This document shows positions 1-64,000 of a DNA stretch of 64,000 nucleotides, one piece after another. Source of the stretch: Hyphomicrobiales bacterium. Lineage in GTDB: Bacteria; Pseudomonadota; Alphaproteobacteria; Rhizobiales; Aestuariivirgaceae. The position numbers and the translations under genes were made by a program. Location: NCBI GenBank assembly GCA_016185245.1, contig JACPNZ010000039.1, positions 62,001 to 126,000 on the forward strand. Direction: 5' to 3'. The notes beneath the pieces were generated by a model. It was given only the letters and a program-made list of their open reading frames with translations. It was not told the origin of the DNA and ran no database searches. The number at the start of each line of letters is the position of its first letter. Within the stretch, counting starts at the first letter, position 1.

Positions 1-175
1 TATCCTTGAAATAGAGATAGATGGCGGCCTTGCTGAGGCCTGCTCGCTGGGCCACGTCCTCGAGCCTGGTGGCGGAAAAGCCCCGTTCGGTGAAGAGATC
101 GAGGGCAGCGGTGAGGATCTCTGCCGGCCTTTCATCAGGGCGGCGTTTGCGAGATGTTTCTGCCTGGTCAGTCAT
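1..175 (-). CDS. TetR-family transcriptional regulator (N-terminal part, runs off the window)
   Basis: Only the first 58 codons lie inside the window; the gene continues to the left. Reading from the ATG at 175, a polar N-terminus is followed by a canonical TetR helix-turn-helix: ILTAALDLFTERGFSATRLE, then DVAQRAGLSKAAIYLYF. This is a DNA-binding repressor domain; the ligand-binding domain is outside the window, so the inducer is unknown. A perfect palindrome lies just upstream of the start and probably serves as its operator. The divergent neighbour is a broken SMP-30-like gene that it may once have controlled. Confidence 0.9.
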   Translation of the reverse strand, partial: MTDQAETSRKRRPDERPAEILTAALDLFTERGFSATRLEDVAQRAGLSKAAIYLYFKD

Positions 176-187
176 AATTTATAACTA

Positions 188-201
188 ACTGACTGGTCAG
201 T
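188..201. promoter_or_regulatory. Palindromic operator, probably for the adjacent TetR regulator
   Basis: The 14-bp site ACTGACTGGTCAGT has perfect 6-bp arms (ACTGAC and GTCAGT) around two central bases. A half-site-like GGTCAGTCA also occurs inside the start of the regulator gene. It lies 13 bp from the regulator start and upstream of the rightward broken gene, the usual place for a TetR operator. Binding is inferred. Confidence 0.65.
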
Positions 202-254
202 AACTGTCAAGAGGGAGGTTGCAGCCTGCGGCAATTCGGGCTCGGATGGCGCCC

Positions 255-629
255 ATGGCAGTGGATTTCGAGGTGATCGCCGAGGGGCTTCTGTTCCCCG
301 AGGGCCCCGTGTGGCTTGCCGACGGCTCGCTGATCATCGTCGAAGTCGCCGGGGCTTGCGTCTCGCGCATCGCCGCCGATGGCCGGAAGTCGGTGATCGC
401 GAAGCCGGGTGGCAGCCCCAATGGTGCGGCTCTTGGCCCCGATGGTCATCTCTATGTCTGCAACAGCGGCGGCTTCGCCTGGCAGTGCGCGACGGTCTCC
501 TATGGCCCATGCCCGACGCCGCCGACTACAGCGGCGGCCGCATCGAACGCATCGACATCGAGACGGGCCGCGTCGAGGTGCTCTATACTTCCTGTGACGG
601 ACACGGGCTCAATGGACCGAACGATCTGA
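255..629 (+). pseudogene. SMP-30/gluconolactonase-like gene, frameshifted and truncated
   Basis: The start at 255 gives a typical SMP-30/gluconolactonase/LRE opening (FPEGPVWLADGSLIIVE, then GGSPNGAALGPDGHLYVCN). Near 480-492 the family sequence jumps frame: the continuation RDGLLWPMPDAADYSGG and GRIERIDIETGRVEVLY is in another frame, showing a 1- or 2-base indel. The second frame reaches GLNGPNDL and then stops resembling the family exactly where a short repeat begins at 628. Only about 125 of the usual roughly 300 residues remain. The family hydrolyses sugar lactones; this copy cannot be functional. It was probably regulated by the divergent TetR protein. Confidence 0.8.
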
Positions 630-675
630 ATTACGGTGACAGAATTACGGAATTACGGTGACAGTGCATTCAATT
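628..675. repeat. Three tandem copies of an AATTACGG(TGACAG) motif at the broken gene end
   Basis: AATTACGGTGACAG occurs at 629-642, a shortened AATTACGG at 643-650 and AATTACGGTGACAG again at 651-664, followed by TGCATTCAATT. The first copy begins exactly where the lactonase reading frame loses homology, and the last lies just before the parC stop codon. It may be the footprint of a transposition or recombination event. I could not tie it to a named element. Confidence 0.6.
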
Positions 676-681
676 GCCCCC

Positions 682-2925
682 TCACCCAAACCGGTTGCTC
701 TTCGGAAATCCCTTCGGCGGCAACCGGCCGGCTTGCGCCCGATCGCCTACCCATTCTTTCAAATCCGTCACCACGAAATTGCGGCCTGAGCTGTCGGTCC
801 AGGAGAGACCGTCTTTCAGCTTGAAGGCGCGGGCGTCGGAGAGGCTGCCGTCCTTGAATTTCTGCAAGCGCACTCCTTTCCCCCGCGCCATTTCGGGAAG
901 CTCGGCGAGCTTGAAGATCAGCAGCTTGCGGTTCTCGCCGATTGCCGCTAGGTGATCGGCCCCCTCCTCCACGGCCACGCAGACCACTGCCTCGGCCGGG
1001 GCCTTGAGGTTCAGCACCTGTTTTCCTTTCCGCGTATTGGCGAGGCATTCGTCCTCACTCACAATAAATCCGTCGCCGTCGCTGGAGGCGACGAGCCGCT
1101 TCGCCCCGGCCGCGTAGACAAACAGCGCCACCACCTGGTCGGACGCCTCCATGTCGCACAGAAGCCGCACCGGCTCGCCGTGGCCGCGGCCCCCCGGCAG
1201 CCTGGCGCCTTCGAGAGTGAAGAACTTGCCCGATGACGAGAACAGCATGATCTTGTCGGTGGTCGAGGCCTTCAGCATGAATTTGTGGCTGTCGCCCTCC
1301 TTGTAAGTAAGGCCCGTCGCATCCTCGAGATGGCCCTTCATCGCCCTGATCCAGCCCTTGTCGGAACAGACCACGGTCACCGGCTCCTTCTCGATCAGCG
1401 CCTGTTCGAGCTCCATATCGATCTCGGGCGCCACGGCGAAATCGGTGCGCCTCCTCCCCAGCGGCGTCTTCTTGGAGAACTTCTCCCTCACCTCCCGCAC
1501 TTCGGCGGAAACTTGCGCCCATTGCTCGTCGTCGGACTTCAACAGCTTGTTGAGCTCCTTCTCTTCCTTCACCAGGCCGTCATGCTCCTTGCGGATTTCC
1601 ATTTCCTCGAGCTTGCGAAGGGCTCGGAGCCGCATGTTGAGGATGGCTTCGGCCTGGGTGTCGGTGAGCTTGAAGCGCTTGACCAGCGCCGGCTTGGGCT
1701 CGTCCTCCTGGCGGATCAACCGGATCACCGCGTCGAGATTGAGATAGGCGACGAGATAGCCGGCGAGGATTTCAAGCCGCCTGGCGATCTCGGCAAGGCG
1801 GAAGCGCGAGCGGCGGACCAGCACTTCCTTGCGGTGGTCGAGCCATTCGCGCAAGACCTCCTTGAGCGACATTACCTTCGGCACTTTGCCGCCGGAGAGC
1901 ACATTCATGTTGAGGGGAATGCGGGCTTCCATCTCGGTTGCGCGGAAGAGCTGCTCCATGAGGAGTGCGGGATCGACGCTGCGGCTCCTGGGCTCCAGCA
2001 CGATGCGAATGTCCTCGGCCGATTCATCGCGGATGTCGGCGAGGAGCGGCAGTTTCTTGGCGGTCAGGAGCTCGGCCACCTTCTCGATCAGCCGGCCCTT
2101 CTGCACCTGATAGGGAATTTCGCTGACGACGATCTGCCAGGTGCCGCGGGAAAGCTCCTCCTGGCTCCAGCGTGCCCTGACCCGGAATGAGCCGCGCCCC
2201 GTGCGATAGGCTTCGAGGATCGTATCGCGGTCGTCGATCACAATGCCGCCGGTCGGGAAATCGGGGCCGAGCACGAACTGGGTGAGCTTGTCGGGGGTGG
2301 CATTGGGAAACTTGATGAGATGGAGTGCTGCATCGCACAGCTCTGCGGCGTTATGCGGCGGGATCGAGGTCGCCATGCCCACCGCGATCCCCGAGGCGCC
2401 ATTGGCCAGCAAATTGGGGAAGGCGCCGGGCAGCACCACCGGTTCCTGCAACGAGCCATCGTAGTTGGGGCGGAAGTCGACGGTGTCCTGGTCGAGCCCT
2501 TCAAGCAGCAAGCGCGCCACCTCGGTCATCCGCGCTTCGGTGTAGCGATAGGCGGCGGCACTGTCGCCGTCGACATTGCCGAAATTGCCCTGGCCGTCGA
2601 CCAGCGGATAGCGCGAGGCGAAATCCTGGGCGAGGCGAACGAGGGCATCGTAGATCGACTGGTCGCCATGGGGATGAAAGCCGCCCATCACGTCGCCGAC
2701 GATCTTGGCGGATTTCTTGAACGCCGCGTCGGGATCGAGCCTGAGCTGGCCCATCACATGGAGGAGCCGCCGGTGCACCGGCTTCAATCCGTCGCGCACG
2801 TCGGGCAGCGCCCGGTGCATGATGGTCGACAGCGCATAGGCGAGGTAGCGCTCTTCGAGCGCGTCCTTCAGCTCGATCCGCTGGATGTCCTTGGGCCCCT
2901 GCGGTGAGGCAACATGCTTGCTCAT
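682..2925 (-). CDS. parC: DNA topoisomerase IV subunit A
   Basis: The 747-residue protein is full length for ParC, which with ParE decatenates daughter chromosomes and relaxes supercoils. The breakage-reunion domain contains the catalytic tyrosine at about Y128 in [10 protein letters not shown], the [12 protein letters not shown] quinolone-region helix (residues 84-95) and [17 protein letters not shown]. The C-terminal beta-pinwheel lacks the GyrA box, which argues for ParC and not GyrA. In the drug region the residue aligned to E. coli ParC Ser80 is Gln89, with Ser90 next to it; this matches my memory of other alphaproteobacterial ParC proteins. The stop codon lies close to the broken lactonase gene, which runs toward it. 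Confidence 0.95.
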
Positions 2926-2988
2926 GATTCGACGAAGTATAGCAGCTAAGGTGCTGCCGCAAGCACCTGCCCGCCCATGGAACCGGCG

Positions 2989-4998
2989 CTACTTGACCAA
3001 GAAGTCGAGCTTGAGCCGCTCCGCCACCTTTTCCGAGCCGAGATAGGAGAGGTGGCCGGAATCGCGATAGATCAGCACATTGTCGATGATCGTATGACAG
3101 ACGCTGTCGAAACAAATGGCGTTGGCCGGATCGACGATCTTAACCCCACTCTCGGCCGCGAGCCTTGCCAGCACCGCCGTGGTCTCTCGCGCATAGGCCT
3201 CATGCAGGCGCGTCTTCAGGACGCAATGCGTGTTGGGCCCGATCAGGAATTTTCCTGTGAGGCGCCGTTCGGCACAGCCGACATTTTCCGTTCCGACCGC
3301 CGGGGTCGGCGCGAACAACACGACCTTCTTGCCGAGTGCTTCGAGCCTGGTGATGGTTTCGAGCAGGGCCTCATGGGTTACCTCGATTCCCGACCCGCCT
3401 TGTTCAAACTGACCGTTCCGCATGCGCCAGATCCTGGTCTTATCCTTGGCCCACGAGGCATAGGATCCGGCCAGGATCACCGTCTCGATCGACGGTTCTT
3501 CGGCGATATAGCGCAGTACCGCTTGGTTGAAGGCTATGCACTTGCGGGCCCAACCCTCGGGGTCGGCGATATCGCTGCGCAGCGGCGCGCGGTCGAGGAA
3601 AGGCAGGCAGGAACTGAACGTCGCCTGACCCATTTTGCCGATGCGCTTGGCCAGCCCGGGCACCAGGTGCATGGCATAGGAATCGCCCCACACCAGAACC
3701 CGGGTATCGCCGGCGGTGCCGCAAATTGCTCGCGGCGCGAACACCGGCTGGTCACAGGCACGGTCGAACCCCACATTGGGCCGGCGCAATTCGGCGAAGT
3801 CGGTACCCGTAGGCGCCGCCGCCGCCGCCACGAACGGCGCGCTGCCGACCACAATGGAAACCGCGGCCGCGGCGCCGGCAAACCGCCAGGGCCGGCTGTT
3901 TACCCGGATGAAGCGCCGCTCGACGGTAAGATACATGATCGTGGCAAGGATCAGGCAGATCACCACTGCCACGCCGCGCAACCACACGGGCACGTCGCCG
4001 ACATAGGCGCTGGCCAGGAAAACGATGACCGGCCAATGCACGAGGTAGAGCGAATAGGAAATGTCGCCAAGCCAGGCGACCGGCCGGCCGAGACGCGCGA
4101 CAAGTCTCGACTCGATCCGCGCCAGAATGATAGCGAGCGTCGCCAGGCTGACGAGAAGCGCATCGAGGCCGGGATGCGGATAGCCCGTCGACCAGATCGG
4201 CAACAGCGCGATGATCCCGGCGGCGAATGGAACGAGATAGCGAAATATGCGCCGGGGCACCCGTTCCTCCACCAGCGCACCCAGGGCACCGATAGACAGT
4301 TGCCAAGCGCGAGTCGGCAGCATGTAAAAGGCGAAGTTGGGATCGTAAGCCAGATAATAGAGACACAATCCGAAGCTCAGCACGAGGATTGCCGCGATCC
4401 CCGGCAGCCGGAAGCGACTGCCGAGGCCTACCAGAATGAGCGGAAACAGGAGATAGAACTGCTCCTCGACGGCAAGCGACCACATGTGAAGCAAGGGCTT
4501 GCTGCCGGCCTCAAGGTCGAAATATCCGGTCTGCGTCCACAGAACGGCATTGGTGGTAAATGTCAGCGCGCCGACGATCTGCTGGCGCAGGTCGGCAAGC
4601 TCGAGGGAATTGATCAGCCAGCCGGCCGCGAGGGCGGTGACCCCGATGGTCGTCAGAGCGGCAGGAAGGATGCGCTTGGCGCGCCTCAGGTAGAACGAAG
4701 CGAAGGAAAAGTGGCCGCCGTCCAGCTCGCGGGCGATGATGCCGGTAATCAGAAAGCCGGAAATGACGAAGAACATGTCGACGCCGAGGAAGCCGTTGCC
4801 GAACGGCCCCAGATTGGCGTGATCGAGTACCACCAGGCTGACGGCAATGCCCCGGAGAATCTGAATGTCCAGGCGTTTTCCCGAACGGCTCACGTCCGGC
4901 TCGACTGGCGGCGGGCGGCCGCCCAGCCGCTCGCTTGCAGGCCCCGGCATCTGCATCTTGGTTAATTCCGGCATAATTTCAGCCGAGCCTAAGCGCAA
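2989..4998 (-). CDS. Membrane acyltransferase with C-terminal SGNH domain (OafA/YrhL type)
   Basis: The 669-residue protein has an acyltransferase-3 domain (about 43-370) followed by a periplasmic SGNH hydrolase-like domain (about 400-669). The first domain opens with LDIQILRGIAVSLVVLDH, where H60 is the family histidine, then VDMFFVISGF and about ten hydrophobic helices. The SGNH part has VLVWGDSYAMH (Ser440) and DSGHLSYLG (Asp646, His649). Such proteins move acyl, usually acetyl, groups onto periplasmic or surface polysaccharides; the substrate cannot be read from the sequence. ATG codons at residues 9 and 16 are alternative starts. The 63-bp gap to parC and same strand allow co-transcription. 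It separates rnj from parC. Confidence 0.88.
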   Translation of the reverse strand: MRLGSAEIMPELTKMQMPGPASERLGGRPPPVEPDVSRSGKRLDIQILRGIAVSLVVLDHANLGPFGNGFLGVDMFFVISGFLITGIIARELDGGHFSFASFYLRRAKRILPAALTTIGVTALAAGWLINSLELADLRQQIVGALTFTTNAVLWTQTGYFDLEAGSKPLLHMWSLAVEEQFYLLFPLILVGLGSRFRLPGIAAILVLSFGLCLYYLAYDPNFAFYMLPTRAWQLSIGALGALVEERVPRRIFRYLVPFAAGIIALLPIWSTGYPHPGLDALLVSLATLAIILARIESRLVARLGRPVAWLGDISYSLYLVHWPVIVFLASAYVGDVPVWLRGVAVVICLILATIMYLTVERRFIRVNSRPWRFAGAAAAVSIVVGSAPFVAAAAAPTGTDFAELRRPNVGFDRACDQPVFAPRAICGTAGDTRVLVWGDSYAMHLVPGLAKRIGKMGQATFSSCLPFLDRAPLRSDIADPEGWARKCIAFNQAVLRYIAEEPSIETVILAGSYASWAKDKTRIWRMRNGQFEQGGSGIEVTHEALLETITRLEALGKKVVLFAPTPAVGTENVGCAERRLTGKFLIGPNTHCVLKTRLHEAYARETTAVLARLAAESGVKIVDPANAICFDSVCHTIIDNVLIYRDSGHLSYLGSEKVAERLKLDFLVK

Positions 4999-5087
4999 TC
5001 CCGTTGGCCATATCTAAACCTGCGACCGCAACTGAGATTCAAATTGTCATTGAAGACAGGCTGTTGCACGGCGGCAGTCGAACCCCT

Positions 5088-6755
5088 CTACACCCTCAGC
5101 ACCGCCACCTTGACCACCGGCTTCTTGCCCCAGATCGTATCGGCGGCGCGGCGGATGGCGGTGCGAATGGCTTCGGCCACCTGCTCGTCGTCCTTGCGGC
5201 GCGGCTTGGGCGTGGAGGAGAGCGCCTGGTCGGCGGCGTCGAGCAACTCGTCGTCGAGGCCCGCCGGCAGGCCATCGGTGATGAGCTTGATTTCGCCCGC
5301 CAGCTGCTGCTTGTCATCGAGGGCGATGCTCACCAACACGATACCGACGAAGGAGAGCTTGCGGCGCTGCTTGGCCGGGCCATCCTCGGCGGGGACGATA
5401 AGCCTTCCGTCGACGTGGAGCCTTCCCGCATGGGTTTCGTCGACAATGCGGGCAGGCCCGGGGCAGAGCTTGGCGATGTGGCCGTCGCGCGGGATCAGCG
5501 TCTCGGCGATGCCACAGCTTGCAGCGAATTTCGCCTGGGCCCTGAGGTGGCGCGGCTCGCCATGCATGGGCACCAGCACGCGGGGGCGCAGCCAGTCATA
5601 GAGGGTGCGCAGTTCCTCCTGGCGCGGATGGCCGGACGTATGAACCAGCGCCTCGTCCGAGGTGACGATGTCGATGTCGAGGCGGGCCAGATTATTGTGG
5701 ATGCGGCTCACCTCCTTCTCGTTGCCCGGAATGGTCTTGGAGGAGAAGATGACGAGATCGCCCGGCTCGAGCGAGATATGCGGGTGCTGGTCCTCGGCGA
5801 TGCGGGCAATCGCGGCGCGCGGCTCGCCCTGGCTGCCGGTGCACAGAAGCAGAATCTTGTCGGGCGGCAGATAGCCGAACTCCTCCTCGTCGAGGAATTC
5901 TCCCGCCTCGCGCAGGTACCCGCACACGCGGGCCGCCTCGATGGTGTTACGCATGGCCCGGCCGGCGATCACCACCTCGCGCCCCGTGGCACGCGCCGCC
6001 TTGACCGCGCTCGAAATCCGGTCGACGTGCGAGGCAAAGGTGGTGATGGCGACGCGGGCGGGTGCCTGGCGCACGATGTCCATGATGGTCGCCGCCACAT
6101 CGGCCTCGGACGGCGAATGGCCTTCACGCAGCACATTGGTCGAATCGCAGACCAGCACGTCGAGCCCGGCTTCGCCGATGTCTCGCAGGCGCTTCTCGTC
6201 CATGCCAACACCCAGGACCGGGGTGCGGTCGATCTTCCAGTCGCCGGAATGGAGCACCTTTCCCTGCCTGGTTTCGATGAGCAGCGCCGTGGGCTCGGGG
6301 ATCGAATGGGTGACGGCGACGAATTCGAGATCGAAGGGGCCGAGGCTGAAACGCGACCCTTGCGCCAGCACATGCACCTCCACCTCCTCGTCGAGGCCCG
6401 CCTCCTTGAGCTTCAGATTGAGAATTTGCGCCGCAAAGGGCGTGCAATAGACCGGGCAGCGCAGTTGCGGCCACAGCCAGGCGACCGCACCAAGGTGATC
6501 CTCATGGGCATGGGTGAGAACCAGGCCGACAAGATTGCGCCGGTCGCCGGCGATGAACGAAACGTCCGGCAGCACCACGTCGATGCCGGGGTCGGTCGCC
6601 TCGCCGAACTTGACGCCGAGATCGACCATCAGCCATTGCCGGTCGTCGGCGGGGCCCACGCCATAGCAATAGCAGTTCATGCCGATCTCGCCGGTGCCGC
6701 CCAGGGGCAGGAGCACTAGGTCGTTGCTGTGATCGAACTTCTTCTTGGCGTTCAT
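5088..6755 (-). CDS. rnj: Ribonuclease J (metallo-beta-lactamase/beta-CASP RNase)
   Basis: The 555-residue enzyme acts in RNA processing and decay as a 5'-to-3' exonuclease and endonuclease. It opens with LVLLPLGGTGEIGMN and carries the zinc motif THAHEDHLGA (H82, H84, D86, H87), the beta-CASP motif HTSGH and a C-terminal RNase J domain. The ATG at 6755 was chosen because it overlaps the birA stop as ATGA and begins the conserved sequence; the longer open frame upstream is only the birA shadow. Translation is therefore probably coupled to birA. The order nuoN-birA-rnj is familiar from Rhizobiales. Confidence 0.95.
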   Translation of the reverse strand: MNAKKKFDHSNDLVLLPLGGTGEIGMNCYCYGVGPADDRQWLMVDLGVKFGEATDPGIDVVLPDVSFIAGDRRNLVGLVLTHAHEDHLGAVAWLWPQLRCPVYCTPFAAQILNLKLKEAGLDEEVEVHVLAQGSRFSLGPFDLEFVAVTHSIPEPTALLIETRQGKVLHSGDWKIDRTPVLGVGMDEKRLRDIGEAGLDVLVCDSTNVLREGHSPSEADVAATIMDIVRQAPARVAITTFASHVDRISSAVKAARATGREVVIAGRAMRNTIEAARVCGYLREAGEFLDEEEFGYLPPDKILLLCTGSQGEPRAAIARIAEDQHPHISLEPGDLVIFSSKTIPGNEKEVSRIHNNLARLDIDIVTSDEALVHTSGHPRQEELRTLYDWLRPRVLVPMHGEPRHLRAQAKFAASCGIAETLIPRDGHIAKLCPGPARIVDETHAGRLHVDGRLIVPAEDGPAKQRRKLSFVGIVLVSIALDDKQQLAGEIKLITDGLPAGLDDELLDAADQALSSTPKPRRKDDEQVAEAIRTAIRRAADTIWGKKPVVKVAVLRV

Positions 6756-7504
6756 CGGCTGCCGGCCCTCAGGGCATCGAGTTCGGCGAAGCGAACGTCG
6801 CCCGCATGGACCAGACGCCGATGACCCCCCGGCAGTTCCAGCATCAGGGCCCCGTCGGCGGCAAGGCCAACGAAGCGGCCTTCGATCTCGCCGCTCCGCG
6901 CCAGGCCACCCAGCCCGACGGCGCGCTCCAGCCAGTCCCGGCGGATCGCCGCAAAGCCCCGGCCCTCGTCCCACATCCGCAGGCGCTGCCAGAGCGCTGA
7001 ACCAAGTTCCTCAAAGATTGAGTCAATCGACAACGAGACTCCATGATGGGCCAGCGCCGTCACCGGATAGGGCGTTCCCTCGGGCGCATGGGCGACATTG
7101 AGGCCGCAGCCCAGGGCCACGCGGGTCGGCGCACTGCCCACCACCTCGGCCAGGATCCCCGCCACCTTGGCGCCACCCACCAGCACGTCATTGGGCCATT
7201 TGATCGCCACCCTGATGGCGGGAAGTAGCCTCGAGACCACATCGTGGACGGCAAGGGCGGCAACGAAACTCACCTGGGCGGCGACCACCGGTCCGGCGGC
7301 CACGGGAAACAGCAATGTCGCGTGGAGATTGCCGGGCTCCGATACCCAGTGCCGCCCCAGCCGCCCGCGGCCTGCCGTCTGGACATCGGCCCGGATCCAC
7401 AAGGGTCCCGCCTCGCCCGCCGCGGCCAGGCGCTGCGCCTCGGAATTGGTCGAATCGATTGCGGCGAAGCGGCGGACGGGCTTGTGCGGGTCGTCGCTGT
7501 TCAA
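6752..7504 (-). CDS. birA: Biotin-[acetyl-CoA-carboxylase] ligase, short form without DNA-binding domain
   Basis: The 250-residue protein activates biotin as biotinyl-AMP and attaches it to the carrier domain of biotin-dependent carboxylases. It has the biotinyl-AMP motif GRGRLGR (residues 45-51), [17 protein letters not shown] and GCGLNV. There is no N-terminal winged helix, so it is a class I ligase that should not repress biotin genes. I place the start at a TTG at 7504 that overlaps the nuoN stop as TTGA; no ATG lies nearby in frame and homology begins at once ([16 protein letters not shown]). It ends in an ATGA overlap with rnj. The TTG start should make translation depend on nuoN. Confidence 0.9.
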
Positions 7505-8940
7505 GGTGCGGCGAAGGCTTGCGCCGCGGTGAGCGCCAGGTTGAGCAGCGGGTTGGCGATCAGCACGAACAGGAGCGTGAAGGCGCCCGCCGCATAGGCG
7601 ACGAGCTTCACCTCGCCGTCCATCGGATCGAAGGCTTCGGCCGGCTCGTCGAAATACATGAGTTTGACGATGCGCAAGTAATAATAGGCACCGACCACGC
7701 TGGTGACGACACCGATGATGGCGAGTATGAACAGGCCCGTCTTCACCGCCGCCAGGAAGATGAACAGCTTGGCGAAGAAGCCGGCGAGCGGCGGAATGCC
7801 GGCGAGCGAGAACATCAGCATGGCGAGGACGAAGGCGAGCCCCCTGTCGGTGCGGGCCAGTCCTGCCAGATCGGCGATTTCCTCCACCTGGCGGCCCTGG
7901 CGGCGCATGGCGATGACGCAGGCGAAACTGCCGAGCGTAGTGATCAGATAGATCATCATGTAGATGGCAACGCCGCGCACCCCCTCCAGGGTGCCGGCGG
8001 CGAGCCCCAGGAGCACATAGCCCATGTGGCCGATGGAGGAATAGGCGAGCAGTCTTTTGATGTTGGTCTGGCCGATGGCGGCGAAGGCGCCGAGCGCCAT
8101 GGAGGCAATCGAGATGAACACCAGAACCTGCTGCCATTCGGCGGTCGCCGCGGCGAAGGGCTGCATCATGACGCGGGTGAACAGCGCCATGGCCGCCAGC
8201 TTCGGCGCCGAGGCGAAGAAGGCGGTGATCGGCGTCGGCGCCCCCTCATAGACGTCGGGCGTCCACATGTGGAAGGGCACCGCCGAGACCTTGAAGGCAA
8301 GGCCGGCGATCACGAAGACGATGCCGAAGATGACGCCGATGCCGGCGCCATTGGTGGCGATCGCCTGGGCGATGCCGGTGAAACTCACCGTGCCGGTGAA
8401 GCCGTAGATCAGCGAGGCGCCGTAGAGCAGCATGCCGGAGGAGAGTGCCCCCAGCACGAAGTACTTGAGGCCGGCCTCGGAGGAGCGGGCGCTGTCGCGG
8501 TTGAAGGCCGCCACCACGTAAAGCGCCAGCGACTGCAATTCGAGGCCCATGTAGAGAGCAATCAGCGAATTGGCCGAGATCATCATCATCATGCCGGTGG
8601 TGGCGAGCAGCACCAGCACCGGGTACTCGAAGCGCGCCGATTTCTCGCGCTTCAGGAAATGCACCGACAACACCACGGCAACCGCCGAGCCGAACAGCGT
8701 AAAGAGCTTCATCACCCGGGCAAAGCTGTCGTTGATGAAAGCCTCGCCGAAGCCCTTGCCGTCGCTCCCCGTCATCACCAACACGGCGGCGGCGGCGAGA
8801 GCCACGAGGGCGCCGATGGTGACGGCATCATTGGCATCGTCTCTGCGGAACACGCCGAACATCAGGAGCGCCATGGCGAGGCCCGCCAGAACCATTTCCG
8901 GGAGGGCTACCATCGCCTGGGCGTGCTGGAGAAACTGCAT
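7501..8940 (-). CDS. nuoN: NADH-quinone oxidoreductase subunit N (proton-pumping, membrane arm)
   Basis: The 479-residue protein is one of the three antiporter-like subunits of complex I and should have about 14 membrane helices. The central Proton_antipo_M signature is present: [20 protein letters not shown], then [17 protein letters not shown]. The start at 8940 ([16 protein letters not shown]) is the first good ATG, 11 bp after nuoM; the upstream open frame is only the nuoM shadow. It is the last nuo gene and its stop overlaps the birA start. Confidence 0.95.
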
Positions 8941-8951
8941 GGGCCTGGTCC

Positions 8952-10463
8952 CTACTGGAGCGAAGCGATGGCGAGATGCTGGGCCGTCGCGGCGGCAGTC
9001 TCGACCGATTTCAGGAGATTGGCGACGGTGGTGCCGAAGATATCGAGGATGGGGCCCGGATAGACACCGAAGAACACGGTGAGCACGGCGAGCGGCCCCA
9101 GGGTTGCCAGTTCGCGCGGCGTCATGTCGACGATGTGGGCGAGCGAGGCCTTCTCCAGCTTGCCGAAGATTACCCGGCGATAGAGCCACAGGGCATAGCA
9201 GGCCGACAGGATGACGCCCAGAGTGGCGAGAAAGGCAACCCAGCTATTGGCCTTGAAGGTGCCGAGAAGCGACAGGAACTCGCCGACAAAGCCGCTGGTG
9301 CCCGGCAGACCGACATTGGCCATGGTGAACAGCATGAACACCGCCGCATAGAGCGGCATGCGATTGACCAGCCCCCCATAGGCGGCGATCTCGCGGGTGT
9401 GCATGCGGTCGTAGACGACGCCGACGCAGAGGAAGAGTGCAGCCGACACAAATCCGTGGCTGATCATCTGGAATATGGCGCCGTCGATTGCCTGCCGGGT
9501 CATGGCGAAGATGCCCATGGTGACAAAGCCCATGTGAGCCACCGAGGAATAGGCGATGAGCTTCTTCATGTCCTCCTGCATCAGCGCCACGAGCGAGGTG
9601 TAGACGATGGCGACGATGGAGAGGGCATAGACGAAGTTCTGGAAATAGAGCGAGGCATCCGGGAACATCGGCAGCGAAAAGCGCAGGAAACCGTAGCCGC
9701 CCATCTTCAATAGGATCGCCGCCAGGATGACCGAGCCCGCCGTCGGGGCCTCGACATGGGCATCGGGCAGCCAGGTGTGCACCGGCCACATCGGCAACTT
9801 CACGGCAAAGGAAGCGAAAAAGGCGAGCCACAGCCATTTCTGCGCCTCGGGCGAAAATCCGGGCTTGGCGAGAAGCGCCACGATGTCGCCCGAGCCATGC
9901 TGCCAGTACATGTAGATCATGGCGAGCAGCATCAAGACCGAGCCCAGGAGCGTGTAGAGGAAAAACTTGAAGCTGGCGTAGACCCGGCGCGGCCCCCCCC
10001 ACACGCCGATGATCAGGAACATCGGAATGAGGCCGGCCTCGAAGAACACATAGAACAGGAACAGGTCTAGCGAGGTGAACACGCCGACCATCAGCGTCTC
10101 CAAGACCAGGAAGGCGATCATGTATTCGCGCACCCGGCTCGTTATGTGCCAGCTCGCCAGGATGCAGATCGGCATCAGAAGCGTGGTGAGGATCACGAAG
10201 GGCATGGAAATGCCGTCGACCCCCATCTTGTAGCCGGCATAGCCGCCGAGCCAGTCATGGGTCTCGAGGAACTGGAAGCCGGCATTGGAATTGTCGAAAT
10301 TCACCCAGATCAGCAGCGACAGAAGGAAGGTGACAAGCGTCGTCCACAGCGCCATCCAACGGATGTTGCGCAGCGCCACCGCATCGTCGCCGCGCACCGA
10401 CAGAATGAACAGCACACCAACCAGTGGCAGGAAGGTGACAACCGAGAGGATCGGCCAGGACAT
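8952..10463 (-). CDS. nuoM: NADH-quinone oxidoreductase subunit M (proton-pumping, membrane arm)
   Basis: The 503-residue protein is the second antiporter-like subunit. Diagnostic features are [35 protein letters not shown] (with the glutamate used in proton transfer), [20 protein letters not shown] and [18 protein letters not shown]. The ATG at 10463 shares one base with the nuoL stop (TGATG), so translation is probably coupled. Confidence 0.95.
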
Positions 10464-12487
10464 CAGCGGGCCCCTCCGAACATGAACCAGGAAATAAGTG
10501 CCGCGACGCCGATCATCATGGCGAAAGCATAGTGGTAGACATAGCCGGTCTGCAGCCTGACGGCGCCGCGCGTCACATCGATGACGCGGGCCGAGACGCC
10601 GTCGGGGCCGAACCCGTCGATGACCCTGCCGTCGCCCTTCTGCCACAGGAAGCGGCCGAGCCACATGGCGGGCCTCGTCAGGAAGTTCCAGTAGAGCTCG
10701 TCGAAGTACCACTTGTTGAGCAGGAACTTGTAGAGGGGCTCGTGCCGGGCCGCGAGCTTCACCGGCAGCGAGGTGTCGCGGATATAGAACAGGAATGCCA
10801 GGGCGAAGCCCGCAACCATCGCCACGACCGGCGACCACCCGGCCCAGGCGGGAATGGCGCTGTCCTTCTCCATCGCCGCCATGACCGGTCCGTTGGCGAC
10901 CGCCCCGTTCCAGAATTCGGCAAACCGGCGGCCGATGAAATAGTCCTTGAAGATGTAGCCCGCCAGCAGGGCCCCGGCCGCCAGCACAAAGAGCGGGATC
11001 AGCATGACCCTGGGGCTCTCGTGCACATGCTCGAGGGTGTGATGGTCGGACCTCGACTCGCCATGGAAGGTCATGAAGGCGAGCCGCCAGGAGTAGAACG
11101 AAGTGCAGAAGGCAGCGGCGACCAGCAGCGTGAAGGCGAAATAGGAGCTGCTGACGAAGGAGGCCTCGATGATCGCGTCCTTGGAATAATAGCCGGCGGT
11201 GAAGGGGAATCCGGTGAGCGCCAGATTGCCGACCATCATCAGCACCCAGGTCACGCGGATCATGGGCGCAAGCCCGCCCATCTTGCGCATGTCCTGCTCG
11301 CCCGACATGGCATGAATGACCGAACCCGAACCGAGGAACATCAGAGCCTTGAAGAAGGCATGGGTGAACAGATGGAAGATGCCGGCGCCATAGGCGCCCA
11401 CCCCCAGGGCCACGAACATGTAGCCCAATTGCGAACAGGTCGAATAGGCGATGACCCGCTTAATGTCGTTCTGCACGAGGGCCACCGTCGCGGCGAAGAA
11501 GGCGGTGACGGCGCCGATGATGACGATCACTTCCTTGGCGTAGGGCGCCAATTCATAGAGCGGCGACAGGCGCGCCACCATGAAGACGCCGGCCGTCACC
11601 ATGGTGGCGGCATGGATCAAGGCCGAGACCGGGGTGGGGCCCTCCATGGCGTCGGGCAGCCAGGTGTGCAGCAGGAACTGGGCGGATTTACCCATCGCCC
11701 CCATGAACAGGAGAAGACCGAGCGTGGTCAGCGTGTCGAAGTTCCACGAGAGGAAATGGATGGTCTTGCCGGTCTGGCCGGCGGCGGCTCCGAAGATCGT
11801 GTCGAAGTCGATGGAATTGAACACGTAGAACGTGCCGAAGATGCCGAGCGCGAAGCCGAAGTCGCCGACCCGGTTGACGACGAAGGCCTTGATCGCCGCG
11901 GCATTGGCCGAGTCGCGGGTGTACCAGAAGCCGATCAGCAGGTAGGACATGAGCCCCACCCCCTCCCAGCCGAAGAACAGCTGCAGGAGATTGTCCGACG
12001 TCACCAGCATCAGCATGGCGAAGGTGAAGAGCGACAGAAAGGCGAAGAAGCGCGGCTGGTGCTCGTCGTGGCCCATGTAGCCGATCGAATAGAGATGGAC
12101 TAGCGAGGAGATGGTGGTCACCACCACCAGCATGACGGCGGTCAGGGTATCGATGCGCAGCGCCCAGTTGGCATGGAGGTCGCCGGAGTTCACCCAGCGC
12201 AGCACCTCGATCTTGACCAGCTGCGGCTCCTTGAGAAAGCCCAGGAACACGATCCACGACAGGACGCAGGAGATAAACAGCAGCGCCGTCGTCAGATACA
12301 TGGGCCAGGGCGGGCCGTCGTAATGGCCGTGATGGTCGTCGTGGGGCCCGCCGGCATGGGCCTCGCCATGGCCGGCGGGCTCGCCATAGACTTGCGCGTC
12401 CGAGCCCATGTTGCGGAACATCTTGGTGCCGGCCAGCCCGGCGATCAGGGCGCCCAACAGCGGCAGGAAGACGATGGCCTGATACAT
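10463..12487 (-). CDS. nuoL: NADH-quinone oxidoreductase subunit L (proton-pumping, membrane arm with lateral helix)
   Basis: The 674-residue protein is the distal antiporter-like subunit, with the usual C-terminal lateral helix. It contains [38 protein letters not shown], the channel sequence [19 protein letters not shown] and [20 protein letters not shown] histidine-rich loop ([10 protein letters not shown], about residues 50-60) follows the first helix; histidine-rich insertions here occur in other alphaproteobacterial NuoL proteins. It starts 6 bp after nuoK and ends overlapping nuoM by one base. Confidence 0.95.
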
Positions 12488-12493
12488 TGCCGC

Positions 12494-12802
12494 TCAGCCC
12501 TTCATAAGATTGATGTCTTCAACCGCGATCGAGCCGCGGTTGCGGAAATAGGTAACGAGGATGGCAAGCCCAATCGCCGCCTCGCCCGCCGCCACGGTCA
12601 GAACCAGGAGCGCAAAGACCTGGCCCACCAGATCGTGCAGGAAGGCCGAAAAGGCGACGAGGTTGACGTTGACGGCGAGCAGCATCAGCTCGATCGACAT
12701 CAGGATGACGATGACGTTCTTGCGGTTGAGGAAGATGCCGAACATGCCGATGGTGAACAGGATGGCGGCGACGGTGAGATAGTGGGAGAGGCCGATGGTC
12801 AT
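12494..12802 (-). CDS. nuoK: NADH-quinone oxidoreductase subunit K
   Basis: The 102-residue protein has three membrane helices and the two conserved glutamates of NuoK in [16 protein letters not shown] and [16 protein letters not shown]. It helps carry protons between the quinone site and the antiporter-like subunits. Length and sequence are typical. It lies 2 bp after nuoJ and 6 bp before nuoL. Confidence 0.95.
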
Positions 12803-12804
12803 GG

Positions 12805-13410
12805 TCAGATCCCCTGCCCCGGTTTCACCTTGCGGATTTCGATGGCCGTGGCGGGGCCGCGGGCCACCTGGTCGGCGATCACCTGGCGCTTGATGCCCTG
12901 CTTGTGGCGGAGCGTCAGCACGATGGCGCCGATCATGGCGACGAGCAGCACCAGGCCCGCCGCCTGGAAGTAATAGATGTAGTCGGTATAGAGAATGCGG
13001 CCCAAGGCTTCGGTGTTGGTGACATCCGTGGGCATGGGCGAAGCGGCCGATTTCAGGCTGCCCGGGTCGATGATCCAGCTTCCCGCCACGAGCGCCAGTT
13101 CAAGGAGTACAATGAGGCCGATGGTGCCGCCTACCGGCATATAGTTCAGCATGCCCTGGCGCAGTTCGGTGAAATCGACGTCGAGCATCATGACCACGAA
13201 CAGGAACAGCACGGCGACGGCGCCGACATAGACAACGACCAGGATCATCGCCAGGAACTCCGCCCCCAGCAGAATGAACAGGCCCGCCGCATTGAAGAAG
13301 CACAGGATCAGGAACAGGACCGAGTGCACCGGGTTGCGCGACGAGATCACCATCACGGCGGAGGCAGTCGCCAGGGCGGAGAACAGATAGAAGAAGAAGG
13401 CAGCGGCCAT
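12805..13410 (-). CDS. nuoJ: NADH-quinone oxidoreductase subunit J
   Basis: The 201-residue protein has five hydrophobic segments typical of NuoJ, with [17 protein letters not shown] followed by [17 protein letters not shown], the helix that bends during the catalytic cycle. The ATG at 13410 ([14 protein letters not shown]) fits the family; the longer open frame upstream reads through the nuoI end and is rejected. It sits 10 bp after nuoI. Confidence 0.95.
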
Positions 13411-13420
13411 GTAAGTTCCT

Positions 13421-13909
13421 CTACCGATAGGGCGCGTCGGCGGCGATATTGGCCGCGATTTCGCGCTCCCAGCGGTCGCCGTTGGCCAGGAGCTTCTCCT
13501 TGTCGAACAGGAGCTCCTCGCGGGTTTCGGTGGCATATTCGAAATTGGGTCCCTCGACGATCGCGTCGACCGGACAGGCTTCCTGACAGAAGCCGCAGTA
13601 GATGCATTTCACCATGTCGATGTCGTAGCGCGTCGTTCGCCGGGTGCCGTCGTTGCGGCGGGGGCCCGCCTCGATGGTGATCGCCTGGGCCGGGCAGATC
13701 GCCTCGCACAGCTTGCAGGCGATGCAGCGTTCCTCGCCGTTGGGATAGCGCCTGAGCGCGTGTTCGCCGCGGAAGCGCGGGGATAGCGGACCCTTCTCGT
13801 GCGGATAATTGACGGTCGCCTTGGGGGCGAAGAAGTAGCGCATCGCCAGCATGGTGGCGGAGGCGAACTCCTTGAGGAAAAGCGAGCGTGCGGCCTGTTC
13901 GACTCTCAT
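13421..13909 (-). CDS. nuoI: NADH-quinone oxidoreductase subunit I (two [4Fe-4S] clusters)
   Basis: The 162-residue peripheral-arm subunit carries two ferredoxin motifs, [12 protein letters not shown] and [12 protein letters not shown], which hold clusters N6a and N6b and pass electrons to NuoB. N-terminal amphipathic residues and the sequence [20 protein letters not shown] are typical of NuoI/TYKY proteins. It follows the small membrane gene by 7 bp. Confidence 0.96.
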
Positions 13910-13916
13910 GACGCCA

Positions 13917-14162
13917 TCATCCCATCATTGCCTTCAGCCGGTCGCCGAGCAGGAAGCCCAAAACCGGCATGATCACGAGACTCTGAACCCGCAGCAGCGT
14001 CATGATCCGGTTGGGTTCCATCCCTTGCGACTGGGTCAGCTTGGCCCGCTCGTGGCGCCAGCGCAGGGCAGGATAGACATAGCGCTGGGCCAGCGCCAGT
14101 TCGATCACCCCGAGGATCAGGAAGGCGAAGCCGCTCAACAGGCTTGCCGAACCGGAACTCAT
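13917..14162 (-). CDS. Small two-helix membrane protein of unknown function inside the nuo operon
   Basis: The 81-residue protein is not a known complex I subunit. It has an N-terminal hydrophobic helix ([18 protein letters not shown]), a basic, helical middle ([14 protein letters not shown]) and a second hydrophobic segment ([15 protein letters not shown]). The start at 14162 overlaps the nuoH stop as ATGA, and it ends 7 bp before nuoI, so it is fully embedded in the translational chain. A role in assembly or stability of complex I is a guess from position only; I recognise no family. Confidence 0.75.
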
Positions 14163-15196
14163 GGCGCCCACCCGAAGGCTACCAGCACCCCCGCCGTCAG
14201 CGCCACCCAGGCGATCGACAGGGGCAGGAACACCTTCCAGCCGAGCCGCATCAGCTGGTCATAGCGGTAGCGCGGCACGATGGCCTTGACCATGGCGAAC
14301 ATGAAGAAGACCAAGAGCAGCTTGCCGAGGAACCAGAAGATGCCGGGCGCCCAGTTGAACGGCGGCAGATCGACGATCGGCAGCCAGCCGCCCAAAAACA
14401 GGATCGCGGTCATGGCGCACATCAGCGTGATCGCCACATATTCGCCGAGCATGAACAAGAGATAGCCGGTCGAGGAATATTCCACCATGAAGCCCGCCAC
14501 CAGCTCCGATTCCGCCTCGACCAGATCGAAGGGCGGGCGGTTGGTCTCGGCCAGGGCCGAGACGAAGAACACGATGAACATCGGGAACAGCGGAATGAAG
14601 TACCAGTCGAGGAAGGAGGGTGGCAGGCGCAAAAGGCTCGAGCCGAGGCCCGACTTCTGGGCGATGACGATGTCGTTGAGGTTGAGGGAGCCGGCGCACA
14701 AGAGAACGGTGATGATGACGAAGCCGATCGACACCTCGTAGGACACCATTTGCGCCGCCGAGCGCAGCGCCGATAGGAAGGGATATTTCGAATTCGACGC
14801 CCAGCCGCCCATGATGATGCCGTAGACCATCAAGGACGAGATGGCGAAGAGATAGAGAATGCCGACATTGATCTTGGCGATGGCCCAGCCATCGGCCACC
14901 GGCACCACCGCCCAGGCGGCAATCGCAAGGACCGAGGTCACCAGGGGCGCGATCACGAAGATGCCCTTGTTGGCGCCGTCGGGGATGACCTGCTCCTTGA
15001 ACACGAATTTCAAGAAGTCGGCGAAGGACTGGAACAGGCCCCAGGGCCCGACGACATTGGGGCCGCGCCGCATCTGCACCGCCGCCCATACCTTGCGGTC
15101 CATCAGGATCAGATAGGCGACGACGATCAACAACGTCACGATCAGCGCGAGGCTTTCGACGACGATGAGGAAGAGGGTCCACAGCAGCTCGGTCAT
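14159..15196 (-). CDS. nuoH: NADH-quinone oxidoreductase subunit H (quinone-site membrane subunit)
   Basis: The 345-residue protein forms the membrane side of the quinone chamber. Signatures include [47 protein letters not shown]-type acidic loop equivalents ([20 protein letters not shown]) and AGFMVEYSS. The ATG at 15196 begins 4 bp after the nuoG stop and starts the conserved [18 protein letters not shown]. The upstream open frame is the nuoG shadow. Confidence 0.95.
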
Positions 15197-15200
15197 GGGA

Positions 15201-17282
15201 TCACTCCGCCGCCTCGAGCTGGCGTGCCGTTTTGAGCACCGAGCACTCGGCCATGATCTTGGAAGCCCGCGCGATGTGGTTGGTGAGGTAGAAATCCTTG
15301 ACACGCGAGCGGAACGGCTCCGCCGACATCTTGGCGTCAACTGTAGCGAGTTCGGTCAGGGCCGATGCATCGGCCGGCGTCAGCTGGTCGAGGCGGGCGA
15401 GCTGGGGAGCGATCCTGTACATGGCGGCCCGCAACTCGTCGGGATTGTTCCAGGCAAGCGTTGCGCCCAATTGCTCCGACAGGGCGCGGAGAATGGCCCA
15501 ATCCTCCTTCGCCTCGCCCGGCGGGAAGCTCGCCCGCGCCGTCATCTGCGCCCGGCCCTCGGTGTTGACATAAGTCACCTGTTTCTCGGTATAGGCAGCC
15601 CCCGGCAGGATCACGTCGGCCCGGTGGGCGCCGGCGTCGCCATGGGTTCCCTGGTAGATCACGAAAGTCGAGCCCAGCGCCGTGGTATCGATCTCGTCGG
15701 CGCCCAGGAGGAACAGCACATCGAGCGCGCCGGCTTTCGCCGCCTCGAGTGTCTGGCGGGCCGATTTGCCGCCGTCACCGGCGGGGAGCGCACAGACATC
15801 GAGAGCGCCGACCCGGCCCGCCGCGTCATGCAGGATATTGAGGCCGTTCCAGCCTTCCTTGATAACACCAATTGCCTTGGCCGCCTTGACGATGGTGGCC
15901 AGCACCGCCGCCCCATCGGGCCGGGCAAGCGCCCCTTGACCGACGATGAACATCGGCTTCCTGGAGGTGGCCGGCGTGTGGTCGACAAAACGCGCCAGTG
16001 TCTCGGGGCCGGCGCCGAGATGGGTGTAAGGATAAGTCAAGTCGGCTGGCTCGCCGATCACCCCGATGGTGCAGCCGCCCTTCAGATAGCGCTTGCGGAT
16101 GCGGGCGTTCAGAACCGGCGCCTCGAGCCGCGGATTGCTGCCGATCAGCATGATGGCATCGCTGTCGTCCAGCCCGGCAATGCCGGTGTTGAACAGATAG
16201 CCGGCGCGGCCGCCCTTTTCGCCCAAGGGTGTTCCGTCCTGGCGGCAATCGATGTTGCCGATGCCCAGCTGCATCGCCAGCTGCTTGATCGAGAAGGCTT
16301 CCTCGGCGCCCACGAGATCGCCGAGAATAATACCGATACGTTCCGGCTTTGCCGCCTTGAACTTCTGGGCGATGCGCATGAGGGCTTCCGACCAGCTGGC
16401 GGCGCGGAGCTTGCCGAATTCGCGCACATAGGGCCGATCGAGGCGCTGGCTGCGAAGCCCATCCCAGACAAAACGGGTCTTGTCGGAAATCCACTCCTCG
16501 TTCACGTCCTCATGGGTGCGCGGCAAGATCCGCATCACTTCGCGGCCCCGGGCATCGACCCGGATATTCGAACCCACCGCATCCATCGCATCGATGGTCT
16601 CGGTCTTGCGCAGTTCCCAGGGCCTTGCCTTGAATTCGTATGGCGCCGAAGTGAGCGCCCCCACCGGGCAGAGATCGATGATGTTGCCCTGCAGTTCCGA
16701 GGTGATTGCCTTGTCGAGATAGGTGGTGATCTCCATGTCCTCGCCGCGGCCGGTGGCACCCATCTCCTCCACACCCCCCACTTCGGTGGTAAAGCGCACG
16801 CAGCGGGTGCACTGGATGCAGCGGGTCATCTCGGTCTTGACCAGCGGACCCAGATATTTCTCTTCCACCGCCCGCTTGTTCTCGTGATAGCGGTTCTTGG
16901 AAATGCCATAGGCCATGGCCTGGTCCTGCAGGTCGCACTCGCCACCCTGGTCGCAGATCGGGCAGTCGAGCGGATGGTTGATGAGCAGGAATTCCATCAC
17001 GCCCTCGCGGGCCTTTTTGACCATCGGCGTCTTGGTGAAGACTTCCGGCGGCTCGCCATTGGGACCGGGGCGGAGATCGTTCACTGACATGGCGCAGGAG
17101 GCTTGCGGCTTGGGCGGCCCGCCCTTCACCTCGACCAGGCACATGCGGCAGTTGCCGGCGATCGACAGGCGCTCGTGATAGCAGAAGCGCGGCACTTCGG
17201 CGCCGGCCAGCTCGCAGGCCTGCAGCAGCGTCATGCCGCTCTCGACGTCGATCTCCAACCCGTCGATCTTGATTTTGGGCAT
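15201..17282 (-). CDS. nuoG: NADH-quinone oxidoreductase subunit G (75-kDa iron-sulfur subunit)
   Basis: The 693-residue protein has an N-terminal [2Fe-2S] ferredoxin domain ([19 protein letters not shown]), a His-Cys-type [4Fe-4S] motif ([18 protein letters not shown]), a second [4Fe-4S] motif ([11 protein letters not shown]) and a degenerate molybdopterin oxidoreductase-like domain. It relays electrons from NuoE/NuoF to NuoI. The ATG at 17282 ([12 protein letters not shown]) is 10 bp after nuoF. Confidence 0.95.
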
Positions 17283-17292
17283 TCTCGGAAAC

Positions 17293-18600
17293 CTATTCAG
17301 CGGCGATGCGGGCGACCGCACCGTCATGGTCGGGGTTGGCGGCATAGCGATCGATGCGGGCCTCGATAACGTCGCGGAAGTGCGCAATGAGCCCCTGGAT
17401 CGGCCAGGCGGCGGCATCGCCCAAGGCACAGATCGTATGGCCTTCGATCTGTTTGGTCACATCGAGCAGCATGTCGATCTCGTACGTCTCGGCGCGGCCC
17501 TCGGCCATGCGGGTCAGCACCCGCCACATCCAGCCGGTTCCTTCCCGGCACGGGGTGCACTGGCCGCATGATTCATGCATGTAGAATTTGGCCAGCCTGG
17601 CAATCGCCCGGATCAAATCGGTCGACTTGTCCATGACAATGACCGCCGCGGTGCCCAATCCTGAGCGCAGCTTGGCAAGCGAATCGAAATCCATCGGCGC
17701 GTCGATGATTTGGGCCGCCGGCACCATGCGCACCGACGAGCCGCCGGGAATGACCGCCAAGAGATTGTCCCAGCCGCCGCGCACCCCGCCCGCGTGCCTG
17801 TCGATCAGCTCACGGAAAGTGATGCCCATCTCCTCTTCGACATTGCACGGCTTGTTGACGTGGCCCGAGATGCAGAAGAGCTTGGTGCCGACATTGTTGG
17901 GCCGGCCGAAGCCCGCAAACCACGCCGCCCCCCGCCGCATGATGGCGCCGGCCACCGCAATCGATTCGACATTGTTGACGGTGGTCGGCGCGCCATAGAG
18001 CCCAACGTTCGCCGGGAATGGCGGCTTCATGCGCGGCAGGCCCTTCTTGCCCTCGAGGCTTTCGAGCATCGCCGTTTCCTCGCCGCAGATATAGGCGCCG
18101 GCGCCATGGTGGACGACGATGTCGAAGTCCCAGCCATGAATATTGTTCTTGCCGATGAGGCGGGCCTCATAGGCCTGGTCGACGGCCGCCTGGAAATGCT
18201 CGCGCTCGCGGATGAATTCGCCGCGCACATAGACATAGGCCGTGTGCGCCCCCATAGCGGCACTTGCCAGCAGGCAGCCTTCGACCAGGAGATGGGGATC
18301 GTGGCGGAGGATTTCCCGGTCCTTGCAGGTGCCGGGCTCGGATTCGTCGGCATTGACCACCAGATAGTGCGGCCTCTCGCCCACCACCTTGGGCATGAAC
18401 GACCATTTGAGGCCGGTCGGGAAGCCGGCCCCGCCGCGGCCCCGCAACCCGCTCGCCTTCATCTCGTTCACCATCCAGTCGCGGCCCTTGTCGATGAACG
18501 ACTTGGTGTCGAGCCAGCAGCCGCGCCTCTTGGCGCCATCGAGGCCCCAGTCGTGAAGGCCGTAGAGATTGGTGAAGATGCGGTCCTTGTCAGCGAGCAT
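17293..18600 (-). CDS. nuoF: NADH-quinone oxidoreductase subunit F (NADH/FMN-binding)
   Basis: The 435-residue subunit oxidises NADH at its FMN and passes electrons to cluster N3. It contains the NADH/FMN loop [16 protein letters not shown], the sequence [18 protein letters not shown] and the N3 cluster motif [15 protein letters not shown]. It starts 9 bp after nuoE and is normal length. Confidence 0.96.
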
Positions 18601-18609
18601 CGGCGGGTC

Positions 18610-19284
18610 TCACGTAGTCTTCGGCGTTTCGAGCGGCGGCGGCGGCTCGAGGCGGGTGAAGGTGCGGGTGTCGGAATAGAGAGCGGGATCGGTCAGCGTC
18701 ATGGGCCCTCCGATCGGGGCCGAGAGCTGGCGGTCGGTCTGCGGCCCGGGCTTTGGCGTTTTGCCAGCGGAGAACTCGTCGATGATCTTCTCGAGCGCTT
18801 CCGGCGTCAGGTCCTCGTAGGTGTCCTTGAACACCTGCACCATCGGCGCGTTGACACAGGCGCCGAGACACTCGACCTCCTCCCAGGAGAGCGAGCCGTC
18901 GGCATTGAGATGATGCGCCTCGGCGTGGATCTTGCGCTGGCAGACCTTCTTCAATTCCTCGGCCCCGCGCAGCATGCAAGGGGTCGTTCCGCAGACCTGG
19001 ATGTGGGCGCGCTTTCCGACCGGCGAGAGCTGGAACATGGTGTAGAAGGTCGCAACCTCAAACACCCGGATATGGGACATGCCCAGCATGTCGCCGACAT
19101 ATTCCATGGCCTTGCGCGACACCCAGCCATCATTCTGTTCCTGGGCCCGCCATAGAATCGGTAGCACCGCCGAGGCCTGCTTGCCCGGCGGATATTTTTC
19201 GATTGTACTCTTGGCCCAAGCGAGATTTTCCGCCGTGAAGACGAAACTGTCGGGCTGAACCGGATCGAGACGACGGACGGACAT
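18610..19284 (-). CDS. nuoE: NADH-quinone oxidoreductase subunit E ([2Fe-2S])
   Basis: The 224-residue thioredoxin-fold subunit carries cluster N1a on C98, C103, C139 and C143 (VCGTTPCML and [10 protein letters not shown]). I chose the ATG at 19284 over the GTG one codon upstream because the ATG shares one base with the stop of the Uma2-like gene (TGATG). A C-terminal extension of about 60 residues rich in Pro and Thr follows the core, as in other alphaproteobacterial NuoE proteins. Confidence 0.95.
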
Positions 19285-19838
19285 CACTTCTTTCCCAGAA
19301 AATCGGACACCGAAAGTTGAATTCCCGGCGGATCGAACTCTATTGTTCCTGACCGAACAATTGTGGTGAGCACTTTGTTGTCGTCAATGCGCTTGTGGTG
19401 ATAGCAGTAACTCTGTTTCGGCCAGACGATCAAATAGTGCATGATGCTTGGGACTGAAAAATACTCCGCCAGCTTTTGATTGGCGCCGGATGAATTCGAC
19501 GAGGGTGAAACTACCTCCACCACGATGAGCGGCCTATCCAAAACCATGCTCAATTCATTGGCTTGGCTCCCGCACTGCACCGAGACGTCCGGTTCACGCG
19601 CCGTATTGGGCGAAATCTTTATCGAAACGCCATCCTGAAAAGCCTCGCAATCCAAGCCCTTCCGATCGATCGCTGTGGCCAGCGCACCAAATATCCGGCC
19701 TTTGAGGCGGACATGCAAGACGGTCTCGGCCGCCATTTTCAGTACTTCGCCATCGACAAGCTCATAGCGGCCGGATGCGCCCTGATAGGCTTCAAGGTAT
19801 TGCTCAACAGTCAAATTTGATCTTGGACGCGTGGCCAT
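19284..19838 (-). CDS. Uma2-family (DUF820) putative nuclease-fold protein inserted in the nuo operon
   Basis: The 184-residue protein has the Uma2 PD-(D/E)XK-like pattern: [20 protein letters not shown], then [17 protein letters not shown] (acidic motif) and [12 protein letters not shown] (E-V core). Uma2 proteins are common in cyanobacteria and mobile DNA; their substrate is poorly defined. The gene lies between nuoD and nuoE and shares one base with each neighbour (TGATG at both ends), so it is translationally locked into the operon. It is more AT-rich than the flanking nuo genes, which suggests acquisition by transfer. Nothing suggests that it is a complex I subunit. Confidence 0.85.
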
Positions 19839-21028
19839 CAGCGGTCCACCTCCCCAAATACAATGTCGAGCGAGCCGATGATCGCCGAGCAATCCGCCAG
19901 CATGTGGCCGCGGCTCATATGGTCCATGGCCTGCAGGTGGGCGAAGCCTGGGGCCCTGATCCGGCAGCGATAGGGCTTGTTGGTTCCGTCGCTCACCAGA
20001 TAGACGCCGAACTCGCCCTTGGGCGCCTCGACGGCGGCATAGACCTCGCCCGCCGGCACCTTGTAGCCTTCGGTGTAGAGCTTGAAATGATGTATGAGCG
20101 CCTCCATCGAGCGCTTCATCTCGGAGCGCTTGGGCGGCACCACCTTGCCGTCGGCCGAGGAAATCGGCCCCTGCCCCGCCGCGCCCGACAGTTGCTCGAC
20201 GCATTGCTTCATGATCTTCAGCGACTGGCGCATTTCTTCCATGCGGACCAGATAGCGATCGTAGCAGTCGCCGTGCTTGCCGACCGGAATGTCGAAGTCC
20301 ATCTCCGAATAGCACTCATAGGGCTGGGCCTTGCGCAGGTCCCAGGCGGCACCCGAGCCCCGCGCCATGACGCCGGAGAAGCCCCACTCGAAACATTCCT
20401 TCAGCGAGACAACGCCGATATCGACATTGCGCTGCTTGAAGATGCGGTTTTCGGTGAGCAGGCCCTCGATGTCGTCCAACACCTTGCCGTGGGTGGTGCA
20501 GAAGTGGCCGATGTCGTCGACGAGCTTCTGCGGCAGGTCCTGGTGCACGCCGCCGGGGCGTACGTAGGCCGCATGCATGCGCGAGCCGGAAGCCCGCTCA
20601 TAGAACACCATGAGCTTTTCGCGTTCCTCGAAACCCCACAAGGGCGGCGTGAGGGCGCCCACGTCCATGGCTTGCGTCGTGACATTGAGGAGATGCGACA
20701 GAAGCCGGCCGATCTCGGAATAGAGCACCCGGATCAATTGCCCGCGCTTGGGCACGGTGATGCCGAGAAGCCGCTCCACCGCCAGGGCAAAGGCGTGCTC
20801 CTGGTTCATCGGCGCCACATAGTCGAGGCGGTCGAAATAAGGCACCGCCTGCAGATAGGTCTTGTATTCGATCAGCTTCTCGGTGCCGCGGTGCAGAAGC
20901 CCGATATGCGGATCGCAACGCGCGATCACCTCGCCGTCGAGCTCGAGAACCAGGCGCAGCACGCCATGGGCGGCGGGATGTTGCGGCCCGAAATTGATCG
21001 AGAAATTGCGGGTGGCGGAGTCAGGCAT
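19838..21028 (-). CDS. nuoD: NADH-quinone oxidoreductase subunit D (49-kDa, quinone site)
   Basis: The 396-residue subunit lines the quinone cavity next to NuoB. It has [20 protein letters not shown], the nickel-iron hydrogenase-like [37 protein letters not shown] and the C-terminal DIVFGEVDR. Length and ends are normal. Its start lies 48 bp from the four-helix-bundle gene stop, a gap filled mainly by heptamer repeats. Confidence 0.96.
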
Positions 21029-21044
21029 TGGACCTCCGGTCCAA

Positions 21045-21072
21045 AGCGAGTAGCGAATAGCGAATAGCGAAT
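21045..21072. repeat. Heptamer array AGCGAAT, left copy
   Basis: Four consecutive 7-bp units: AGCGAGT, AGCGAAT, AGCGAAT, AGCGAAT. The array lies between nuoD and the four-helix-bundle gene. A matching array in the opposite orientation closes the other side of that gene, at 21464-21491. Confidence 0.9.
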
Positions 21073-21076
21073 AGTG

Positions 21077-21451
21077 TCATTTTCGGTCCTGAATTGCGCG
21101 AATAAGCGACCGCAACATCTTCCCGATCTCTTCGCATTTCTTCATCGCCGACTTGATTTTGGCTTCGGTAGCAATGCCTACCCGCACAGCCAGAATCAGG
21201 TGCGTTTCGGTTTCTTTCAACGATCCCTGAGCTATGCGGAGAAATTGTACGAAAGACCCTGAGTGTTCGCGGCCGTGGCCTTCCGCAACGTTGGCCGCGA
21301 TCGATGCGGCGGCCCGGCGAATTTGGCTGGTGAGTCCGAACATCTCTTCCTTCGGGAAACGGCGCGTCAGTGTATAGCGGAGCACGGTCAAATCCATCGC
21401 CTGCTGCCAGATCAGCAGGTCGCGATAAGATTTTATGTCGGTTCCGTTCAA
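21077..21451 (-). CDS. Four-helix-bundle protein (23S rRNA intervening-sequence/S23 family)
   Basis: The 124-residue protein matches the four-helix-bundle family: YRDLLIWQQAMDLTVLRY, then PKEEMFGLTSQIRRAAASI, AANVAEGHGR, FVQFLRIAQGSLKETETHL and a final helix. The fold is related to proteins encoded in 23S rRNA intervening sequences and to the accessory protein of diversity-generating retroelements, but no reverse transcriptase or template repeat is present here. The gene interrupts nuoC and nuoD and is bracketed by inverted heptamer arrays, which suggests that it arrived as a small mobile cassette. Its function is unknown; it may bind RNA. Confidence 0.88.
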   Translation of the reverse strand: MNGTDIKSYRDLLIWQQAMDLTVLRYTLTRRFPKEEMFGLTSQIRRAAASIAANVAEGHGREHSGSFVQFLRIAQGSLKETETHLILAVRVGIATEAKIKSAMKKCEEIGKMLRSLIRAIQDRK

Positions 21452-21463
21452 ACATTTTTCCCT

Positions 21464-21491
21464 ATTCGCTATTCGCTACTCACTATTCGCT
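21464..21491. repeat. Heptamer array ATTCGCT, right copy (inverted)
   Basis: Four consecutive 7-bp units: ATTCGCT, ATTCGCT, ACTCACT, ATTCGCT. It is the reverse complement of the array at 21045-21072 and abuts the nuoC stop codon. A third array in the same orientation occurs far away at 42850-42870. Confidence 0.9.
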
Positions 21492-22090
21492 CACTTCGCC
21501 TTTTCATCGCCGGGGAGCACGTAGTCGGTGCCTTCCCAAGGACTCAGATAATCGAACGAACGGAACTCCTGGACCAGCTTCACCGGCTCATAAACCACCC
21601 GCTTCTGCTCGTCGTCGTAGCGAACCTCGACCATCCCGGTCAGCGGAAAATCCTTGCGCAAAGGGTGGCCGGCGAAGCCGTAGTCGGTGAGGATGCGGCG
21701 CAGATCGGGGTGGTCGGCGAAGAGCACGCCATAGAGGTCGAAGACCTCGCGCTCGTACCAGTTGGCGGCGGGATAGACCGCAATGACGCTCGGCACGGCC
21801 ACATCCTCGTCGGCCTCGACCTTCACCCGGATGCGCCGGTTCCGGTAAGGAGCGAGCAGATGATAGACCACCTCGAAACGCTTCTGGCGCGAAGGGTAGT
21901 CGGCCCCGCAAAGGTCGGTGAAGCAGACGAATCCACATTCCGGATCGTCGCGCAGGAAACTCAGTACGCTGACGATGTCGGTGGCCTGGGCCGCAACCGT
22001 CAGCTCGCCGAAGGCTACGCTCACGCCAGTCACCGCCGCGCCCAGCTTGGCCGCGATATGGGCACCCAATTCTTGCAACGTCTCAGCCAT
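21491..22090 (-). CDS. nuoC: NADH-quinone oxidoreductase subunit C (30-kDa)
   Basis: The 199-residue peripheral-arm subunit carries the family signature [11 protein letters not shown]-like sequence ([20 protein letters not shown]), then [20 protein letters not shown]. It is a separate gene, not fused to nuoD. It starts 2 bp after nuoB; the gap to nuoD is about 460 bp because of the inserted cassette. Confidence 0.95.
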
Positions 22091-22092
22091 GT

Positions 22093-22617
22093 TCAGCGCT
22101 CGATCGTTCCGGTGCGGCGGATTTTCTTCTGCAGCTGCAGGATGCCGTAGACCAGCGCCTCGGCGGTCGGCGGGCAGCCGGGAACATAGATGTCGACGGG
22201 CACGATGCGGTCGCAGCCCCTGACCACCGAGTAGGAATAGTGATAATAGCCGCCGCCATTGGCGCAGGAACCCATGGAGATCACATAGCGCGGCTCCGGC
22301 ATCTGGTCGTAGACCTTGCGGAGCGCCGGGGCCATCTTGTTGGTGAGCGTGACCGCCACGATCATCACGTCCGACTGGCGGGGCGAGGCGCGCGGCGCAA
22401 AGCCGAAGCGCTCGACGTCATAGCGCGGCATCGAGGCCTGCATCATCTCGACGGCACAGCAGGCGAGCCCGAAGGTCATCCACATCAAGGACCCGGTGCG
22501 GGCCCAATTGACCAGGTCGTCGGAGGCGGCGACCAGAAAGCCCCGGTCGGCGAGCTCGGCGCTGATCTCGGTGAAATAGGCGCGCTGCTCAGGAGTGGCC
22601 TTCTCGATCAATCCCAT
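22093..22617 (-). CDS. nuoB: NADH-quinone oxidoreductase subunit B (terminal [4Fe-4S] cluster N2)
   Basis: The 174-residue protein holds cluster N2, which reduces quinone. It shows the tandem-cysteine motif [32 protein letters not shown] and [16 protein letters not shown] chose the ATG at 22617 because AAGGGG lies about 8 bases upstream and the overlap with nuoA is then only 10 bp; an ATG at 22638 would add seven residues. Confidence 0.95.
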
Positions 22618-22973
22618 TCGAGCGCCCCTTTCCGCCATTCATAAATAAAGCCGACGGTGAGCACGGCGAGAAACACCATCATCGACCAGAAGCCCGCCAC
22701 CCCCACTTCCTTCAGCGAAACGGCCCAGGGGAACAGGAAGGCCACCTCGAGGTCGAAGATGATGAACAGAATCGACACCAGATAGAAGCGCACGTCGAAT
22801 TTCATCCGGGCGTCGTCGAAGGCGTTGAAGCCGCACTCATAGGCCGAGAGCTTCTCGGGGTCGGGATTGCGAACCGCGATGATGATGGGTGCTATCATCA
22901 GGGCCATGGCGATGGCGGCGGCGATGGCCATGAAGATGACGATCGGCAGATAATCGTACAAAAGATTTGCCAT
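22608..22973 (-). CDS. nuoA: NADH-quinone oxidoreductase subunit A
   Basis: The 121-residue protein has three membrane helices and the conserved loop [20 protein letters not shown] followed by [20 protein letters not shown]. It is the first gene of the nuo operon, so transcription should begin in the region just to its right. Confidence 0.95.
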
Positions 22974-23228
22974 ATTGTCCCGCCCTCGGTCCGCCTTCGT
23001 GCGGGCCAGAATCCGCCGCGTTGGTAGCGCACCCTCCGGGGCTCCGCAAGCATTTCGGCGGACATGCGCAAAACGTGAAGATTCCTGGGTTTTCGCCCGC
23101 CCCGGGGAGCGATGGAATCAGTGCCTGGCAGCCATCCCTCAGCCCTGGACGGAAGGCGCTGCGCCGTTGCCGCCGCCGATGACATGGGAATGGCCGTACG
23201 TGAGCTTTTCGGTCAGGATTCGGGCTCC
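22974..23228. other. Upstream region of the nuo operon
   Basis: This stretch lies between nuoA and the left attachment repeat and must hold the nuo promoter on the minus strand unless transcription enters from further right. I see no convincing -35/-10 pair or operator and no gene. Before the element inserted, the tRNA-Asp gene would have stood directly upstream, so the operon may once have received transcription from it. Confidence 0.5.
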
Positions 23229-23309
23229 GAACCGCGGAGACTGCCAACCCTTTGTAACGATTGGCGCGAGTGACGGGGCTCGAACCCGCGACCTTCGGCA
23301 TGACAGGCC
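23229..23309. repeat. Left attachment site (attL) with a 3'-half tRNA-Asp remnant
   Basis: This 81-bp sequence is repeated at 32902-32982 with a single difference (A at 23300 against G at 32973). Bases 23262-23309 correspond to the tRNA-Asp 3' half including CCA; the 5' half is missing, so it is not a working tRNA gene. The other 33 bp lie beyond the tRNA 3' end. Confidence 0.9.
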
Positions 23310-23434
23310 CTACGGAAACTTCAACGATTCAAGCATAATTCCGACATTTCCGGCCGCCGTTTGTGGCGAAAATGGCGGGAAGTTGGAAGCCCGCAAGCTC
23401 TACACGCTCGACCGCTGGCTGATGGTGGTTGCCC

Positions 23435-24283
23435 ATGGGTAAGAAGCGCCCGGGCAACTCCCATGGCGCGCGGAAATTCGCCTGGCTCGATCAGGTTGCC
23501 GCCGATCATGAGCTCTCGCGCCTGGCGTTGCACGTTGCCTATGCGCTGGCCCGCTGGATTACGCCCGGTGGAAAAGGATGGCGGAGCCAGAAGCTCTTAG
23601 CGGCGGACTGCGGCATAAGTTTCACCGCGGCCCGCAACGCGATCGACAGCCTGGCTCGGCGCGGGCACCTGATGGTTGTCACCGGCAATGGCCGGGGCCA
23701 CGCGACAACCTATTCATGGGTAATGAAGGTGCCAGAAAAGTGCAACGCCGACGGCACCTTTGAGGAAAATAAGGTACCACCGACATTGCACCTTTCCAAA
23801 AATAAAGGTGCCACGAAATTGAAAGAAAGGTGCCACGGAGACCCCCATAAAGGTGCCATGCCGGTGGCACCCAATCCGTTAAGTAAATCCGTAGAGGACT
23901 CCGTAGAAAGTATATCTCCGAAAAAACCGCTTTCGAATGGGATGGCTGGTAAGGCATTCGACGAGTTCTGGTTTCACTACCCGCGCAAGGTGGCCAAGGG
24001 TGCTGCAGAGAAGGCCTATGTCAAGGCGCTCAAGGCCACCGACGCTGCCACCTTGCTGGCGGGCGCCAAGCGCTATGCCGCCGAGCAGCAGGGCAAGGAC
24101 CCGAAATACACGAAGCACCCTGCAGGCTGGCTCAACGAAAAGCGCTGGGAAGACGAGCCAGTCTCTCCTTACGGCGGCGGCAATGGCTCCGGTTTGGCGG
24201 CGGAACTGGAAGCTCAGCGCCGGCAACTGAAAACCCCACCGCAATTTGACCTGGATATCGAAGCGGAGACCACCGATGGCTGA
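23435..24283 (+). CDS. Lambda O-like replication initiation protein with winged-helix N-terminus
   Basis: The 282-residue protein has an N-terminal winged-helix region (about 1-95, with LSRLALHVAYALARWI and AADCGISFTAARNAIDSL). A low-complexity linker follows, and then a C-terminal domain typical of phage replication proteins (KAFDEFWFHYPRKVAKGAAE, later TKHPAGWLNEKRWEDE). The linker DNA contains repeated AAAGGTGCCA sequences that look like iterons, the layout known for lambda O. The ATG at 23435 is preferred over the TTG two codons earlier. The end overlaps the next gene by 8 bp. It probably binds the origin inside its own gene and recruits a helicase loader; this is inferred. Confidence 0.75.
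   Translation: MGKKRPGNSHGARKFAWLDQVAADHELSRLALHVAYALARWITPGGKGWRSQKLLAADCGISFTAARNAIDSLARRGHLMVVTGNGRGHATTYSWVMKVPEKCNADGTFEENKVPPTLHLSKNKGATKLKERCHGDPHKGAMPVAPNPLSKSVEDSVESISPKKPLSNGMAGKAFDEFWFHYPRKVAKGAAEKAYVKALKATDAATLLAGAKRYAAEQQGKDPKYTKHPAGWLNEKRWEDEPVSPYGGGNGSGLAAELEAQRRQLKTPPQFDLDIEAETTDG
23726..23871. other. Candidate replication origin: iterons inside the replication gene
   Basis: Direct copies of AAGGTGCCA-type sequence start at 23726, 23771 (AAGGTACCAC), 23804, 23826 and 23849; the last three are spaced 22 and 23 bp, about two helical turns. Inverted copies (GGCACCTTT, TGCACCTTT, GGTGGCACC) lie at 23753, 23787 and 23863. An AT-richer stretch follows at about 23878-23930 and could be the melting region. 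Origin function is inferred from this layout. Confidence 0.6.
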
Positions 24284-25042
24284 GAATGGCGTCGCATTGC
24301 TGAAGGCGGGGCAAACCCTGCTCGAGCAGCTCATAGATGTGCCGCACCTATGGCGGCTCTCGCCCATCAGTCGCAAGCGGGCATCGAGGCGGCCAGCCAG
24401 CAGGCCGAGGCCGTGCTTGCGACCCTCCCCACGGTTCAGCAGGCCAGTAAGCTTCGCGCCGCGGTCAGCCGCATGTTGGCGACGTGCACCGAGTCCGAAG
24501 TCCGCGATCACATTCTGCAGCTCATCGGCGCCTTCCCGAATGGCCGACCGCCAGATCCGAAGACCTACATCGACCTGATGGTTGCGGATGCCATTGCCAC
24601 CAATTTGCCCGATGCCGCCGTCGAGGTTGGGTGTGTCAAGTTAAGGCGGACGAAGACGTTCCTGCCGACCATCGCTGAATTTCTCACTGCTTGCGAAGCG
24701 GCGAGAGCCAGGCTGCAGGGCATCTGCGACTTGTGTGACTCGCTCGAAGAACGCCGCGCCATTGCCGAGCAAATCATTGCCAATGCCAATGACCCGAGCT
24801 TCCGACGCGAAGAGCCAGTTTTGCTCCCCCAACCTCTGGTGCTGCGTTTGCATAGGCCAGCACCAATGCCATTCCCGACGCTGAGCAGCGCTTTCGCGGG
24901 CGACAAGGAAGCGATAGCGACGCTTGCCAGTTTGGACTTCAACGGGCTCTTCAATGCCTCCGCATACCTGAACCGGCATGGCCTGGAACACACACGCGAG
25001 TGGCTCTTGGCTGGATGCCCAGCTTTGAGGGTGAAGTCATGA
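24276..25042 (+). pseudogene. Helicase-loader-like (lambda P position) gene with an apparent frameshift
   Basis: An ATG at 24276 overlaps the replication gene by 8 bp and reads MAENGVALLKAGQTLLEQLI, but that frame soon turns into arginine-rich nonsense. The sensible continuation (AHQSQAGIEAASQQAEAVLA and onward to 25042) is in another frame with no start before 24350. A single indel near 24335-24350 would join both parts into about 255 residues. The second part includes LIGAFPNGRPPDPKTYIDLM and TFLPTIAEFLTACEAAR, resembling phage replication proteins that load helicase. The 230-residue product starting at ATG 24350 may still be made, but it lacks a visible ribosome-binding site. The family call rests on position and this weak resemblance. 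Confidence 0.55.
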
Positions 25043-25156
25043 CCGGGATGCCAAATCTTTGCTCGTCGCGGCGTCTGAACCCGCATCCCAAATACACACG
25101 CAATAACGCAAAATTGGAAGCCGGGGTCAAAGCCTTTGAAAAGAAAGGAAATTTCC

Positions 25157-25402
25157 ATGGAAAGTGCCCAAATCATCGAGCCAAGACCGAGACTCGAAGA
25201 TATTGCCCACGAGCTTTCCGACCACGTGCTTGACCTGCTCGACGCTGGCAATTCGCCCCATGTCGTATGCGAGGCTGCGCTGCTGGCAGCAATTCCGATC
25301 CTGCTTGAGGTTACCAAATTGCCGACCATTGAAGCCATGTTCGGCTACCTGGCTGCATCGTTCGATGGCAACGTCCGGCGTCAATGTGGTGATATGAATT
25401 GA
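25157..25402 (+). CDS. Small hypothetical protein of the integrated element
   Basis: The 81-residue protein opens with MESAQIIEPRPRLEDIA and is acidic and mostly helical (HELSDHVLDLLDAGNSPHVV, later AALLAAIPILLE). AAGGAA lies about 8 bases before the ATG, which fixes the start over the TTG at 25136. I recognise no family. It stands between the replication genes and the capsid gene on the same strand. Confidence 0.6.
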   Translation: MESAQIIEPRPRLEDIAHELSDHVLDLLDAGNSPHVVCEAALLAAIPILLEVTKLPTIEAMFGYLAASFDGNVRRQCGDMN

Positions 25403-25406
25403 CTCC

Positions 25407-25544
25407 ATGAATAAATTCTGCGATATTGCTGTTGCGCCGCCGGATGGTGGTGCACCTCCGGACGCCGGCGGACCATCGGATGATGGAAAAACCCGCAGGA
25501 TGCTCACGAGGCCGAAGTCAAAATCGGTTTTGCTGACATCATAG
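25407..25544 (+). CDS. Possible 45-residue protein ahead of the capsid gene
   Basis: A short frame (MNKFCDIAVAPPDGGAPPDA and onward) fits exactly between the previous gene (5 bp away) and the capsid gene (8 bp away). It is proline- and glycine-rich, with basic residues at its end. There is no strong ribosome-binding site, so it may not be translated. Confidence 0.3.
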   Translation: MNKFCDIAVAPPDGGAPPDAGGPSDDGKTRRMLTRPKSKSVLLTS

Positions 25545-25552
25545 GTGCGTCC

Positions 25553-27412
25553 GTGACTGACATCAGACATCTCGTTTTCGATCAGCCGCTCGAGCTGAGT
25601 TTTGTCGATGGCGGCGCTAAGACGGGCACGATCGCAGGGTATGGCGCCGTCTTCGGCGTTCCAACCATCGACGGCCGCATGGTAGATCGCGGCGCCTTCA
25701 CCGCCAGTGTCGCCGCACACAAGGCGGCGGGGACGGCGCCGAAAATGCTCTGGCAGCACGATGCGGGACAACCAATCGGCGTCTGGATCAGTTTCACCGA
25801 GGACGCCCGCGGCCTCAGGCTCACCGGCCAGCTGAACTTGCAGACCAAGCGAGGCGCCGAAGCCCATGCCCTGCTCAAGCAGGGCGCTCTCGACGGTCTC
25901 AGCATCGGCATCCTGATTCCGTCGGGCGGCGCTACCTTCGACCGCAAGAATGGCCTCGAGATCATCACCCAGGCCGATATTTGGGAGATTTCGGTGGTGA
26001 CCTGGCCGGCAAACCCGGAAGCCCGCGTCAGGCAGGTCCACTCCGTACGCAGCCGGGGCCAGCTCGAGAAACACCTTCGAATGTCCGGCCTCGGCAGAGC
26101 CCAAGCCCGCAAGATCGCGGGTGGCGGCTGGACCGCTCTCGACAATTCCCCACCCATCGACGCCGGCGACAAATCCAAGTTGCTCGCCGACATCAAAACC
26201 GCAACCTTAGAACTTCAAGGAAGACATATTGCCATGGGCATCAACAGCAACACCAAGGTGGCAAAGACCGCCTCTCCCCCGCAGACTGACCCCGATGACC
26301 CGCTCGCGGACATCCGCCAGTCCTTCGAGGATTACAATGAACAGGTAACGATCCTCAACGCCGACATCGACAAGCTCCGCCGCGAAATACGCCAGACGGC
26401 CGCTAATGCAACTGCGGCAGGCTTCATCGACATGATGGCCGGCGAGGACCGTTCGAAGGAATTTGCCATGTTCCGCGCCTTTCTACAGGGCAAGAAGGAC
26501 TTCACCCTGGCCACGACTCCCGACCCGGACGGCGGTTACACGGTCGGCCGCCAGATCGATGCCACCATCACTGACCAATTGATGACTATCAGCCCTATGC
26601 GTTCTCTCGCCCGCATCGTGACGCTCGGCCAGGGGTTTGGAGACTTCAAGCTGCCGATCGGTCGCCGCGGATCGACAAGCTCCTGGGTCGCTGAGAACCA
26701 GACGAGGCCGGCGACGAGCACGCCGACACTCGGCATGGTGACGCCAACCTCCGGCGAAATCATGAGCTACGCAAAAGCGACTCAGTGGCTATTGGACGAC
26801 AACGTCTTCAACATGGAGGAATGGCTGCGGAGCAATATTGTCGATGAACAGGCCTATCAGGAGGGCGTCGCCTTCATCTCGGGCACCGGCATCAACCAGC
26901 CGTCAGGCCTTCTCGCCGGCACGCCGGTCAATACCGCCGATGCAAGCCGCGCCTTCGGCATATTGAAATACTACCCATCGGGGAATTCCGGCGCCTTCCC
27001 GGCCAGCACCCCGGCGGATGTGCTGATCTCGTTCAGCTTCGACCTCACGGCTGCATATCGCGCCAATGCGAAATGGCTGATGAACTCGAACACAGCAAAG
27101 ACCATCATGCTGATGAAGGACGGCCAGAACAACTACATCTGGCAGCGCTCCTATCAACAGGGCAAGCCGGACTTGTTGTGCGGCTATCCCGTGGCGATCG
27201 ATGAGGGCATGCCGGACATTGCGGCGAACTCGTACTCCATCGCCTTCGGTGACTTCCAGCGCGGCTATGTCGTCGTCGACCGGCTCGGCACCCGCATGGT
27301 GCGCGATCCGTACACGACGCCCGGTTGGATCAACTTCTATGTATTCCGGCGAGTCGGCGGCTCAATCGCTGATAGCAATGCGATCCGCCTGATGAAATTC
27401 GCCACATCGTAG
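25553..27412 (+). CDS. Fused HK97-type prohead protease and major capsid protein
   Basis: The 619-residue protein joins two phage head proteins. Residues 1-165 are an S78-family prohead protease: YGAVFGVPTIDGRMVDRGAF, WQHDAGQPIG (His69), LDGLSIGI (Ser117) and WEISVVTWPANPEARV (Glu145). Residues about 250-290 form a helical delta-like scaffold (LADIRQSFEDYNEQVTILNA), and 315-619 are an HK97-fold capsid protein (TTPDPDGGYTVGRQI, GTGINQPSGLLAGTP, GDFQRGYVVVDRLGTR). The start is GTG. An internal in-frame ATG at 26234 is preceded by AAGGAAG at 10-base spacing and could yield the capsid part alone. No other head gene is present, so particles would need helper functions. Confidence 0.88.
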   Translation: MTDIRHLVFDQPLELSFVDGGAKTGTIAGYGAVFGVPTIDGRMVDRGAFTASVAAHKAAGTAPKMLWQHDAGQPIGVWISFTEDARGLRLTGQLNLQTKRGAEAHALLKQGALDGLSIGILIPSGGATFDRKNGLEIITQADIWEISVVTWPANPEARVRQVHSVRSRGQLEKHLRMSGLGRAQARKIAGGGWTALDNSPPIDAGDKSKLLADIKTATLELQGRHIAMGINSNTKVAKTASPPQTDPDDPLADIRQSFEDYNEQVTILNADIDKLRREIRQTAANATAAGFIDMMAGEDRSKEFAMFRAFLQGKKDFTLATTPDPDGGYTVGRQIDATITDQLMTISPMRSLARIVTLGQGFGDFKLPIGRRGSTSSWVAENQTRPATSTPTLGMVTPTSGEIMSYAKATQWLLDDNVFNMEEWLRSNIVDEQAYQEGVAFISGTGINQPSGLLAGTPVNTADASRAFGILKYYPSGNSGAFPASTPADVLISFSFDLTAAYRANAKWLMNSNTAKTIMLMKDGQNNYIWQRSYQQGKPDLLCGYPVAIDEGMPDIAANSYSIAFGDFQRGYVVVDRLGTRMVRDPYTTPGWINFYVFRRVGGSIADSNAIRLMKFATS

Positions 27413-27453
27413 TCGTCGGCCTGGCCCGCTGCCTCCTGTGACTGGCCAGGCTT

Positions 27454-27489
27454 GGGAGCGGGCGGTTCGCGCAGTTCCGACCCGCTCCC
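27454..27489 (+). terminator. Possible terminator after the capsid gene
   Basis: A perfect 9-bp inverted repeat (GGGAGCGGG at 27454-27462, CCCGCTCCC at 27481-27489) with an 18-base loop lies 41 bp past the capsid stop. No T-run follows, so intrinsic termination is uncertain. The rest of 27413-27679 shows nothing I can name. Confidence 0.4.
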
Positions 27490-27679
27490 ACCCCCAAAAC
27501 CGCTGGCCGTCAGCATTCGTTAGGGTAGTTGAGGCAGAGTCTCTGCGGGGTTGGACATGCATATCTTGTCCTTCCTGTCGGAGGGCTTCGCGAAGAGCTC
27601 GGCTCAAGTCTCCCACGATGCCGTTTCCCGGGCCAGAAACCGGGTCTATAGGCGTTTCGTGAGCGTGGGCGGGAAACCT

Positions 27680-28676
27680 TCACCCTTGCCTGTCGAGCAC
27701 CGTGGCGAGATTTCTGTCGGCCCGTTCGGTTCGAATATCCTTTGCCCTAGCGAGAATGTCGGCCGCCGTTCCTTCCGGCTCAATGCCCGGCAAGGTGGCG
27801 GAGGCGAGGGTGGGCGGTGGCGACTTCTTGGCCGGTTGCGGCTGGCCGTCTCTGCTACGGACGGTTTCATGGTGGAAAATTTTACCACCAGCGACAAGCT
27901 CTTCTCGAATGGCTGCGACGGTCGGGTGGCTCACCCCTAAGTCCTGAGCAATTGCCCGGTTCGAAACGTCCGGCCGGTCCTACGATTGGTCGAGGAGACG
28001 GTGGCTTTAGATTCCGCACCGGCTTTGCTGTGAGGGCCAGACGCCCCACTATCTGTGGGGTCACTGGCGAATGTCCCGGTCTTTTCTCGGGGGCGTTCCT
28101 TGGCTGCTTCGCCAGCTTGTCCATGCGCTCGACAGTGCCGCGATTGGTGGAGGAGGCAAGGGCTTTGGCCGTGGCAGCCTTCGCAGCTTGTTCGGCTGCG
28201 TGGTCTCTGCCGCCACCAATGTCGCCACTAGTTGTGGCGGAACTGGCAAAGGCACCCGACTCCTCGCGCGACCTCACTTTCGCCTTTTCAGTGCGCTTGG
28301 CATTCGCCGCCCCAGCCATGACTGCCCGCTGCGCCTGCCAGGCCGCCGACTTTTCAACCGAGGCCTTCCAGATCAGGTAACGCTGATCCTGGCCTATGTC
28401 GCGGCGCTGGCCATTGGCAGTCCAGACATAGGCAAACGGGTCGCCCTCGTAATGCTGGAAACGCGGCAAAATCTCAGCCTCGCGGCAGGCCCGGAAGCGA
28501 TTGCGACCGTCGAGAATTTTGCCATCGTGCAGGACAATATCATGAAGCAGCCCAGTCTCGCGCAGGCTCTACACCAGCTCGGCAAAACGGTCGGCAGCCA
28601 TGAGCGGGAAGAGCGTTGCCGCCTCGTGGTCGGCGAAGTCGTCGGTTGAAAGGTCGGGCAGAAGTTGGAAGGTCAT
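27680..28676 (-). pseudogene. ParB/Spo0J-type nuclease-domain gene with an amber stop and frameshifts
   Basis: From the ATG at 28676 the frame gives MTFQLLPDLSTDDFADHEAA and LFPLMAADRFAELV, then a TAG at 28571-28569 where a glutamine is expected, then SLRETGLLHDIVLHDGKI and LDGRNRFRACREAEILPRF. This is the ParB N-terminal nuclease fold. The frame continues to about 28080, after which sensible sequence is found in other frames, ending with the helix-turn-helix VSNRAIAQDLGVSHPTVAAI and stopping at 27680. So there is one nonsense mutation and at least one, probably two, indels. It lies opposite to the capsid gene. The intact form probably bound DNA for partition or regulation. Confidence 0.7.
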
Positions 28677-28798
28677 GCCTCCGCCCTCCGCTGCTTATCG
28701 AGAGCCGCCTCGGCGCGCCGCTTCGCCTTGCATTGGCCGCTCGGCCGCATGTGGCTTCCCCGCTGCGCCACAGCCTGCTATTTTCCAGCCCTGTCGCC

Positions 28799-28996
28799 AT
28801 GAAACATATCGACACCTACTCATTGCACCAGGCCGGAAACGTCACCCGGCGCATTGCCAGCCTGCCCGGCGCCAGTGAGCTGCCCAAGGTGCTGGTGACC
28901 GTCGAGCATGGGGCTGACCTGGGCGACGTGGCCGAACGGTTGCGGCGCATCGCGGCGGTATTCGAGAGGCATGCCGCCCGGCATGAGGCCGGCTGA
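28799..28996 (+). CDS. Small hypothetical protein
   Basis: The 65-residue frame begins MKHIDTYSLHQAGNVTRRIA and continues with a helical, basic C-terminus (VAERLRRIAAVFERHAARHE). It is divergent from the broken ParB-like gene (123 bp between starts). I recognise no family; composition is protein-like, but there is no strong ribosome-binding site. Confidence 0.45.
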   Translation: MKHIDTYSLHQAGNVTRRIASLPGASELPKVLVTVEHGADLGDVAERLRRIAAVFERHAARHEAG

Positions 28997-29010
28997 CGGA
29001 TGAGACCATG

Positions 29011-29307
29011 TTATTGGTCGAAATAATTGCCATCGATCACGCTGGCGATGATTTTGCCGGAGTAGTAGCCGGTCAAGAAGGTCGACCCCTGACTATCCGG
29101 GTGAGAGCGGCAGAATAGTGCAACCCCTATCGAAACCTTGGCGTCAGACGAAATATCCTGCCAACGCTTATCGTCGATTTGCGGCTCATCACCATCAGCC
29201 GAACGGATGACACTCAGGCCAGTCCACGAGTTTATGATGTTCGGAATGTTGCCAGCTTTGAGTTGCTTGCAGATGTCGGAACCGCCGCGAGGAAGTACAA
29301 AAATCAT
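29011..29307 (-). CDS. Hypothetical protein, downstream member of a coupled pair
   Basis: The 98-residue protein (MIFVLPRGGSDICKQLKAGN and onward) has a mixed alpha/beta look, with VSIGVALFCRSHPDSQGSTF and GYYSGKIIASVIDGNYF near the end. It overlaps the preceding gene by an ATGA junction, so the two are likely translated together. No family is recognised. Confidence 0.55.
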   Translation of the reverse strand: MIFVLPRGGSDICKQLKAGNIPNIINSWTGLSVIRSADGDEPQIDDKRWQDISSDAKVSIGVALFCRSHPDSQGSTFLTGYYSGKIIASVIDGNYFDQ

Positions 29308-29612
29308 GACGGCGGAGCCATGCTGTCGCGGATTGCCGAGAGCAGTCGATAGACCTGATCGTCTTCGCGGCCGTCATCTGCGAACAATACCAGCACCAGG
29401 TCAAGGAGCCCGGCCGCCTCTGTGGGCGTCATGCGACCGGCGCCTTCGATGGCCTTCAGCAAAAGCTCGGCGCGTGCCTGTTCGGCGGCGCAAGCTTCCT
29501 CGATGGCCTTCTCGTTGCCTTTCGCCGCCAGAATGTCGGCTTTAAATTGCGCGAGGCTTGTCCACCAGTCGGCGGTAAGTTGGGCGATGAGGGATGGCTG
29601 GCTCGCGATCAT
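29304..29612 (-). CDS. Hypothetical helical protein, upstream member of a coupled pair
   Basis: The 102-residue protein is mostly helical and acidic-to-neutral (LTADWWTSLAQFKADILAAK, then NEKAIEEACAAEQARAELLL). Its stop overlaps the next start as ATGA. I recognise no family. It lies among other leftward small genes of the element. Confidence 0.55.
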   Translation of the reverse strand: MIASQPSLIAQLTADWWTSLAQFKADILAAKGNEKAIEEACAAEQARAELLLKAIEGAGRMTPTEAAGLLDLVLVLFADDGREDDQVYRLLSAIRDSMAPPS

Positions 29613-29645
29613 ATTGTCTGTCGGTCAATAGCTCGTCCCGTCATG

Positions 29646-29825
29646 CTACGGTTTTGCCAGCCTTGACCGCTTGAGACGGCGATTCTGCAGCGCAGTCAGT
29701 TTGCCTGTCCTGCGGTTGAATTCCCTCATCCTCTCCGCAAGGACTTGGCGCAACTCTTCCGAGGGTGTGGGCCTGGGTTGATAAATCCCACCGATGTGCT
29801 TCTTGTGGTCGACTGGCTTCTTCAT
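29646..29825 (-). CDS. Very small basic hypothetical protein
   Basis: A 59-residue frame from the ATG at 29825 reads MKKPVDHKKHIGGIYQPRPT and ends NRRLKRSRLAKP. It is strongly basic and its codon usage looks like a real gene, unlike the overlapping arginine-serine-rich frames. It might bind nucleic acid. No family is recognised. Confidence 0.5.
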   Translation of the reverse strand: MKKPVDHKKHIGGIYQPRPTPSEELRQVLAERMREFNRRTGKLTALQNRRLKRSRLAKP

Positions 29826-29860
29826 CGGATGTCCTCATCCTGCCTAACAACGCAGGCCTT

Positions 29861-30043
29861 TCACCGCTTGCGCTTGGCCTTCGGAACTGGCGGAGCTTCG
29901 CCTTCCTTTGTCTCCCTGGCGGCCTTCAGCTGCGCAATCTTCGTGTCTTGTGTGGCCTTCTCAGCAGCGAGGATCTTCTTCACCGCGGCATCCAGGACCT
30001 CAGCTCGCTTCTCCATGCTGGTTTTATTGGGCGGCCCAGTCAT
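29861..30043 (-). CDS. Small charged coiled-coil-like protein
   Basis: The 60-residue protein is lysine- and alanine-rich with a long predicted helix (EKRAEVLDAAVKKILAAEKA, then KIAQLKAARETKEGE) and a basic tail. Its start overlaps the stop of the ribbon-helix-helix gene as ATGA, so it is probably its partner in a two-gene unit. Layout recalls a toxin-antitoxin or regulator pair, but no toxin fold is visible. Confidence 0.5.
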   Translation of the reverse strand: MTGPPNKTSMEKRAEVLDAAVKKILAAEKATQDTKIAQLKAARETKEGEAPPVPKAKRKR

Positions 30044-30234
30044 CGTTTCGCCTTCAGTCCCAGCTCGACCAGGCGGCGGATGGCTTCGGCCCGTGTTGCT
30101 GCATTGTTTGATGAGGCCCAGCGGTCAACAGCTTCCATCATGGACTCCGGCAATCGAGTGGAAACGGCAGGGTCTCGGCCCGTTGCTGGGCGCCCTCGAC
30201 GTTTTTTCCGGTCGACCGATATTGACTGCTTCAT
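30040..30234 (-). CDS. Ribbon-helix-helix DNA-binding protein
   Basis: The 64-residue protein has a basic N-terminus (VDRKKRRGRPATGRDPAVST) followed by a ribbon-helix-helix core: a beta strand (AVSTRLP), helix (ESMMEAVDRWASSN) and helix (TRAEAIRRLVELGLKAKR). Such proteins bind DNA as dimers and often repress their own operon. It overlaps the next gene by ATGA. Targets are unknown. Confidence 0.7.
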   Translation of the reverse strand: MKQSISVDRKKRRGRPATGRDPAVSTRLPESMMEAVDRWASSNNAATRAEAIRRLVELGLKAKR

Positions 30235-30321
30235 AAATAAGGTCTACCAGAAAGGCGAGCCAGGGAAAAGGTCGAAACTTTCCCCCGGCCCTAACCACCG
30301 CAACCTACGTAGGAGGCCGCC

Positions 30322-30900
30322 ATGGCTGATTCCCAAGATACCACCCTTTTGCCTGAACTCACCCGTCCGATGATCGAGGCGGAGATCGAGCGGCTGATAG
30401 CCAGGCTCGACGACATGGACCCGGACCCGGACCTTGAGGACGGCGGCGACGGTGAGCCCATGCTTGGCGCGCCGGAAGCCCACCGGGGCTCGTGGAGCGG
30501 CCTTTTCCCCGAGGCCTACCAGGACGACCGCGAGGCTGACGACGGCGACGACGAGCCCTCGCTGGCCGCGCCTGAGGCCTCTCGCGAAACACGGTGGGCC
30601 CAGACCCATTGGGCCGCCGGCCGTTCGGATGAGCTCGAAGAGGTTTGCGAGGACGAGGGAGCCCAGTGCGAGGACGAAGGGGCCTTTGAATATGAGGCGG
30701 AGCTCGACGAAGACCATGGGCCCTATATCAAGTGGCAGCCTCACAGCCGGGCGCAATGGGAGGCCGAAGTCCGGCACCAGGAGCGCACCACCAAGGCCTG
30801 CCAGGCCGGCATTGCCAATCTGCAGGCGGTACAGCGCCGGCACAGTAAGGCGCCGGTGCGATCGCTGCGGGTGCTTGGCGGGGCGACTGTGAAAGGGTGA
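30322..30900 (+). CDS. Acidic repeat-containing protein common in alphaproteobacterial islands
   Basis: The 192-residue protein is very acidic in its middle (DDREADDGDDEPSLAAPE) and has two related short blocks, GEPMLGAPEAHRG and DEPSLAAPEASRE. The C-terminus is basic. A TAGGAGG ribosome-binding site precedes the ATG. I recall similar acidic proteins with DAEPSLG-like repeats near integrases in Rhizobiales genomes, but their function is unknown; I know of no enzymatic domain. DNA mimicry is conceivable from the charge only. Confidence 0.65.
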   Translation: MADSQDTTLLPELTRPMIEAEIERLIARLDDMDPDPDLEDGGDGEPMLGAPEAHRGSWSGLFPEAYQDDREADDGDDEPSLAAPEASRETRWAQTHWAAGRSDELEEVCEDEGAQCEDEGAFEYEAELDEDHGPYIKWQPHSRAQWEAEVRHQERTTKACQAGIANLQAVQRRHSKAPVRSLRVLGGATVKG

Positions 30901-30929
30901 GGGTGCGCCGGGGTCGGTTTCTTATTTTC

Positions 30930-30969
30930 TTGACACATGTTGCGAAGTGCCCTATTGGTGAAAAATAGG
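30930..30969 (+). promoter_or_regulatory. Sigma-70 promoter with overlapping inverted-repeat operator
   Basis: A perfect -35 box TTGACA (30930-30935) is followed after 17 bp by a poor -10 box TATTGG (30953-30958). The inverted repeat CCTATT (30951-30956) and AATAGG (30964-30969), with a 7-base spacer, covers the -10 box and likely start point. This fits autoregulated transcription of the regulator, AlpA-like and integrase genes. Confidence 0.6.
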
Positions 30970-30977
30970 TGAACATA

Positions 30978-31469
30978 ATGGAAGTCATATTTTCGCAAGT
31001 TGCTGGAGTCGCGGGCTGTACCCTCAACCAGCTCAATGCCTGGAGTTTGCGGGGGCTATTGAAGACGAAACTCTTGCCTACGACTGCGGGCGTGGCGCGC
31101 AAATTCACCCGCAAGAATGCTTTGGAGCTCGCATTCTTGGCGGCAATTTCCGACGCCGGCATGCCTTTGGAGCTGGCGCCGCAGCTGGTCCGCCGATGGC
31201 TTCGCGAGGCTGGTAAAGGAATTCTCAAACCGTTTTTCGTATACTATCCGGTAAGCGGAAATAGCATCTATCTTGACGACACCAACCTCAATCGGCTCGC
31301 CGTTCTTTTTTACGACAACCAAGACGATGTCAGCGGCGAGTGGATCGATGAGAACGCGTCGCCGGACAATTCTCTGCCGGCTGAGCTGAACCCGGCATCG
31401 CGTTTCAACGTCATTGCGCTGTGCAACATCGTGACCTCGATAGATAAGCTGTTCATGGAAAAGGATTGA
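30978..31469 (+). CDS. Putative small transcriptional regulator, first gene of the integrase operon
   Basis: The 163-residue protein begins MEVIFSQVAGVAGCTLNQLN, then AWSLRGLLKT and RKFTRKNALELAFLAAISDA. This pattern resembles a MerR-like helix-turn-helix followed by a helical region, but the match is loose. I took the ATG at 30978, with AGGTG six bases before it, over the GTG three codons upstream. Its stop overlaps the AlpA-like gene by one base. The promoter in front carries an inverted repeat that this protein might bind. Confidence 0.55.
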   Translation: MEVIFSQVAGVAGCTLNQLNAWSLRGLLKTKLLPTTAGVARKFTRKNALELAFLAAISDAGMPLELAPQLVRRWLREAGKGILKPFFVYYPVSGNSIYLDDTNLNRLAVLFYDNQDDVSGEWIDENASPDNSLPAELNPASRFNVIALCNIVTSIDKLFMEKD

Positions 31470-31744
31470 TGGCCATCCGTTTCCACGTTGAGCCTCGCGA
31501 CGTGCCGTCACTGGCCGCGGCTCGGCGCCTGGGAGTTTCCGAGGAAGACTTCACCGCCATGCTGCCGAAGCTCATTGAGCGGGGCTTCCCCAGGCCTGAC
31601 GAAACGACCGGAAATTTTGATCTCCACGCCATCGATGAGTGGTGCACGCGCCGCAATCCCGAACTGTTTCTGACCGCGACTGAAAAAGCCCGCGACGCCC
31701 GCGCCGTGGTGGGCGATAGGCTGATAAGGCTGCGCAATGGTTGA
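31469..31744 (+). CDS. AlpA-like small DNA-binding protein, probable excisionase
   Basis: The 91-residue protein reads VEPRDVPSLAAARRLGVSEE, then FTAMLPKLIERGFPRPDETT and GNFDLHAIDEWCTRR. This is a winged helix-turn-helix in which a cautious AlpA/Xis-type reading fits (helix, RGFPxPD loop, DxxAIDEWC). The ATG at 31469 shares one base with the previous stop, and its end overlaps the integrase by 8 bp. Excisionases usually sit beside the integrase and direct excision. Confidence 0.65.
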   Translation: MAIRFHVEPRDVPSLAAARRLGVSEEDFTAMLPKLIERGFPRPDETTGNFDLHAIDEWCTRRNPELFLTATEKARDARAVVGDRLIRLRNG

Positions 31745-32861
31745 GCACCCGAGGATCCCCTACTCGCGCATCAAGGCCGATAGTCGGCGCTATTTTGAGC
31801 CAACCGCCAAGATGAAGGCCATGGGCTTCGAGGCCCGGGCGCTGGGGCCCGATGGCCCCGAAGCCCGGGCGGAAGCGCTTCGGCTCTATGAGGCCTGGCG
31901 CCAGGCCAAGGCTACCGGCACCACGTCGAGCGAGAAGGCGTATCCGATCGGCAGCATCGGGTTTGCTTTTGATCGCTATCGCCGGACGGATGCGTGGGCC
32001 GCCAAAGCGCCGATGACGCGCAAGAAGGATTGGGAATGGAGCTGGCGGTTCATCGAGCCGATCTTCGGCGACGTGGCTCCGTCGACTGTCCAGATCGAGG
32101 ACATCGAAGAGCTCCGCGCCATTGTGCTGGAGAAGCGCGGCCTCCACACCGCCAATCGGTTGATCAAAACTTGGCGCGCCTTGTGGCAGGTGATGAGCGC
32201 CATGGGCTACTGCGACAAGAATGCCGACCCATCGAAGATCATCCGTAACACAGCACCCAAGGGCCGTGATGCGACATGGAAGCCCGGCGAGCTCGCCCGC
32301 ATCGGCAAGATGGCCTGGCGGCTGGGCTACTGCGGCCTTGCAGCGCTTCTGGCTTGTTGTTGGGACACACAATTCAGCCCTGGTGATGCCCGCCTTTTGA
32401 AGGCGTCGCAGCGCAACCAGGACGCCCGTGGAAGCTATTTCCTGACCCGCCGCGGCAAGACAGGCCGGGAAGTCATCGGCACCCTTAGCAAGCGCTCACA
32501 ACGCATCATGGCCGCCTATCTCGAAACCCTTGGGGCGGAACCAATGGGCGAGGCCGCGATATTTCGGAACCGCTCGGGCCAGCCATACAGTAGCGACACG
32601 CTGGGCGACGACTTCCGCGCTGTTCGCGAGGCGGCATTTCCGGGCGATGGCCGCAAGCTTCTCGACATTCGGCGCAGTGGCGCCGTCGAGGCCATCGCCG
32701 GTGGTGCCGACCCGGCGGCAGTCGCGGCCAAAATGGGCAACACGATCGATAAGAATCGTCTCGAGCAGGAGACTTATCTTCCCAACAGGACGGCCACTGT
32801 GCGACGGGTTGACGAGGCGAGGAAGCTCGGCCGGCGCAAGCTTCGCGAGAACGAAACATGA
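31737..32861 (+). CDS. Divergent tyrosine site-specific recombinase (integrase)
   Basis: The 374-residue protein stands 40 bp from the right attachment repeat. It has a SAM-like core-binding region (about 70-165) and a catalytic domain. Catalytic candidates are R219 (TQFSPGDARLLKASQ), R312 or R313 (LDIRRSGAVEAI) and Y347 (QETYLPN). The usual HxLRH box is replaced by DIRRSG, so it belongs to a divergent alphaproteobacterial integrase group I recall with the same WDTQFSPGD and DFRRSGA motifs. It should insert the element into tRNA-Asp. It overlaps the AlpA-like gene by 8 bp, consistent with coupled control. Confidence 0.85.
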   Translation: MVEHPRIPYSRIKADSRRYFEPTAKMKAMGFEARALGPDGPEARAEALRLYEAWRQAKATGTTSSEKAYPIGSIGFAFDRYRRTDAWAAKAPMTRKKDWEWSWRFIEPIFGDVAPSTVQIEDIEELRAIVLEKRGLHTANRLIKTWRALWQVMSAMGYCDKNADPSKIIRNTAPKGRDATWKPGELARIGKMAWRLGYCGLAALLACCWDTQFSPGDARLLKASQRNQDARGSYFLTRRGKTGREVIGTLSKRSQRIMAAYLETLGAEPMGEAAIFRNRSGQPYSSDTLGDDFRAVREAAFPGDGRKLLDIRRSGAVEAIAGGADPAAVAAKMGNTIDKNRLEQETYLPNRTATVRRVDEARKLGRRKLRENET

Positions 32862-32901
32862 CGAAAAGTTGGAAACCGTCAGCTAAGGCAGTTGGAAAAC
32901 T

Positions 32902-32982
32902 GAACCGCGGAGACTGCCAACCCTTTGTAACGATTGGCGCGAGTGACGGGGCTCGAACCCGCGACCTTCGGCGTGACAGGCC
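32902..32982. repeat. Right attachment site (attR) overlapping tRNA-Asp
   Basis: This 81-bp copy matches 23229-23309 at 80 of 81 positions. It ends inside the tRNA-Asp anticodon arm, so crossover probably occurs there or slightly toward the tRNA 3' end. The element thereby restores an intact tRNA. Confidence 0.9.
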
Positions 32983-33011
32983 GACGCTCTAACCAACTGA
33001 GCTACACCCGC
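32935..33011 (-). tRNA. tRNA-Asp (anticodon GTC), CCA encoded
   Basis: The reverse strand starts GCGGGTGTAGCTCAGTTGG and folds into a full cloverleaf: acceptor arm GCGGGTG with CACTCGC, anticodon loop CTGTCAC (GTC) and T-loop GTTCGAACC. CCA is encoded at 32937-32935. It is the integration target of the adjacent element, and its 3' half now comes from the element. Confidence 0.95.
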
Positions 33012-33056
33012 AATTCAGTGAGGCGGGTGATAGAGGAGCCCCCTCCCCCTGTCAAG

Positions 33057-33440
33057 CTAACCCCGCTTCTTCCCCGTCACCTCGATCTCGACCTTCATGC
33101 GCGGGTCGGCGAGGGCCGCCACGATCATGGTGGCGGCGGGCCTGACCTCGCCGAAATACTTGCGCATGGCCGGGAAGCAGGCGGGAAAATCCTCCGCCCT
33201 GGGCAGGATATAATGCACCCGCACCGTATCGGCGAGCGAGAAGCCGGCCTTCTCCATCGCCGTCTGGATATTGACGAAGGTCTGCTCGGCCTGGGCCGCC
33301 ACATCGTCCGAGATGGTCATGGACTCGTAGTTGAAGCCGGTTGTGCCGGAGACGAAGATCCACTCGCCGTCGACCACGGCGCGGGAATAGGCCATGTCGG
33401 CTTCGAATTTCGATCCGGACGAGATCAGTCGGCGGCTCAT
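33057..33440 (-). CDS. RidA/YjgF-family protein
   Basis: The 127-residue protein begins MSRRLISSGSKFEADMAYSR and has FVSGTTGFNYESMTISDD, QTFVNIQTAMEKAG and the C-terminal VEIEVTGKKRG. RidA proteins hydrolyse reactive enamine/imine intermediates of amino acid metabolism or act in related catabolic steps. This member belongs to a diverged subgroup. The ATG at 33440 overlaps the upstream stop as ATGA, so it is coupled to the P-loop gene. Confidence 0.85.
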   Translation of the reverse strand: MSRRLISSGSKFEADMAYSRAVVDGEWIFVSGTTGFNYESMTISDDVAAQAEQTFVNIQTAMEKAGFSLADTVRVHYILPRAEDFPACFPAMRKYFGEVRPAATMIVAALADPRMKVEIEVTGKKRG

Positions 33441-34522
33441 CGGGCATTCTCCTCTGTTGCGGTGGTCCATGTAGTGGCATAGCGGCGGGAAAGTTCTTGC
33501 CCATCGGCGGCGAAGCGGGGTGCGATCCGTTTGAGATCGGGCACGCCGGCATGATCGTCATCGCTGGCGGCAAGGGCCGAGACCAGGATGCTGCGGGCCT
33601 CGTCAACGCCGAGGAATGGCACGGGCGTGCCGGTTTCAATACATTTTGCAGCCCGCTCCAGACGCTGGGCGAAGGCCAGCGCCGGATCGAGCCGCAGCGA
33701 CTGGCGGACGATCCCGTCGCGGGCCTTGGCAAGATTGGCGGAGTTGCGATAGGCCGAGGCGGCACCAAGGCTTGCCAGAAGTTCGACCAGCTCGGGGGCT
33801 GCCTCGAGGGCCAGAAAGCCGCCCCGGCGGGCCACTTCCTGGCGCAGGTACCCGAGGATCGGCGGCGGGGCCGCATTGCTGGCGGCGAGCGGTCCGGGCG
33901 CGAAGCGCGCCACGTCGCCTGCGGCCATCAGGCGGGCGAGGAAGGCCTCGCCTCGGTCGGCGGTGATCGCCTCAAGAGTGGTAACGAGCGGCGGCCGGCC
34001 GCAGGCCAGGGCCAACCGGTCGAGGAGTGGCGCGAAGCCCTGGCCGTCCGGCAATACGTCGGAGGCGAATTCGACGAAACTGCGCGGGTCGCCGCGGAAC
34101 TGGGCAATGCGGTAGAGCGAGTTCAGCCAGGCGCCATGCTGGCGCAGCACCAGCACCGGCTGGACGGTATGGCGGACCGCCAGTAGTTCGAGCGTCGAGG
34201 CAATGACCGGCAGGGCGGCGAAGGCCTGGGCCTCGCTGCCGGGCATGGGGCCCAGCAGGTTTTCGTCGCTCACCAGCCCGCCATCGAAACTTCCCGCCAG
34301 CCGGGCGAGCTCTTCCTCGACCACGGCGGCGGCGGCCGCCGGACCGGTCAGGCGGAGCGTCTTGCCGATCAGCACGCCGAACAGCGAACCCTGGCTGCCC
34401 GACGAGAGATCGCTGAACAGGAAGCGCCGGGCCGCCGTGAAGCTGGCGCGGCGCTCTTCGAGCCAGGCCTTGAGTGCGGTCGAGCCCGTCCGGTGCAGGC
34501 CCATATGGATGACCAGCTTCAT
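33437..34522 (-). CDS. Sulfotransferase-like P-loop protein
   Basis: The 361-residue protein opens with [20 protein letters not shown], a 5'-PSB-type P-loop (GLHRTGST) as in PAPS-dependent sulfotransferases, and has LVLRQHGAWLNSLYRIAQF further on, similar to the 3'-phosphate-binding region. The C-terminal part is less conserved. It may transfer sulfate to a cell-surface glycan, but the acceptor is unknown. It is coupled by ATGA overlaps to the methyltransferase-like gene before it and the RidA gene after it. Confidence 0.65.
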   Translation of the reverse strand: MKLVIHMGLHRTGSTALKAWLEERRASFTAARRFLFSDLSSGSQGSLFGVLIGKTLRLTGPAAAAAVVEEELARLAGSFDGGLVSDENLLGPMPGSEAQAFAALPVIASTLELLAVRHTVQPVLVLRQHGAWLNSLYRIAQFRGDPRSFVEFASDVLPDGQGFAPLLDRLALACGRPPLVTTLEAITADRGEAFLARLMAAGDVARFAPGPLAASNAAPPPILGYLRQEVARRGGFLALEAAPELVELLASLGAASAYRNSANLAKARDGIVRQSLRLDPALAFAQRLERAAKCIETGTPVPFLGVDEARSILVSALAASDDDHAGVPDLKRIAPRFAADGQELSRRYATTWTTATEENAR

Positions 34523-35481
34523 CGGGCGTCGACCTCGAAGGCATCGCCCCAGGCGAGCTTGCGGGCCTGCCTGAAGGCGGCGGCGTCGCGACGGGCAATC
34601 GAGCCGGACGCGAGCCCGGACGCGGTGCAGAGCTGCAGGGTGACTGCCGCCTTGCTTGTGCGCGGCGGCGCCACGATCCGCGCCCTGGGCAGCGCGGCGG
34701 GCTGGCGAGCCGCGGCGAACCAGGAAAACGTCTCGTCCTCGAAGGGGACGCTGGCGCCTTTGGCATGCATGTGGGCCCGCAGGCGAGGCAGGCGCACGGC
34801 GAAGTGGCACCAGCCCGGTGCGGTGACCGGGCAGTCCCCGCCATGGGGACAGGGGCCCACCGTATGGCCCCCCAATGACAGAAGCCGCTGGCGGGCGGCG
34901 GCGATGCGGGCAAAGCCTGCTGGCGTTCCGGGCTCGACCAGCACCAGCATGTCGTGGGCCCTCTGCCACAGGCCCTCGGCCGCCGGGGCGGCCTGGGCGA
35001 GCGGAACTTCGGCCAGCGCATAGGCGGCAATCACCAGGTCGCTTTCCGGCAGGCCGCCGGCAACCGTGAAATCGCCATGGATCGCCTCGGCCCGCTGCAA
35101 GCCTTGGTGCCCGGCAGCCGGCGCCAGACGGGCGGCGATCGCCAGAAACGCCCGATGCCGGTCGAGAAGCCTGATCTCGCCCAGGCTGTCCCAGAGGGCG
35201 GCAGCGGCCCAACTTGCCGTCCCGGGACCGCAGCCCGCATCGATGAGCGAGGTGGGCGCAAAGCCGGGCCTGAGCCTTGCCACTTCGGCAAGAACCGTAG
35301 TAACGGCGGCGAAGGTTGCCGGCAGGCGGGCCACCAGATAGGCGGCGGGATCGACGGCCGCCGAACTGCCCTGGCCGCGGTAGACACGGCTCAGTTCGGC
35401 TGCCGCATCGCGGCGGCCGCCGCCGCCCACATCCGTCAGATAGGCGGCGACCGCCGCCTCAAGATTGCCCGACAATGCCAT
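34519..35481 (-). CDS. Rsm22-like SAM-binding protein (ribosomal small-subunit family)
   Basis: The 320-residue protein has the SAM motif [31 protein letters not shown] and a cysteine cluster CPHGGDCPV typical of the Rsm22 family, which is linked to small ribosomal subunit assembly in mitochondria and bacteria. The ATG at 35481 ([19 protein letters not shown]) is chosen because the longer upstream open frame begins with low-complexity arginine-rich residues. It is divergent from sbmA, with about 100 bp for both promoters. Its stop overlaps the next start as ATGA. Confidence 0.8.
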
Positions 35482-35581
35482 GAATATGAAAACGATCCTC
35501 CGGCGGCGGCGTTGCCCGCCGCCGCCTTCCTCACTAATGGTGCTTAGCGGTTCCCTCAAGCCACGGAAAGTGCGGTTCCCA

Positions 35582-36844
35582 ATGTTCGTCTCCTTCTTCC
35601 CCGCGCCGCGGGCCTTCTTCTGGTCGGCGGCACTCTGGACGCTCGCGGCGGTTCTCTTCTGGTTCTTCGTGGCGCGCGATCTGGGCTACACCATCGGCCT
35701 GCCCAATCCGCCGCCCGGTACCCCACCGATCATCGGCGTCTCGGTGTTCTGGTCGAAACCCTTCATCTGGTTTTACCTCTATTACGCCGCGATTGCCGGC
35801 CTGTTCGCCGCGGTCTGGAGCCGGCTTGCCCCGCATCGGTGGTTCCGTTGGTCCGTCCTTGGCTCGACGCTGATCATCTTCGTCACCTATTTCCAGGTCG
35901 AGGTGAGTGTCGCCATCAATGCCTGGTATGGCCCCTTCTACGATCTTCTGCAGGCCGCCCTGTCGAAGTCGAAGCCCGTGACCATCGGGGAATTCTTCGG
36001 CCAGCTCCTGACCTTCGCCGGCATTGCCATGGTCGCCGTCATCGTCGGCGTGCTCACCCGCTTCTTCGTCAGCCACTACATTTTCCGCTGGCGCACGGGC
36101 ATGAACGGCTACTACACGGAACACTGGTCCAGGCTGCGCGGCGTCGAGGGTGCCGCCCAGCGCGTGCAGGACGACACCATGCGCTTTTCCGGCACGATGG
36201 AAGGGCTCGGCGTCAATCTCATCGACTCGGCGATGACGCTGATCGCCTTCCTTCCGGTGCTGCATCGGCTGGAAGCCAGCATGTCGGAACTGCCCGTCAT
36301 CGGTGCTATCCCCTATCCGCTCGTCACCGCCTCGATCTTCTGGTCGCTGTTCGGGACGGGCCTTCTCGCCCTGATCGGCATCAAACTGCCGGGACTTACC
36401 TTTCTCAACCAGCGGGTCGAGGCGGCCTACCGCAAGGAGCTGGTCTATGGCGAGGATTTTGCCGACCGCGCCCAGCCGCAGACGATGGGCGAACTGTTCG
36501 GGGCAGTCCGCAAGAACTATTTCCGCCTCTATTTCCACTACATGTATTTCAACGTGGGCCGCATCGTCTATCTGCAGACCGACAACATCTTCCCCTATAT
36601 CGTGCTGGCGCCCACCATCGTGGCGGGCAAGATCACGCTGGGGCCCCTACAGCAAATTCTCAGTGCCTTCGATCAGGTGCGCTCGTCGTTCCAGTTTCTG
36701 GTCAATTCCTGGACGACGATTGTCGATCTCGTCTCGATCTACAAGCGCCTGCGGGCCTTCGAGGCGGTGCTGCACGGCGAGCCGCTGCCCAAGATCGATC
36801 AAGAATCCGACCCGGCCGCCTATGCCAGCGAGCCCGCCGGGTGA
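35582..36844 (+). CDS. sbmA: SbmA/BacA-family peptide transporter
   Basis: The 420-residue inner-membrane protein matches the SbmA/BacA family: [30 protein letters not shown]-like [39 protein letters not shown] and [20 protein letters not shown]. These proteins import peptides such as microcins and proline-rich host peptides using the proton gradient; BacA supports chronic symbiosis in rhizobia. The ATG at 35582 gives [19 protein letters not shown], the normal start; an ATG at 35537 would add 15 residues. The length is typical and there is no ATP-binding domain. Confidence 0.92.
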
Positions 36845-36850
36845 GGCCGG

Positions 36851-36926
<76 letters not shown>

Positions 36927-36972
36927 GCGCGAGTGCCTCTTAGCGAGACGCATCGGGCAGTGCAAGCCGGGC

Positions 36973-37347
36973 TCAGGCCTCGGCGCTGCCTTTCCAGAAC
37001 ATCCAGCCCATCATCACTGCCGCGACGATCGCCGCGGCCGAGGCGGGCGCTATGATGGCGATACTGCCGCTGGCGATGAACTGAAAACTGCCGGCCACCA
37101 TGCCGAGCTGGGCGAGTGCGGCAATCCACAGCTGGGCGCGGGCCAGCCCCGCCTGTTTGAGCGCCGGCCACAGCCGGTAGATGAAGCCGTAGACGGCAAA
37201 AGTCGTGAAGCCCGGCAGCAGCATGGCGACATGGGCGGTCACATACTTCTCGGTGTTGCCACTGGCTCCCATCCAGAAGCCGAACACCATGCCGATGACC
37301 AGCCAGGCGAGCGCCATGGCGACGAAAATGCGGTCGATTGATTGCAT
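36973..37347 (-). CDS. Four-helix membrane protein of unknown function
   Basis: The 124-residue protein has four hydrophobic helices: MALAWLVIGMVFGFWMG, AMLLPGFTTFAVYGFIYRLW, LWIAALAQLGMVAGSFQFIA and SAAAIVAAVMMGWMFW. The helix pattern recalls parts of heme-copper oxidase subunit I, but there are no metal ligands typical of that family. No function can be assigned. It stands alone between tRNA-Val and HU. Confidence 0.7.
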   Translation of the reverse strand: MQSIDRIFVAMALAWLVIGMVFGFWMGASGNTEKYVTAHVAMLLPGFTTFAVYGFIYRLWPALKQAGLARAQLWIAALAQLGMVAGSFQFIASGSIAIIAPASAAAIVAAVMMGWMFWKGSAEA

Positions 37348-37440
37348 GATCCCATTCCCCCTCCGTCGCTTGTGACGGTAGATAGGTTTATCAGACCCGG
37401 TAGCCGACGAACAAGGTGGCCAGCGCCCTCCGGCGGCAGC

Positions 37441-37475
37441 AAAAGACCCCGTGCGAATTCTGAGGGCACACGGGG
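37441..37475 (-). terminator. Intrinsic terminator of the HU gene
   Basis: On the minus strand, CCCCGTG (37475-37469) and CACGGGG (37453-37447) form a 7-bp stem with a 15-base loop, followed by TCTTTT (37446-37441). It is 30 bp past the HU stop codon. Confidence 0.75.
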
Positions 37476-37504
37476 CCGCTGTGGTTTGAAAGTGCCGTCA
37501 GATG

Positions 37505-37780
37505 CTAGCCGTTCACCGCCTCCTTGAGCAATTTCCCTGCCTTGAACCTGGCCCGCCGCGAGGCCGGCAGCTTGATCGTCTTGCCGGTCTGCGGGTTTCT
37601 CGCTTCGCCCGCCTTGCGGCGGCTGACGGTGAAGGTGCCGAAGCCCACCAGACGGACGTCGTCGCCCTGGCGCAGCGCCCTCATGATGTTCTCGATGGTC
37701 GCTTCGATCGCCACCCCGGCCTCGCCGCGGGTAAGCCTGGCATCCTTGGCGACTCTGGCAATCAGCTCGCTCTTGTTCAT
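37505..37780 (-). CDS. HU-family DNA-binding protein
   Basis: The 91-residue protein is a complete HU: MNKSELIARVAKDARLTRGE, VRLVGFGTFTVSRRKAGEAR, then NPQTGKTIKLPASRRARFKA. The NPxTG beta arm intercalates into bent DNA. The ATG at 37780 is preferred over longer frames. HU next to lon is a common arrangement in alphaproteobacteria. A terminator follows. Confidence 0.95.
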   Translation of the reverse strand: MNKSELIARVAKDARLTRGEAGVAIEATIENIMRALRQGDDVRLVGFGTFTVSRRKAGEARNPQTGKTIKLPASRRARFKAGKLLKEAVNG

Positions 37781-37922
37781 GGCCGGACCCTCGCCCTCAC
37801 CTGGAGGAAACTGCCGTCTGACCCCCAAAAAGCAGGCGATTCGAAGGATTTGGCAAGAGTCGCCGGCGGCAATATTTTTCCGCGAGTCGGAACAATGATT
37901 TAGCCGGGTCCGGAGACGCCAA

Positions 37923-37948
37923 CGGGCGGAAGGAAATCCTTCCGCCCG
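37923..37948 (-). terminator. Strong hairpin after lon
   Basis: A perfect 12-bp inverted repeat (CGGGCGGAAGGA at 37923-37934, TCCTTCCGCCCG at 37937-37948) with two intervening bases lies 27 bp past the lon stop. The T-run is poor on the minus strand, so it may act as an RNA-stabilising hairpin or a weak terminator. Confidence 0.6.
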
Positions 37949-37974
37949 CTGAGTTTAGGACAACCCTCGCAGGC

Positions 37975-40401
37975 TCAGTGGGGCCGCACGGCGTCGCTGG
38001 CCTTGTCGGCGGCGGCGCGGGCGACGGCGGCTGCCTCCTCGGCCTCGACGTCCCAGGTGATCGGTTCCGGCATGCGGGTCAACGCCAGCTTCAGCACATC
38101 GTCCATGCGGGCGACCGGCACGATCTCCATTCCCGACTTCACGTTGTCGGGGATCTCGGCCAGATCCTTGGCGTTCTCCTCGGGGATTATCACCATCTTG
38201 ATGCCGGCGCGCAGGGCCGCCAGGAGCTTCTCCTTGAGGCCGCCGATCGGCAGCACTCGGCCCCTCAGCGTGATCTCGCCGGTCATGGCGACATCGCGCC
38301 TGACCGGGATGCCGGTCATCACCGAAACGATGGCCGTCACCATGGCGATGCCCGCCGACGGGCCGTCCTTGGGAGTGGCGCCCTCGGGGACGTGCACATG
38401 GATGTCGCGCTGGTCGAAGACCGGCGGCTTGACGCCGATCGAGGTGGCTCTGGAGCGCACATAGGAGGACGCCGCCGAAATCGATTCCTTCATCACGTCG
38501 CGCAAATTGCCGGTCACCGTCATCTTGCCCTTGCCGGGCATCATCAGGGCTTCGATCGTCAGGATTTCGCCGCCGACTTCGGTCCAGGCGAGACCGGTCA
38601 CCACGCCCACCTGGTCCTCGCGCTCGGCCTCGCCATAGCGGAACTTCTGCACGCCGAGATATTCGTTGACCACCTCCGGCGTCACCCGCACTTTCTTCTT
38701 CTTCGACACCATGAGATCCTTCACCGCCTTGCGGGCCAGCGTATTGATCTCGCGCTCGAGCGAGCGGACGCCCGCCTCGCGGGTGTAGCGGCGCAGCACC
38801 TCGTAGATCGCCTCGTCGGTGATCTCGAACTCCTTTTTCTGCAACCCATGATGCTCCATCGACTTGGGCAGCAGATGGCGCTTGGCGATCTCGAGCTTCT
38901 CCTCGTCGGTGTAGCCGGCGATGCGGATGATTTCCATGCGGTCGAGCAAGGCCGGCGGAATGTTGAGGGTGTTCGAGGTCGTCACGAACATCACGCTCGA
39001 CAGATCGTATTCGACTTCCAGGTAGTGATCCATGAAGGTGGCGTTCTGCTCGGGGTCGAGAACCTCAAGCAAGGCCGCCGACGGATCGCCGCGGAAATCC
39101 ATGCCCATCTTGTCGATCTCGTCCAACAGAAACAGCGGATTGCTCTTCTTGGCCTTCTTCATCGACTGGATGATCTTGCCCGGCATGGAACCGATATAGG
39201 TGCGCCGATGGCCGCGGATTTCGGCCTCGTCGCGTACCCCTCCCAATGACATGCGGATGAACTCGCGCCCCGTCGCCCGGGCGATCGATTTGCCGAGCGA
39301 GGTCTTGCCAACGCCCGGCGGACCGACGAGGCAGAGGATGGGGCCCCGGAGCTTGTTGGTGCGGCTCTGCACCGCGAGATACTCGACGATGCGCTCCTTC
39401 ACCTTCTCCAGGCCGAAGTGATCGGCTTCGAGCACGCCTTCGGCGAAGGCCAGGTCCTTCTTGACCTTGCTCTTCTGATTCCACGGGATGCCGAGCAGCC
39501 AGTCGAGATAGTTGCGCACCACGGTGGCTTCCGCCGACATGGGGCTCATCTGGCGCAGCTTCTTGATCTCGGCCTCGGCCCGCTCGCGGGCTTCCTTGGA
39601 GAGCTTGGTGTTCTTGACGCGGGCTTCGATCTCGCCGATCTCGTCGCGCTCCTCGCCGTCGCCCAGCTCCTTCTGGATGGCCTTCATCTGCTCGTTCAGA
39701 TAATATTCGCGCTGGGTTTTCTCCATCTGGCGCTTGACGCGCGAGCGGATGCGCTTCTCGACCTGCAAGACCGAGATCTCGCCTTCCATGAGAGCGAAGA
39801 CCTTTTCCAGGCGCTCCTGCACCGAGGCCATCTCGAGCAGCTCCTGCTTCTCGGGGATCTTGATCGCCAGGTGCGCGGCGATGGTGTCGGCGAGCTTGGC
39901 GAAGTCGGCGATCTGGCCGATCGTCGCCAGCACCTCCTGCGGCACCTTCTTGTTGAGCTTCACATAGCTTTCGAACTGGGTGACGGCGGTGCGGGCCAGG
40001 GCCTCGGCCTCGGCCGGGTTGGCGACGGTGCTCGGCATCACCTCGACCTCGGCCTCGAAGAAATCGGTGCGCGGCGTGAAGCGGTGCAGCCGGGCGCGCT
40101 CGACGCCCTCGACCAGCACCTTGACGGTGCCGTCGGGCAGCTTGAGGAGCTGCAGCACCTGGGCCAGCGTTCCCGCTTCATAGATGGCATCGGCCGCCGG
40201 CTCGTCGTCGGCCGGGTTCTTCTGGGCGACCAGCAGGATGCGCTTGTCCTCGCGCATCACCTCTTCCAGCGCCTTGATCGACTTCTCGCGGCCGACGAAC
40301 AGCGGCACGATCATGTGCGGGAAGACCACGATGTCGCGGAGCGGCAGAACCGGAATCGTCTCGTTGGTGCCTTCGGCTTGGGTCCTGGCGGGTTTGGTCA
40401 T
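37975..40401 (-). CDS. lon: ATP-dependent protease Lon (LonA)
   Basis: The 808-residue protease degrades misfolded and regulatory proteins. It has an N-terminal substrate-binding domain, the AAA+ module with Walker A GPPGVGKT (360-367) and Walker B LFLLDEID (423-430), and the serine-lysine protease domain with [11 protein letters not shown] (Ser682) and [11 protein letters not shown] (Lys725). The ATG at 40401 has AAAGGA upstream. I could not find a convincing heat-shock promoter in the gap to clpX. Confidence 0.96.
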
Positions 40402-40576
40402 TCTCTGTCCTTTCGCGAGCGGGCCGCACGCAGAATTGCGCATGATTGCCGCAATCCCGTGGCGCCCTGAACTGGCCTCGAGACTTTGTCCGGGTGAATC
40501 AAGGTTGCATCCAACTCTAACACAGTCTCCGACTCGCAGTGGAAAATGGAGGTGGCGTTAACGAATTTCAATAGCT

Positions 40577-40599
40577 GCAAGGGCCCTCATCCCCCTTGC
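40577..40599 (-). terminator. Weak hairpin after clpX
   Basis: On the minus strand GCAAGGG (40599-40593) pairs with CCCTTGC (40583-40577) around a 9-base loop, 13 bp past the clpX stop. No T-run is present. The rest of the 210-bp gap before lon shows no gene. Confidence 0.35.
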
Positions 40600-40611
40600 C
40601 GAATATCGCAT

Positions 40612-41892
40612 TCACGCCGAGGCGGGGGCGAGCTTGACGCCGAGGTGCTTGTCGCGGTCGGCGTAGATCAGGAGCGGCTTGGCATCGCCCTCGACCACGT
40701 CCTTGGAGATCACCACCTCCTCGACCCCGTTCATGGCGGGAAGATCGAACATGGTCTCGAGCAGAATCGATTCCATGATCGAGCGAAGCCCACGGGCCCC
40801 GGTCTTGCGATCGATCGCTCGCCTGGAAATCGCATGCAGCGACTCTTCCGGGAAGGTGAGTCTCACACCCTCCATCTCGAACAGGCGCTGGTACTGCTTG
40901 ACCAGCGCATTCTTGGGCTCGGTCAGAATCTGCATCAGCGCCGGCTCGTCGAGGTCCTCGAGGGTGGCGATGACCGGCAGGCGGCCGACGAATTCCGGAA
41001 TGAGGCCGAAGCGCAACAGGTCCTCGGGCTCGAGCTCGCGCAGCACCGCTCCGGTGCGGCGGTCGTCGACCGACTTCACCTCGGCGCCGAAGCCGATGCC
41101 GGAGCCCTTGCCGCGCTGGCTGATGATGCGCTCGAGACCGGCGAAGGCGCCGCCGCAAATGAACAGGATGTTGGTGGTGTCGACCTGCAGGAATTCCTGC
41201 TGCGGATGCTTGCGGCCGCCCTGGGGCGGCACCGAGGCCACCGTACCTTCCATGATCTTGAGCAGGGCCTGCTGCACGCCCTCGCCCGAAACATCGCGGG
41301 TGATCGAGGGATTGTCCGACTTGCGGCTGATCTTGTCGACCTCGTCGATGTAGACGATGCCGCGCTGGGCCCGCTCGACATTGTAGTCGGCCGACTGCAA
41401 GAGCTTGAGGATGATGTTCTCGACATCCTCGCCGACATAGCCCGCCTCGGTCAGCGTCGTGGCGTCCGCCATGGTGAACGGCACATCGAGGATGCGGGCC
41501 AGCGTCTGGGCGAGCAGCGTCTTGCCCGAGCCCGTCGGACCGACCAGCAGGATGTTGGACTTGGCGAGCTCCACATCGGCGTTCTTGGCGGCGTGGTTCA
41601 GCCGCTTGTAATGATTATGGACGGCGACCGAGAGCACCTTCTTGGCGTGCTCCTGGCCGATCACATAATCGTCGAGAACCTTGCGGATTTCGTGCGGCGT
41701 GGGAACCCCGTCCTTGGAGGTCCGAAGCGAGGTCTTGTTCTCCTCGCGGATGATGTCCATGCACAGTTCGACGCATTCGTCACAGATGAAGACGGTCGGA
41801 CCCGCGATCAGCTTGCGGACTTCGTGCTGGCTCTTGCCGCAGAACGAACAGTACAAGGTGTTCTTGTTGTCGCTCCCGCTTGACTTACTCAT
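40612..41892 (-). CDS. clpX: ATP-dependent Clp protease ATP-binding subunit ClpX
   Basis: The 426-residue unfoldase recognises substrates and threads them into ClpP. Its zinc-binding domain has C15, C18, C37 and C40 ([20 protein letters not shown]); Walker A is GPTGSGKT (118-125), followed by [13 protein letters not shown]. The ClpP-docking IGF loop is seen as GIGFGAEV. The ATG at 41892 has AAGGAG at good distance. It lies 198 bp after clpP on the same strand. Confidence 0.96.
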
Positions 41893-41981
41893 AATCTCTC
41901 CTTGGACTGGCCCCGGCAGCATAGCCTTTCGGAGCTTAACGGGACTTCACCACGGTGGCCGTGTTTCCATCCTTATTCGGG

Positions 41982-42020
41982 GCCGGCCCGTCACTTCGAC
42001 TCAGTTCAGCATGGGCCGGC
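41982..42020 (-). other. Inverted repeat between clpP and clpX
   Basis: GCCGGCCC (41982-41989) and GGGCCGGC (42013-42020) form an 8-bp stem around a 23-base loop, about 70 bp past the clpP stop. It may be a terminator or transcript-processing hairpin, and it resembles scattered intergenic palindromes of GC-rich alphaproteobacteria. No T-run follows. Confidence 0.4.
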
Positions 42021-42090
42021 ATGGTTAATCAAGAATTGATTGGTTCTATCATCGGTTGCAACTCGCGGTAGAACACGTTCTTGTCATTGA

Positions 42091-42723
42091 CTATTTTCCC
42101 TCGGTCGGGGGTGGCCGCTTGTCCAGCACCTTGTCGATGATGCCAAACTCCTTGGCCGCCTCGGCGGTGAGGAAATTGTCGCGCTCCAGGGCCTCCTCGA
42201 TCGCCTTGATATCCTTGCCGGTATGCTGGACGTAGATCTCGTTGAGGCGGCGCTTGAGGCTTTCGACCTCCTTGGCGTGGATCATGATGTCGGTCACCTG
42301 GCCCTGGTAGCCGCCGGAGGGTTGGTGCACCATGATTCGGGCATTGGGAAGGGCAAAGCGCATGTCCTTGTTGCCGGCCGCCAGCAGAAGCGAGCCCATC
42401 GAGGCGGCCTGGCCCATTACCGTGGTCGATACTGCCGGGCGGACAAACTGCATGGTGTCGTAGATCGACAGGCCGGCCGTCACCACGCCGCCCGGCGAGT
42501 TGATATACATGGAGATTTCCTTCTTCGGGTTGTCGGCCTCGAGGAACAGGAGTTGCATGCACACCGAGGCCGCCGCCTGGTCGTCGATGGCGCCGGTAAT
42601 GAAGATGATGCGCTCGCGCAACAGCCGTGAGGGAAGGTCATAGACGCGCTCGCCGCGCGCCTCCTGCTGGATGACGGAGGGCCAGAAAGAGGACTTGGTG
42701 AGAAAATCGATGGGATCGCGCAT
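42091..42723 (-). CDS. clpP: ATP-dependent Clp protease proteolytic subunit
   Basis: The 210-residue serine protease has a full catalytic triad by alignment: Ser108 (GQAASMGS), His133 (MVHQPSGG) and Asp182 (LERDNFLTA). It forms a double heptamer with ClpX or ClpA. The start at 42723 gives [20 protein letters not shown], somewhat longer than the mature form, consistent with a short propeptide. Upstream lies the non-coding region with the candidate RNA and then tig. Confidence 0.96.
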
Positions 42724-42849
42724 GGCTCTGGGGTTTCCGGTGAATCAGTTTGACGGCACTGTTTCCTTAGATAGGTGAGCCACCCGCCCCAGGGAAGAGG
42801 CTTCCGCAGGAGGGTTAAGGGGTGCGGTGTCCGAAAAGGGTCCTTCCCT

Positions 42850-42870
42850 ACTCGCTACTCACTATTCGCT
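42850..42870. repeat. Third heptamer array (ACTCGCT, ACTCACT, ATTCGCT)
   Basis: Three 7-bp units match the repeats flanking the four-helix-bundle gene at 21 kb, in the orientation of the right copy. The array lies 20 bp before a strong rightward promoter. No four-helix-bundle gene is nearby. Confidence 0.8.
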
Positions 42871-42889
42871 GCGCGCCCTCGTTTTTCTC

Positions 42890-42917
42890 TTGACACTGTT
42901 TTCCTATGGTATATAGT
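42890..42917 (+). promoter_or_regulatory. Strong sigma-70 promoter for an RNA between clpP and tig
   Basis: A perfect -35 box TTGACA (42890-42895) is separated by 16 bp from TATAGT (42912-42917), a near-consensus -10 box. It points right, into sequence with no coding gene, antisense to the clpP/tig direction. It is one of the best promoter matches in the window. Confidence 0.75.
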
Positions 42918-42921
42918 CCCA

Positions 42922-43130
42922 CCGTCGCCTTCCCATGGAGGGGCGGTTCGCGAGCCGTCAAAGACCGGGGAAGAAGATGCGGGGCCTGAAGTGGAGAGCG
43001 ACGGACGCTTTCCTAACCAGGGACCGCTCACACTCCCCGGATTGCCCGTTGGGCAATCCCTCCTTCGGTGGATAAAGGAGGCCGAACCATGGTTTCGAGT
43101 GGAAAGCCTCTGGAAGTCGGGTGTGGGCAA
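42922..43130 (+). ncRNA. Candidate structured non-coding RNA of about 210 nt
   Basis: The transcript expected from the promoter at 42890 has no plausible reading frame but many paired segments. CCCAC near the 5' end can pair with GTGGG near 43125; CTTCC and GGAGG pair with CCTCT and GGAAG near 43108-43118. Local hairpins include CGGTT/AGCCG, ATTGCCC/GGGCAAT and CCTCCTT/AAGGAGG. A long irregular closing stem with internal hairpins recalls 6S RNA, but the match is not strong enough to name it. No intrinsic terminator is obvious, so the 3' end is approximate. The rest of the 410-bp gap between clpP and tig contains the heptamer array. Confidence 0.5.
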
Positions 43131-43133
43131 TGG

Positions 43134-44399
43134 TCAAAATCCGCGGCGCAGGCGGGGTGACAGTTCGATGAGGGCCGACGGATTCTTGCGGTAATGCTCG
43201 AACACCTGCTTTTCCTGGCCGGGGAATTGGCGCACCCGGTTCATCAGGGCCTGCTGCAGTTCCTGCTCGTTGACGGCAACGCCTTCCTTCTCGCCGAGGG
43301 TGCCGAGCACCAGACCAAGGCGCACCCGGCGCTCGGCGATGGCGCGGTACTCCTTGCGGGCCTCGTCTTCGGTCGTGCCCTCGTCGGCGAAGCTCTTGGC
43401 CGACTTCGCCATCTCCTGGCTGAGCGCATTCCAGATGCTGCCGAACTCGGCCTCGACCAGGCGCTCGGGCAACTCGAAGGAGTACAGCTTGTCGAGGGCA
43501 TCGAGCACGTCGCGCTTGAGCTTCATCGCCGTCATCTGGGCGAATTCCGTGGCGGTGCGGGTCTTCACCATGTCGGTGAGCTTGGCCAGATCCTCGAAGC
43601 CGATCTTCTTGGCGAAATCGTCGTCGATCGGCGTTTCCTTGGGGGCTTCGAGAGCCGTCACCTTGACGGCGAATTCGGCCGGCTTGCCGGCGAGTTCCTT
43701 GACCCCATAGGTCTCGGGGAAGGTCACCTTGACGGTCGGCGCATCGCCCGCCTTGGCGCCGATCAGTTGCTCCTCGAAGCCCGGAATGAACTGGCCGGCG
43801 CCGATCTCGATCGGCACGTCCTCGGCGGTGCCGCCGTCGAAGGCCTTGCCCTCGATCGTCCCGGCGAAATCGATGGTGAGGCGATCGCCCTTATCAGCGA
43901 CAGCCCCCTCGGGCTTTGCCTCGAAGCTGCGGGCCTGGGCGGTCAGGCGCTTCATCGTCTCGCCGATATGGGCCTCGGTCACCTCGACCACATGGCGGGT
44001 CAAGTCGAGGCCCGAATGGTCTTGCACGGTGAAATCGGGGATCACCTCGAAGGCCAGCGAGAAGGCCAGATCGCCCTTGCCGTCCATGATGGCGTTGACT
44101 TCCGCCTCGCTCTCCGGGAGCTTTACTTCCGGCTGGTAGGCGGGCTTCAGGTTACGCTCGGCCATGATCGCCTTCGACTGGTTGTCGATCGCTTTCTGCA
44201 CCACCTCGGCCATGGCCGACTTGCCATAGACGCGCTTCAAGTGCGGCACCGGCACCTTGCCAGGGCGGAAGCCCTTGATGGTGGCGCGGCCTGCGAGTTC
44301 CACCAGGCGGGCATTGAGCTCATGGTCGAGCTCGGCGGCGTTGACCACGACCTTGAATTCGCGCTTCAGGCCGGAGCTCAGTGTTTCGGTAACTTGCAT
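43134..44399 (-). CDS. tig: Trigger factor, C-terminally truncated
   Basis: The 421-residue ribosome-associated chaperone has the ribosome-binding motif IKGFRPGKVPVPHLKRVYG, a PPIase domain (DKGDRLTIDFAGTIEGKAFD, then FIPGFEEQLIGAKAGD) and the C-terminal chaperone domain. The protein stops shortly after RQFPGQEKQVFEHYRKNP, where homologues go on for some 30 to 70 residues with a sequence like LRAPIFEEKVV. Here the end is SALIELSPRLRRGF. The stop lies beside the candidate RNA, so the 3' end of tig seems to have been replaced. The order tig-clpP-clpX-lon is conserved. Confidence 0.92.
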   Translation of the reverse strand: MQVTETLSSGLKREFKVVVNAAELDHELNARLVELAGRATIKGFRPGKVPVPHLKRVYGKSAMAEVVQKAIDNQSKAIMAERNLKPAYQPEVKLPESEAEVNAIMDGKGDLAFSLAFEVIPDFTVQDHSGLDLTRHVVEVTEAHIGETMKRLTAQARSFEAKPEGAVADKGDRLTIDFAGTIEGKAFDGGTAEDVPIEIGAGQFIPGFEEQLIGAKAGDAPTVKVTFPETYGVKELAGKPAEFAVKVTALEAPKETPIDDDFAKKIGFEDLAKLTDMVKTRTATEFAQMTAMKLKRDVLDALDKLYSFELPERLVEAEFGSIWNALSQEMAKSAKSFADEGTTEDEARKEYRAIAERRVRLGLVLGTLGEKEGVAVNEQELQQALMNRVRQFPGQEKQVFEHYRKNPSALIELSPRLRRGF

Positions 44400-44451
44400 C
44401 GTCTCTCGCTCTGTCTTGACAACCGGTTGGCCGAAGCTTCGCGGGCGCGCC

Positions 44452-44536
44452 TGGTGCGGGCGGAGGGACTTGAACCCCCACGGGTTTCCCCACAGGAACC
44501 TAAATCCTGCGTGTCTGCCAATTTCACCACGCCCGC
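44452..44536 (-). tRNA. tRNA-Leu (anticodon TAG), CCA encoded
   Basis: The reverse strand starts GCGGGCGTGGTGAAATTGG and has a long variable arm as expected for Leu. The anticodon loop is TTTAGGT (TAG), the T-loop GTTCAAGTC, and CCA is encoded (44454-44452). It lies 52 bp upstream of tig on the same strand. Confidence 0.94.
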
Positions 44537-44621
44537 GCGCTGCCGGCGCCCTGGCCTTGTAATGGGCGGGCTCTATAGCAGAGGGGTCCGCCGGATGCCA
44601 ATGAAGAAAAATGCCGGCGGA

Positions 44622-45500
44622 TCAGACAGCCCGCATCTGCGCCCAGGTGGTGAGGGCCACGCCGGCGGCGACGATCGCCGCACCCACCCAGACGGCAAGC
44701 GGATAGGTTTCGCCGAGCACGGTGACGCCAATGCCGACGCCGACGACCGCTCCTACGTAGCCGATCTGGCTGAGGTAGGTGGGCCCACCCAGTTGCTGCA
44801 AACGAAACAGCATCAGGAACATGATGGTGGAAACCACGAGTTGGATGGCGACGAGGCCGGGGATTGCGGCAAGCGGGGTGACATCGAGCGAGCCGGTCAG
44901 CAGCCACAACCCCACCAGCAGCGGCGGCACGGCGGCGAGATTGGTCAGCGCGGCAAGCCGGATGGGTGTGGCGCCTGCTGGCCAGCCGAGGCTCCGGTAG
45001 ACATTGCCCATGGCGAGAAACACCGGGATCAGAGCCGACAGCATCAGCCAGAAGGAGCCGGTTGCATCGAAATCGGCATTGCGGGCGATGATGATGACCA
45101 GCGCGCCCGCCAGCCCCACGGCGATCCCGGCGAGACCCAGTGGGCGCGGCGGCCTCACCCGCAGGATCAGCGACAGAAGTGCCGTGGTTACCGGCGACAG
45201 GGCGAACATGATCGAGGCGAGCCCCGAGCCGATTTTCGGGATCGCGGAAAAAGTGAGGAAGTGCGGCACCACATTGGAGAGGAAGCCCGAAACGAAAGCA
45301 TAACGGGTGACAGGGCCACTTTTCTCGAACAGCGCGCCGGAAATCGCCGTGACAACGCCCATGGAAATCCCTGCTCCGGCGCAGATCAATGCCGCCCACA
45401 AGACCGGACTGACACCCGCCGCGATGGCCAGCTTGCCGATCGGGAAATTGAGCCCGAAACTGGCGCCGGTGCCGAGCAGCAGGAGGAAGGCCCGATTCAT
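44622..45500 (-). CDS. EamA/DMT-superfamily transporter
   Basis: The 292-residue protein has about ten hydrophobic helices in two EamA repeats, with FALSPVTTALLSLILRVRPP in the first and YVGAVVGVGIGVTVLGETYP in the second. Such proteins export amino acids or other metabolites; the substrate cannot be told. Its ATG overlaps the stop of the NAD(P)HX repair gene as ATGA, so the two are coupled. Confidence 0.85.
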   Translation of the reverse strand: MNRAFLLLLGTGASFGLNFPIGKLAIAAGVSPVLWAALICAGAGISMGVVTAISGALFEKSGPVTRYAFVSGFLSNVVPHFLTFSAIPKIGSGLASIMFALSPVTTALLSLILRVRPPRPLGLAGIAVGLAGALVIIIARNADFDATGSFWLMLSALIPVFLAMGNVYRSLGWPAGATPIRLAALTNLAAVPPLLVGLWLLTGSLDVTPLAAIPGLVAIQLVVSTIMFLMLFRLQQLGGPTYLSQIGYVGAVVGVGIGVTVLGETYPLAVWVGAAIVAAGVALTTWAQMRAV

Positions 45501-46918
45501 CGGCCGATGCGGTCCACGAGTGTTTCGGCCGTAAGTCCCGCCGGCCCATGCCGCTTGGCCGTCTCGCCATGGAGCCAGACGGCGGCGCAGGCTGCCGCAT
45601 ATCCCTCCATCCCCTGCGCCAGGAGGCCGGTAACGATACCCGCCAGTACGTCGCCCGATCCGGCGGTGGCAAGTGTGGGCGGCGCATTGCTATTGATCGC
45701 GGCGCGGCCGGAGGGCTCGGCGATCACCGTGTCGGGGCCTTTGAGGACAACCACCGCGCTCGCGCGCGCGGCGGCTTTGCGGGCGCGTTCATGTTTTGAT
45801 TCCGAGTCCACAGGTAAATCGCTGAAAAGACGTGCGAACTCGCCCTCGTGCGGAGTCATGACCGCGGCCCGTTCCGGCTTCGCCGCGATGGCCTTGAACA
45901 GGACATCGGGTGTCGCGGCAAAGCTCGTCAGCGCGTCGGCGTCGAGCACCGTTGCAGCACCGCTTGCCAACGCTTCCAGCACCTTGTCGCGTGTCGCCTC
46001 GCCAACGCCCACGGCAGGCCCGATGCAGACCGCATTCTTGCGCCAGTCGGCCAATATCTCCGCGAGCGGCAGGTCGGACAGCATGACGGCGCTGACATGG
46101 GCGGCGTGCACGGCGAGCGCTTCGCGCGTCCCCGAAAGAGTCACCAACCCCGCCCCGATTTTCAGGGCGGCTTGCGCTGCGAGCCTTGCCGCCCCGGTGT
46201 TGAGCGGCCCGCCGGAAACGATCACGGCATGGCCCCGGCCATATTTGTGGCCGCCGGGCGAAGGCCTCGGCAGGCACGGCCTGGCATTCTCCCAAAGCCT
46301 TGGCCCGATCTTCTCCAGTACTTTCGCCGGGATGCCGATGTCGGCAACTACCGTCTCGCCGCACAATTGGCGGCCCGGCATCAGCACATGGCCCGGCTTC
46401 TTGCGAAAGAAGGTGACGGTCACATCGGCCCTGACGCTGGCGCCGCGCGGGCGTCCTGTGACGCCATCGAGCCCCGATGGCACGTCAACCGCCACCACCG
46501 GCACCCTGGCGCCGTCGATCGCCACTGCCAGCTCGGTCGGAAAATCGCGTGATAGTCCGGCACCGAACAGGGCATCGACGACGAGCCCCGCGCCGCGCGG
46601 ATCGATAGCCGCCTCGACCGCGCCCTGCCAGCCATTGGCCATCAGGGCCGCATCGCCCTTGAGTGCGGCACGCTGGCCCAGCAGGGCCACCCGCACCGGC
46701 CAGCCCCACTGCTTCAGATATCGCGCCGCGACAAAGCCGTCGCCGCCGTTGTTGCCGGGCCCGCACAGGACCAGCGTGGGCCTTGCCCCGAAGCGCCGGA
46801 CGATTTCCTCGGCCACGGCCCGGCCGGCATTGTCCATCAGCGCAAACGAGGCAACCCCGCCGGCCACAGTCAGTTCGTCGGCGCGGGACATTTCGGCGGG
46901 GGTCAGAAGCTCGTGCAT
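45497..46918 (-). CDS. nnr: Bifunctional NAD(P)HX epimerase / ADP-dependent NAD(P)HX dehydratase
   Basis: The 473-residue enzyme repairs hydrated NADH and NADPH. The N-terminal epimerase (YjeF_N) has LVLCGPGNNGGDGFVAARYL and VVDALFGAGLSRDF; the C-terminal ribokinase-like dehydratase has GGHKYGRGHAVIVSGGPLNT, VMTPHEGEFARLF and the nucleotide-site sequence ATAGSGDVLAGIVTGLLAQG. Both halves appear intact. It is coupled by ATGA to the EamA transporter. Confidence 0.93.
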   Translation of the reverse strand: MHELLTPAEMSRADELTVAGGVASFALMDNAGRAVAEEIVRRFGARPTLVLCGPGNNGGDGFVAARYLKQWGWPVRVALLGQRAALKGDAALMANGWQGAVEAAIDPRGAGLVVDALFGAGLSRDFPTELAVAIDGARVPVVAVDVPSGLDGVTGRPRGASVRADVTVTFFRKKPGHVLMPGRQLCGETVVADIGIPAKVLEKIGPRLWENARPCLPRPSPGGHKYGRGHAVIVSGGPLNTGAARLAAQAALKIGAGLVTLSGTREALAVHAAHVSAVMLSDLPLAEILADWRKNAVCIGPAVGVGEATRDKVLEALASGAATVLDADALTSFAATPDVLFKAIAAKPERAAVMTPHEGEFARLFSDLPVDSESKHERARKAAARASAVVVLKGPDTVIAEPSGRAAINSNAPPTLATAGSGDVLAGIVTGLLAQGMEGYAAACAAVWLHGETAKRHGPAGLTAETLVDRIGR

Positions 46919-47012
46919 CGCCGCCCATGATAGGGGTTGGCGTTTTTTTCGCCACTATGGCATTCGAACCTCAGGCCCGCAGCCATATCAGTGCGAAAAC
47001 GGAGGATGGACC

Positions 47013-47537
47013 ATGAACACAGCCCCGCCCGACGCCGTCAAGCTCCTCGCCCAACGCCTGCTCGACACCGGCTACGACGATATGCCGCCGCGCGAGCGCC
47101 AGGTGATCGAGCGCGTTGCCCGCAAGCTGGCGGTGTCGCGCAACATCAATATCGAGCACGAGCAGAGCCTGAGTTTTGGCGACCGCATTGCCGACCGGGT
47201 GGCGGGTTTCGGCGGGTCCTGGACCTTCATCATAATGTTTGGCACCGCCATTGCCCTGTGGATCGCCCTCAATTCGGTCGTTCTGGTGACAGCCAACGAG
47301 GTCTTCGATCCCTATCCCTACATCCTGCTCAACCTGTTCCTGTCGATGGTCGCCGCCGTGCAGGCGCCGGTCATCATGATGTCGCAGAACCGCCTGGCAG
47401 CCAAGGACCGGCTGCAGGCCGCCCACGACTACGAGGTGAACCTCAAGGCCGAGATCGAGATCATGGCGCTGCACGAAAAGCTCGACGAGATGCGCAGCAA
47501 GGATCTGGCGGAACTGATCCGGCGCCTGAAACCGTGA
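47013..47537 (+). CDS. DUF1003 membrane protein
   Basis: The 174-residue protein has the DUF1003 pattern: FGDRIADRVAGFGGSWTFII, then LWIALNSVVL and DPYPYILLNLFLSMVAAVQA, APVIMMSQNRLAAKDR and a charged C-terminal helix. It has two membrane helices. Its function is unknown. A GGAGGA ribosome-binding site precedes the ATG at 47013. A much longer open frame that includes it is antisense shadow. Confidence 0.88.
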   Translation: MNTAPPDAVKLLAQRLLDTGYDDMPPRERQVIERVARKLAVSRNINIEHEQSLSFGDRIADRVAGFGGSWTFIIMFGTAIALWIALNSVVLVTANEVFDPYPYILLNLFLSMVAAVQAPVIMMSQNRLAAKDRLQAAHDYEVNLKAEIEIMALHEKLDEMRSKDLAELIRRLKP

Positions 47538-47603
47538 AGTGGAACGCGTCAGGCGCCGGCAAGTGGCCTTGCCTGCAACCAGCTTGCTGTGACAAGCAAA
47601 GCC

Positions 47604-47920
47604 ATGCTTGAACTCCGTCCATCCTGCGAGAACTGCAACAAGCCGCTGCCGCCGGCTGCCGAAGATGCCATGATCTGCTCCTTCGAATGCACCTTCTGCG
47701 CTTCTGCGCCGACTGCGTGGCAGATACCTTGCACAACGTCTGCCCCAACTGCGGCGGCGGCTTCTCGCCGCGGCCGATCCGCCCGGCGCGCAACTGGAAG
47801 GGCGACAACGACACTACCCACTTTCCACCGTCGCCAAAGGGGAAGCACCGCCCGGTCGATGTCACCACCCACGAAATCTTTGCCGGGCCGATCCGGGGCA
47901 TGCCGGTGGCCCGAAGGTAG
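47604..47920 (+). pseudogene. DUF1272 zinc-ribbon-like gene broken by an 8-bp tandem duplication
   Basis: The first frame reads MLELRPSCENCNKPLPPAAE, then DAMICSFECTFCA, matching the start of DUF1272. The rest of the family (CADCVADTLHNVCPNCGGGF, ending GPIRGMPVARR) follows in another frame. The break sits at CTTCTGCG repeated directly at 47693-47700 and 47701-47708. Removing one copy restores a single frame with FECTFCADCVADTL, about 102 residues with cysteine pairs for metal. So the mutation is a recent slip duplication. A sequencing error is possible but less likely for a clean 8-bp copy. Confidence 0.85.
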
Positions 47921-48022
47921 TCCTGATTAATTTTTGTGCAAACTGCCAGAATCTTGTTCCCGGTGGCCGCGCGGCGGATCGGGAATTTTACTAAAGCCCT
48001 TGATTCACAAGGGGGTCTCGTC

Positions 48023-48038
48023 TGGCACGGGCCCTGCA
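48023..48038 (+). promoter_or_regulatory. Sigma-54 promoter of glnB-glnA
   Basis: TGGCACGGGCCCTGCA matches the -24/-12 consensus TGGCACG-N4-TTGCW at every fixed position but one (C for T). The GG and GC elements have the correct spacing. It lies 37 bp before the glnB start, so nitrogen limitation should activate the operon through NtrC. I found no clear NtrC site further upstream. Confidence 0.75.
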
Positions 48039-48056
48039 ACCGCTCATGTGCGTTAA

Positions 48057-48413
<357 letters not shown>

Positions 48414-48444
48414 CCCTAACAGGAAAGCCAAGAAGGACTCCGAC

Positions 48445-49863
48445 ATGAGCAAGCCACTCGACATCCCCGGCGTGTTGAAGATGATGAAGGACAAGGAGGT
48501 GAAGTACGTCGACCTGCGCTTCACCGACCCGCGCGGCAAGCTGCAGCACCTGACCATGGACATTTCCCAGATGGGCGAGGACGCCTGGTCTGAGGGCCTG
48601 ATGTTCGACGGCTCGTCGATTGCCGGCTGGAAGGCGATCAACGAGTCCGACATGGTGCTGATGCCGGACGCGGCCTCGGCCCATATGGACCCGTTCTACG
48701 CCCAGACCACCATGGCGGTGTTCTGCGACATTCTCGAGCCCGGCACCGGCGAGGGCTATGGCCGCGATCCGCGCATGATTGCCAAGCGCGCCGAGGCCTA
48801 TCTCAAGCAGACCAAGGCGGGCGACACGATCTTCGTCGGCCCCGAGGCCGAATTCTTCGTGTTCGACGACGTGCGCTTCGCCACGACGCCCTACAACACC
48901 GGCTTCAAGCTCGACTCGATCGAGCTGCCGACCAATTCCGACCGGGAATACGAGACCGGCAACATGGGCCACCGGATGCGGATCAAGGGCGGCTACTTCC
49001 CGGTCAACCCGCAGGACTCGGCCCAGGACATGCGTTCGGAAATGCTGTCGGTGATGGGCGAGATGGGCGTATCGGTGGAAAAGCACCACCACGAGGTGGC
49101 CTCGGCCCAGCACGAACTCGGCATGAAATTCAATACGCTCACCACCATGGCCGACCAGATGCAGATCTATAAATACGTGATCCACAATGTGGCGCACGCC
49201 TACGGCAAGACCGCCACCTTCATGCCGAAGCCCATTTTCGGCGACAACGGGTCGGGCATGCACTGCCACTTCTCGATCTGGAAGGACGGCAAGCCGCAGA
49301 TGGCCGGCAACCAGTATGCCGATCTCTCCGAGCTCTGCCTCTACTTCATCGGCGGCGTCATCAAGCACGCCAAGGCCTGCAACGCCTTCACCAACCCTTC
49401 CACCAACTCCTACAAGCGCCTGGTGCCGGGCTACGAGGCGCCGGTGCTGCTCGCTTACTCCTCGCGCAACCGCTCGGCCTCGTGCCGCATCCCGCACACC
49501 AGCAATCCCAAGGCCAAGCGCGTGGAAGTGCGCTTCCCCGATCCCGCCGCCAATCCGTATTTGTGCTTTGCCTCGCTGTTGATGGCGGGCCTCGACGGCA
49601 TCACCAACAAGATCCATCCGGGCAGCGCCATGGACAAGAACCTCTACGATCTGCCGCCAGCCGAGCTCTCGAAAGTTCCGACCGTGTGCGGCTCGCTCGA
49701 AGAGGCGATCACCGCCCTCGATGCCGACCGCGACTTCCTCAAGAAGGGTGCCGTCTTCTCCGACGACCAGATCGACGCCTATCTCGATTTGAAGCGCGAG
49801 GAGCAGGACCGCTACCGCATGACCCCGCACCCGGTCGAATACGACATGTACTACAGCTGCTGA
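48445..49863 (+). CDS. glnA: Glutamine synthetase type I
   Basis: The 472-residue enzyme makes glutamine from glutamate and ammonia. It has the Asp50-type loop [18 protein letters not shown], the metal-ligand region [12 protein letters not shown], the ATP-site sequence [18 protein letters not shown] and the adenylylation tyrosine Y401 ([10 protein letters not shown]). It is therefore a GSI-beta type enzyme under covalent control. The GlnB gene is upstream and a terminator follows. Confidence 0.97.
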
Positions 49864-49886
49864 AAAGCAGTGTCTCCCTGAACTGA

Positions 49887-49912
49887 GCTCGGCGGCAACG
49901 CCGGGCTTTTTT
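49887..49912 (+). terminator. Intrinsic terminator of glnB-glnA
   Basis: GCTCGGCG (49887-49894) and CGCCGGGC (49899-49906) form an 8-bp stem around GCAA, followed by TTTTTT (49907-49912). It lies 23 bp after the glnA stop. Confidence 0.9.
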
Positions 49913-49921
49913 CGTCCGCAC

Positions 49922-50872
49922 TCAGACTTTCTTGCCGCCCTCGGCCAGATGTTGGAACAGCCTGTCGGCGCGTTGGGCGAGGAGTGCTTTGCCGTCGCGC
50001 GTCGACCAGTCATAGACGCCCCGGCCCGACTTCAGGCCGAAGTGGCCGGCCTTCACCAGCTCGCCCACCGCCGTCGGCGGGGCCTTCGATGTTTCGAGGT
50101 CAGGCAGTAGGAACTCGGCGAACTTGTGCATGATGTCGAGGCCGCCGAGCTCCGCCGATTCGATGGGGCCGGTCACCGCATAGCGGCGGCCCAGCGACAT
50201 CTTGAAGGAATTGTCGATGGCTTCGGCCGAAGCGATCCCATTGGCCCACATGGACCAGGCCTCGCGCAGCACGGCGAATTGCAGGCGGTTGATGATGAAG
50301 CCATCGACCTCCTTGTTCATCAGGGCCGGCGTCTGGCCCGCCGACCTGAGCAGGTCCATGGCGAAGGCCACTGCTTCGGGCGAGGTCTGCGGGCCACCGC
50401 AAACTTCGACCACCGGGATGAGCTGGGCCGGATAGATGAAATGCATGGCGACGGCGCGCGCCGGGTGTTTCATGCGGGCCGTCATCGGGCTGATTGGCTG
50501 GCCGCTGGTGGACCCCAGCACCACATCGGGGGGACAGATCGCATCGAGCCGGCCGAACACCTCGAGTTGCAGTTCGCGCTGCGCCGGCACCGCCTCGATG
50601 ACGAATTGGGCTTCACTTGCCGCTTCAAAATCGGTGCCGGTGGCGATTCGCGCCAAATCCGCCGCCACGGTTTCGCTACTCGCCAGACCGCGTTTCACGA
50701 AGGCCTGGAAATTGTTCTCGATCGCGGCCTTGGCCTTGACCAGGCTCGCCGGGTTGCGGCCGATCAGCCGCACGGCTTTCCCGGCCCGGGCGAAGACCTG
50801 CGATATGCCCTGCCCCATCAGCCCGTTGCCGACGACGGCGACGGCTGATACTGCGCTTGCCGGTCCGATCAT
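49922..50872 (-). CDS. 3-hydroxyacyl-CoA dehydrogenase-family oxidoreductase
   Basis: The 316-residue protein has the Rossmann motif AVVGNGLMGQGISQVFA (12-28), FVIEAVPAQRELQLEVF, VLGSTSGQPISPM and the catalytic His144 (AMHFIYPAQLIPVVEV), then the C-terminal domain (VDGFIINRLQFAVLREAWSM). The family oxidises 3-hydroxyacyl-CoAs or related hydroxy acids such as L-gulonate or carnitine; the single-domain size argues against a multifunctional fatty-acid enzyme. It faces glnA across the terminator and stands alone. Confidence 0.87.
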   Translation of the reverse strand: MIGPASAVSAVAVVGNGLMGQGISQVFARAGKAVRLIGRNPASLVKAKAAIENNFQAFVKRGLASSETVAADLARIATGTDFEAASEAQFVIEAVPAQRELQLEVFGRLDAICPPDVVLGSTSGQPISPMTARMKHPARAVAMHFIYPAQLIPVVEVCGGPQTSPEAVAFAMDLLRSAGQTPALMNKEVDGFIINRLQFAVLREAWSMWANGIASAEAIDNSFKMSLGRRYAVTGPIESAELGGLDIMHKFAEFLLPDLETSKAPPTAVGELVKAGHFGLKSGRGVYDWSTRDGKALLAQRADRLFQHLAEGGKKV

Positions 50873-50938
50873 GGGAGCCTCCGTCCGCTTTGGCCATCAG
50901 GCTAAGGCGACGGAGGCTCTGCCACAAGAGTTCCGCGA

Positions 50939-51394
50939 TCAGTCGGCCAGATTGAACTTAAAGTCGTACTCGCTGCCCTCGGCATTGCGGGCATGCAGCA
51001 GCATCTCGCCGCGCGCTTTGGTGTATTTGCCGGTGCCGCCGGTGATCGCCAGCATCGAATCCTGTCCGTCGTAAAACGGCCCCTCGGCAGTTAGCTGCCC
51101 GCCGTCGAGCGACGTCGTAAAATAGCATTCCCAGGCCTTGCCCACCGCAGTGCGAATGCAGAAGCCGTTGTCACTGCCGAGCTTGGTCTTGTTGGCCTCG
51201 TCGTAGATGTCGTTGGCGAAGGTGAGGAGATCGCCGACGCTGTCGCCTTTGGCCCCGGTGTCGGTGACCGCGTCGGTCGTGGCCCGCTCGACCAGGGCCA
51301 TGGTGCTGGCCGCTGTTGCCGGCGCGGAGCCGAGAAGTGTGACGCCGGTCACGGCGGCTAAGGCAATTCCGGTTCTTCCGGCGATAGTCTTCAT
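50939..51394 (-). CDS. Secreted barrel protein, allene-oxide-cyclase/dirigent-like
   Basis: The 151-residue protein has a signal peptide (GIALAAVTGVTLLGSAPATA, cleavage near residue 29). The mature part has the pattern GDSVGDLLTFANDIYDE, CIRTAVGKAWECYFTTSLDG and AITGGTGKYTKARGEMLL, which resembles allene-oxide-cyclase-like barrels. A GGAGG site precedes the ATG. The function is unknown; it should act outside the cytoplasm. Confidence 0.65.
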   Translation of the reverse strand: MKTIAGRTGIALAAVTGVTLLGSAPATAASTMALVERATTDAVTDTGAKGDSVGDLLTFANDIYDEANKTKLGSDNGFCIRTAVGKAWECYFTTSLDGGQLTAEGPFYDGQDSMLAITGGTGKYTKARGEMLLHARNAEGSEYDFKFNLAD

Positions 51395-51522
51395 GTTGCA
51401 GTCCTCCCTGAACGACACCGATAGACCGGTTGTCGCGGGGAAGAAGCCTAGCACCGCACCTTGCCTACAACCAGAATTTTCCGAAACCCGGCGTTGCCGT
51501 CAGCACGGTGGTCCGCGATCTC

Positions 51523-51861
51523 CTACCAGGAGCGGCACTCGGCATAGTTCCTGCGGTAGACCCGTTGCCACTTGCTCTCGGTCGAAGCGGCTCCCACCGC
51601 GGTTCCGCCGACGCCGCCGATGATGGCGCCGGTGCCGACCGAATGGCGGCCGCCGACGGCCGCGCCGAGAAGTGCTCCGGCGCCGGCGCCGATTATGGTT
51701 CCGGCCAGAATGTTGCCGCCATTTGCCTTCCTGTCCGCGATCTGGCGGGCATATCTGTCGCAATAGGCGGGGCTCTTGGCGAGGCTCGGAGCTGCCGCGA
51801 CGGTGATGGCGATGCCGGCAGCCAAAGTGGCAGAAATAATCTTGCGAGTCAGGTTGGTCAT
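51523..51861 (-). CDS. Glycine-zipper exported protein
   Basis: The 112-residue protein has a signal peptide (ISATLAAGIAITVAAAPSLA) and a glycine-zipper segment (ILAGTIIGAGAGALLGAAVG, then GTGAIIGGVGGTAVGAAS), ending in YRRNYAECRSW. Such proteins insert in or associate with the outer membrane. No specific role is known. Confidence 0.75.
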   Translation of the reverse strand: MTNLTRKIISATLAAGIAITVAAAPSLAKSPAYCDRYARQIADRKANGGNILAGTIIGAGAGALLGAAVGGRHSVGTGAIIGGVGGTAVGAASTESKWQRVYRRNYAECRSW

Positions 51862-51942
51862 GGCTTGGTTCCTCGGTCGCTCAGGTGAGTCGATGTCCCC
51901 TCAAACATGTTAAGCGTGGCAGTATCGTGGCGGCAAGCCCCA

Positions 51943-52485
51943 TCATCCGCGGTCGAGCGCCGCAAGGCAAGCCGCATACCAGCCCCAAGCCTTCACCGTC
52001 TGAGCGTTTTCCACGACGTAGACGCGGCGGACGAAGACCGGGGCTCCCGCTGCGACATGCAGTCTCGCCTCGGCAATGAGGCCTTCCGCCACCCGGAGCG
52101 GCAGATAGTCCGATCCGCCACGGCCCAGCAAGAGGCAGGTAGCCCAGTCGGACGAGGCGATGGTGACGGCGGGCGGCGCCTCGCCGGCGAAGGCTTCGGC
52201 ATGAAGCCTGCGGAATGCCTCGCCATGGTCGACGAAGATATAGGAGGGGTCCAGGTCGGGGCCGGCGCCGGGCCAGACGGCGATCGCCATGCCGGGTGCG
52301 GCCTGGCGCACATGCTCCAGAAAACGCTGGCCGAGGCCCGGCCAAAGGTCGAACTCAAGCCCGACATTGCACACGCCCTCGAAGCCCTTGGGTAGCGATA
52401 CCTCGTAGCGCGCCTGGCGCCACAGCTGCACCATCACCTCGGCATAGCGCTTGAACTTGAAGCCGGCCAAGGTGAGCTCGGCGCC
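51943..52485 (-). pseudogene. LysR-type regulator remnant lacking its DNA-binding domain
   Basis: Homology begins at ELTLAGFKFKRYAEVMVQLW, the end of a LysR helix-turn-helix domain, and continues through a substrate-binding domain with SYIFVDHGEAFRRLHAEAF, and DYLPLRVAEGLIAEARLHVA. It ends normally at 51943. The first 60 or so residues are gone and the open frame upstream reads antisense to another remnant. The regulator cannot bind DNA. Confidence 0.7.
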
Positions 52486-52857
52486 TTCGCCCGCGGCAAG
52501 GCGAGCCTCGGCGAAGCCGGCAAGCATCTGTGGCTGGCGCTCTCGCGGGTCTGCTGTGTCGCCAGGAACGAGGCCGACGCCAGGGCCAAGCTCGAACTCG
52601 CCTACGACTACTGTGGCCGCTTCCACAACGTTTTCACCGGCCCCGGCATCGTCGAGCGCGGCGCCATCCGGCACTTGCCGCCCAACCAGACAATGGAGGA
52701 GTTCAAGAGCTCGATCATCATCTGCGAGGCCGCCGAGATGGTCGACCGGCTCAAGCAATATGAGGAGTTCGGCGTCGACGACTTCATCATGAACGTCAAC
52801 ATCGGCCACTTCGCCGAGGAGGCGAGCGACTGCATGCGGCAGGTGATCGACACCGAT
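52486..52857 (+). pseudogene. LLM-class flavin-dependent oxidoreductase remnant (C-terminal part)
   Basis: The frame reads FARGKASLGEAGKHLWLALS and goes on with YDYCGRFHNVFTGPGIVERG, FKSSIIICEAAEMVDRLKQY and MNVNIGHFAEEASDCMRQVI, the C-terminal third of a luciferase-like monooxygenase. It has no start and no proper end. The left edge meets the LysR remnant and the right edge meets a hydrolase remnant, so at least two deletions joined these pieces. Confidence 0.7.
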
Positions 52858-52865
52858 GCCCAAGT

Positions 52866-53117
52866 GTTTCTTTCGGCTTCGACATCTACGGCGAACCCGA
52901 AATGGCGCCGTGGCTCAACGAGATCGGGCAGCCATGCCTCGTTCTCACCGGCGAGAACGATGGCGGCTGCAACCCCAGGCTCAATGGCCAGATCGCCCAG
53001 TCATTGCCCAATTCCGAACTGGTCATCCTGCCAGGCTTGCGCCACGCCATCCTGCTCGAAGCCGCCGGTCAGGTGGCCCCGCCGGTGCTGGCGTTCCTGC
53101 GGAAACACCGGGGTTAG
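52866..53117 (+). pseudogene. Alpha/beta hydrolase remnant (C-terminal part)
   Basis: The frame reads FGFDIYGEPEMAPWLNEIGQ, then CLVLTGENDGGCNPRLNGQI and LPGLRHAILLEAAGQVAPPV, with a stop at 53117. GENDGG and LRHAILLE match the acid and histidine regions of alpha/beta hydrolases such as enol-lactonases. The nucleophile half is missing. A 72-residue frame starts at ATG 52902 but would not fold as an enzyme. Confidence 0.7.
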
Positions 53118-53127
53118 CGCCCTCTGC

Positions 53128-54774
53128 TCATCCGGTAAAACCCGGATCGCGCCAGACTTCGCGGCCGCCGACCAGGGTCAGCAGCACTTGGGTCGCGGCG
53201 ATGTCGTAGACATCGATGGCGAAGAGATTGCGGTCGAGCACGATCAAGTCGGCCTGCTTGCCGGGATCGAGCGTCCCGGTATCGTCGCTGCGCCAGGCGG
53301 CCGCCGCCGCCAGGGTCGTGTAGCCCTTGATGCATTGGTTGAGCGTCATACGCTGTTCGGGAAGAAAGACCGGATAGTCCCGGCCCCTCTCCGGCGGCTG
53401 GCGGGTGATCGCGGTCTGCATGATCTTGAACGGATTGAGGGTGGAAACTCCCCAATCGCTCGACAGGGCGCAGGAAACCCCGGCGTCGACCAGCGAGCCG
53501 AACGGATAGATCCATCGCGCCATCTCTGGCCCGCACATCGGCATGGCGACATCGGTCACCGAGGCTTCGCTTCTCGCCCACAGGGGCTGGATGTTGGCCA
53601 TGACGCCGAGACCGGCGAAACGCCGGATGTCCGCGGGTCGCACCACCTGGACATGGGCCAACTGATGCAGGCTCGGCCAGGCGCCGTTCACCTGGCGGGC
53701 TGCCTCGATCCCATCGAGGGCCGTGCGCACCGCCCTGTCGCCGATCACATGACAATGAATCTGGAAGCGGGCCGCATCGAAGGCAGTGAACAGCTCGCGC
53801 AAGTGATTGTCGCCGAACATCACCGGGGCATTGCCGCCGGCGCTATCGTGGTAGTCCTCGAGCATTGCCGCGGTGCGGTTTTCCAATACGCCATCGAGGA
53901 AGAACTTGGCCGAATGGACCTTGAGGTAGTCGGAACAATAGTCGCGGCGGAAGCCGGTGATCCGGGTGAGCGCGGTGGCAACGCTGTCGGCGGGTTCGAC
54001 CAACGCGGTCGATGCAACCCTGACCGTCAGTTCGCCGCGCCGGTCGAGATTGCCGTAGACGCGGAGATGGCGTTCGGTCACGCAGGCGTCGAGGATACCG
54101 GTAATCCCCTGACGGTTGGCGTGGGCCTGGCCCCAGCGCACGCCTTCCTCGAAATCGGCATCCGGCGTAGGCGGCATGCGCTCCCGCGCCCATTCCATCG
54201 CCATCTCGTTCAACATGCCGGTGGGCTCGCCCCGTTCGTCGCGGGAGAAATAACCGTTCGGCGGATCAGCCACATGGCGGCCAAGGCCAATCGCCTCGCA
54301 GCCCTTCGAATTGAGCACGGCACTGTGATAGTCCGAGGAAAAAAGCAGCACCGGCCGGTCGTCCACCGCCGCATCGAGCATCTGGCGGGTCAGGTTGCGG
54401 TCGCTGAAGATACCGGAGTACCAGCCATGGCCCTTGAGCCAGGCGCGCTGCGGATGGGCCAAGGAAAACTCCGCAAGCCTTGCGGTCAACTCCGACATGC
54501 CGCGGACGCCCGCCAGATCGAGGTCGAAGGCATGGCGGGTACCGGCGTCCTGCAGATGGATGTGGGTGTCCTGGAATCCGGGCAGCACCAGCCTGCCGCC
54601 GGCATCGATGATCCGCGCTCCTCCTGCGGCAAGTGCCCGCATCTCGGCATCGCCGCCGAGAGCCACGATGCGGCCGGCGCGGACGGCAAGTGCCGTCGCC
54701 TGCGGTCGTAGCCCGTCCATGGTCCGGATGTCACCGTTAACCACGACCAGATCGGCGGCGCCGGCTGAACTCAT
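53128..54774 (-). CDS. Amidohydrolase-3-family metal-dependent hydrolase (YtcJ-like)
   Basis: The 548-residue enzyme has the metal-binding motif PGFQDTHIHLQDAG, FQIHCHVIGDRAVR, a second histidine in LHQLAHVQVV and the ASD-type CALSSDWGVSTLNP. The N- and C-terminal beta sandwich is present (LVVVNGDIRTMDG and ADLIVLDRNLFAI). YtcJ-like enzymes cleave amide, formyl or related C-N bonds; the substrate is unknown. The ATG at 54774 follows GGAGGAAGC. It points toward the gene remnants. Confidence 0.88.
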   Translation of the reverse strand: MSSAGAADLVVVNGDIRTMDGLRPQATALAVRAGRIVALGGDAEMRALAAGGARIIDAGGRLVLPGFQDTHIHLQDAGTRHAFDLDLAGVRGMSELTARLAEFSLAHPQRAWLKGHGWYSGIFSDRNLTRQMLDAAVDDRPVLLFSSDYHSAVLNSKGCEAIGLGRHVADPPNGYFSRDERGEPTGMLNEMAMEWARERMPPTPDADFEEGVRWGQAHANRQGITGILDACVTERHLRVYGNLDRRGELTVRVASTALVEPADSVATALTRITGFRRDYCSDYLKVHSAKFFLDGVLENRTAAMLEDYHDSAGGNAPVMFGDNHLRELFTAFDAARFQIHCHVIGDRAVRTALDGIEAARQVNGAWPSLHQLAHVQVVRPADIRRFAGLGVMANIQPLWARSEASVTDVAMPMCGPEMARWIYPFGSLVDAGVSCALSSDWGVSTLNPFKIMQTAITRQPPERGRDYPVFLPEQRMTLNQCIKGYTTLAAAAAWRSDDTGTLDPGKQADLIVLDRNLFAIDVYDIAATQVLLTLVGGREVWRDPGFTG

Positions 54775-54892
54775 GCTTCCTCCAAGATTCGCGCCACCGC
54801 TTATCGCCGCATCTCTCGCGCCGCTCAAGCCCCGTGGAGCCGTCGCGCAAAGGCCTTCCCTTTGACCGGCAGAATGCGTTAACCTTTTGGCC

Positions 54893-55453
54893 ATGACGAC
54901 CCTTGCGACCCTCCCCGCCGTCGAAACGCCGCATATCGTGCTGCGCGAGATCGAGATGCGCGACTGCCAGGCCTTCACCGGCTTCATGACCCAGGAGACC
55001 TATCAGCGTCACATCGCGCTGAAGCTCGCCAACGAGGCCGAGGTCAAGGCCTTCGTGCAGCGCTCGGTGGCGCGCCAGGGCGACGAGCGGCGCAACGTCT
55101 TCCACCTGGCGGCCGAGGAGAAATCATCGGGCGAGGCGGTGGGCGACGGATTTCTTATCGTACAGCGGCCGAAGCTCCTCGAGATCGGCTGGGGGGTGCA
55201 CCCGGCCATGTGGGCCATGGGGTTCGGCACCGAGATCGGCCGGGCGCTCCTCGGTCTCGCCTTCGAACGGCTCAAGGCCGAGCGCATCTGGTGCAAGGTG
55301 ATGGCGGAGAACGAGGCTTCGAAAAAGCTCGCCCGGCGCATCGGGCTCCGCCACGTCCAGTCCCATGCCGACTATCCGGCGGGCGCTGGGCGGTTCGCCG
55401 CCGTCGAGGTGCTGGCGCTGACGGCGGCGGAATACTTCGACCTTCCCTATTGA
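54893..55453 (+). CDS. GNAT-family N-acetyltransferase (RimJ-like)
   Basis: The 186-residue protein follows the RimJ/RimL-like pattern: HIVLREIEMRDCQAFTGFMT, LEIGWGVHPAMWAMGFGTEI and RIWCKVMAENEASKKLARRI. GFGTEIGRAL occupies the acetyl-CoA pyrophosphate loop. It may acetylate protein N-termini or small molecules. The ATG at 54893 is preferred over a TTG two codons earlier. The next gene starts 9 bp after its stop. Confidence 0.85.
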   Translation: MTTLATLPAVETPHIVLREIEMRDCQAFTGFMTQETYQRHIALKLANEAEVKAFVQRSVARQGDERRNVFHLAAEEKSSGEAVGDGFLIVQRPKLLEIGWGVHPAMWAMGFGTEIGRALLGLAFERLKAERIWCKVMAENEASKKLARRIGLRHVQSHADYPAGAGRFAAVEVLALTAAEYFDLPY

Positions 55454-55462
55454 GGAAATGCC

Positions 55463-56014
55463 ATGGCCGCGGTTCCGCCGCTCTGCAATTTCGGCTGGAA
55501 GGCACCGGCTTTCACGCTCCCCGGCGTCGACGGCCGGACCTACAGCCTCGAACGGTTGCGCGGATCCAAGGGCACGCTCGTTGCCTTCATCTGCAACCAC
55601 TGCCCCTATGTGAAGGCGGCGATCGGACGGCTGGTGCGCGATGCTGGCGAATTGAAGGGCCTCGGTGTCAACACCGTCGCCATCTGCTCAAACGATGCGG
55701 CCACCTACCCCGAAGACGATTTTGCCCATATGCAGGGGTTCGCCCGTCAGCATCGGTTCCCGTTTCCCTATCTGCACGATGAATCGCAAGCGGTGGCGCG
55801 GGCCTATGAGGCGGTGTGCACACCCGACTTCTTCGGCTTCAACGCGGCCCTTGAGCTTCAGTATCGCGGAAGGCTCGATGCCTCGCGCAAGGACCTTGTG
55901 CCCGATGCCCGCCGCGACCTTTTCGAAGCAATGAAGCAGGTGGCGGCCACCGGCCGGGGCCCGCGCGACCAGATCGCCTCGATGGGCTGCTCGATCAAGT
56001 GGAAGGCGGCCTGA
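55463..56014 (+). CDS. Thioredoxin-fold AhpC/TSA-family protein
   Basis: The 183-residue protein has the peroxiredoxin-like sequence APAFTLPGVDGRTYSLERLR, TLVAFICNHCPYVKAAIGRL and YPEDDFAHMQGFARQH. CNHCPYVK has a CxxC pair, so a redox role is likely. The family is often annotated as thioredoxin family protein with unknown partner. It is 9 bp from the GNAT gene and probably co-transcribed. Confidence 0.85.
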   Translation: MAAVPPLCNFGWKAPAFTLPGVDGRTYSLERLRGSKGTLVAFICNHCPYVKAAIGRLVRDAGELKGLGVNTVAICSNDAATYPEDDFAHMQGFARQHRFPFPYLHDESQAVARAYEAVCTPDFFGFNAALELQYRGRLDASRKDLVPDARRDLFEAMKQVAATGRGPRDQIASMGCSIKWKAA

Positions 56015-56087
56015 TTTCAAGCAACTTGTTCCATTGGACGGCCGCCGTGCTATCCACCCTCGCAACCGCTTCCACAGGAGCTTCGCC

Positions 56088-57026
56088 ATGACCGCCGCCA
56101 GACCCGTTCCCCTCCGCGCCCGACTTGAAGGCGGCGGAACGCCGCAGATGACAGGCCGCTTCGAGATCAAGTCGGAAACTGGGCCGCTGAAGGATGTGTT
56201 GCTCGGCCCGGCCGAAAGCTTCCGCTGGATGGGGCTGGAGAATGCCCAATGGTCGTCGCTGGTGCGCGACACGTTGCGCAAGGGCTACAAGTTCGACAAG
56301 CAGCTCGCCATGCGCCAACATCGGGAGATGGTCGACGCCTATTCCTCGGCTGGCGTCACCACCCATTTCCTGCCCCTCGACATGAGCAATTCCTATCAGG
56401 TCTATGCCCGCGATAGCTCATTCATGTCGCCCTATGGCGCGGTCATCTGTCAGCTCGCCAATCCCCGACGGCGCGGCGAATACGCCGCCGTGCTGCGCTT
56501 CTATCTGGAGCATGGCATACCGATCTACGACATGATCTCGGCCGGCAATTTCGAGGGCGGCGATTTCAACATCATCCGGCCCGGCGTGGCGCTGGTCGGC
56601 TACACCGATCACCGTTCCGAGGAGGTGGCGGCCCGCCAGGCGGCCGAGTGGTTCGCGAAGGAAGGCTGGGAGATCAAATATGCGCCGATCGACCAGTTCT
56701 ATGTCCACATCGATCTGATGGTGTGCATGCTGAACGAGCATTGCGCCGCCGTCTGTCTCGAGACCACCGAAAACGACGTCGTCGCCTGGCTCAAATCGAA
56801 GAGGATCGAAATCATTCCGGCGGGCTTCAAGGAAACCATGGCGCTTGGCTGCAATGTGGTGGCGCTGGGCAATGACCGGGTGCTGTCGACGCTGGGCGCC
56901 AAGGACCTCAACGGCAAGCTGCGGGCCGCCGGCTTCCAGGTCTACGATCCCGACATGAGCATGTTCGTCCAGGCGGGCGGCGGCGTTCACTGCATGTGCC
57001 AGCCGCTCCGCCGTGAAGCAGCCTGA
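56088..57026 (+). CDS. Arginine deiminase-fold hydrolase (DDAH/amidinotransferase family)
   Basis: The 312-residue protein carries the guanidine-modifying fold: VYARDSSFMSPYGAVI (Asp109), NFEGGDFNII (Glu156), DQFYVHIDLMVCML (His207) and VQAGGGVHCMCQPL (Cys302). The order of catalytic Asp, Glu, His and Cys matches DDAH and arginine deiminase. It likely hydrolyses a guanidino compound; the exact substrate is not certain. The ATG at 56088 has CAGGAG before it. Its end overlaps the following flavoprotein by 14 bp. Confidence 0.85.
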   Translation: MTAARPVPLRARLEGGGTPQMTGRFEIKSETGPLKDVLLGPAESFRWMGLENAQWSSLVRDTLRKGYKFDKQLAMRQHREMVDAYSSAGVTTHFLPLDMSNSYQVYARDSSFMSPYGAVICQLANPRRRGEYAAVLRFYLEHGIPIYDMISAGNFEGGDFNIIRPGVALVGYTDHRSEEVAARQAAEWFAKEGWEIKYAPIDQFYVHIDLMVCMLNEHCAAVCLETTENDVVAWLKSKRIEIIPAGFKETMALGCNVVALGNDRVLSTLGAKDLNGKLRAAGFQVYDPDMSMFVQAGGGVHCMCQPLRREAA

Positions 57027-58134
57027 GGTCTCAGTTTACGGCGCAGGTCCTGCGGGGCTGATGGCGGCGGAGGTGCTCGCTTCGGGTGGGGCCTCGGTTT
57101 CGATTTTCGATCACAAGCCGGCGCCGGCCCGCAAGTTCCTGCTGGCGGGTCGTGGCGGATTGAACCTCACCCATTCGGAGCCGCTCGAACAATTCCTCGA
57201 CCGCTATGGCGAGGCCCGTGGCTTTCTCGATCCCGCCATCCGCGGCTTTCCGCCCGAGGCACTCATTGCCTGGGCCAATGGGCTCGGCATCGAGACCTTC
57301 GTCGGCACCTCGGGCCGAGTGTTTCCCAAGCAAGTGAAGGCCTCGCCGCTGCTGCGGGCCTGGCTCAGGCGCCTCGACGGGCTGGGCGTGCGGCTGGTGA
57401 CCCGCTCGCCTTGGCCGGGCTTTACCGATAGACCAACGATCCTTGCCCTGGGTGGTGCCAGCTGGCCGCATCTGGGTTCCGACGCCACCTGGGTTTCGGC
57501 CTTCACCGCCGCCGGCATCGGGGTCAATCCGTTCACGCCGGCCAACAGCCGTTTTCTGGTCAACTGGTCGAAGGTATTCCGCGAACGTTTTGCCGGAACG
57601 CCGGTGAAGAACGTGGCGCTCGCCTATGCCGGCCATCGGGTGCGCGGCGAAGTGATGATTTCAAGCGAGGGCATCGAGGGTGGCGCCATCTATGCCGTGT
57701 CGAAGGGCATGCGCGAGAGGCCCGGCCACCCGCTGGTCATAGATCTCCGTCCCGACATGACGGTAGAGACGCTCGACCAGCGGCTGGCCCGACGCCGCGG
57801 CAAGGACACGCAATCGAACTTCCTGCGCAAGGTGGCAGGGCTTACACCGGTTGCCATTTCGCTGCTGCGTGAAACCGGCAATGCCGGCGACGCGGCCGGC
57901 ATCAAGGCGGTGCAGTTGCAAATCCTCCGGCCAGCCGGCATCGCGCGGGCCATCTCTTCGGCCGGTGGGCTGGCGCGCGAGGAACTCGACGAGACCTTCC
58001 AGCTGAAGAAAATTCCCGGCACCTGGTGCGTGGGCGAGATGCTCGACTGGGAAGCGCCGACCGGCGGCTATCTGCTGCAGGCCTGTTTTTCGACCGCCGT
58101 CCTCGCCGCCCGCTCGCTGCTCAAAACCCTTTGA
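57013..58134 (+). CDS. HI0933-like FAD-dependent oxidoreductase (TIGR03862 group)
   Basis: The 373-residue flavoprotein has the dinucleotide motif VYGAGPAGLMAAEVLASG, then LLAGRGGLNLTHSEPLEQFL and WCVGEMLDWEAPTGGYLLQA at the C-terminus. The family includes YhiN/HI0933-like proteins of unknown substrate. The start is GTG, inside the end of the previous gene (14-bp overlap), so translation is coupled. Confidence 0.87.
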   Translation: MKQPEVSVYGAGPAGLMAAEVLASGGASVSIFDHKPAPARKFLLAGRGGLNLTHSEPLEQFLDRYGEARGFLDPAIRGFPPEALIAWANGLGIETFVGTSGRVFPKQVKASPLLRAWLRRLDGLGVRLVTRSPWPGFTDRPTILALGGASWPHLGSDATWVSAFTAAGIGVNPFTPANSRFLVNWSKVFRERFAGTPVKNVALAYAGHRVRGEVMISSEGIEGGAIYAVSKGMRERPGHPLVIDLRPDMTVETLDQRLARRRGKDTQSNFLRKVAGLTPVAISLLRETGNAGDAAGIKAVQLQILRPAGIARAISSAGGLAREELDETFQLKKIPGTWCVGEMLDWEAPTGGYLLQACFSTAVLAARSLLKTL

Positions 58135-58180
58135 CCCGCCGCCGCGGCTCCGCCACATTCCGATGAAAGAAGCGAGCCAG

Positions 58181-58708
58181 ATGAGCCGGATCGTCAGCCT
58201 ACTGTTTGCCGCCGTCCTCGTCGCCGTGCCGATCGCGGCGCGGGCCGATGTGGCGAGCTACTGCCAGGCCTATGCCCGCGACGAGGGCGATGCGGCCCTC
58301 GTCGGCAACGCCATCATTTCCGGCAAGCAGACGGGGCCCCTCTCCGGTCCCGACTGGGAGGCGCGCGTCAAGGCGGCGCTCGCCGACTGCCTCGCCCAGT
58401 ATGGCGCAACACCCCAGAGCGAAGCGCAGCCGGTCACCGGAGCCACGCCCACCGTGGAGTCCGAAAAAGCGCCGGCAGCAAAGCCCGCCGCCAAGGCCAA
58501 ACCTGCGCCGCAAAAGAAGGCCGGCCAGGCGCGAATCCGGTCGGTATCGCCGATCCAGGGTGGGCCCCCGAGCTACGCAGAGCCCGCACCCGGCAGCGCC
58601 GAATGGAACGCCTATTGCTCGAAGAAGTACGCCTCCTTCGATCCGGCGACCGGAACTTACAAGTCGCTCACCGGCAAGATACGGCCGTGCGTCTATACGA
58701 AGCGATAG
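58181..58708 (+). CDS. Exported protein with BA14K-like C-terminal motif
   Basis: The 175-residue protein has a signal peptide (MSRIVSLLFAAVLVAVPIAA, cleaved after ARA). The mature part has two cysteines near the start (SYCQAYARD and ADCLAQYG), an Ala/Pro/Lys-rich linker and a C-terminal motif WNAYCSKKYASFDPATGTY as in BA14K-type proteins of Rhizobiales. An upstream ATG at 58163 is possible. It probably sits in the periplasm or envelope. Confidence 0.75.
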   Translation: MSRIVSLLFAAVLVAVPIAARADVASYCQAYARDEGDAALVGNAIISGKQTGPLSGPDWEARVKAALADCLAQYGATPQSEAQPVTGATPTVESEKAPAAKPAAKAKPAPQKKAGQARIRSVSPIQGGPPSYAEPAPGSAEWNAYCSKKYASFDPATGTYKSLTGKIRPCVYTKR

Positions 58709-58753
58709 ACGGGCGACTTGCGTTCCTCTGCCGCTTGGGCTGAACTCGCCGCC

Positions 58754-59527
58754 ATGAACATGGACCTGTCGGGGCATTCGGCCCTGGTGTGCGGGGCAAG
58801 CCAGGGCCTGGGGCTGGCGATCGGCGAGGCGCTCGCTGCGACGGGAGCCCGGGTCGGGCTGCTCGCCCGCAACAGTACGAAGCTTGCCGAGAACGTGGCG
58901 CGCCTGGAAGCCCGCGGGCTGAAGGCCATTGCGCTCACCGCCGACATGGGCGACTGGGGCTCGCTTTCAGCGGCATTGGCGAAATTCGGATCATCCTCGA
59001 TTGTCGTCACTAACACCGGCGGGCCGCCGCCGGTCGAAGTGACGGCGGTCGATGCCGATCTGTGGCGGCGCCAGTTCGAGGCGATGGTGCTCAATCAGAT
59101 GCGCCTGGTGACCGCTGCCCTGCCGGCCATGCGGGCGGCGAAGTTCGGCCGCATCCTGGCGGTGTCCTCGACCAGCGTGGTCGAGCCCTTCGAGGGTCTT
59201 GCCATCTCCAATGCGCTGCGTGCGGCACTAGCCAACTGGATGAAGACACTGGCGACCGAAGTGGCTCGCGACGGGGTCACCGTCAACACGCTTCTGCCCG
59301 GCAGCTTCGCTACCGAACGGATCGACCGGCTCAATGCCGCCGAGGCCGAAGCGCGGGGCCTGAGTGTTGCCGAGGTGGTGGCGCAGTCGAGTGCGGCAAT
59401 CCCCATCGGCCGCTATGGCAAGCCTGAGGAATTTGCCGCCGTCGCCGCCTTTCTCGCCAGTCCCGCTGCCTCCTATGTCACCGGCCAGATGATCCGCATC
59501 GATGGCGGCGCGACGCGCTCCACATGA
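58754..59527 (+). CDS. SDR-family oxidoreductase with a non-canonical active site
   Basis: The 257-residue protein has the glycine motif ALVCGASQGLGLAIGEALA, VTNTGGPPP in place of the NNAG motif and a C-terminal YVTGQMIRIDGG typical of FabG-like SDRs. The catalytic serine region is LAVSSTSVVEPFEG, but the expected YxxxK is replaced by LAISNALRAALANWMK, so neither Tyr nor Lys is at its place. A known subgroup shares SNALR here; its chemistry is unclear. It overlaps the next gene as ATGA. Confidence 0.85.
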   Translation: MNMDLSGHSALVCGASQGLGLAIGEALAATGARVGLLARNSTKLAENVARLEARGLKAIALTADMGDWGSLSAALAKFGSSSIVVTNTGGPPPVEVTAVDADLWRRQFEAMVLNQMRLVTAALPAMRAAKFGRILAVSSTSVVEPFEGLAISNALRAALANWMKTLATEVARDGVTVNTLLPGSFATERIDRLNAAEAEARGLSVAEVVAQSSAAIPIGRYGKPEEFAAVAAFLASPAASYVTGQMIRIDGGATRST

Positions 59528-60873
59528 GCCTTCTCGACGACCTCCGGGTAACACTCGGTTCCGTCGCCGTGCTGGCGGGCGACAGCATTCCGCCCCGCCA
59601 TCTCTCCGACCGAAGCGCCACCGGCGGGCGGGTTCCCCTTGCTGTTGTCCGTCCACGAACGGTTGCCCAGATCTCGGCCGCCCTTCGCCTGTGCAACGAC
59701 GCCGGCGTGGCGGTGGTCCCCCAGGGCGGCATGACCGGGCTTGCCGGCGGCGGCAATCCGTCGGGCGGTGACATTATCTTAAGCCTCGAACTCCTGCGCG
59801 GCATCGAGGAGATCGACACCGCCGCTGCCACCATGACGGTCTGGGCCGGAACACCCCTGGAGGTGGCCCAGGAGGCCGCTTCCGAGGCCGGTCTCTTTCT
59901 CGCCCTCGATCTAGGCGCGCGCGGCTCCTGTCAGCTGGGCGGCAATCTCTCCACCAATGCCGGCGGCATCCGGGTCATCCGCTATGGCATGGCGCGCGAG
60001 CAGGTTCTCGGCCTTGAGGCGGTGCTGGCCGACGGCACGGTCGTCACCTCGCTCAACAAGATGCTGAAGAACAATGCGGGCTATGACCTCAAGCAGCTGT
60101 TCATCGGCGCGGAAGGAACCCTCGGCATCATCACCCGGGCCGTATTGAGGCTGCATCCGCCGCCGGGAGCGATCACCACCGCGCTCTGCGCCCTCGACAC
60201 CTATGAAGACGTCGTGCGCCTCCTCAGACAGGCGCAGGGCAACCTCGGCGGCGTCGTCGCCTTCGAGGCCATGTGGCGCGATTACGTGGCATACAACTGC
60301 GAGGCGCTGAAGTTGCAACTCATCTCCGGCGATCATCGTTTCTGGGTCATCCTCGAAAGTACCTGCGATGGGGCGGCGGTCGAGGGCTTCCTCGCCGGCT
60401 GTCTCGAAACCCGCCTTATCGCCGATGCCCTGGTGGCCCAGTCGCACAAGGAGGCTCGCGACTTCTGGTCGGTGCGCGAAGGGCTTTCTACGGAAGCTCT
60501 GCCGAATGTCGTGGTCTTCGACGTGAGCCTGCCGACGGCCCGCATCGGCGATTTCGCCGAAATCTGTCGTGCGGCACTGCGCCAGCGCTGGCCCGGGGCA
60601 TACGTTTTCTTCTACGGCCATATCGGCGACAGCAATCTGCACATCAGCGTTTCAGCGGCCTATGGCCCGGGCGAGGACATGCACAGCGTCGATCAACTTG
60701 TCTATGGTGTGCTCAAGGGCTTCGGCGGATCGATCTCGGCCGAACACGGCATCGGCACACTCAAACGGCCCTATCTCGGCCAGTCGCGCTCGCCCGAGGA
60801 GCTCGCCCTGATGCGCAAGATCAAGGCGGCCCTCGACCCCAAGGGCATCCTCAATCCCGGCAAGGTCATCTGA
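59524..60873 (+). CDS. FAD-linked oxidase, D-2-hydroxyacid dehydrogenase type
   Basis: The 449-residue flavoprotein has the PCMH FAD-binding domain (VVPQGGMTGLAGGGNPSGGD, SCQLGGNLSTNAGGIRVIRY) and the oxidase domain with FFYGHIGDSNLHISVSA and SAEHGIGTLKRPYLGQSRSP. It resembles D-lactate, D-2-hydroxyglutarate and glycolate oxidase D subunits; the substrate is probably a 2-hydroxy acid. It is coupled by ATGA to the SDR gene and overlaps the convergent GMC gene by 8 bp. Confidence 0.88.
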   Translation: MSLLDDLRVTLGSVAVLAGDSIPPRHLSDRSATGGRVPLAVVRPRTVAQISAALRLCNDAGVAVVPQGGMTGLAGGGNPSGGDIILSLELLRGIEEIDTAAATMTVWAGTPLEVAQEAASEAGLFLALDLGARGSCQLGGNLSTNAGGIRVIRYGMAREQVLGLEAVLADGTVVTSLNKMLKNNAGYDLKQLFIGAEGTLGIITRAVLRLHPPPGAITTALCALDTYEDVVRLLRQAQGNLGGVVAFEAMWRDYVAYNCEALKLQLISGDHRFWVILESTCDGAAVEGFLAGCLETRLIADALVAQSHKEARDFWSVREGLSTEALPNVVVFDVSLPTARIGDFAEICRAALRQRWPGAYVFFYGHIGDSNLHISVSAAYGPGEDMHSVDQLVYGVLKGFGGSISAEHGIGTLKRPYLGQSRSPEELALMRKIKAALDPKGILNPGKVI

Positions 60874-62422
60874 GCAGCAGGCCTGTCCCCTTCCAGCCCA
60901 CCATCATCGCGGGACCGTTGATGTTGCCGGCGATGATGTTGGGAAAGACCGAGGCATCGATCACCCGCAGCGCCTCGACGCCGCGTACCCGCAGTTCGGA
61001 ATCGACAGCACCGCCCTCGCCCATGCGCAGCGTGCCGCAAGGGTGGAAGATGGTGGCGGTGCGGGCCCTGATGTCGGCGATCAATTCGGCATCGGTTGCC
61101 ACCTGAAGCCCGGGCTTGAACTCCTCGGCGATGGCGGTCGACAGCGGCGGCGTCGCCGTCAACTTGCGCAGGAACTTGGCACCCTCCAGCATCTCCTGCA
61201 TGTCATGGTCGGTCGCCAGCAGATTGGGCTGGATCGCCGGGGCATCCTCCACCGACGGCGTCTTGGCCTCGACCCAGCCGATGCTGGTCGGGCGGCACGA
61301 GGAGACGCTGATCGACAGGCCGGGAAAGGGATCGGGGGCGGTCATCTGGCGAGTCTTGGGGGGTGCCCGATCATAGGAGGAAGCGCAGAAATAAAGCTGC
61401 AAATTGGGTCGGGTCCGGCTTTCATTGGAGCAGATGAAGCCGCCGGCATGGTTCAGGCTGCCGGAAAGCGTCCCGGTGCGGAACAGCATGTAGCGCGCCA
61501 CCGCCAGGGCGCGGCGGGGGAGCGGCCCCAGCTCCTGGTTAGTTGTCGGCACCCGCGCCTTGTAATAGTGGTCGTAGCAGGCATGGTCCTGCAAATTGCG
61601 GCCCACCGCCTCGTTGGCGGCAACGACGGGCACGCCGAGCCGGGTGAGCAGTCCCACCGGCCCCACGCCGGAAAGCTGCAAAAGTTGTGGACTGTTGATC
61701 GCTCCCGCCGAGACGATCACTTCGCGTCGCGTTGTTGCCTTGCGCATCTCGCCGCCTTTCACATAGGCAACACCCACCGCTTTCCGGCCTTCGAAGAGAA
61801 TGCGCGAGGCCAGGGCCCCGGTCTCGACCCTGACGCGCCGGCTGGCCAACGCCGGCCTGAGGAACACCGCCGAAGCGGAGCGGCGCCGGCCGTCATGGGT
61901 CGTCACCGGATGATAGCCCACACCCATCTGCAGCCCATTGTTGGGCTGGTGGTTGAGCGGCAGGCCAAGCGCCAGTCCGGCGTCCAGATAGCGCCGGCAC
62001 AGGGGGTGGGCGACGGACTCGGTCGAACCGATGTTGAGTTGCGCCTCGATCGCCTCATAGGCTGGAACCACATCGTTCCAGCCCCAGCCGGGATTGCCGG
62101 CGGTCACCCAGTCGGCGAAATCCTCGGGGGCGCCGCGCATGTAAACCATGGCGTTGATCGAGCTCGAGCCGCCCAGCACCTTGCCGCGCGGCACATAGGC
62201 CGACCGGCCACCGAGGCCGGCAACCGGTTCCGACCAATACATCCAGTTGTATCTAGGATCATAGAAGGTGGCGCCGTAGCCCAAGGGCAGAGTGAAGAGA
62301 AAATCGCGGTCGGAGGGGCCTGCCTCGAGCAGCAGTACGCTGGCCTTGCCCTCGAGCGCCAGGCGGTTGGCCACGATGCAGCCGGCCGAGCCCGCTCCCA
62401 CGACGATATAGTCGAATTCCAT
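60866..62422 (-). CDS. GMC-family FAD-dependent oxidoreductase (choline dehydrogenase-like)
   Basis: The 518-residue flavoprotein has the N-terminal FAD motif DYIVVGAGSAGCIVANRL, RGKVLGGSSSINAMVYMRG, the second signature GAINSPQLLQLSGVG and catalytic histidine and asparagine at IFHPCGTLRMG and NINGPAMM. GMC enzymes oxidise primary alcohols, choline or sugars. No betaine gene is adjacent, so choline is uncertain. It converges with the FAD-linked oxidase (8-bp overlap) and is divergent from the enolase-superfamily gene. Confidence 0.9.
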   Translation of the reverse strand: MEFDYIVVGAGSAGCIVANRLALEGKASVLLLEAGPSDRDFLFTLPLGYGATFYDPRYNWMYWSEPVAGLGGRSAYVPRGKVLGGSSSINAMVYMRGAPEDFADWVTAGNPGWGWNDVVPAYEAIEAQLNIGSTESVAHPLCRRYLDAGLALGLPLNHQPNNGLQMGVGYHPVTTHDGRRRSASAVFLRPALASRRVRVETGALASRILFEGRKAVGVAYVKGGEMRKATTRREVIVSAGAINSPQLLQLSGVGPVGLLTRLGVPVVAANEAVGRNLQDHACYDHYYKARVPTTNQELGPLPRRALAVARYMLFRTGTLSGSLNHAGGFICSNESRTRPNLQLYFCASSYDRAPPKTRQMTAPDPFPGLSISVSSCRPTSIGWVEAKTPSVEDAPAIQPNLLATDHDMQEMLEGAKFLRKLTATPPLSTAIAEEFKPGLQVATDAELIADIRARTATIFHPCGTLRMGEGGAVDSELRVRGVEALRVIDASVFPNIIAGNINGPAMMVGWKGTGLLLR

Positions 62423-62581
62423 TGCCGCTCCTCTGCTCCGTTCCCCACCTGTAGCGCGCCTGTGCGGCTTGTAAACCCACCCATTTGTCTCAAGCCCGGT
62501 TAAAAAATTTCATCACGCGCCGGTGGCGCGAACTGGTATCTAGGGACAAAATCGAAATCGGCTCTGGGGAGGCATCGATCC

Positions 62582-63775
62582 ATGAAAATCAAGGACCTCA
62601 CGGTCTTCATCGTCGGCAATCCGCCGCCCTCCTGGGGCGGGCGCTATTTCACCTTCGTCAAACTCGTGACCGACAATGGCATCACCGGCGTCGGCGAGTG
62701 CTATTGCGCCACCTTCGGCCCCAGGGCCATGACGGCGATGATCGAGGACACCTTCGGCCGCTATGTCGATGGCATGGACCCGTTCCGCATCGAGGAGCTG
62801 TGGCGCAAGGTCTATGGCTCGGGCTACACGCTGCGGCCCGACGTATCGCTGATGGGGGTGCTGTCGGGAATCGAGATCGCGCTGTGGGACATTATCGGCA
62901 AGGCGCTCGGGAAACCCGTCTACGAGCTCCTCGGCGGCCGCGTGCATGAGAAGCTCCGTTCCTACACCTACATCTATCCCGACGCCGCCAAGGGCCAGGA
63001 CTCCTCGATCTTCTGGAACGCCGAGCAATCGGCCGAACGCGCCGCCGAATACGTCAGGCAGGGCTTCACCGCGGTGAAGTTCGATCCGGCGGCACCCTAT
63101 TCGCCCTTCGATCCCCGGCAGCCGTCGCTCGAATCGATCGATCTCTGTGTCAAGTTCTGCAGGCTCATCCGCGAGGCGGTGGGCTCGAAGGCCGATCTCC
63201 TGTTCGGCACCCACGGCCAGTTCACCACCGCCGGCGCCATCCGCTTTGCCCGGAAGATCGAGCCCTTCGATCCCCTGTGGTTCGAAGAGCCCACGCCACC
63301 CGAGAAGCCGGAAGAGATGGCGCTGGTGGCGCGCGGCACCTCGATCCCCGTGGCCACCGGCGAGCGGCTTACTACCAAATACGAGTTTGCCCGGGTGCTG
63401 GAATGCCGGGCGGCGTCCATCCTGCAGATGGCGCTGGGGCGTGTCGGCGGCATCTGGGAGGCCAAGAAGATCGCCGGCATGGCCGAAACCTACTATGCCC
63501 AGATCGCGCCCCATCTCTATGCCGGGCCGGTCGAAGGTGCGGCCAACATCCACTTCGCCGCATCGCTGCCCAATTTCCTCATCCTCGAATCGATCGAGCA
63601 ATGGGGCGGCTTCCATTCGCAGATCGTCAAGACGCCGATCCGCTGGGAGCAAGGCTACGTCATCCCGCCGACCGAGCCGGGTCTCGGCATCGAGCTCAAC
63701 GAGGAGGTGGCATTGGCGCACCCCTACACCGGCACCGGGCTGCATCTCGAAATGACCAACGCGGTGGTGCGCTAA
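62582..63775 (+). CDS. Mandelate racemase/enolase-superfamily sugar-acid enzyme
   Basis: The 397-residue protein has the capping-domain opening MKIKDLTVFIVGNPPPSWGG and barrel motifs TAVKFDPAAPYSPFDP, GTHGQFTTAGAIRFARKIEP, WFEEPTPPEKPEEM, IPVATGERLTTKYEF and AQIAPHLYAGPVEGAANIHF. The glutamates and His fit the mandelate racemase subgroup of sugar-acid dehydratases or the galactarolactone cycloisomerase type. The exact acid is unknown. The next gene, one base away, is an NAD-dependent dehydrogenase, suggesting a catabolic operon. Confidence 0.88.
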   Translation: MKIKDLTVFIVGNPPPSWGGRYFTFVKLVTDNGITGVGECYCATFGPRAMTAMIEDTFGRYVDGMDPFRIEELWRKVYGSGYTLRPDVSLMGVLSGIEIALWDIIGKALGKPVYELLGGRVHEKLRSYTYIYPDAAKGQDSSIFWNAEQSAERAAEYVRQGFTAVKFDPAAPYSPFDPRQPSLESIDLCVKFCRLIREAVGSKADLLFGTHGQFTTAGAIRFARKIEPFDPLWFEEPTPPEKPEEMALVARGTSIPVATGERLTTKYEFARVLECRAASILQMALGRVGGIWEAKKIAGMAETYYAQIAPHLYAGPVEGAANIHFAASLPNFLILESIEQWGGFHSQIVKTPIRWEQGYVIPPTEPGLGIELNEEVALAHPYTGTGLHLEMTNAVVR

Positions 63776-63776
63776 C

Positions 63777-64000
63777 ATGCGCTACGGCTACATTGGCCTC
63801 GGCAATCTCGGCGGGCATCTGGCGGCGAGCCTCGTACGCCACGGCTTCGACGTCACCGTCCATGACATCGACAAGTCGCTGGCCGAGCGCCACCTGAAGG
63901 CCGGCGCCAAATGGGCCAATACGCCCACGGAACTGGCCCACAAGGTCGACCACGTCTTCACCTGCCTGCCCTCGCCCGTCATCTCCGAGACCGTGCTTGG
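63777..64000 (+). CDS. 3-hydroxyisobutyrate dehydrogenase-family oxidoreductase (start only)
   Basis: The first 74 codons read MRYGYIGLGNLGGHLAASLV, then VHDIDKSLAERHLKAGAKWA, and VDHVFTCLPSPVISETVL, a Rossmann N-terminus of the 3-hydroxyisobutyrate/tartronate semialdehyde reductase family. It runs off the window. It starts one base after the enolase-superfamily stop and likely reduces or oxidises a product of the same pathway. Confidence 0.88.
   Translation, partial: MRYGYIGLGNLGGHLAASLVRHGFDVTVHDIDKSLAERHLKAGAKWANTPTELAHKVDHVFTCLPSPVISETVL

Follow-up and report, generated by a model that had tools for sequence, protein, structure and literature searches.

A 9.7-kb element integrated in the tRNA-Asp gene of an alphaproteobacterium carries a gene for a fused prohead protease and major capsid protein, which is the only structural gene found in it. 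Given one intact shell gene and no other recognisable virion genes, borrowing from a helper is probable, and we see about an even chance that the element is a satellite which makes its own shell and takes the portal, packaging motor and tail from elsewhere. It lies within the window, the whole 64-kb stretch of DNA that was analysed, and has the following features (G029 is another genome of the same genus; C8 and C30 are contigs of it):

23229..23309, no strand: attL, 33 bp plus the 3' half (remnant) of tRNA-Asp; 80/81 direct repeat
23429..24283, + strand: Rep, replication initiator; phrog_270 (E 1.3e-33), phrog_9327 (E 4.7e-20); TTG start listed, ATG at 23435 also in frame
23736..23859, no strand: iteron cluster AAAGGTGCMAC inside rep; 5/5 window matches
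24350..25042, + strand: p230, putative replication helper; 36% over 138 aa to p227 of G029:C8, which adjoins the rep there
25136..25402, + strand: p88, small protein, function unassigned; ORF only, directly upstream of the capsid gene
25553..27412, + strand: 619-aa prohead protease-major capsid fusion; PF04586, PF05065, phrog_10, phrog_80, TIGR01543, TIGR01554
26234..27412, + strand: capsid part, 392 aa, possible internal start (ATG with AAGGAAG upstream); HK97-fold model
27683..28694, - strand: broken gene, interrupted by a stop at 28569-28571 and, after it, a frame change; phrog_21315 is matched in order by two pieces that lie in different frames
29011..29307, - strand: hypothetical protein, 98 aa; ORF
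29304..29612, - strand: hypothetical protein, 102 aa; ORF
30040..30234, - strand: ribbon-helix-helix regulator, 64 aa; PF01402 (E 6.5e-5, over the cut-off), phrog_4738 repressor (E 1e-11)
30322..30900, + strand: acidic hypothetical protein, 192 aa; ORF, GC3 0.77
30969..31469, + strand: MerR-type regulator; PF13411 (E 3.3e-5, over the cut-off)
31466..31744, + strand: probable excisionase, judged from its position; matches no family; 69% to the gene adjoining the G029:C30 integrase
31737..32861, + strand: tyrosine integrase; phrog_1 (E 1.8e-11), Pfam below cut-off; 69% to the G029 tRNA-Asp integrase
32902..32982, no strand: attR, completes the intact tRNA-Asp; 80/81 direct repeat
32935..33011, - strand: tRNA-Asp (gtc), target gene; ARAGORN

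The integration unit

The direct repeats are spaced 9,673 bp apart and extend no further on either side; their sole mismatch, A at 23300 versus G at 32973, falls within the tRNA part. Each copy comprises 48 bp of tRNA-Asp and 33 bp beyond its 3' end, the latter being identical at 33 of 33 positions. Such near-identity over 81 bp is not a matter of chance, as the next longest repeats of the region, among the 20 of 35 repeat families listed, measure just 34 nt at 71-74% identity. The right end combines the intact tRNA with the tyrosine integrase, 40 bp from the repeat, and at the left end the tRNA is reduced to its 3' half, exactly the arrangement of near-perfect repeats, integrase, intact tRNA and tRNA remnant that the original prediction had described. 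Homologs of the excisionase candidate adjoin an integrase at six of nine places examined, G396 included, and no tandem repeat above the score limit occurs within the element.

Twelve other genomes have a best match spanning tRNA-Asp and ridA, of which eight were fetched, G029 was treated apart and G005, G009 and G018 were left out. In five of the eight loci fetched, all of the same genus, nuoA adjoins the tRNA without an insert, which represents the empty site. The attachment repeats with a restored tRNA, the integrase and the empty site in relatives together characterize an integrative element of a tRNA gene. The repeats point to a probably recent integration, for which 81 bases give a loose date only.

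The lone shell gene

The fused gene matches PF04586 (E 6e-25), PF05065 (E 5e-71) and TIGR01554 (E 2e-90), and its product spans the Pfam capsid domain fully (1-280/280). The reading frame of the capsid gene is intact, with a coding-type GC content by codon position (0.58/0.48/0.77), and its start may lie earlier, since protein similarity extends up to ~20 codons upstream. The model of the capsid part is best matched by the RcGTA capsid (6TB9), followed by the capsid of the cf-PICI EcCI2 (9GYI). As a lone query against solved structures, the window protein recovers three chains at E < 1e-5, namely 6TB9 (RcGTA) and 6TBA, which align nearly alike, and 9GYI (EcCI2), at E 2e-42. It retains 41 of 49 strongly conserved columns, the 22nd lowest rank, where the median is 47 of 49 (134 sequences); this scoring used 134 of 139 rows, five repeated loci having been dropped, and some rows are near-identical.

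The closest capsid kin, at 46%, come from the phage contigs L044 and L048, in which, on our reading, the portal, protease and capsid genes lie close together. Closeness to the G029:C8 capsid, expected from the shared rep, is rejected by both capsid trees, the first built from 115 of 139 extracted rows (window included; identical or repeated rows dropped) and the second from 44 hand-chosen rows. The GTA-like capsids of the order are separate from the window capsid in both trees, as is RcGTA in the second. Near full-length protease-capsid matches in G114, G087, G063, G148, G123 and the host genome (G000:C45) were considered as kin elements and rejected, as a stop separates the two parts. The fetched 6-20 kb pieces around them contain none of the window's rep, p230 and integrase, and their capsids fall in a single clade, which we take for GTA capsids. 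The G000:C45 locus, whose capsid is 40% identical to the window's within the capsid domain, is presumably a GTA cluster, judging from its gene features.

A scan of the 18 ORFs and pieces of the element against Pfam and PHROGs found no portal, terminase or lysis family, and the sole tail-type match, to a fragment of the broken gene, is a marginal one (phrog_6578, E 0.013). The claim that these genes are missing and that an intact protease-capsid gene of 619 aa is the only structural gene therefore stands, as far as recognisable families go. We also compared 15,056 ORFs (>=70 aa) from 373 loci with the gaps on either side of the fused gene. At E 1e-4 nothing matched within 24896-25492 or 27500-31465, and hence no trace of a portal, terminase, connector or tail gene was seen; loci with the window's own DNA were excluded, and the gap coordinates come from this recount, the first count having covered 378 loci and 15,170 ORFs. 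Neither the scan of the 18 ORFs and pieces nor the trace search detected a portal, TerS, TerL or HNH packaging genes, or head-tail connectors, which are small and diverged and for which this is the weakest such test. The scan also gave no family match to a capsid-size redirecting protein of the P4-like, PICI or PLE kind among the 18 ORFs and pieces, which include small ORFs without assigned function. Of the packaging, head, tail and lysis modules of a complete prophage, the protease-capsid alone was found. GTAs are head-tail clusters without an integrase; this element has an integrase and one structural gene. In the host genome, portal (PF04860, phrog_12) and TerL (PF03354, phrog_2) genes occur nowhere outside the GTA-like cluster, indicating that there is no resident helper of the tested families; PF03354 has no match in the entire host genome.

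Among the remaining genes, p88 matches no PHROGs or NCBIfam family (best Pfam E 0.32), and homology to an 85-aa ORF before a capsid gene on contig C12 of G029 found no support (BLAST E 0.85). The broken minus-strand gene, absent from the original prediction, belongs to a family of unknown function (phrog_21315); from a motif we take it to be ParB-like.

The replication module and its relatives

The iteron-bearing replication gene of the original prediction is recovered by the phrog_270 match and the five iterons. With <=1 mismatch, the iteron pattern, itself derived from the window sequence, has all its matches of the 64-kb window within rep, and shuffles yield a mean of 1.4 matches, 2 of 100 reaching five. 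p230 might be a P-like loader, its match to lambda P being at E 0.21 only. Its predicted structure is mostly helical and of low confidence (pLDDT 66), for which reason we do not take it as functional evidence.

Contig C8 of G029 carries a 16.0-kb element, inserted in tRNA-Phe, that has Rep, p230 and the iteron core in common with the window element; its rep is 38% identical to that of the window and holds six matches to the core. This element additionally encodes a portal, protease, capsid, HNH, TerS, TerL and tape measure; the portal gene separates p227 from the protease, a position occupied in the window by p88 alone, and the packaging genes follow the capsid. Its gene content is close to the published cf-PICI set, suggesting a complete or near-complete cf-PICI-like element. 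We found no published description of it in the literature searched, and it may serve as an alphaproteobacterial cf-PICI-like reference element. As judged from gene content, the sharing of a replication module with such an element in the same genus supports a kinship of the window element with capsid-making satellites.

The tRNA-Asp of G029 holds a second element, which has an integrase (C30) 69% identical to the window's and a rep, the 85-aa ORF, a capsid and then a tape measure (C12). Genome-wide in G029, PF03354 TerL occurs at C8 only, phrog_12 portal at C8 and C43 only, and phrog_2 TerL at C43 only, which we take for a GTA cluster. In 248 genomes, close relatives of the C12 capsid are few (G221, 35%; G183, a fragment, 55%), and a pattern scan over viral contigs gave none.

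The expectation of a gene set conserved in other genomes failed: the exact combination of rep, p230, capsid and integrase occurs in none of the genomes searched except its own. Counting that genome each time, Rep matches are present in 14 of 248 genomes, the p230 family in 10 of 397 and the integrase family in 13 of 397. The exact set is likewise missing from viral contigs (two of the four scans comprising the best 80 loci each) and, beyond its own genome, from 41 loci in genome contigs with the capsid, and no plasmid match to p230 was obtained. G029, which is not among the genomes listed for the p230 and integrase counts (397 each), has relatives of all four genes, split over its two elements.

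Competing readings and known systems

If the element is a shell-making satellite, the integrase would excise it from tRNA-Asp as a ~9.7 kb circle, as the repeats suggest. Rep would then bind the iterons in its own gene and, assisted by p230, initiate replication, in line with its family and the iterons common to the relative. The fused protein would form a procapsid in which the protease trims the precursor, and the internal start may supply free capsid protein. The portal, terminase, connectors and tail would come from a helper phage, whose parts would fill and tail the satellite shell; this presumes that a foreign portal could fit it. The satellite predicted originally retains its integration unit, lone capsid gene and iteron-bearing rep and gains a kinship through G029:C8, but not a gene set conserved elsewhere. 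We count against it that this set is confined to one searched genome, that one gene is broken, that the nearest capsid kin are phage contigs, that conserved columns fall below the median and that there is no resident helper. It is doubtful, but conceivable, that these alphaproteobacteria host a family of shell-only satellites, each equipped with just the parts that fix particle dimensions (capsid and protease in the window, capsid and tape measure in the sister tRNA-Asp element) and obtaining portal, packaging motor and tail from a helper. The genes for head size and tail length would then constitute a movable set apart from the remaining virion genes.

The notion of a prophage that lost everything else is weakened by the traceless gaps, and we retain it in the form of a reduced remnant, either of a cf-PICI-like satellite or of a small prophage, in which clean deletions removed portal, packaging and tail genes and left the capsid as a roleless survivor. 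The portal and packaging genes flanking the protease and capsid in G029:C8, the broken minus-strand gene, and an integrase relative in G158 with portal and TerL genes ~14 kb away, a prophage-like arrangement, make this a possibility to be taken seriously, if not one that we favor. It needs two separate deletions that framed one intact fused gene and left no recognisable trace within the time allowed by 80/81 repeats. In addition, no portal or TerL of the tested families accompanies the capsid gene that lies near rep in the G029 element at that same site. It is unlikely that the capsid instead acts in phage interference, as a decoy or dominant-negative subunit poisoning head assembly of related phages, with the element moving rarely or otherwise. 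It would suit this that the capsid gene is intact and stands alone, with no recognisable packaging genes, in an element that has its own regulators, but a decoy would probably not need the protease domain, which is kept whole, and PADLOC, run on 10 element proteins, returned only a marginal match to p230 (E 0.0036). We regard it as very improbable that the host GTA is the helper, lending its portal, terminase and tail to the satellite shell: although the only host portal and TerL of the families tested are at G000:C45, beside the 40%-identical capsid, capsids of that kind group in a clade of their own next to the window's, the GTA label rests on gene features, and no packaging link is known.

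Returning to the satellite reading, the element resembles cf-PICIs such as EcCI2: it is small and integrated, encodes a prohead protease and an HK97-type capsid of its own, and has an integrase, regulators and a replication gene. Its Rep is O-like, unlike the primase-replicase carried by cf-PICIs. RcGTA-type GTAs provide the best solved capsid match, but the window element differs from them by its integrase, by having the protease-capsid as its only head or tail genes and by its separate place in the trees. G029:C8 shares the rep and p230-type genes at the distal end, the iteron core, protease and capsid, and a MerR-like gene, a small gene and an integrase at the tRNA end; it differs in its portal, TerS, TerL, HNH and tape measure, in its separate protease and capsid genes and in a capsid of another clade. 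The cf-PICI set further includes a portal, connectors, TerS, TerL and HNH, according to the consulted sections of PMC10690885, none of which were found in the window element; lacking most defining features, it is not filed as a cf-PICI. The main cf-PICI hosts listed in the consulted part of PMC10803314 name no alphaproteobacteria, and no satellite with a capsid gene alone is described in the portions consulted of the largely open-access literature searched (PMC10690885, PMC11389934, PMC10803314, PMC11364771). The Streptomyces satellites MulchRoom and MiniFlayer also have their own capsid gene, but, in the same sections of PMC10690885, possess in addition a terminase, portal, scaffold and adapter and have no replicase homolog. 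PICI, P4, PLE and PICMI are likewise small integrated elements without tail genes; P4 and PICI use or reshape the helper capsid (PMC10690885, sections consulted), as do PLE and PICMI in the source excerpts available, whereas the window element has its own capsid gene. If the satellite reading is true, the element would stand between these capsid-reshaping satellites and the whole-head cf-PICIs, making it testable whether a satellite shell takes a helper portal and motor, and how satellites gain and lose capsid genes.

Boundaries and integration site

The 9,673-bp element lies in contig 30 of a host genome assembled into 58 contigs with a total of 3.5 Mb. As originally predicted, it is bounded by 81-bp direct repeats (80/81 bases identical), with an intact tRNA at one end and a 3' remnant at the other; the 33 bp past the tRNA end are the same in both copies. 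The element contains an integrase with an adjoining small gene, a MerR-type and a ribbon-helix-helix regulator, a replication initiator (Rep), p230 (a putative replication helper gene after rep), p88 (a small gene before the capsid gene), the fused protease-capsid gene, and small ORFs without assigned function.

Features of the element and its site
23229-23309, left repeat copy: 3' half only of tRNA-Asp, plus 33 bp past the tRNA end
25553..27412, plus strand, fused protease-capsid gene (619 codons, no stop)
27979-27683, minus strand, piece of a broken gene (phrog_21315, E 1e-4)
28568-27885, minus strand, piece of the same gene (phrog_21315, E 2e-6), in order with the other and in a different frame
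28571-28569, TAG ending the upstream piece of the broken gene
32902-32982, right repeat copy, completing the tRNA
32935-33011, minus strand, tRNA-Asp

A single match covers both tRNA-Asp and ridA in 12 further genomes of the genus; G029 was treated apart, and eight others were fetched. The site is empty in five of these eight (G016, G034, G004, G031 and G028), where nuoA adjoins the tRNA as in the outer flanks of the window; in G017 and G001 the fetched stretch of 4.6-5.0 kb on this side of the tRNA does not include nuoA, and the G010 contig stops about 1 kb away from the tRNA. In G029 the site is occupied by a different element, divided between contig 12, with nuoA and the left att copy, and contig 30, with the integrase and tRNA. 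Inward from the left att, contig 12 (L324:1-5370) encodes an HNH protein, an O-like rep, an 85-aa ORF, a capsid (phrog_10, E 7e-43) and a tape measure that extends past the contig end, and contig 30 (L163:1-7146) a ParB-type gene, a nucleoside deoxyribosyltransferase, a phrog_2045 protein, a small gene and the integrase. A 3.8-kb contig of another genome (G221:C71, L337) encodes a capsid 33-35% identical to that of G029 contig 12, with small ORFs before it and a putative TerS-like ORF after it; the locus is perhaps another satellite of the kind. In G025:C34 (L325:2529-2576), 48 bp that repeat the tRNA-Asp 3' half lie near nuoA and next to a putative transposase; this is probably another insertion at tRNA-Asp, cut by the contig end.

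Of 397 genomes from the order, 13 have an integrase of this type, the element's own genome included (E 1e-20). It has tRNA-Asp beside it at six of nine fetched places and, at one of the nine (G158), portal and TerL genes about 14 kb away. Being thus spread over other loci, the integrase is a shared module and not a marker of this element. Fragments of the same integrase by tRNA-Asp in other families (L170:10680-11243 and L171:9545-10244) appear to be leftovers of earlier insertions at this site.

The capsid gene and its surroundings

Pfam places a protease domain at residues 15-161 of the fused protein and a capsid domain, spanning the entire model, at 327-616. An ATG at residue 228, with AAGGAAG upstream, is a possible internal capsid start. 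GC by codon position (0.58/0.48/0.77) is close to that of the four host genes measured, and flatter in the broken-gene pieces (0.65/0.57/0.64 and 0.69/0.53/0.66). The capsid retains 41 of the 49 columns that are strongly conserved (median 47 among 134 sequences; 22nd from the bottom), which indicates a protein that is constrained yet diverged, as are other long branches.

The solved structures closest to an AlphaFold model of the capsid part (mean pLDDT 76.8) are the capsid of the gene transfer agent (GTA) RcGTA, then that of EcCI2, a capsid-forming PICI (cf-PICI). In both trees the capsid clusters with capsids of metagenomic phages, L044 and L048 among them (support 100/96 and 98/94), separate from the GTA-like capsids of the order and from that of the G029:C8 element; the second tree places EcCI2 and ST64B-type phages in the next wider group (93/89), with EcCI2 on a long branch of unsure placement. 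L044 has a TerL end, portal, protease, capsid and one more ORF in a row (TerL and portal labels putative), and from this row and the grouping we infer that the capsid came from ordinary phages.

ORFs of at least 70 aa from fetched loci were compared with the element (378 loci and 15,170 ORFs; on recount 373 and 15,056). None from the 373 loci matches 24896-25492 or 27500-31465 at E 1e-4, and those that fall just inside these limits, whichever strand they are on, start within the protease or the capsid region. Hence, for families present in the fetched loci, no portal, terminase, connector or tape-measure gene has left a recognizable remnant beside the capsid gene, which agrees with the original prediction of a lone capsid gene. 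One broken-gene piece gives a marginal tail-fibre match (phrog_6578, E 0.013). The broken gene matches a PHROG of unknown function and is presumably ParB-like, going by a motif.

The replication module and its candidate origin

Relatives of Rep occur in 14 of 248 genomes and of p230 in 10 of 397. The best partner for the module is an element on contig 8 of the same-genus genome G029, where rep and a p230-type gene (p227) stand in the same order by the distal att copy. The iteron core AAAGGTGCMAC, a pattern derived from the very sequences in which it was counted, has six matches in 19 kb there, all within rep (0 of 200 shuffles reach six); in the window all five matches fall within rep, but 2 of 100 whole-window shuffles also give five. 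The two Rep proteins are only about 38% identical, yet the core is common to both, which suggests a candidate working origin. At another locus (G035:C594, L190:2713-7656) a Rep relative is followed by putative TerS-like and GpA-type TerL ORFs, possibly a packaging-only element.

Satellite or remnant, and comparison with cf-PICIs

The original prediction left a satellite and a reduced prophage side by side. We favour a satellite that had already reached its present content before integrating here, because the boundaries are clean, the integration recent, the capsid gene intact without traces of former neighbours, and the replication module common to a cf-PICI-like element. That it is instead a decaying remnant still has a probability of about one in three; the single broken accessory gene fits a live satellite and a decaying element alike.

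In the element's own genome portal or TerL genes of the tested families occur at one site only, a head-tail cluster (L168, G000:C45:1-20000) that we take to be GTA-like. In all of G029, phrog_12 portals occur at C8 and C43 only, PF03354 TerL at C8 only and phrog_2 TerL at C43 only, a count for the tested families, as others or an assembly gap could conceal more. Portal, TerL and capsid matches lie together at C43, which would be a GTA cluster.

The C8 element (16.0 kb, about C8:54995-71093; L187:2995-19000 and L188:1-93) lies in tRNA-Phe and has a repeat that takes in the tRNA 3' part; the two copies align over 54 columns, of which 53 are identical and one is a gap. From the tRNA it encodes an integrase, a small gene, a MerR-like gene (under the Pfam cut-off), an Arc-type regulator, a tape measure (872 aa), TerL, TerS (PF05119), HNH (PF01844), a phrog_5707 protein, capsid, protease, a 92-aa ORF, portal, p227 and rep. 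The cf-PICI gene set, as given in PMC10690885, comprises capsid, protease, portal, connectors, TerS, TerL and HNH; the C8 element has this set bar head-tail connectors, which were not identified among the ORFs scanned, and differs in a tape measure, its sole tail gene seen. Judged by its genes, it is a complete cf-PICI-like element. The window element in tRNA-Asp should not be named a cf-PICI, since portal, connectors, terminase and HNH were not found in it; given more help from its helper, it may nevertheless work like one.
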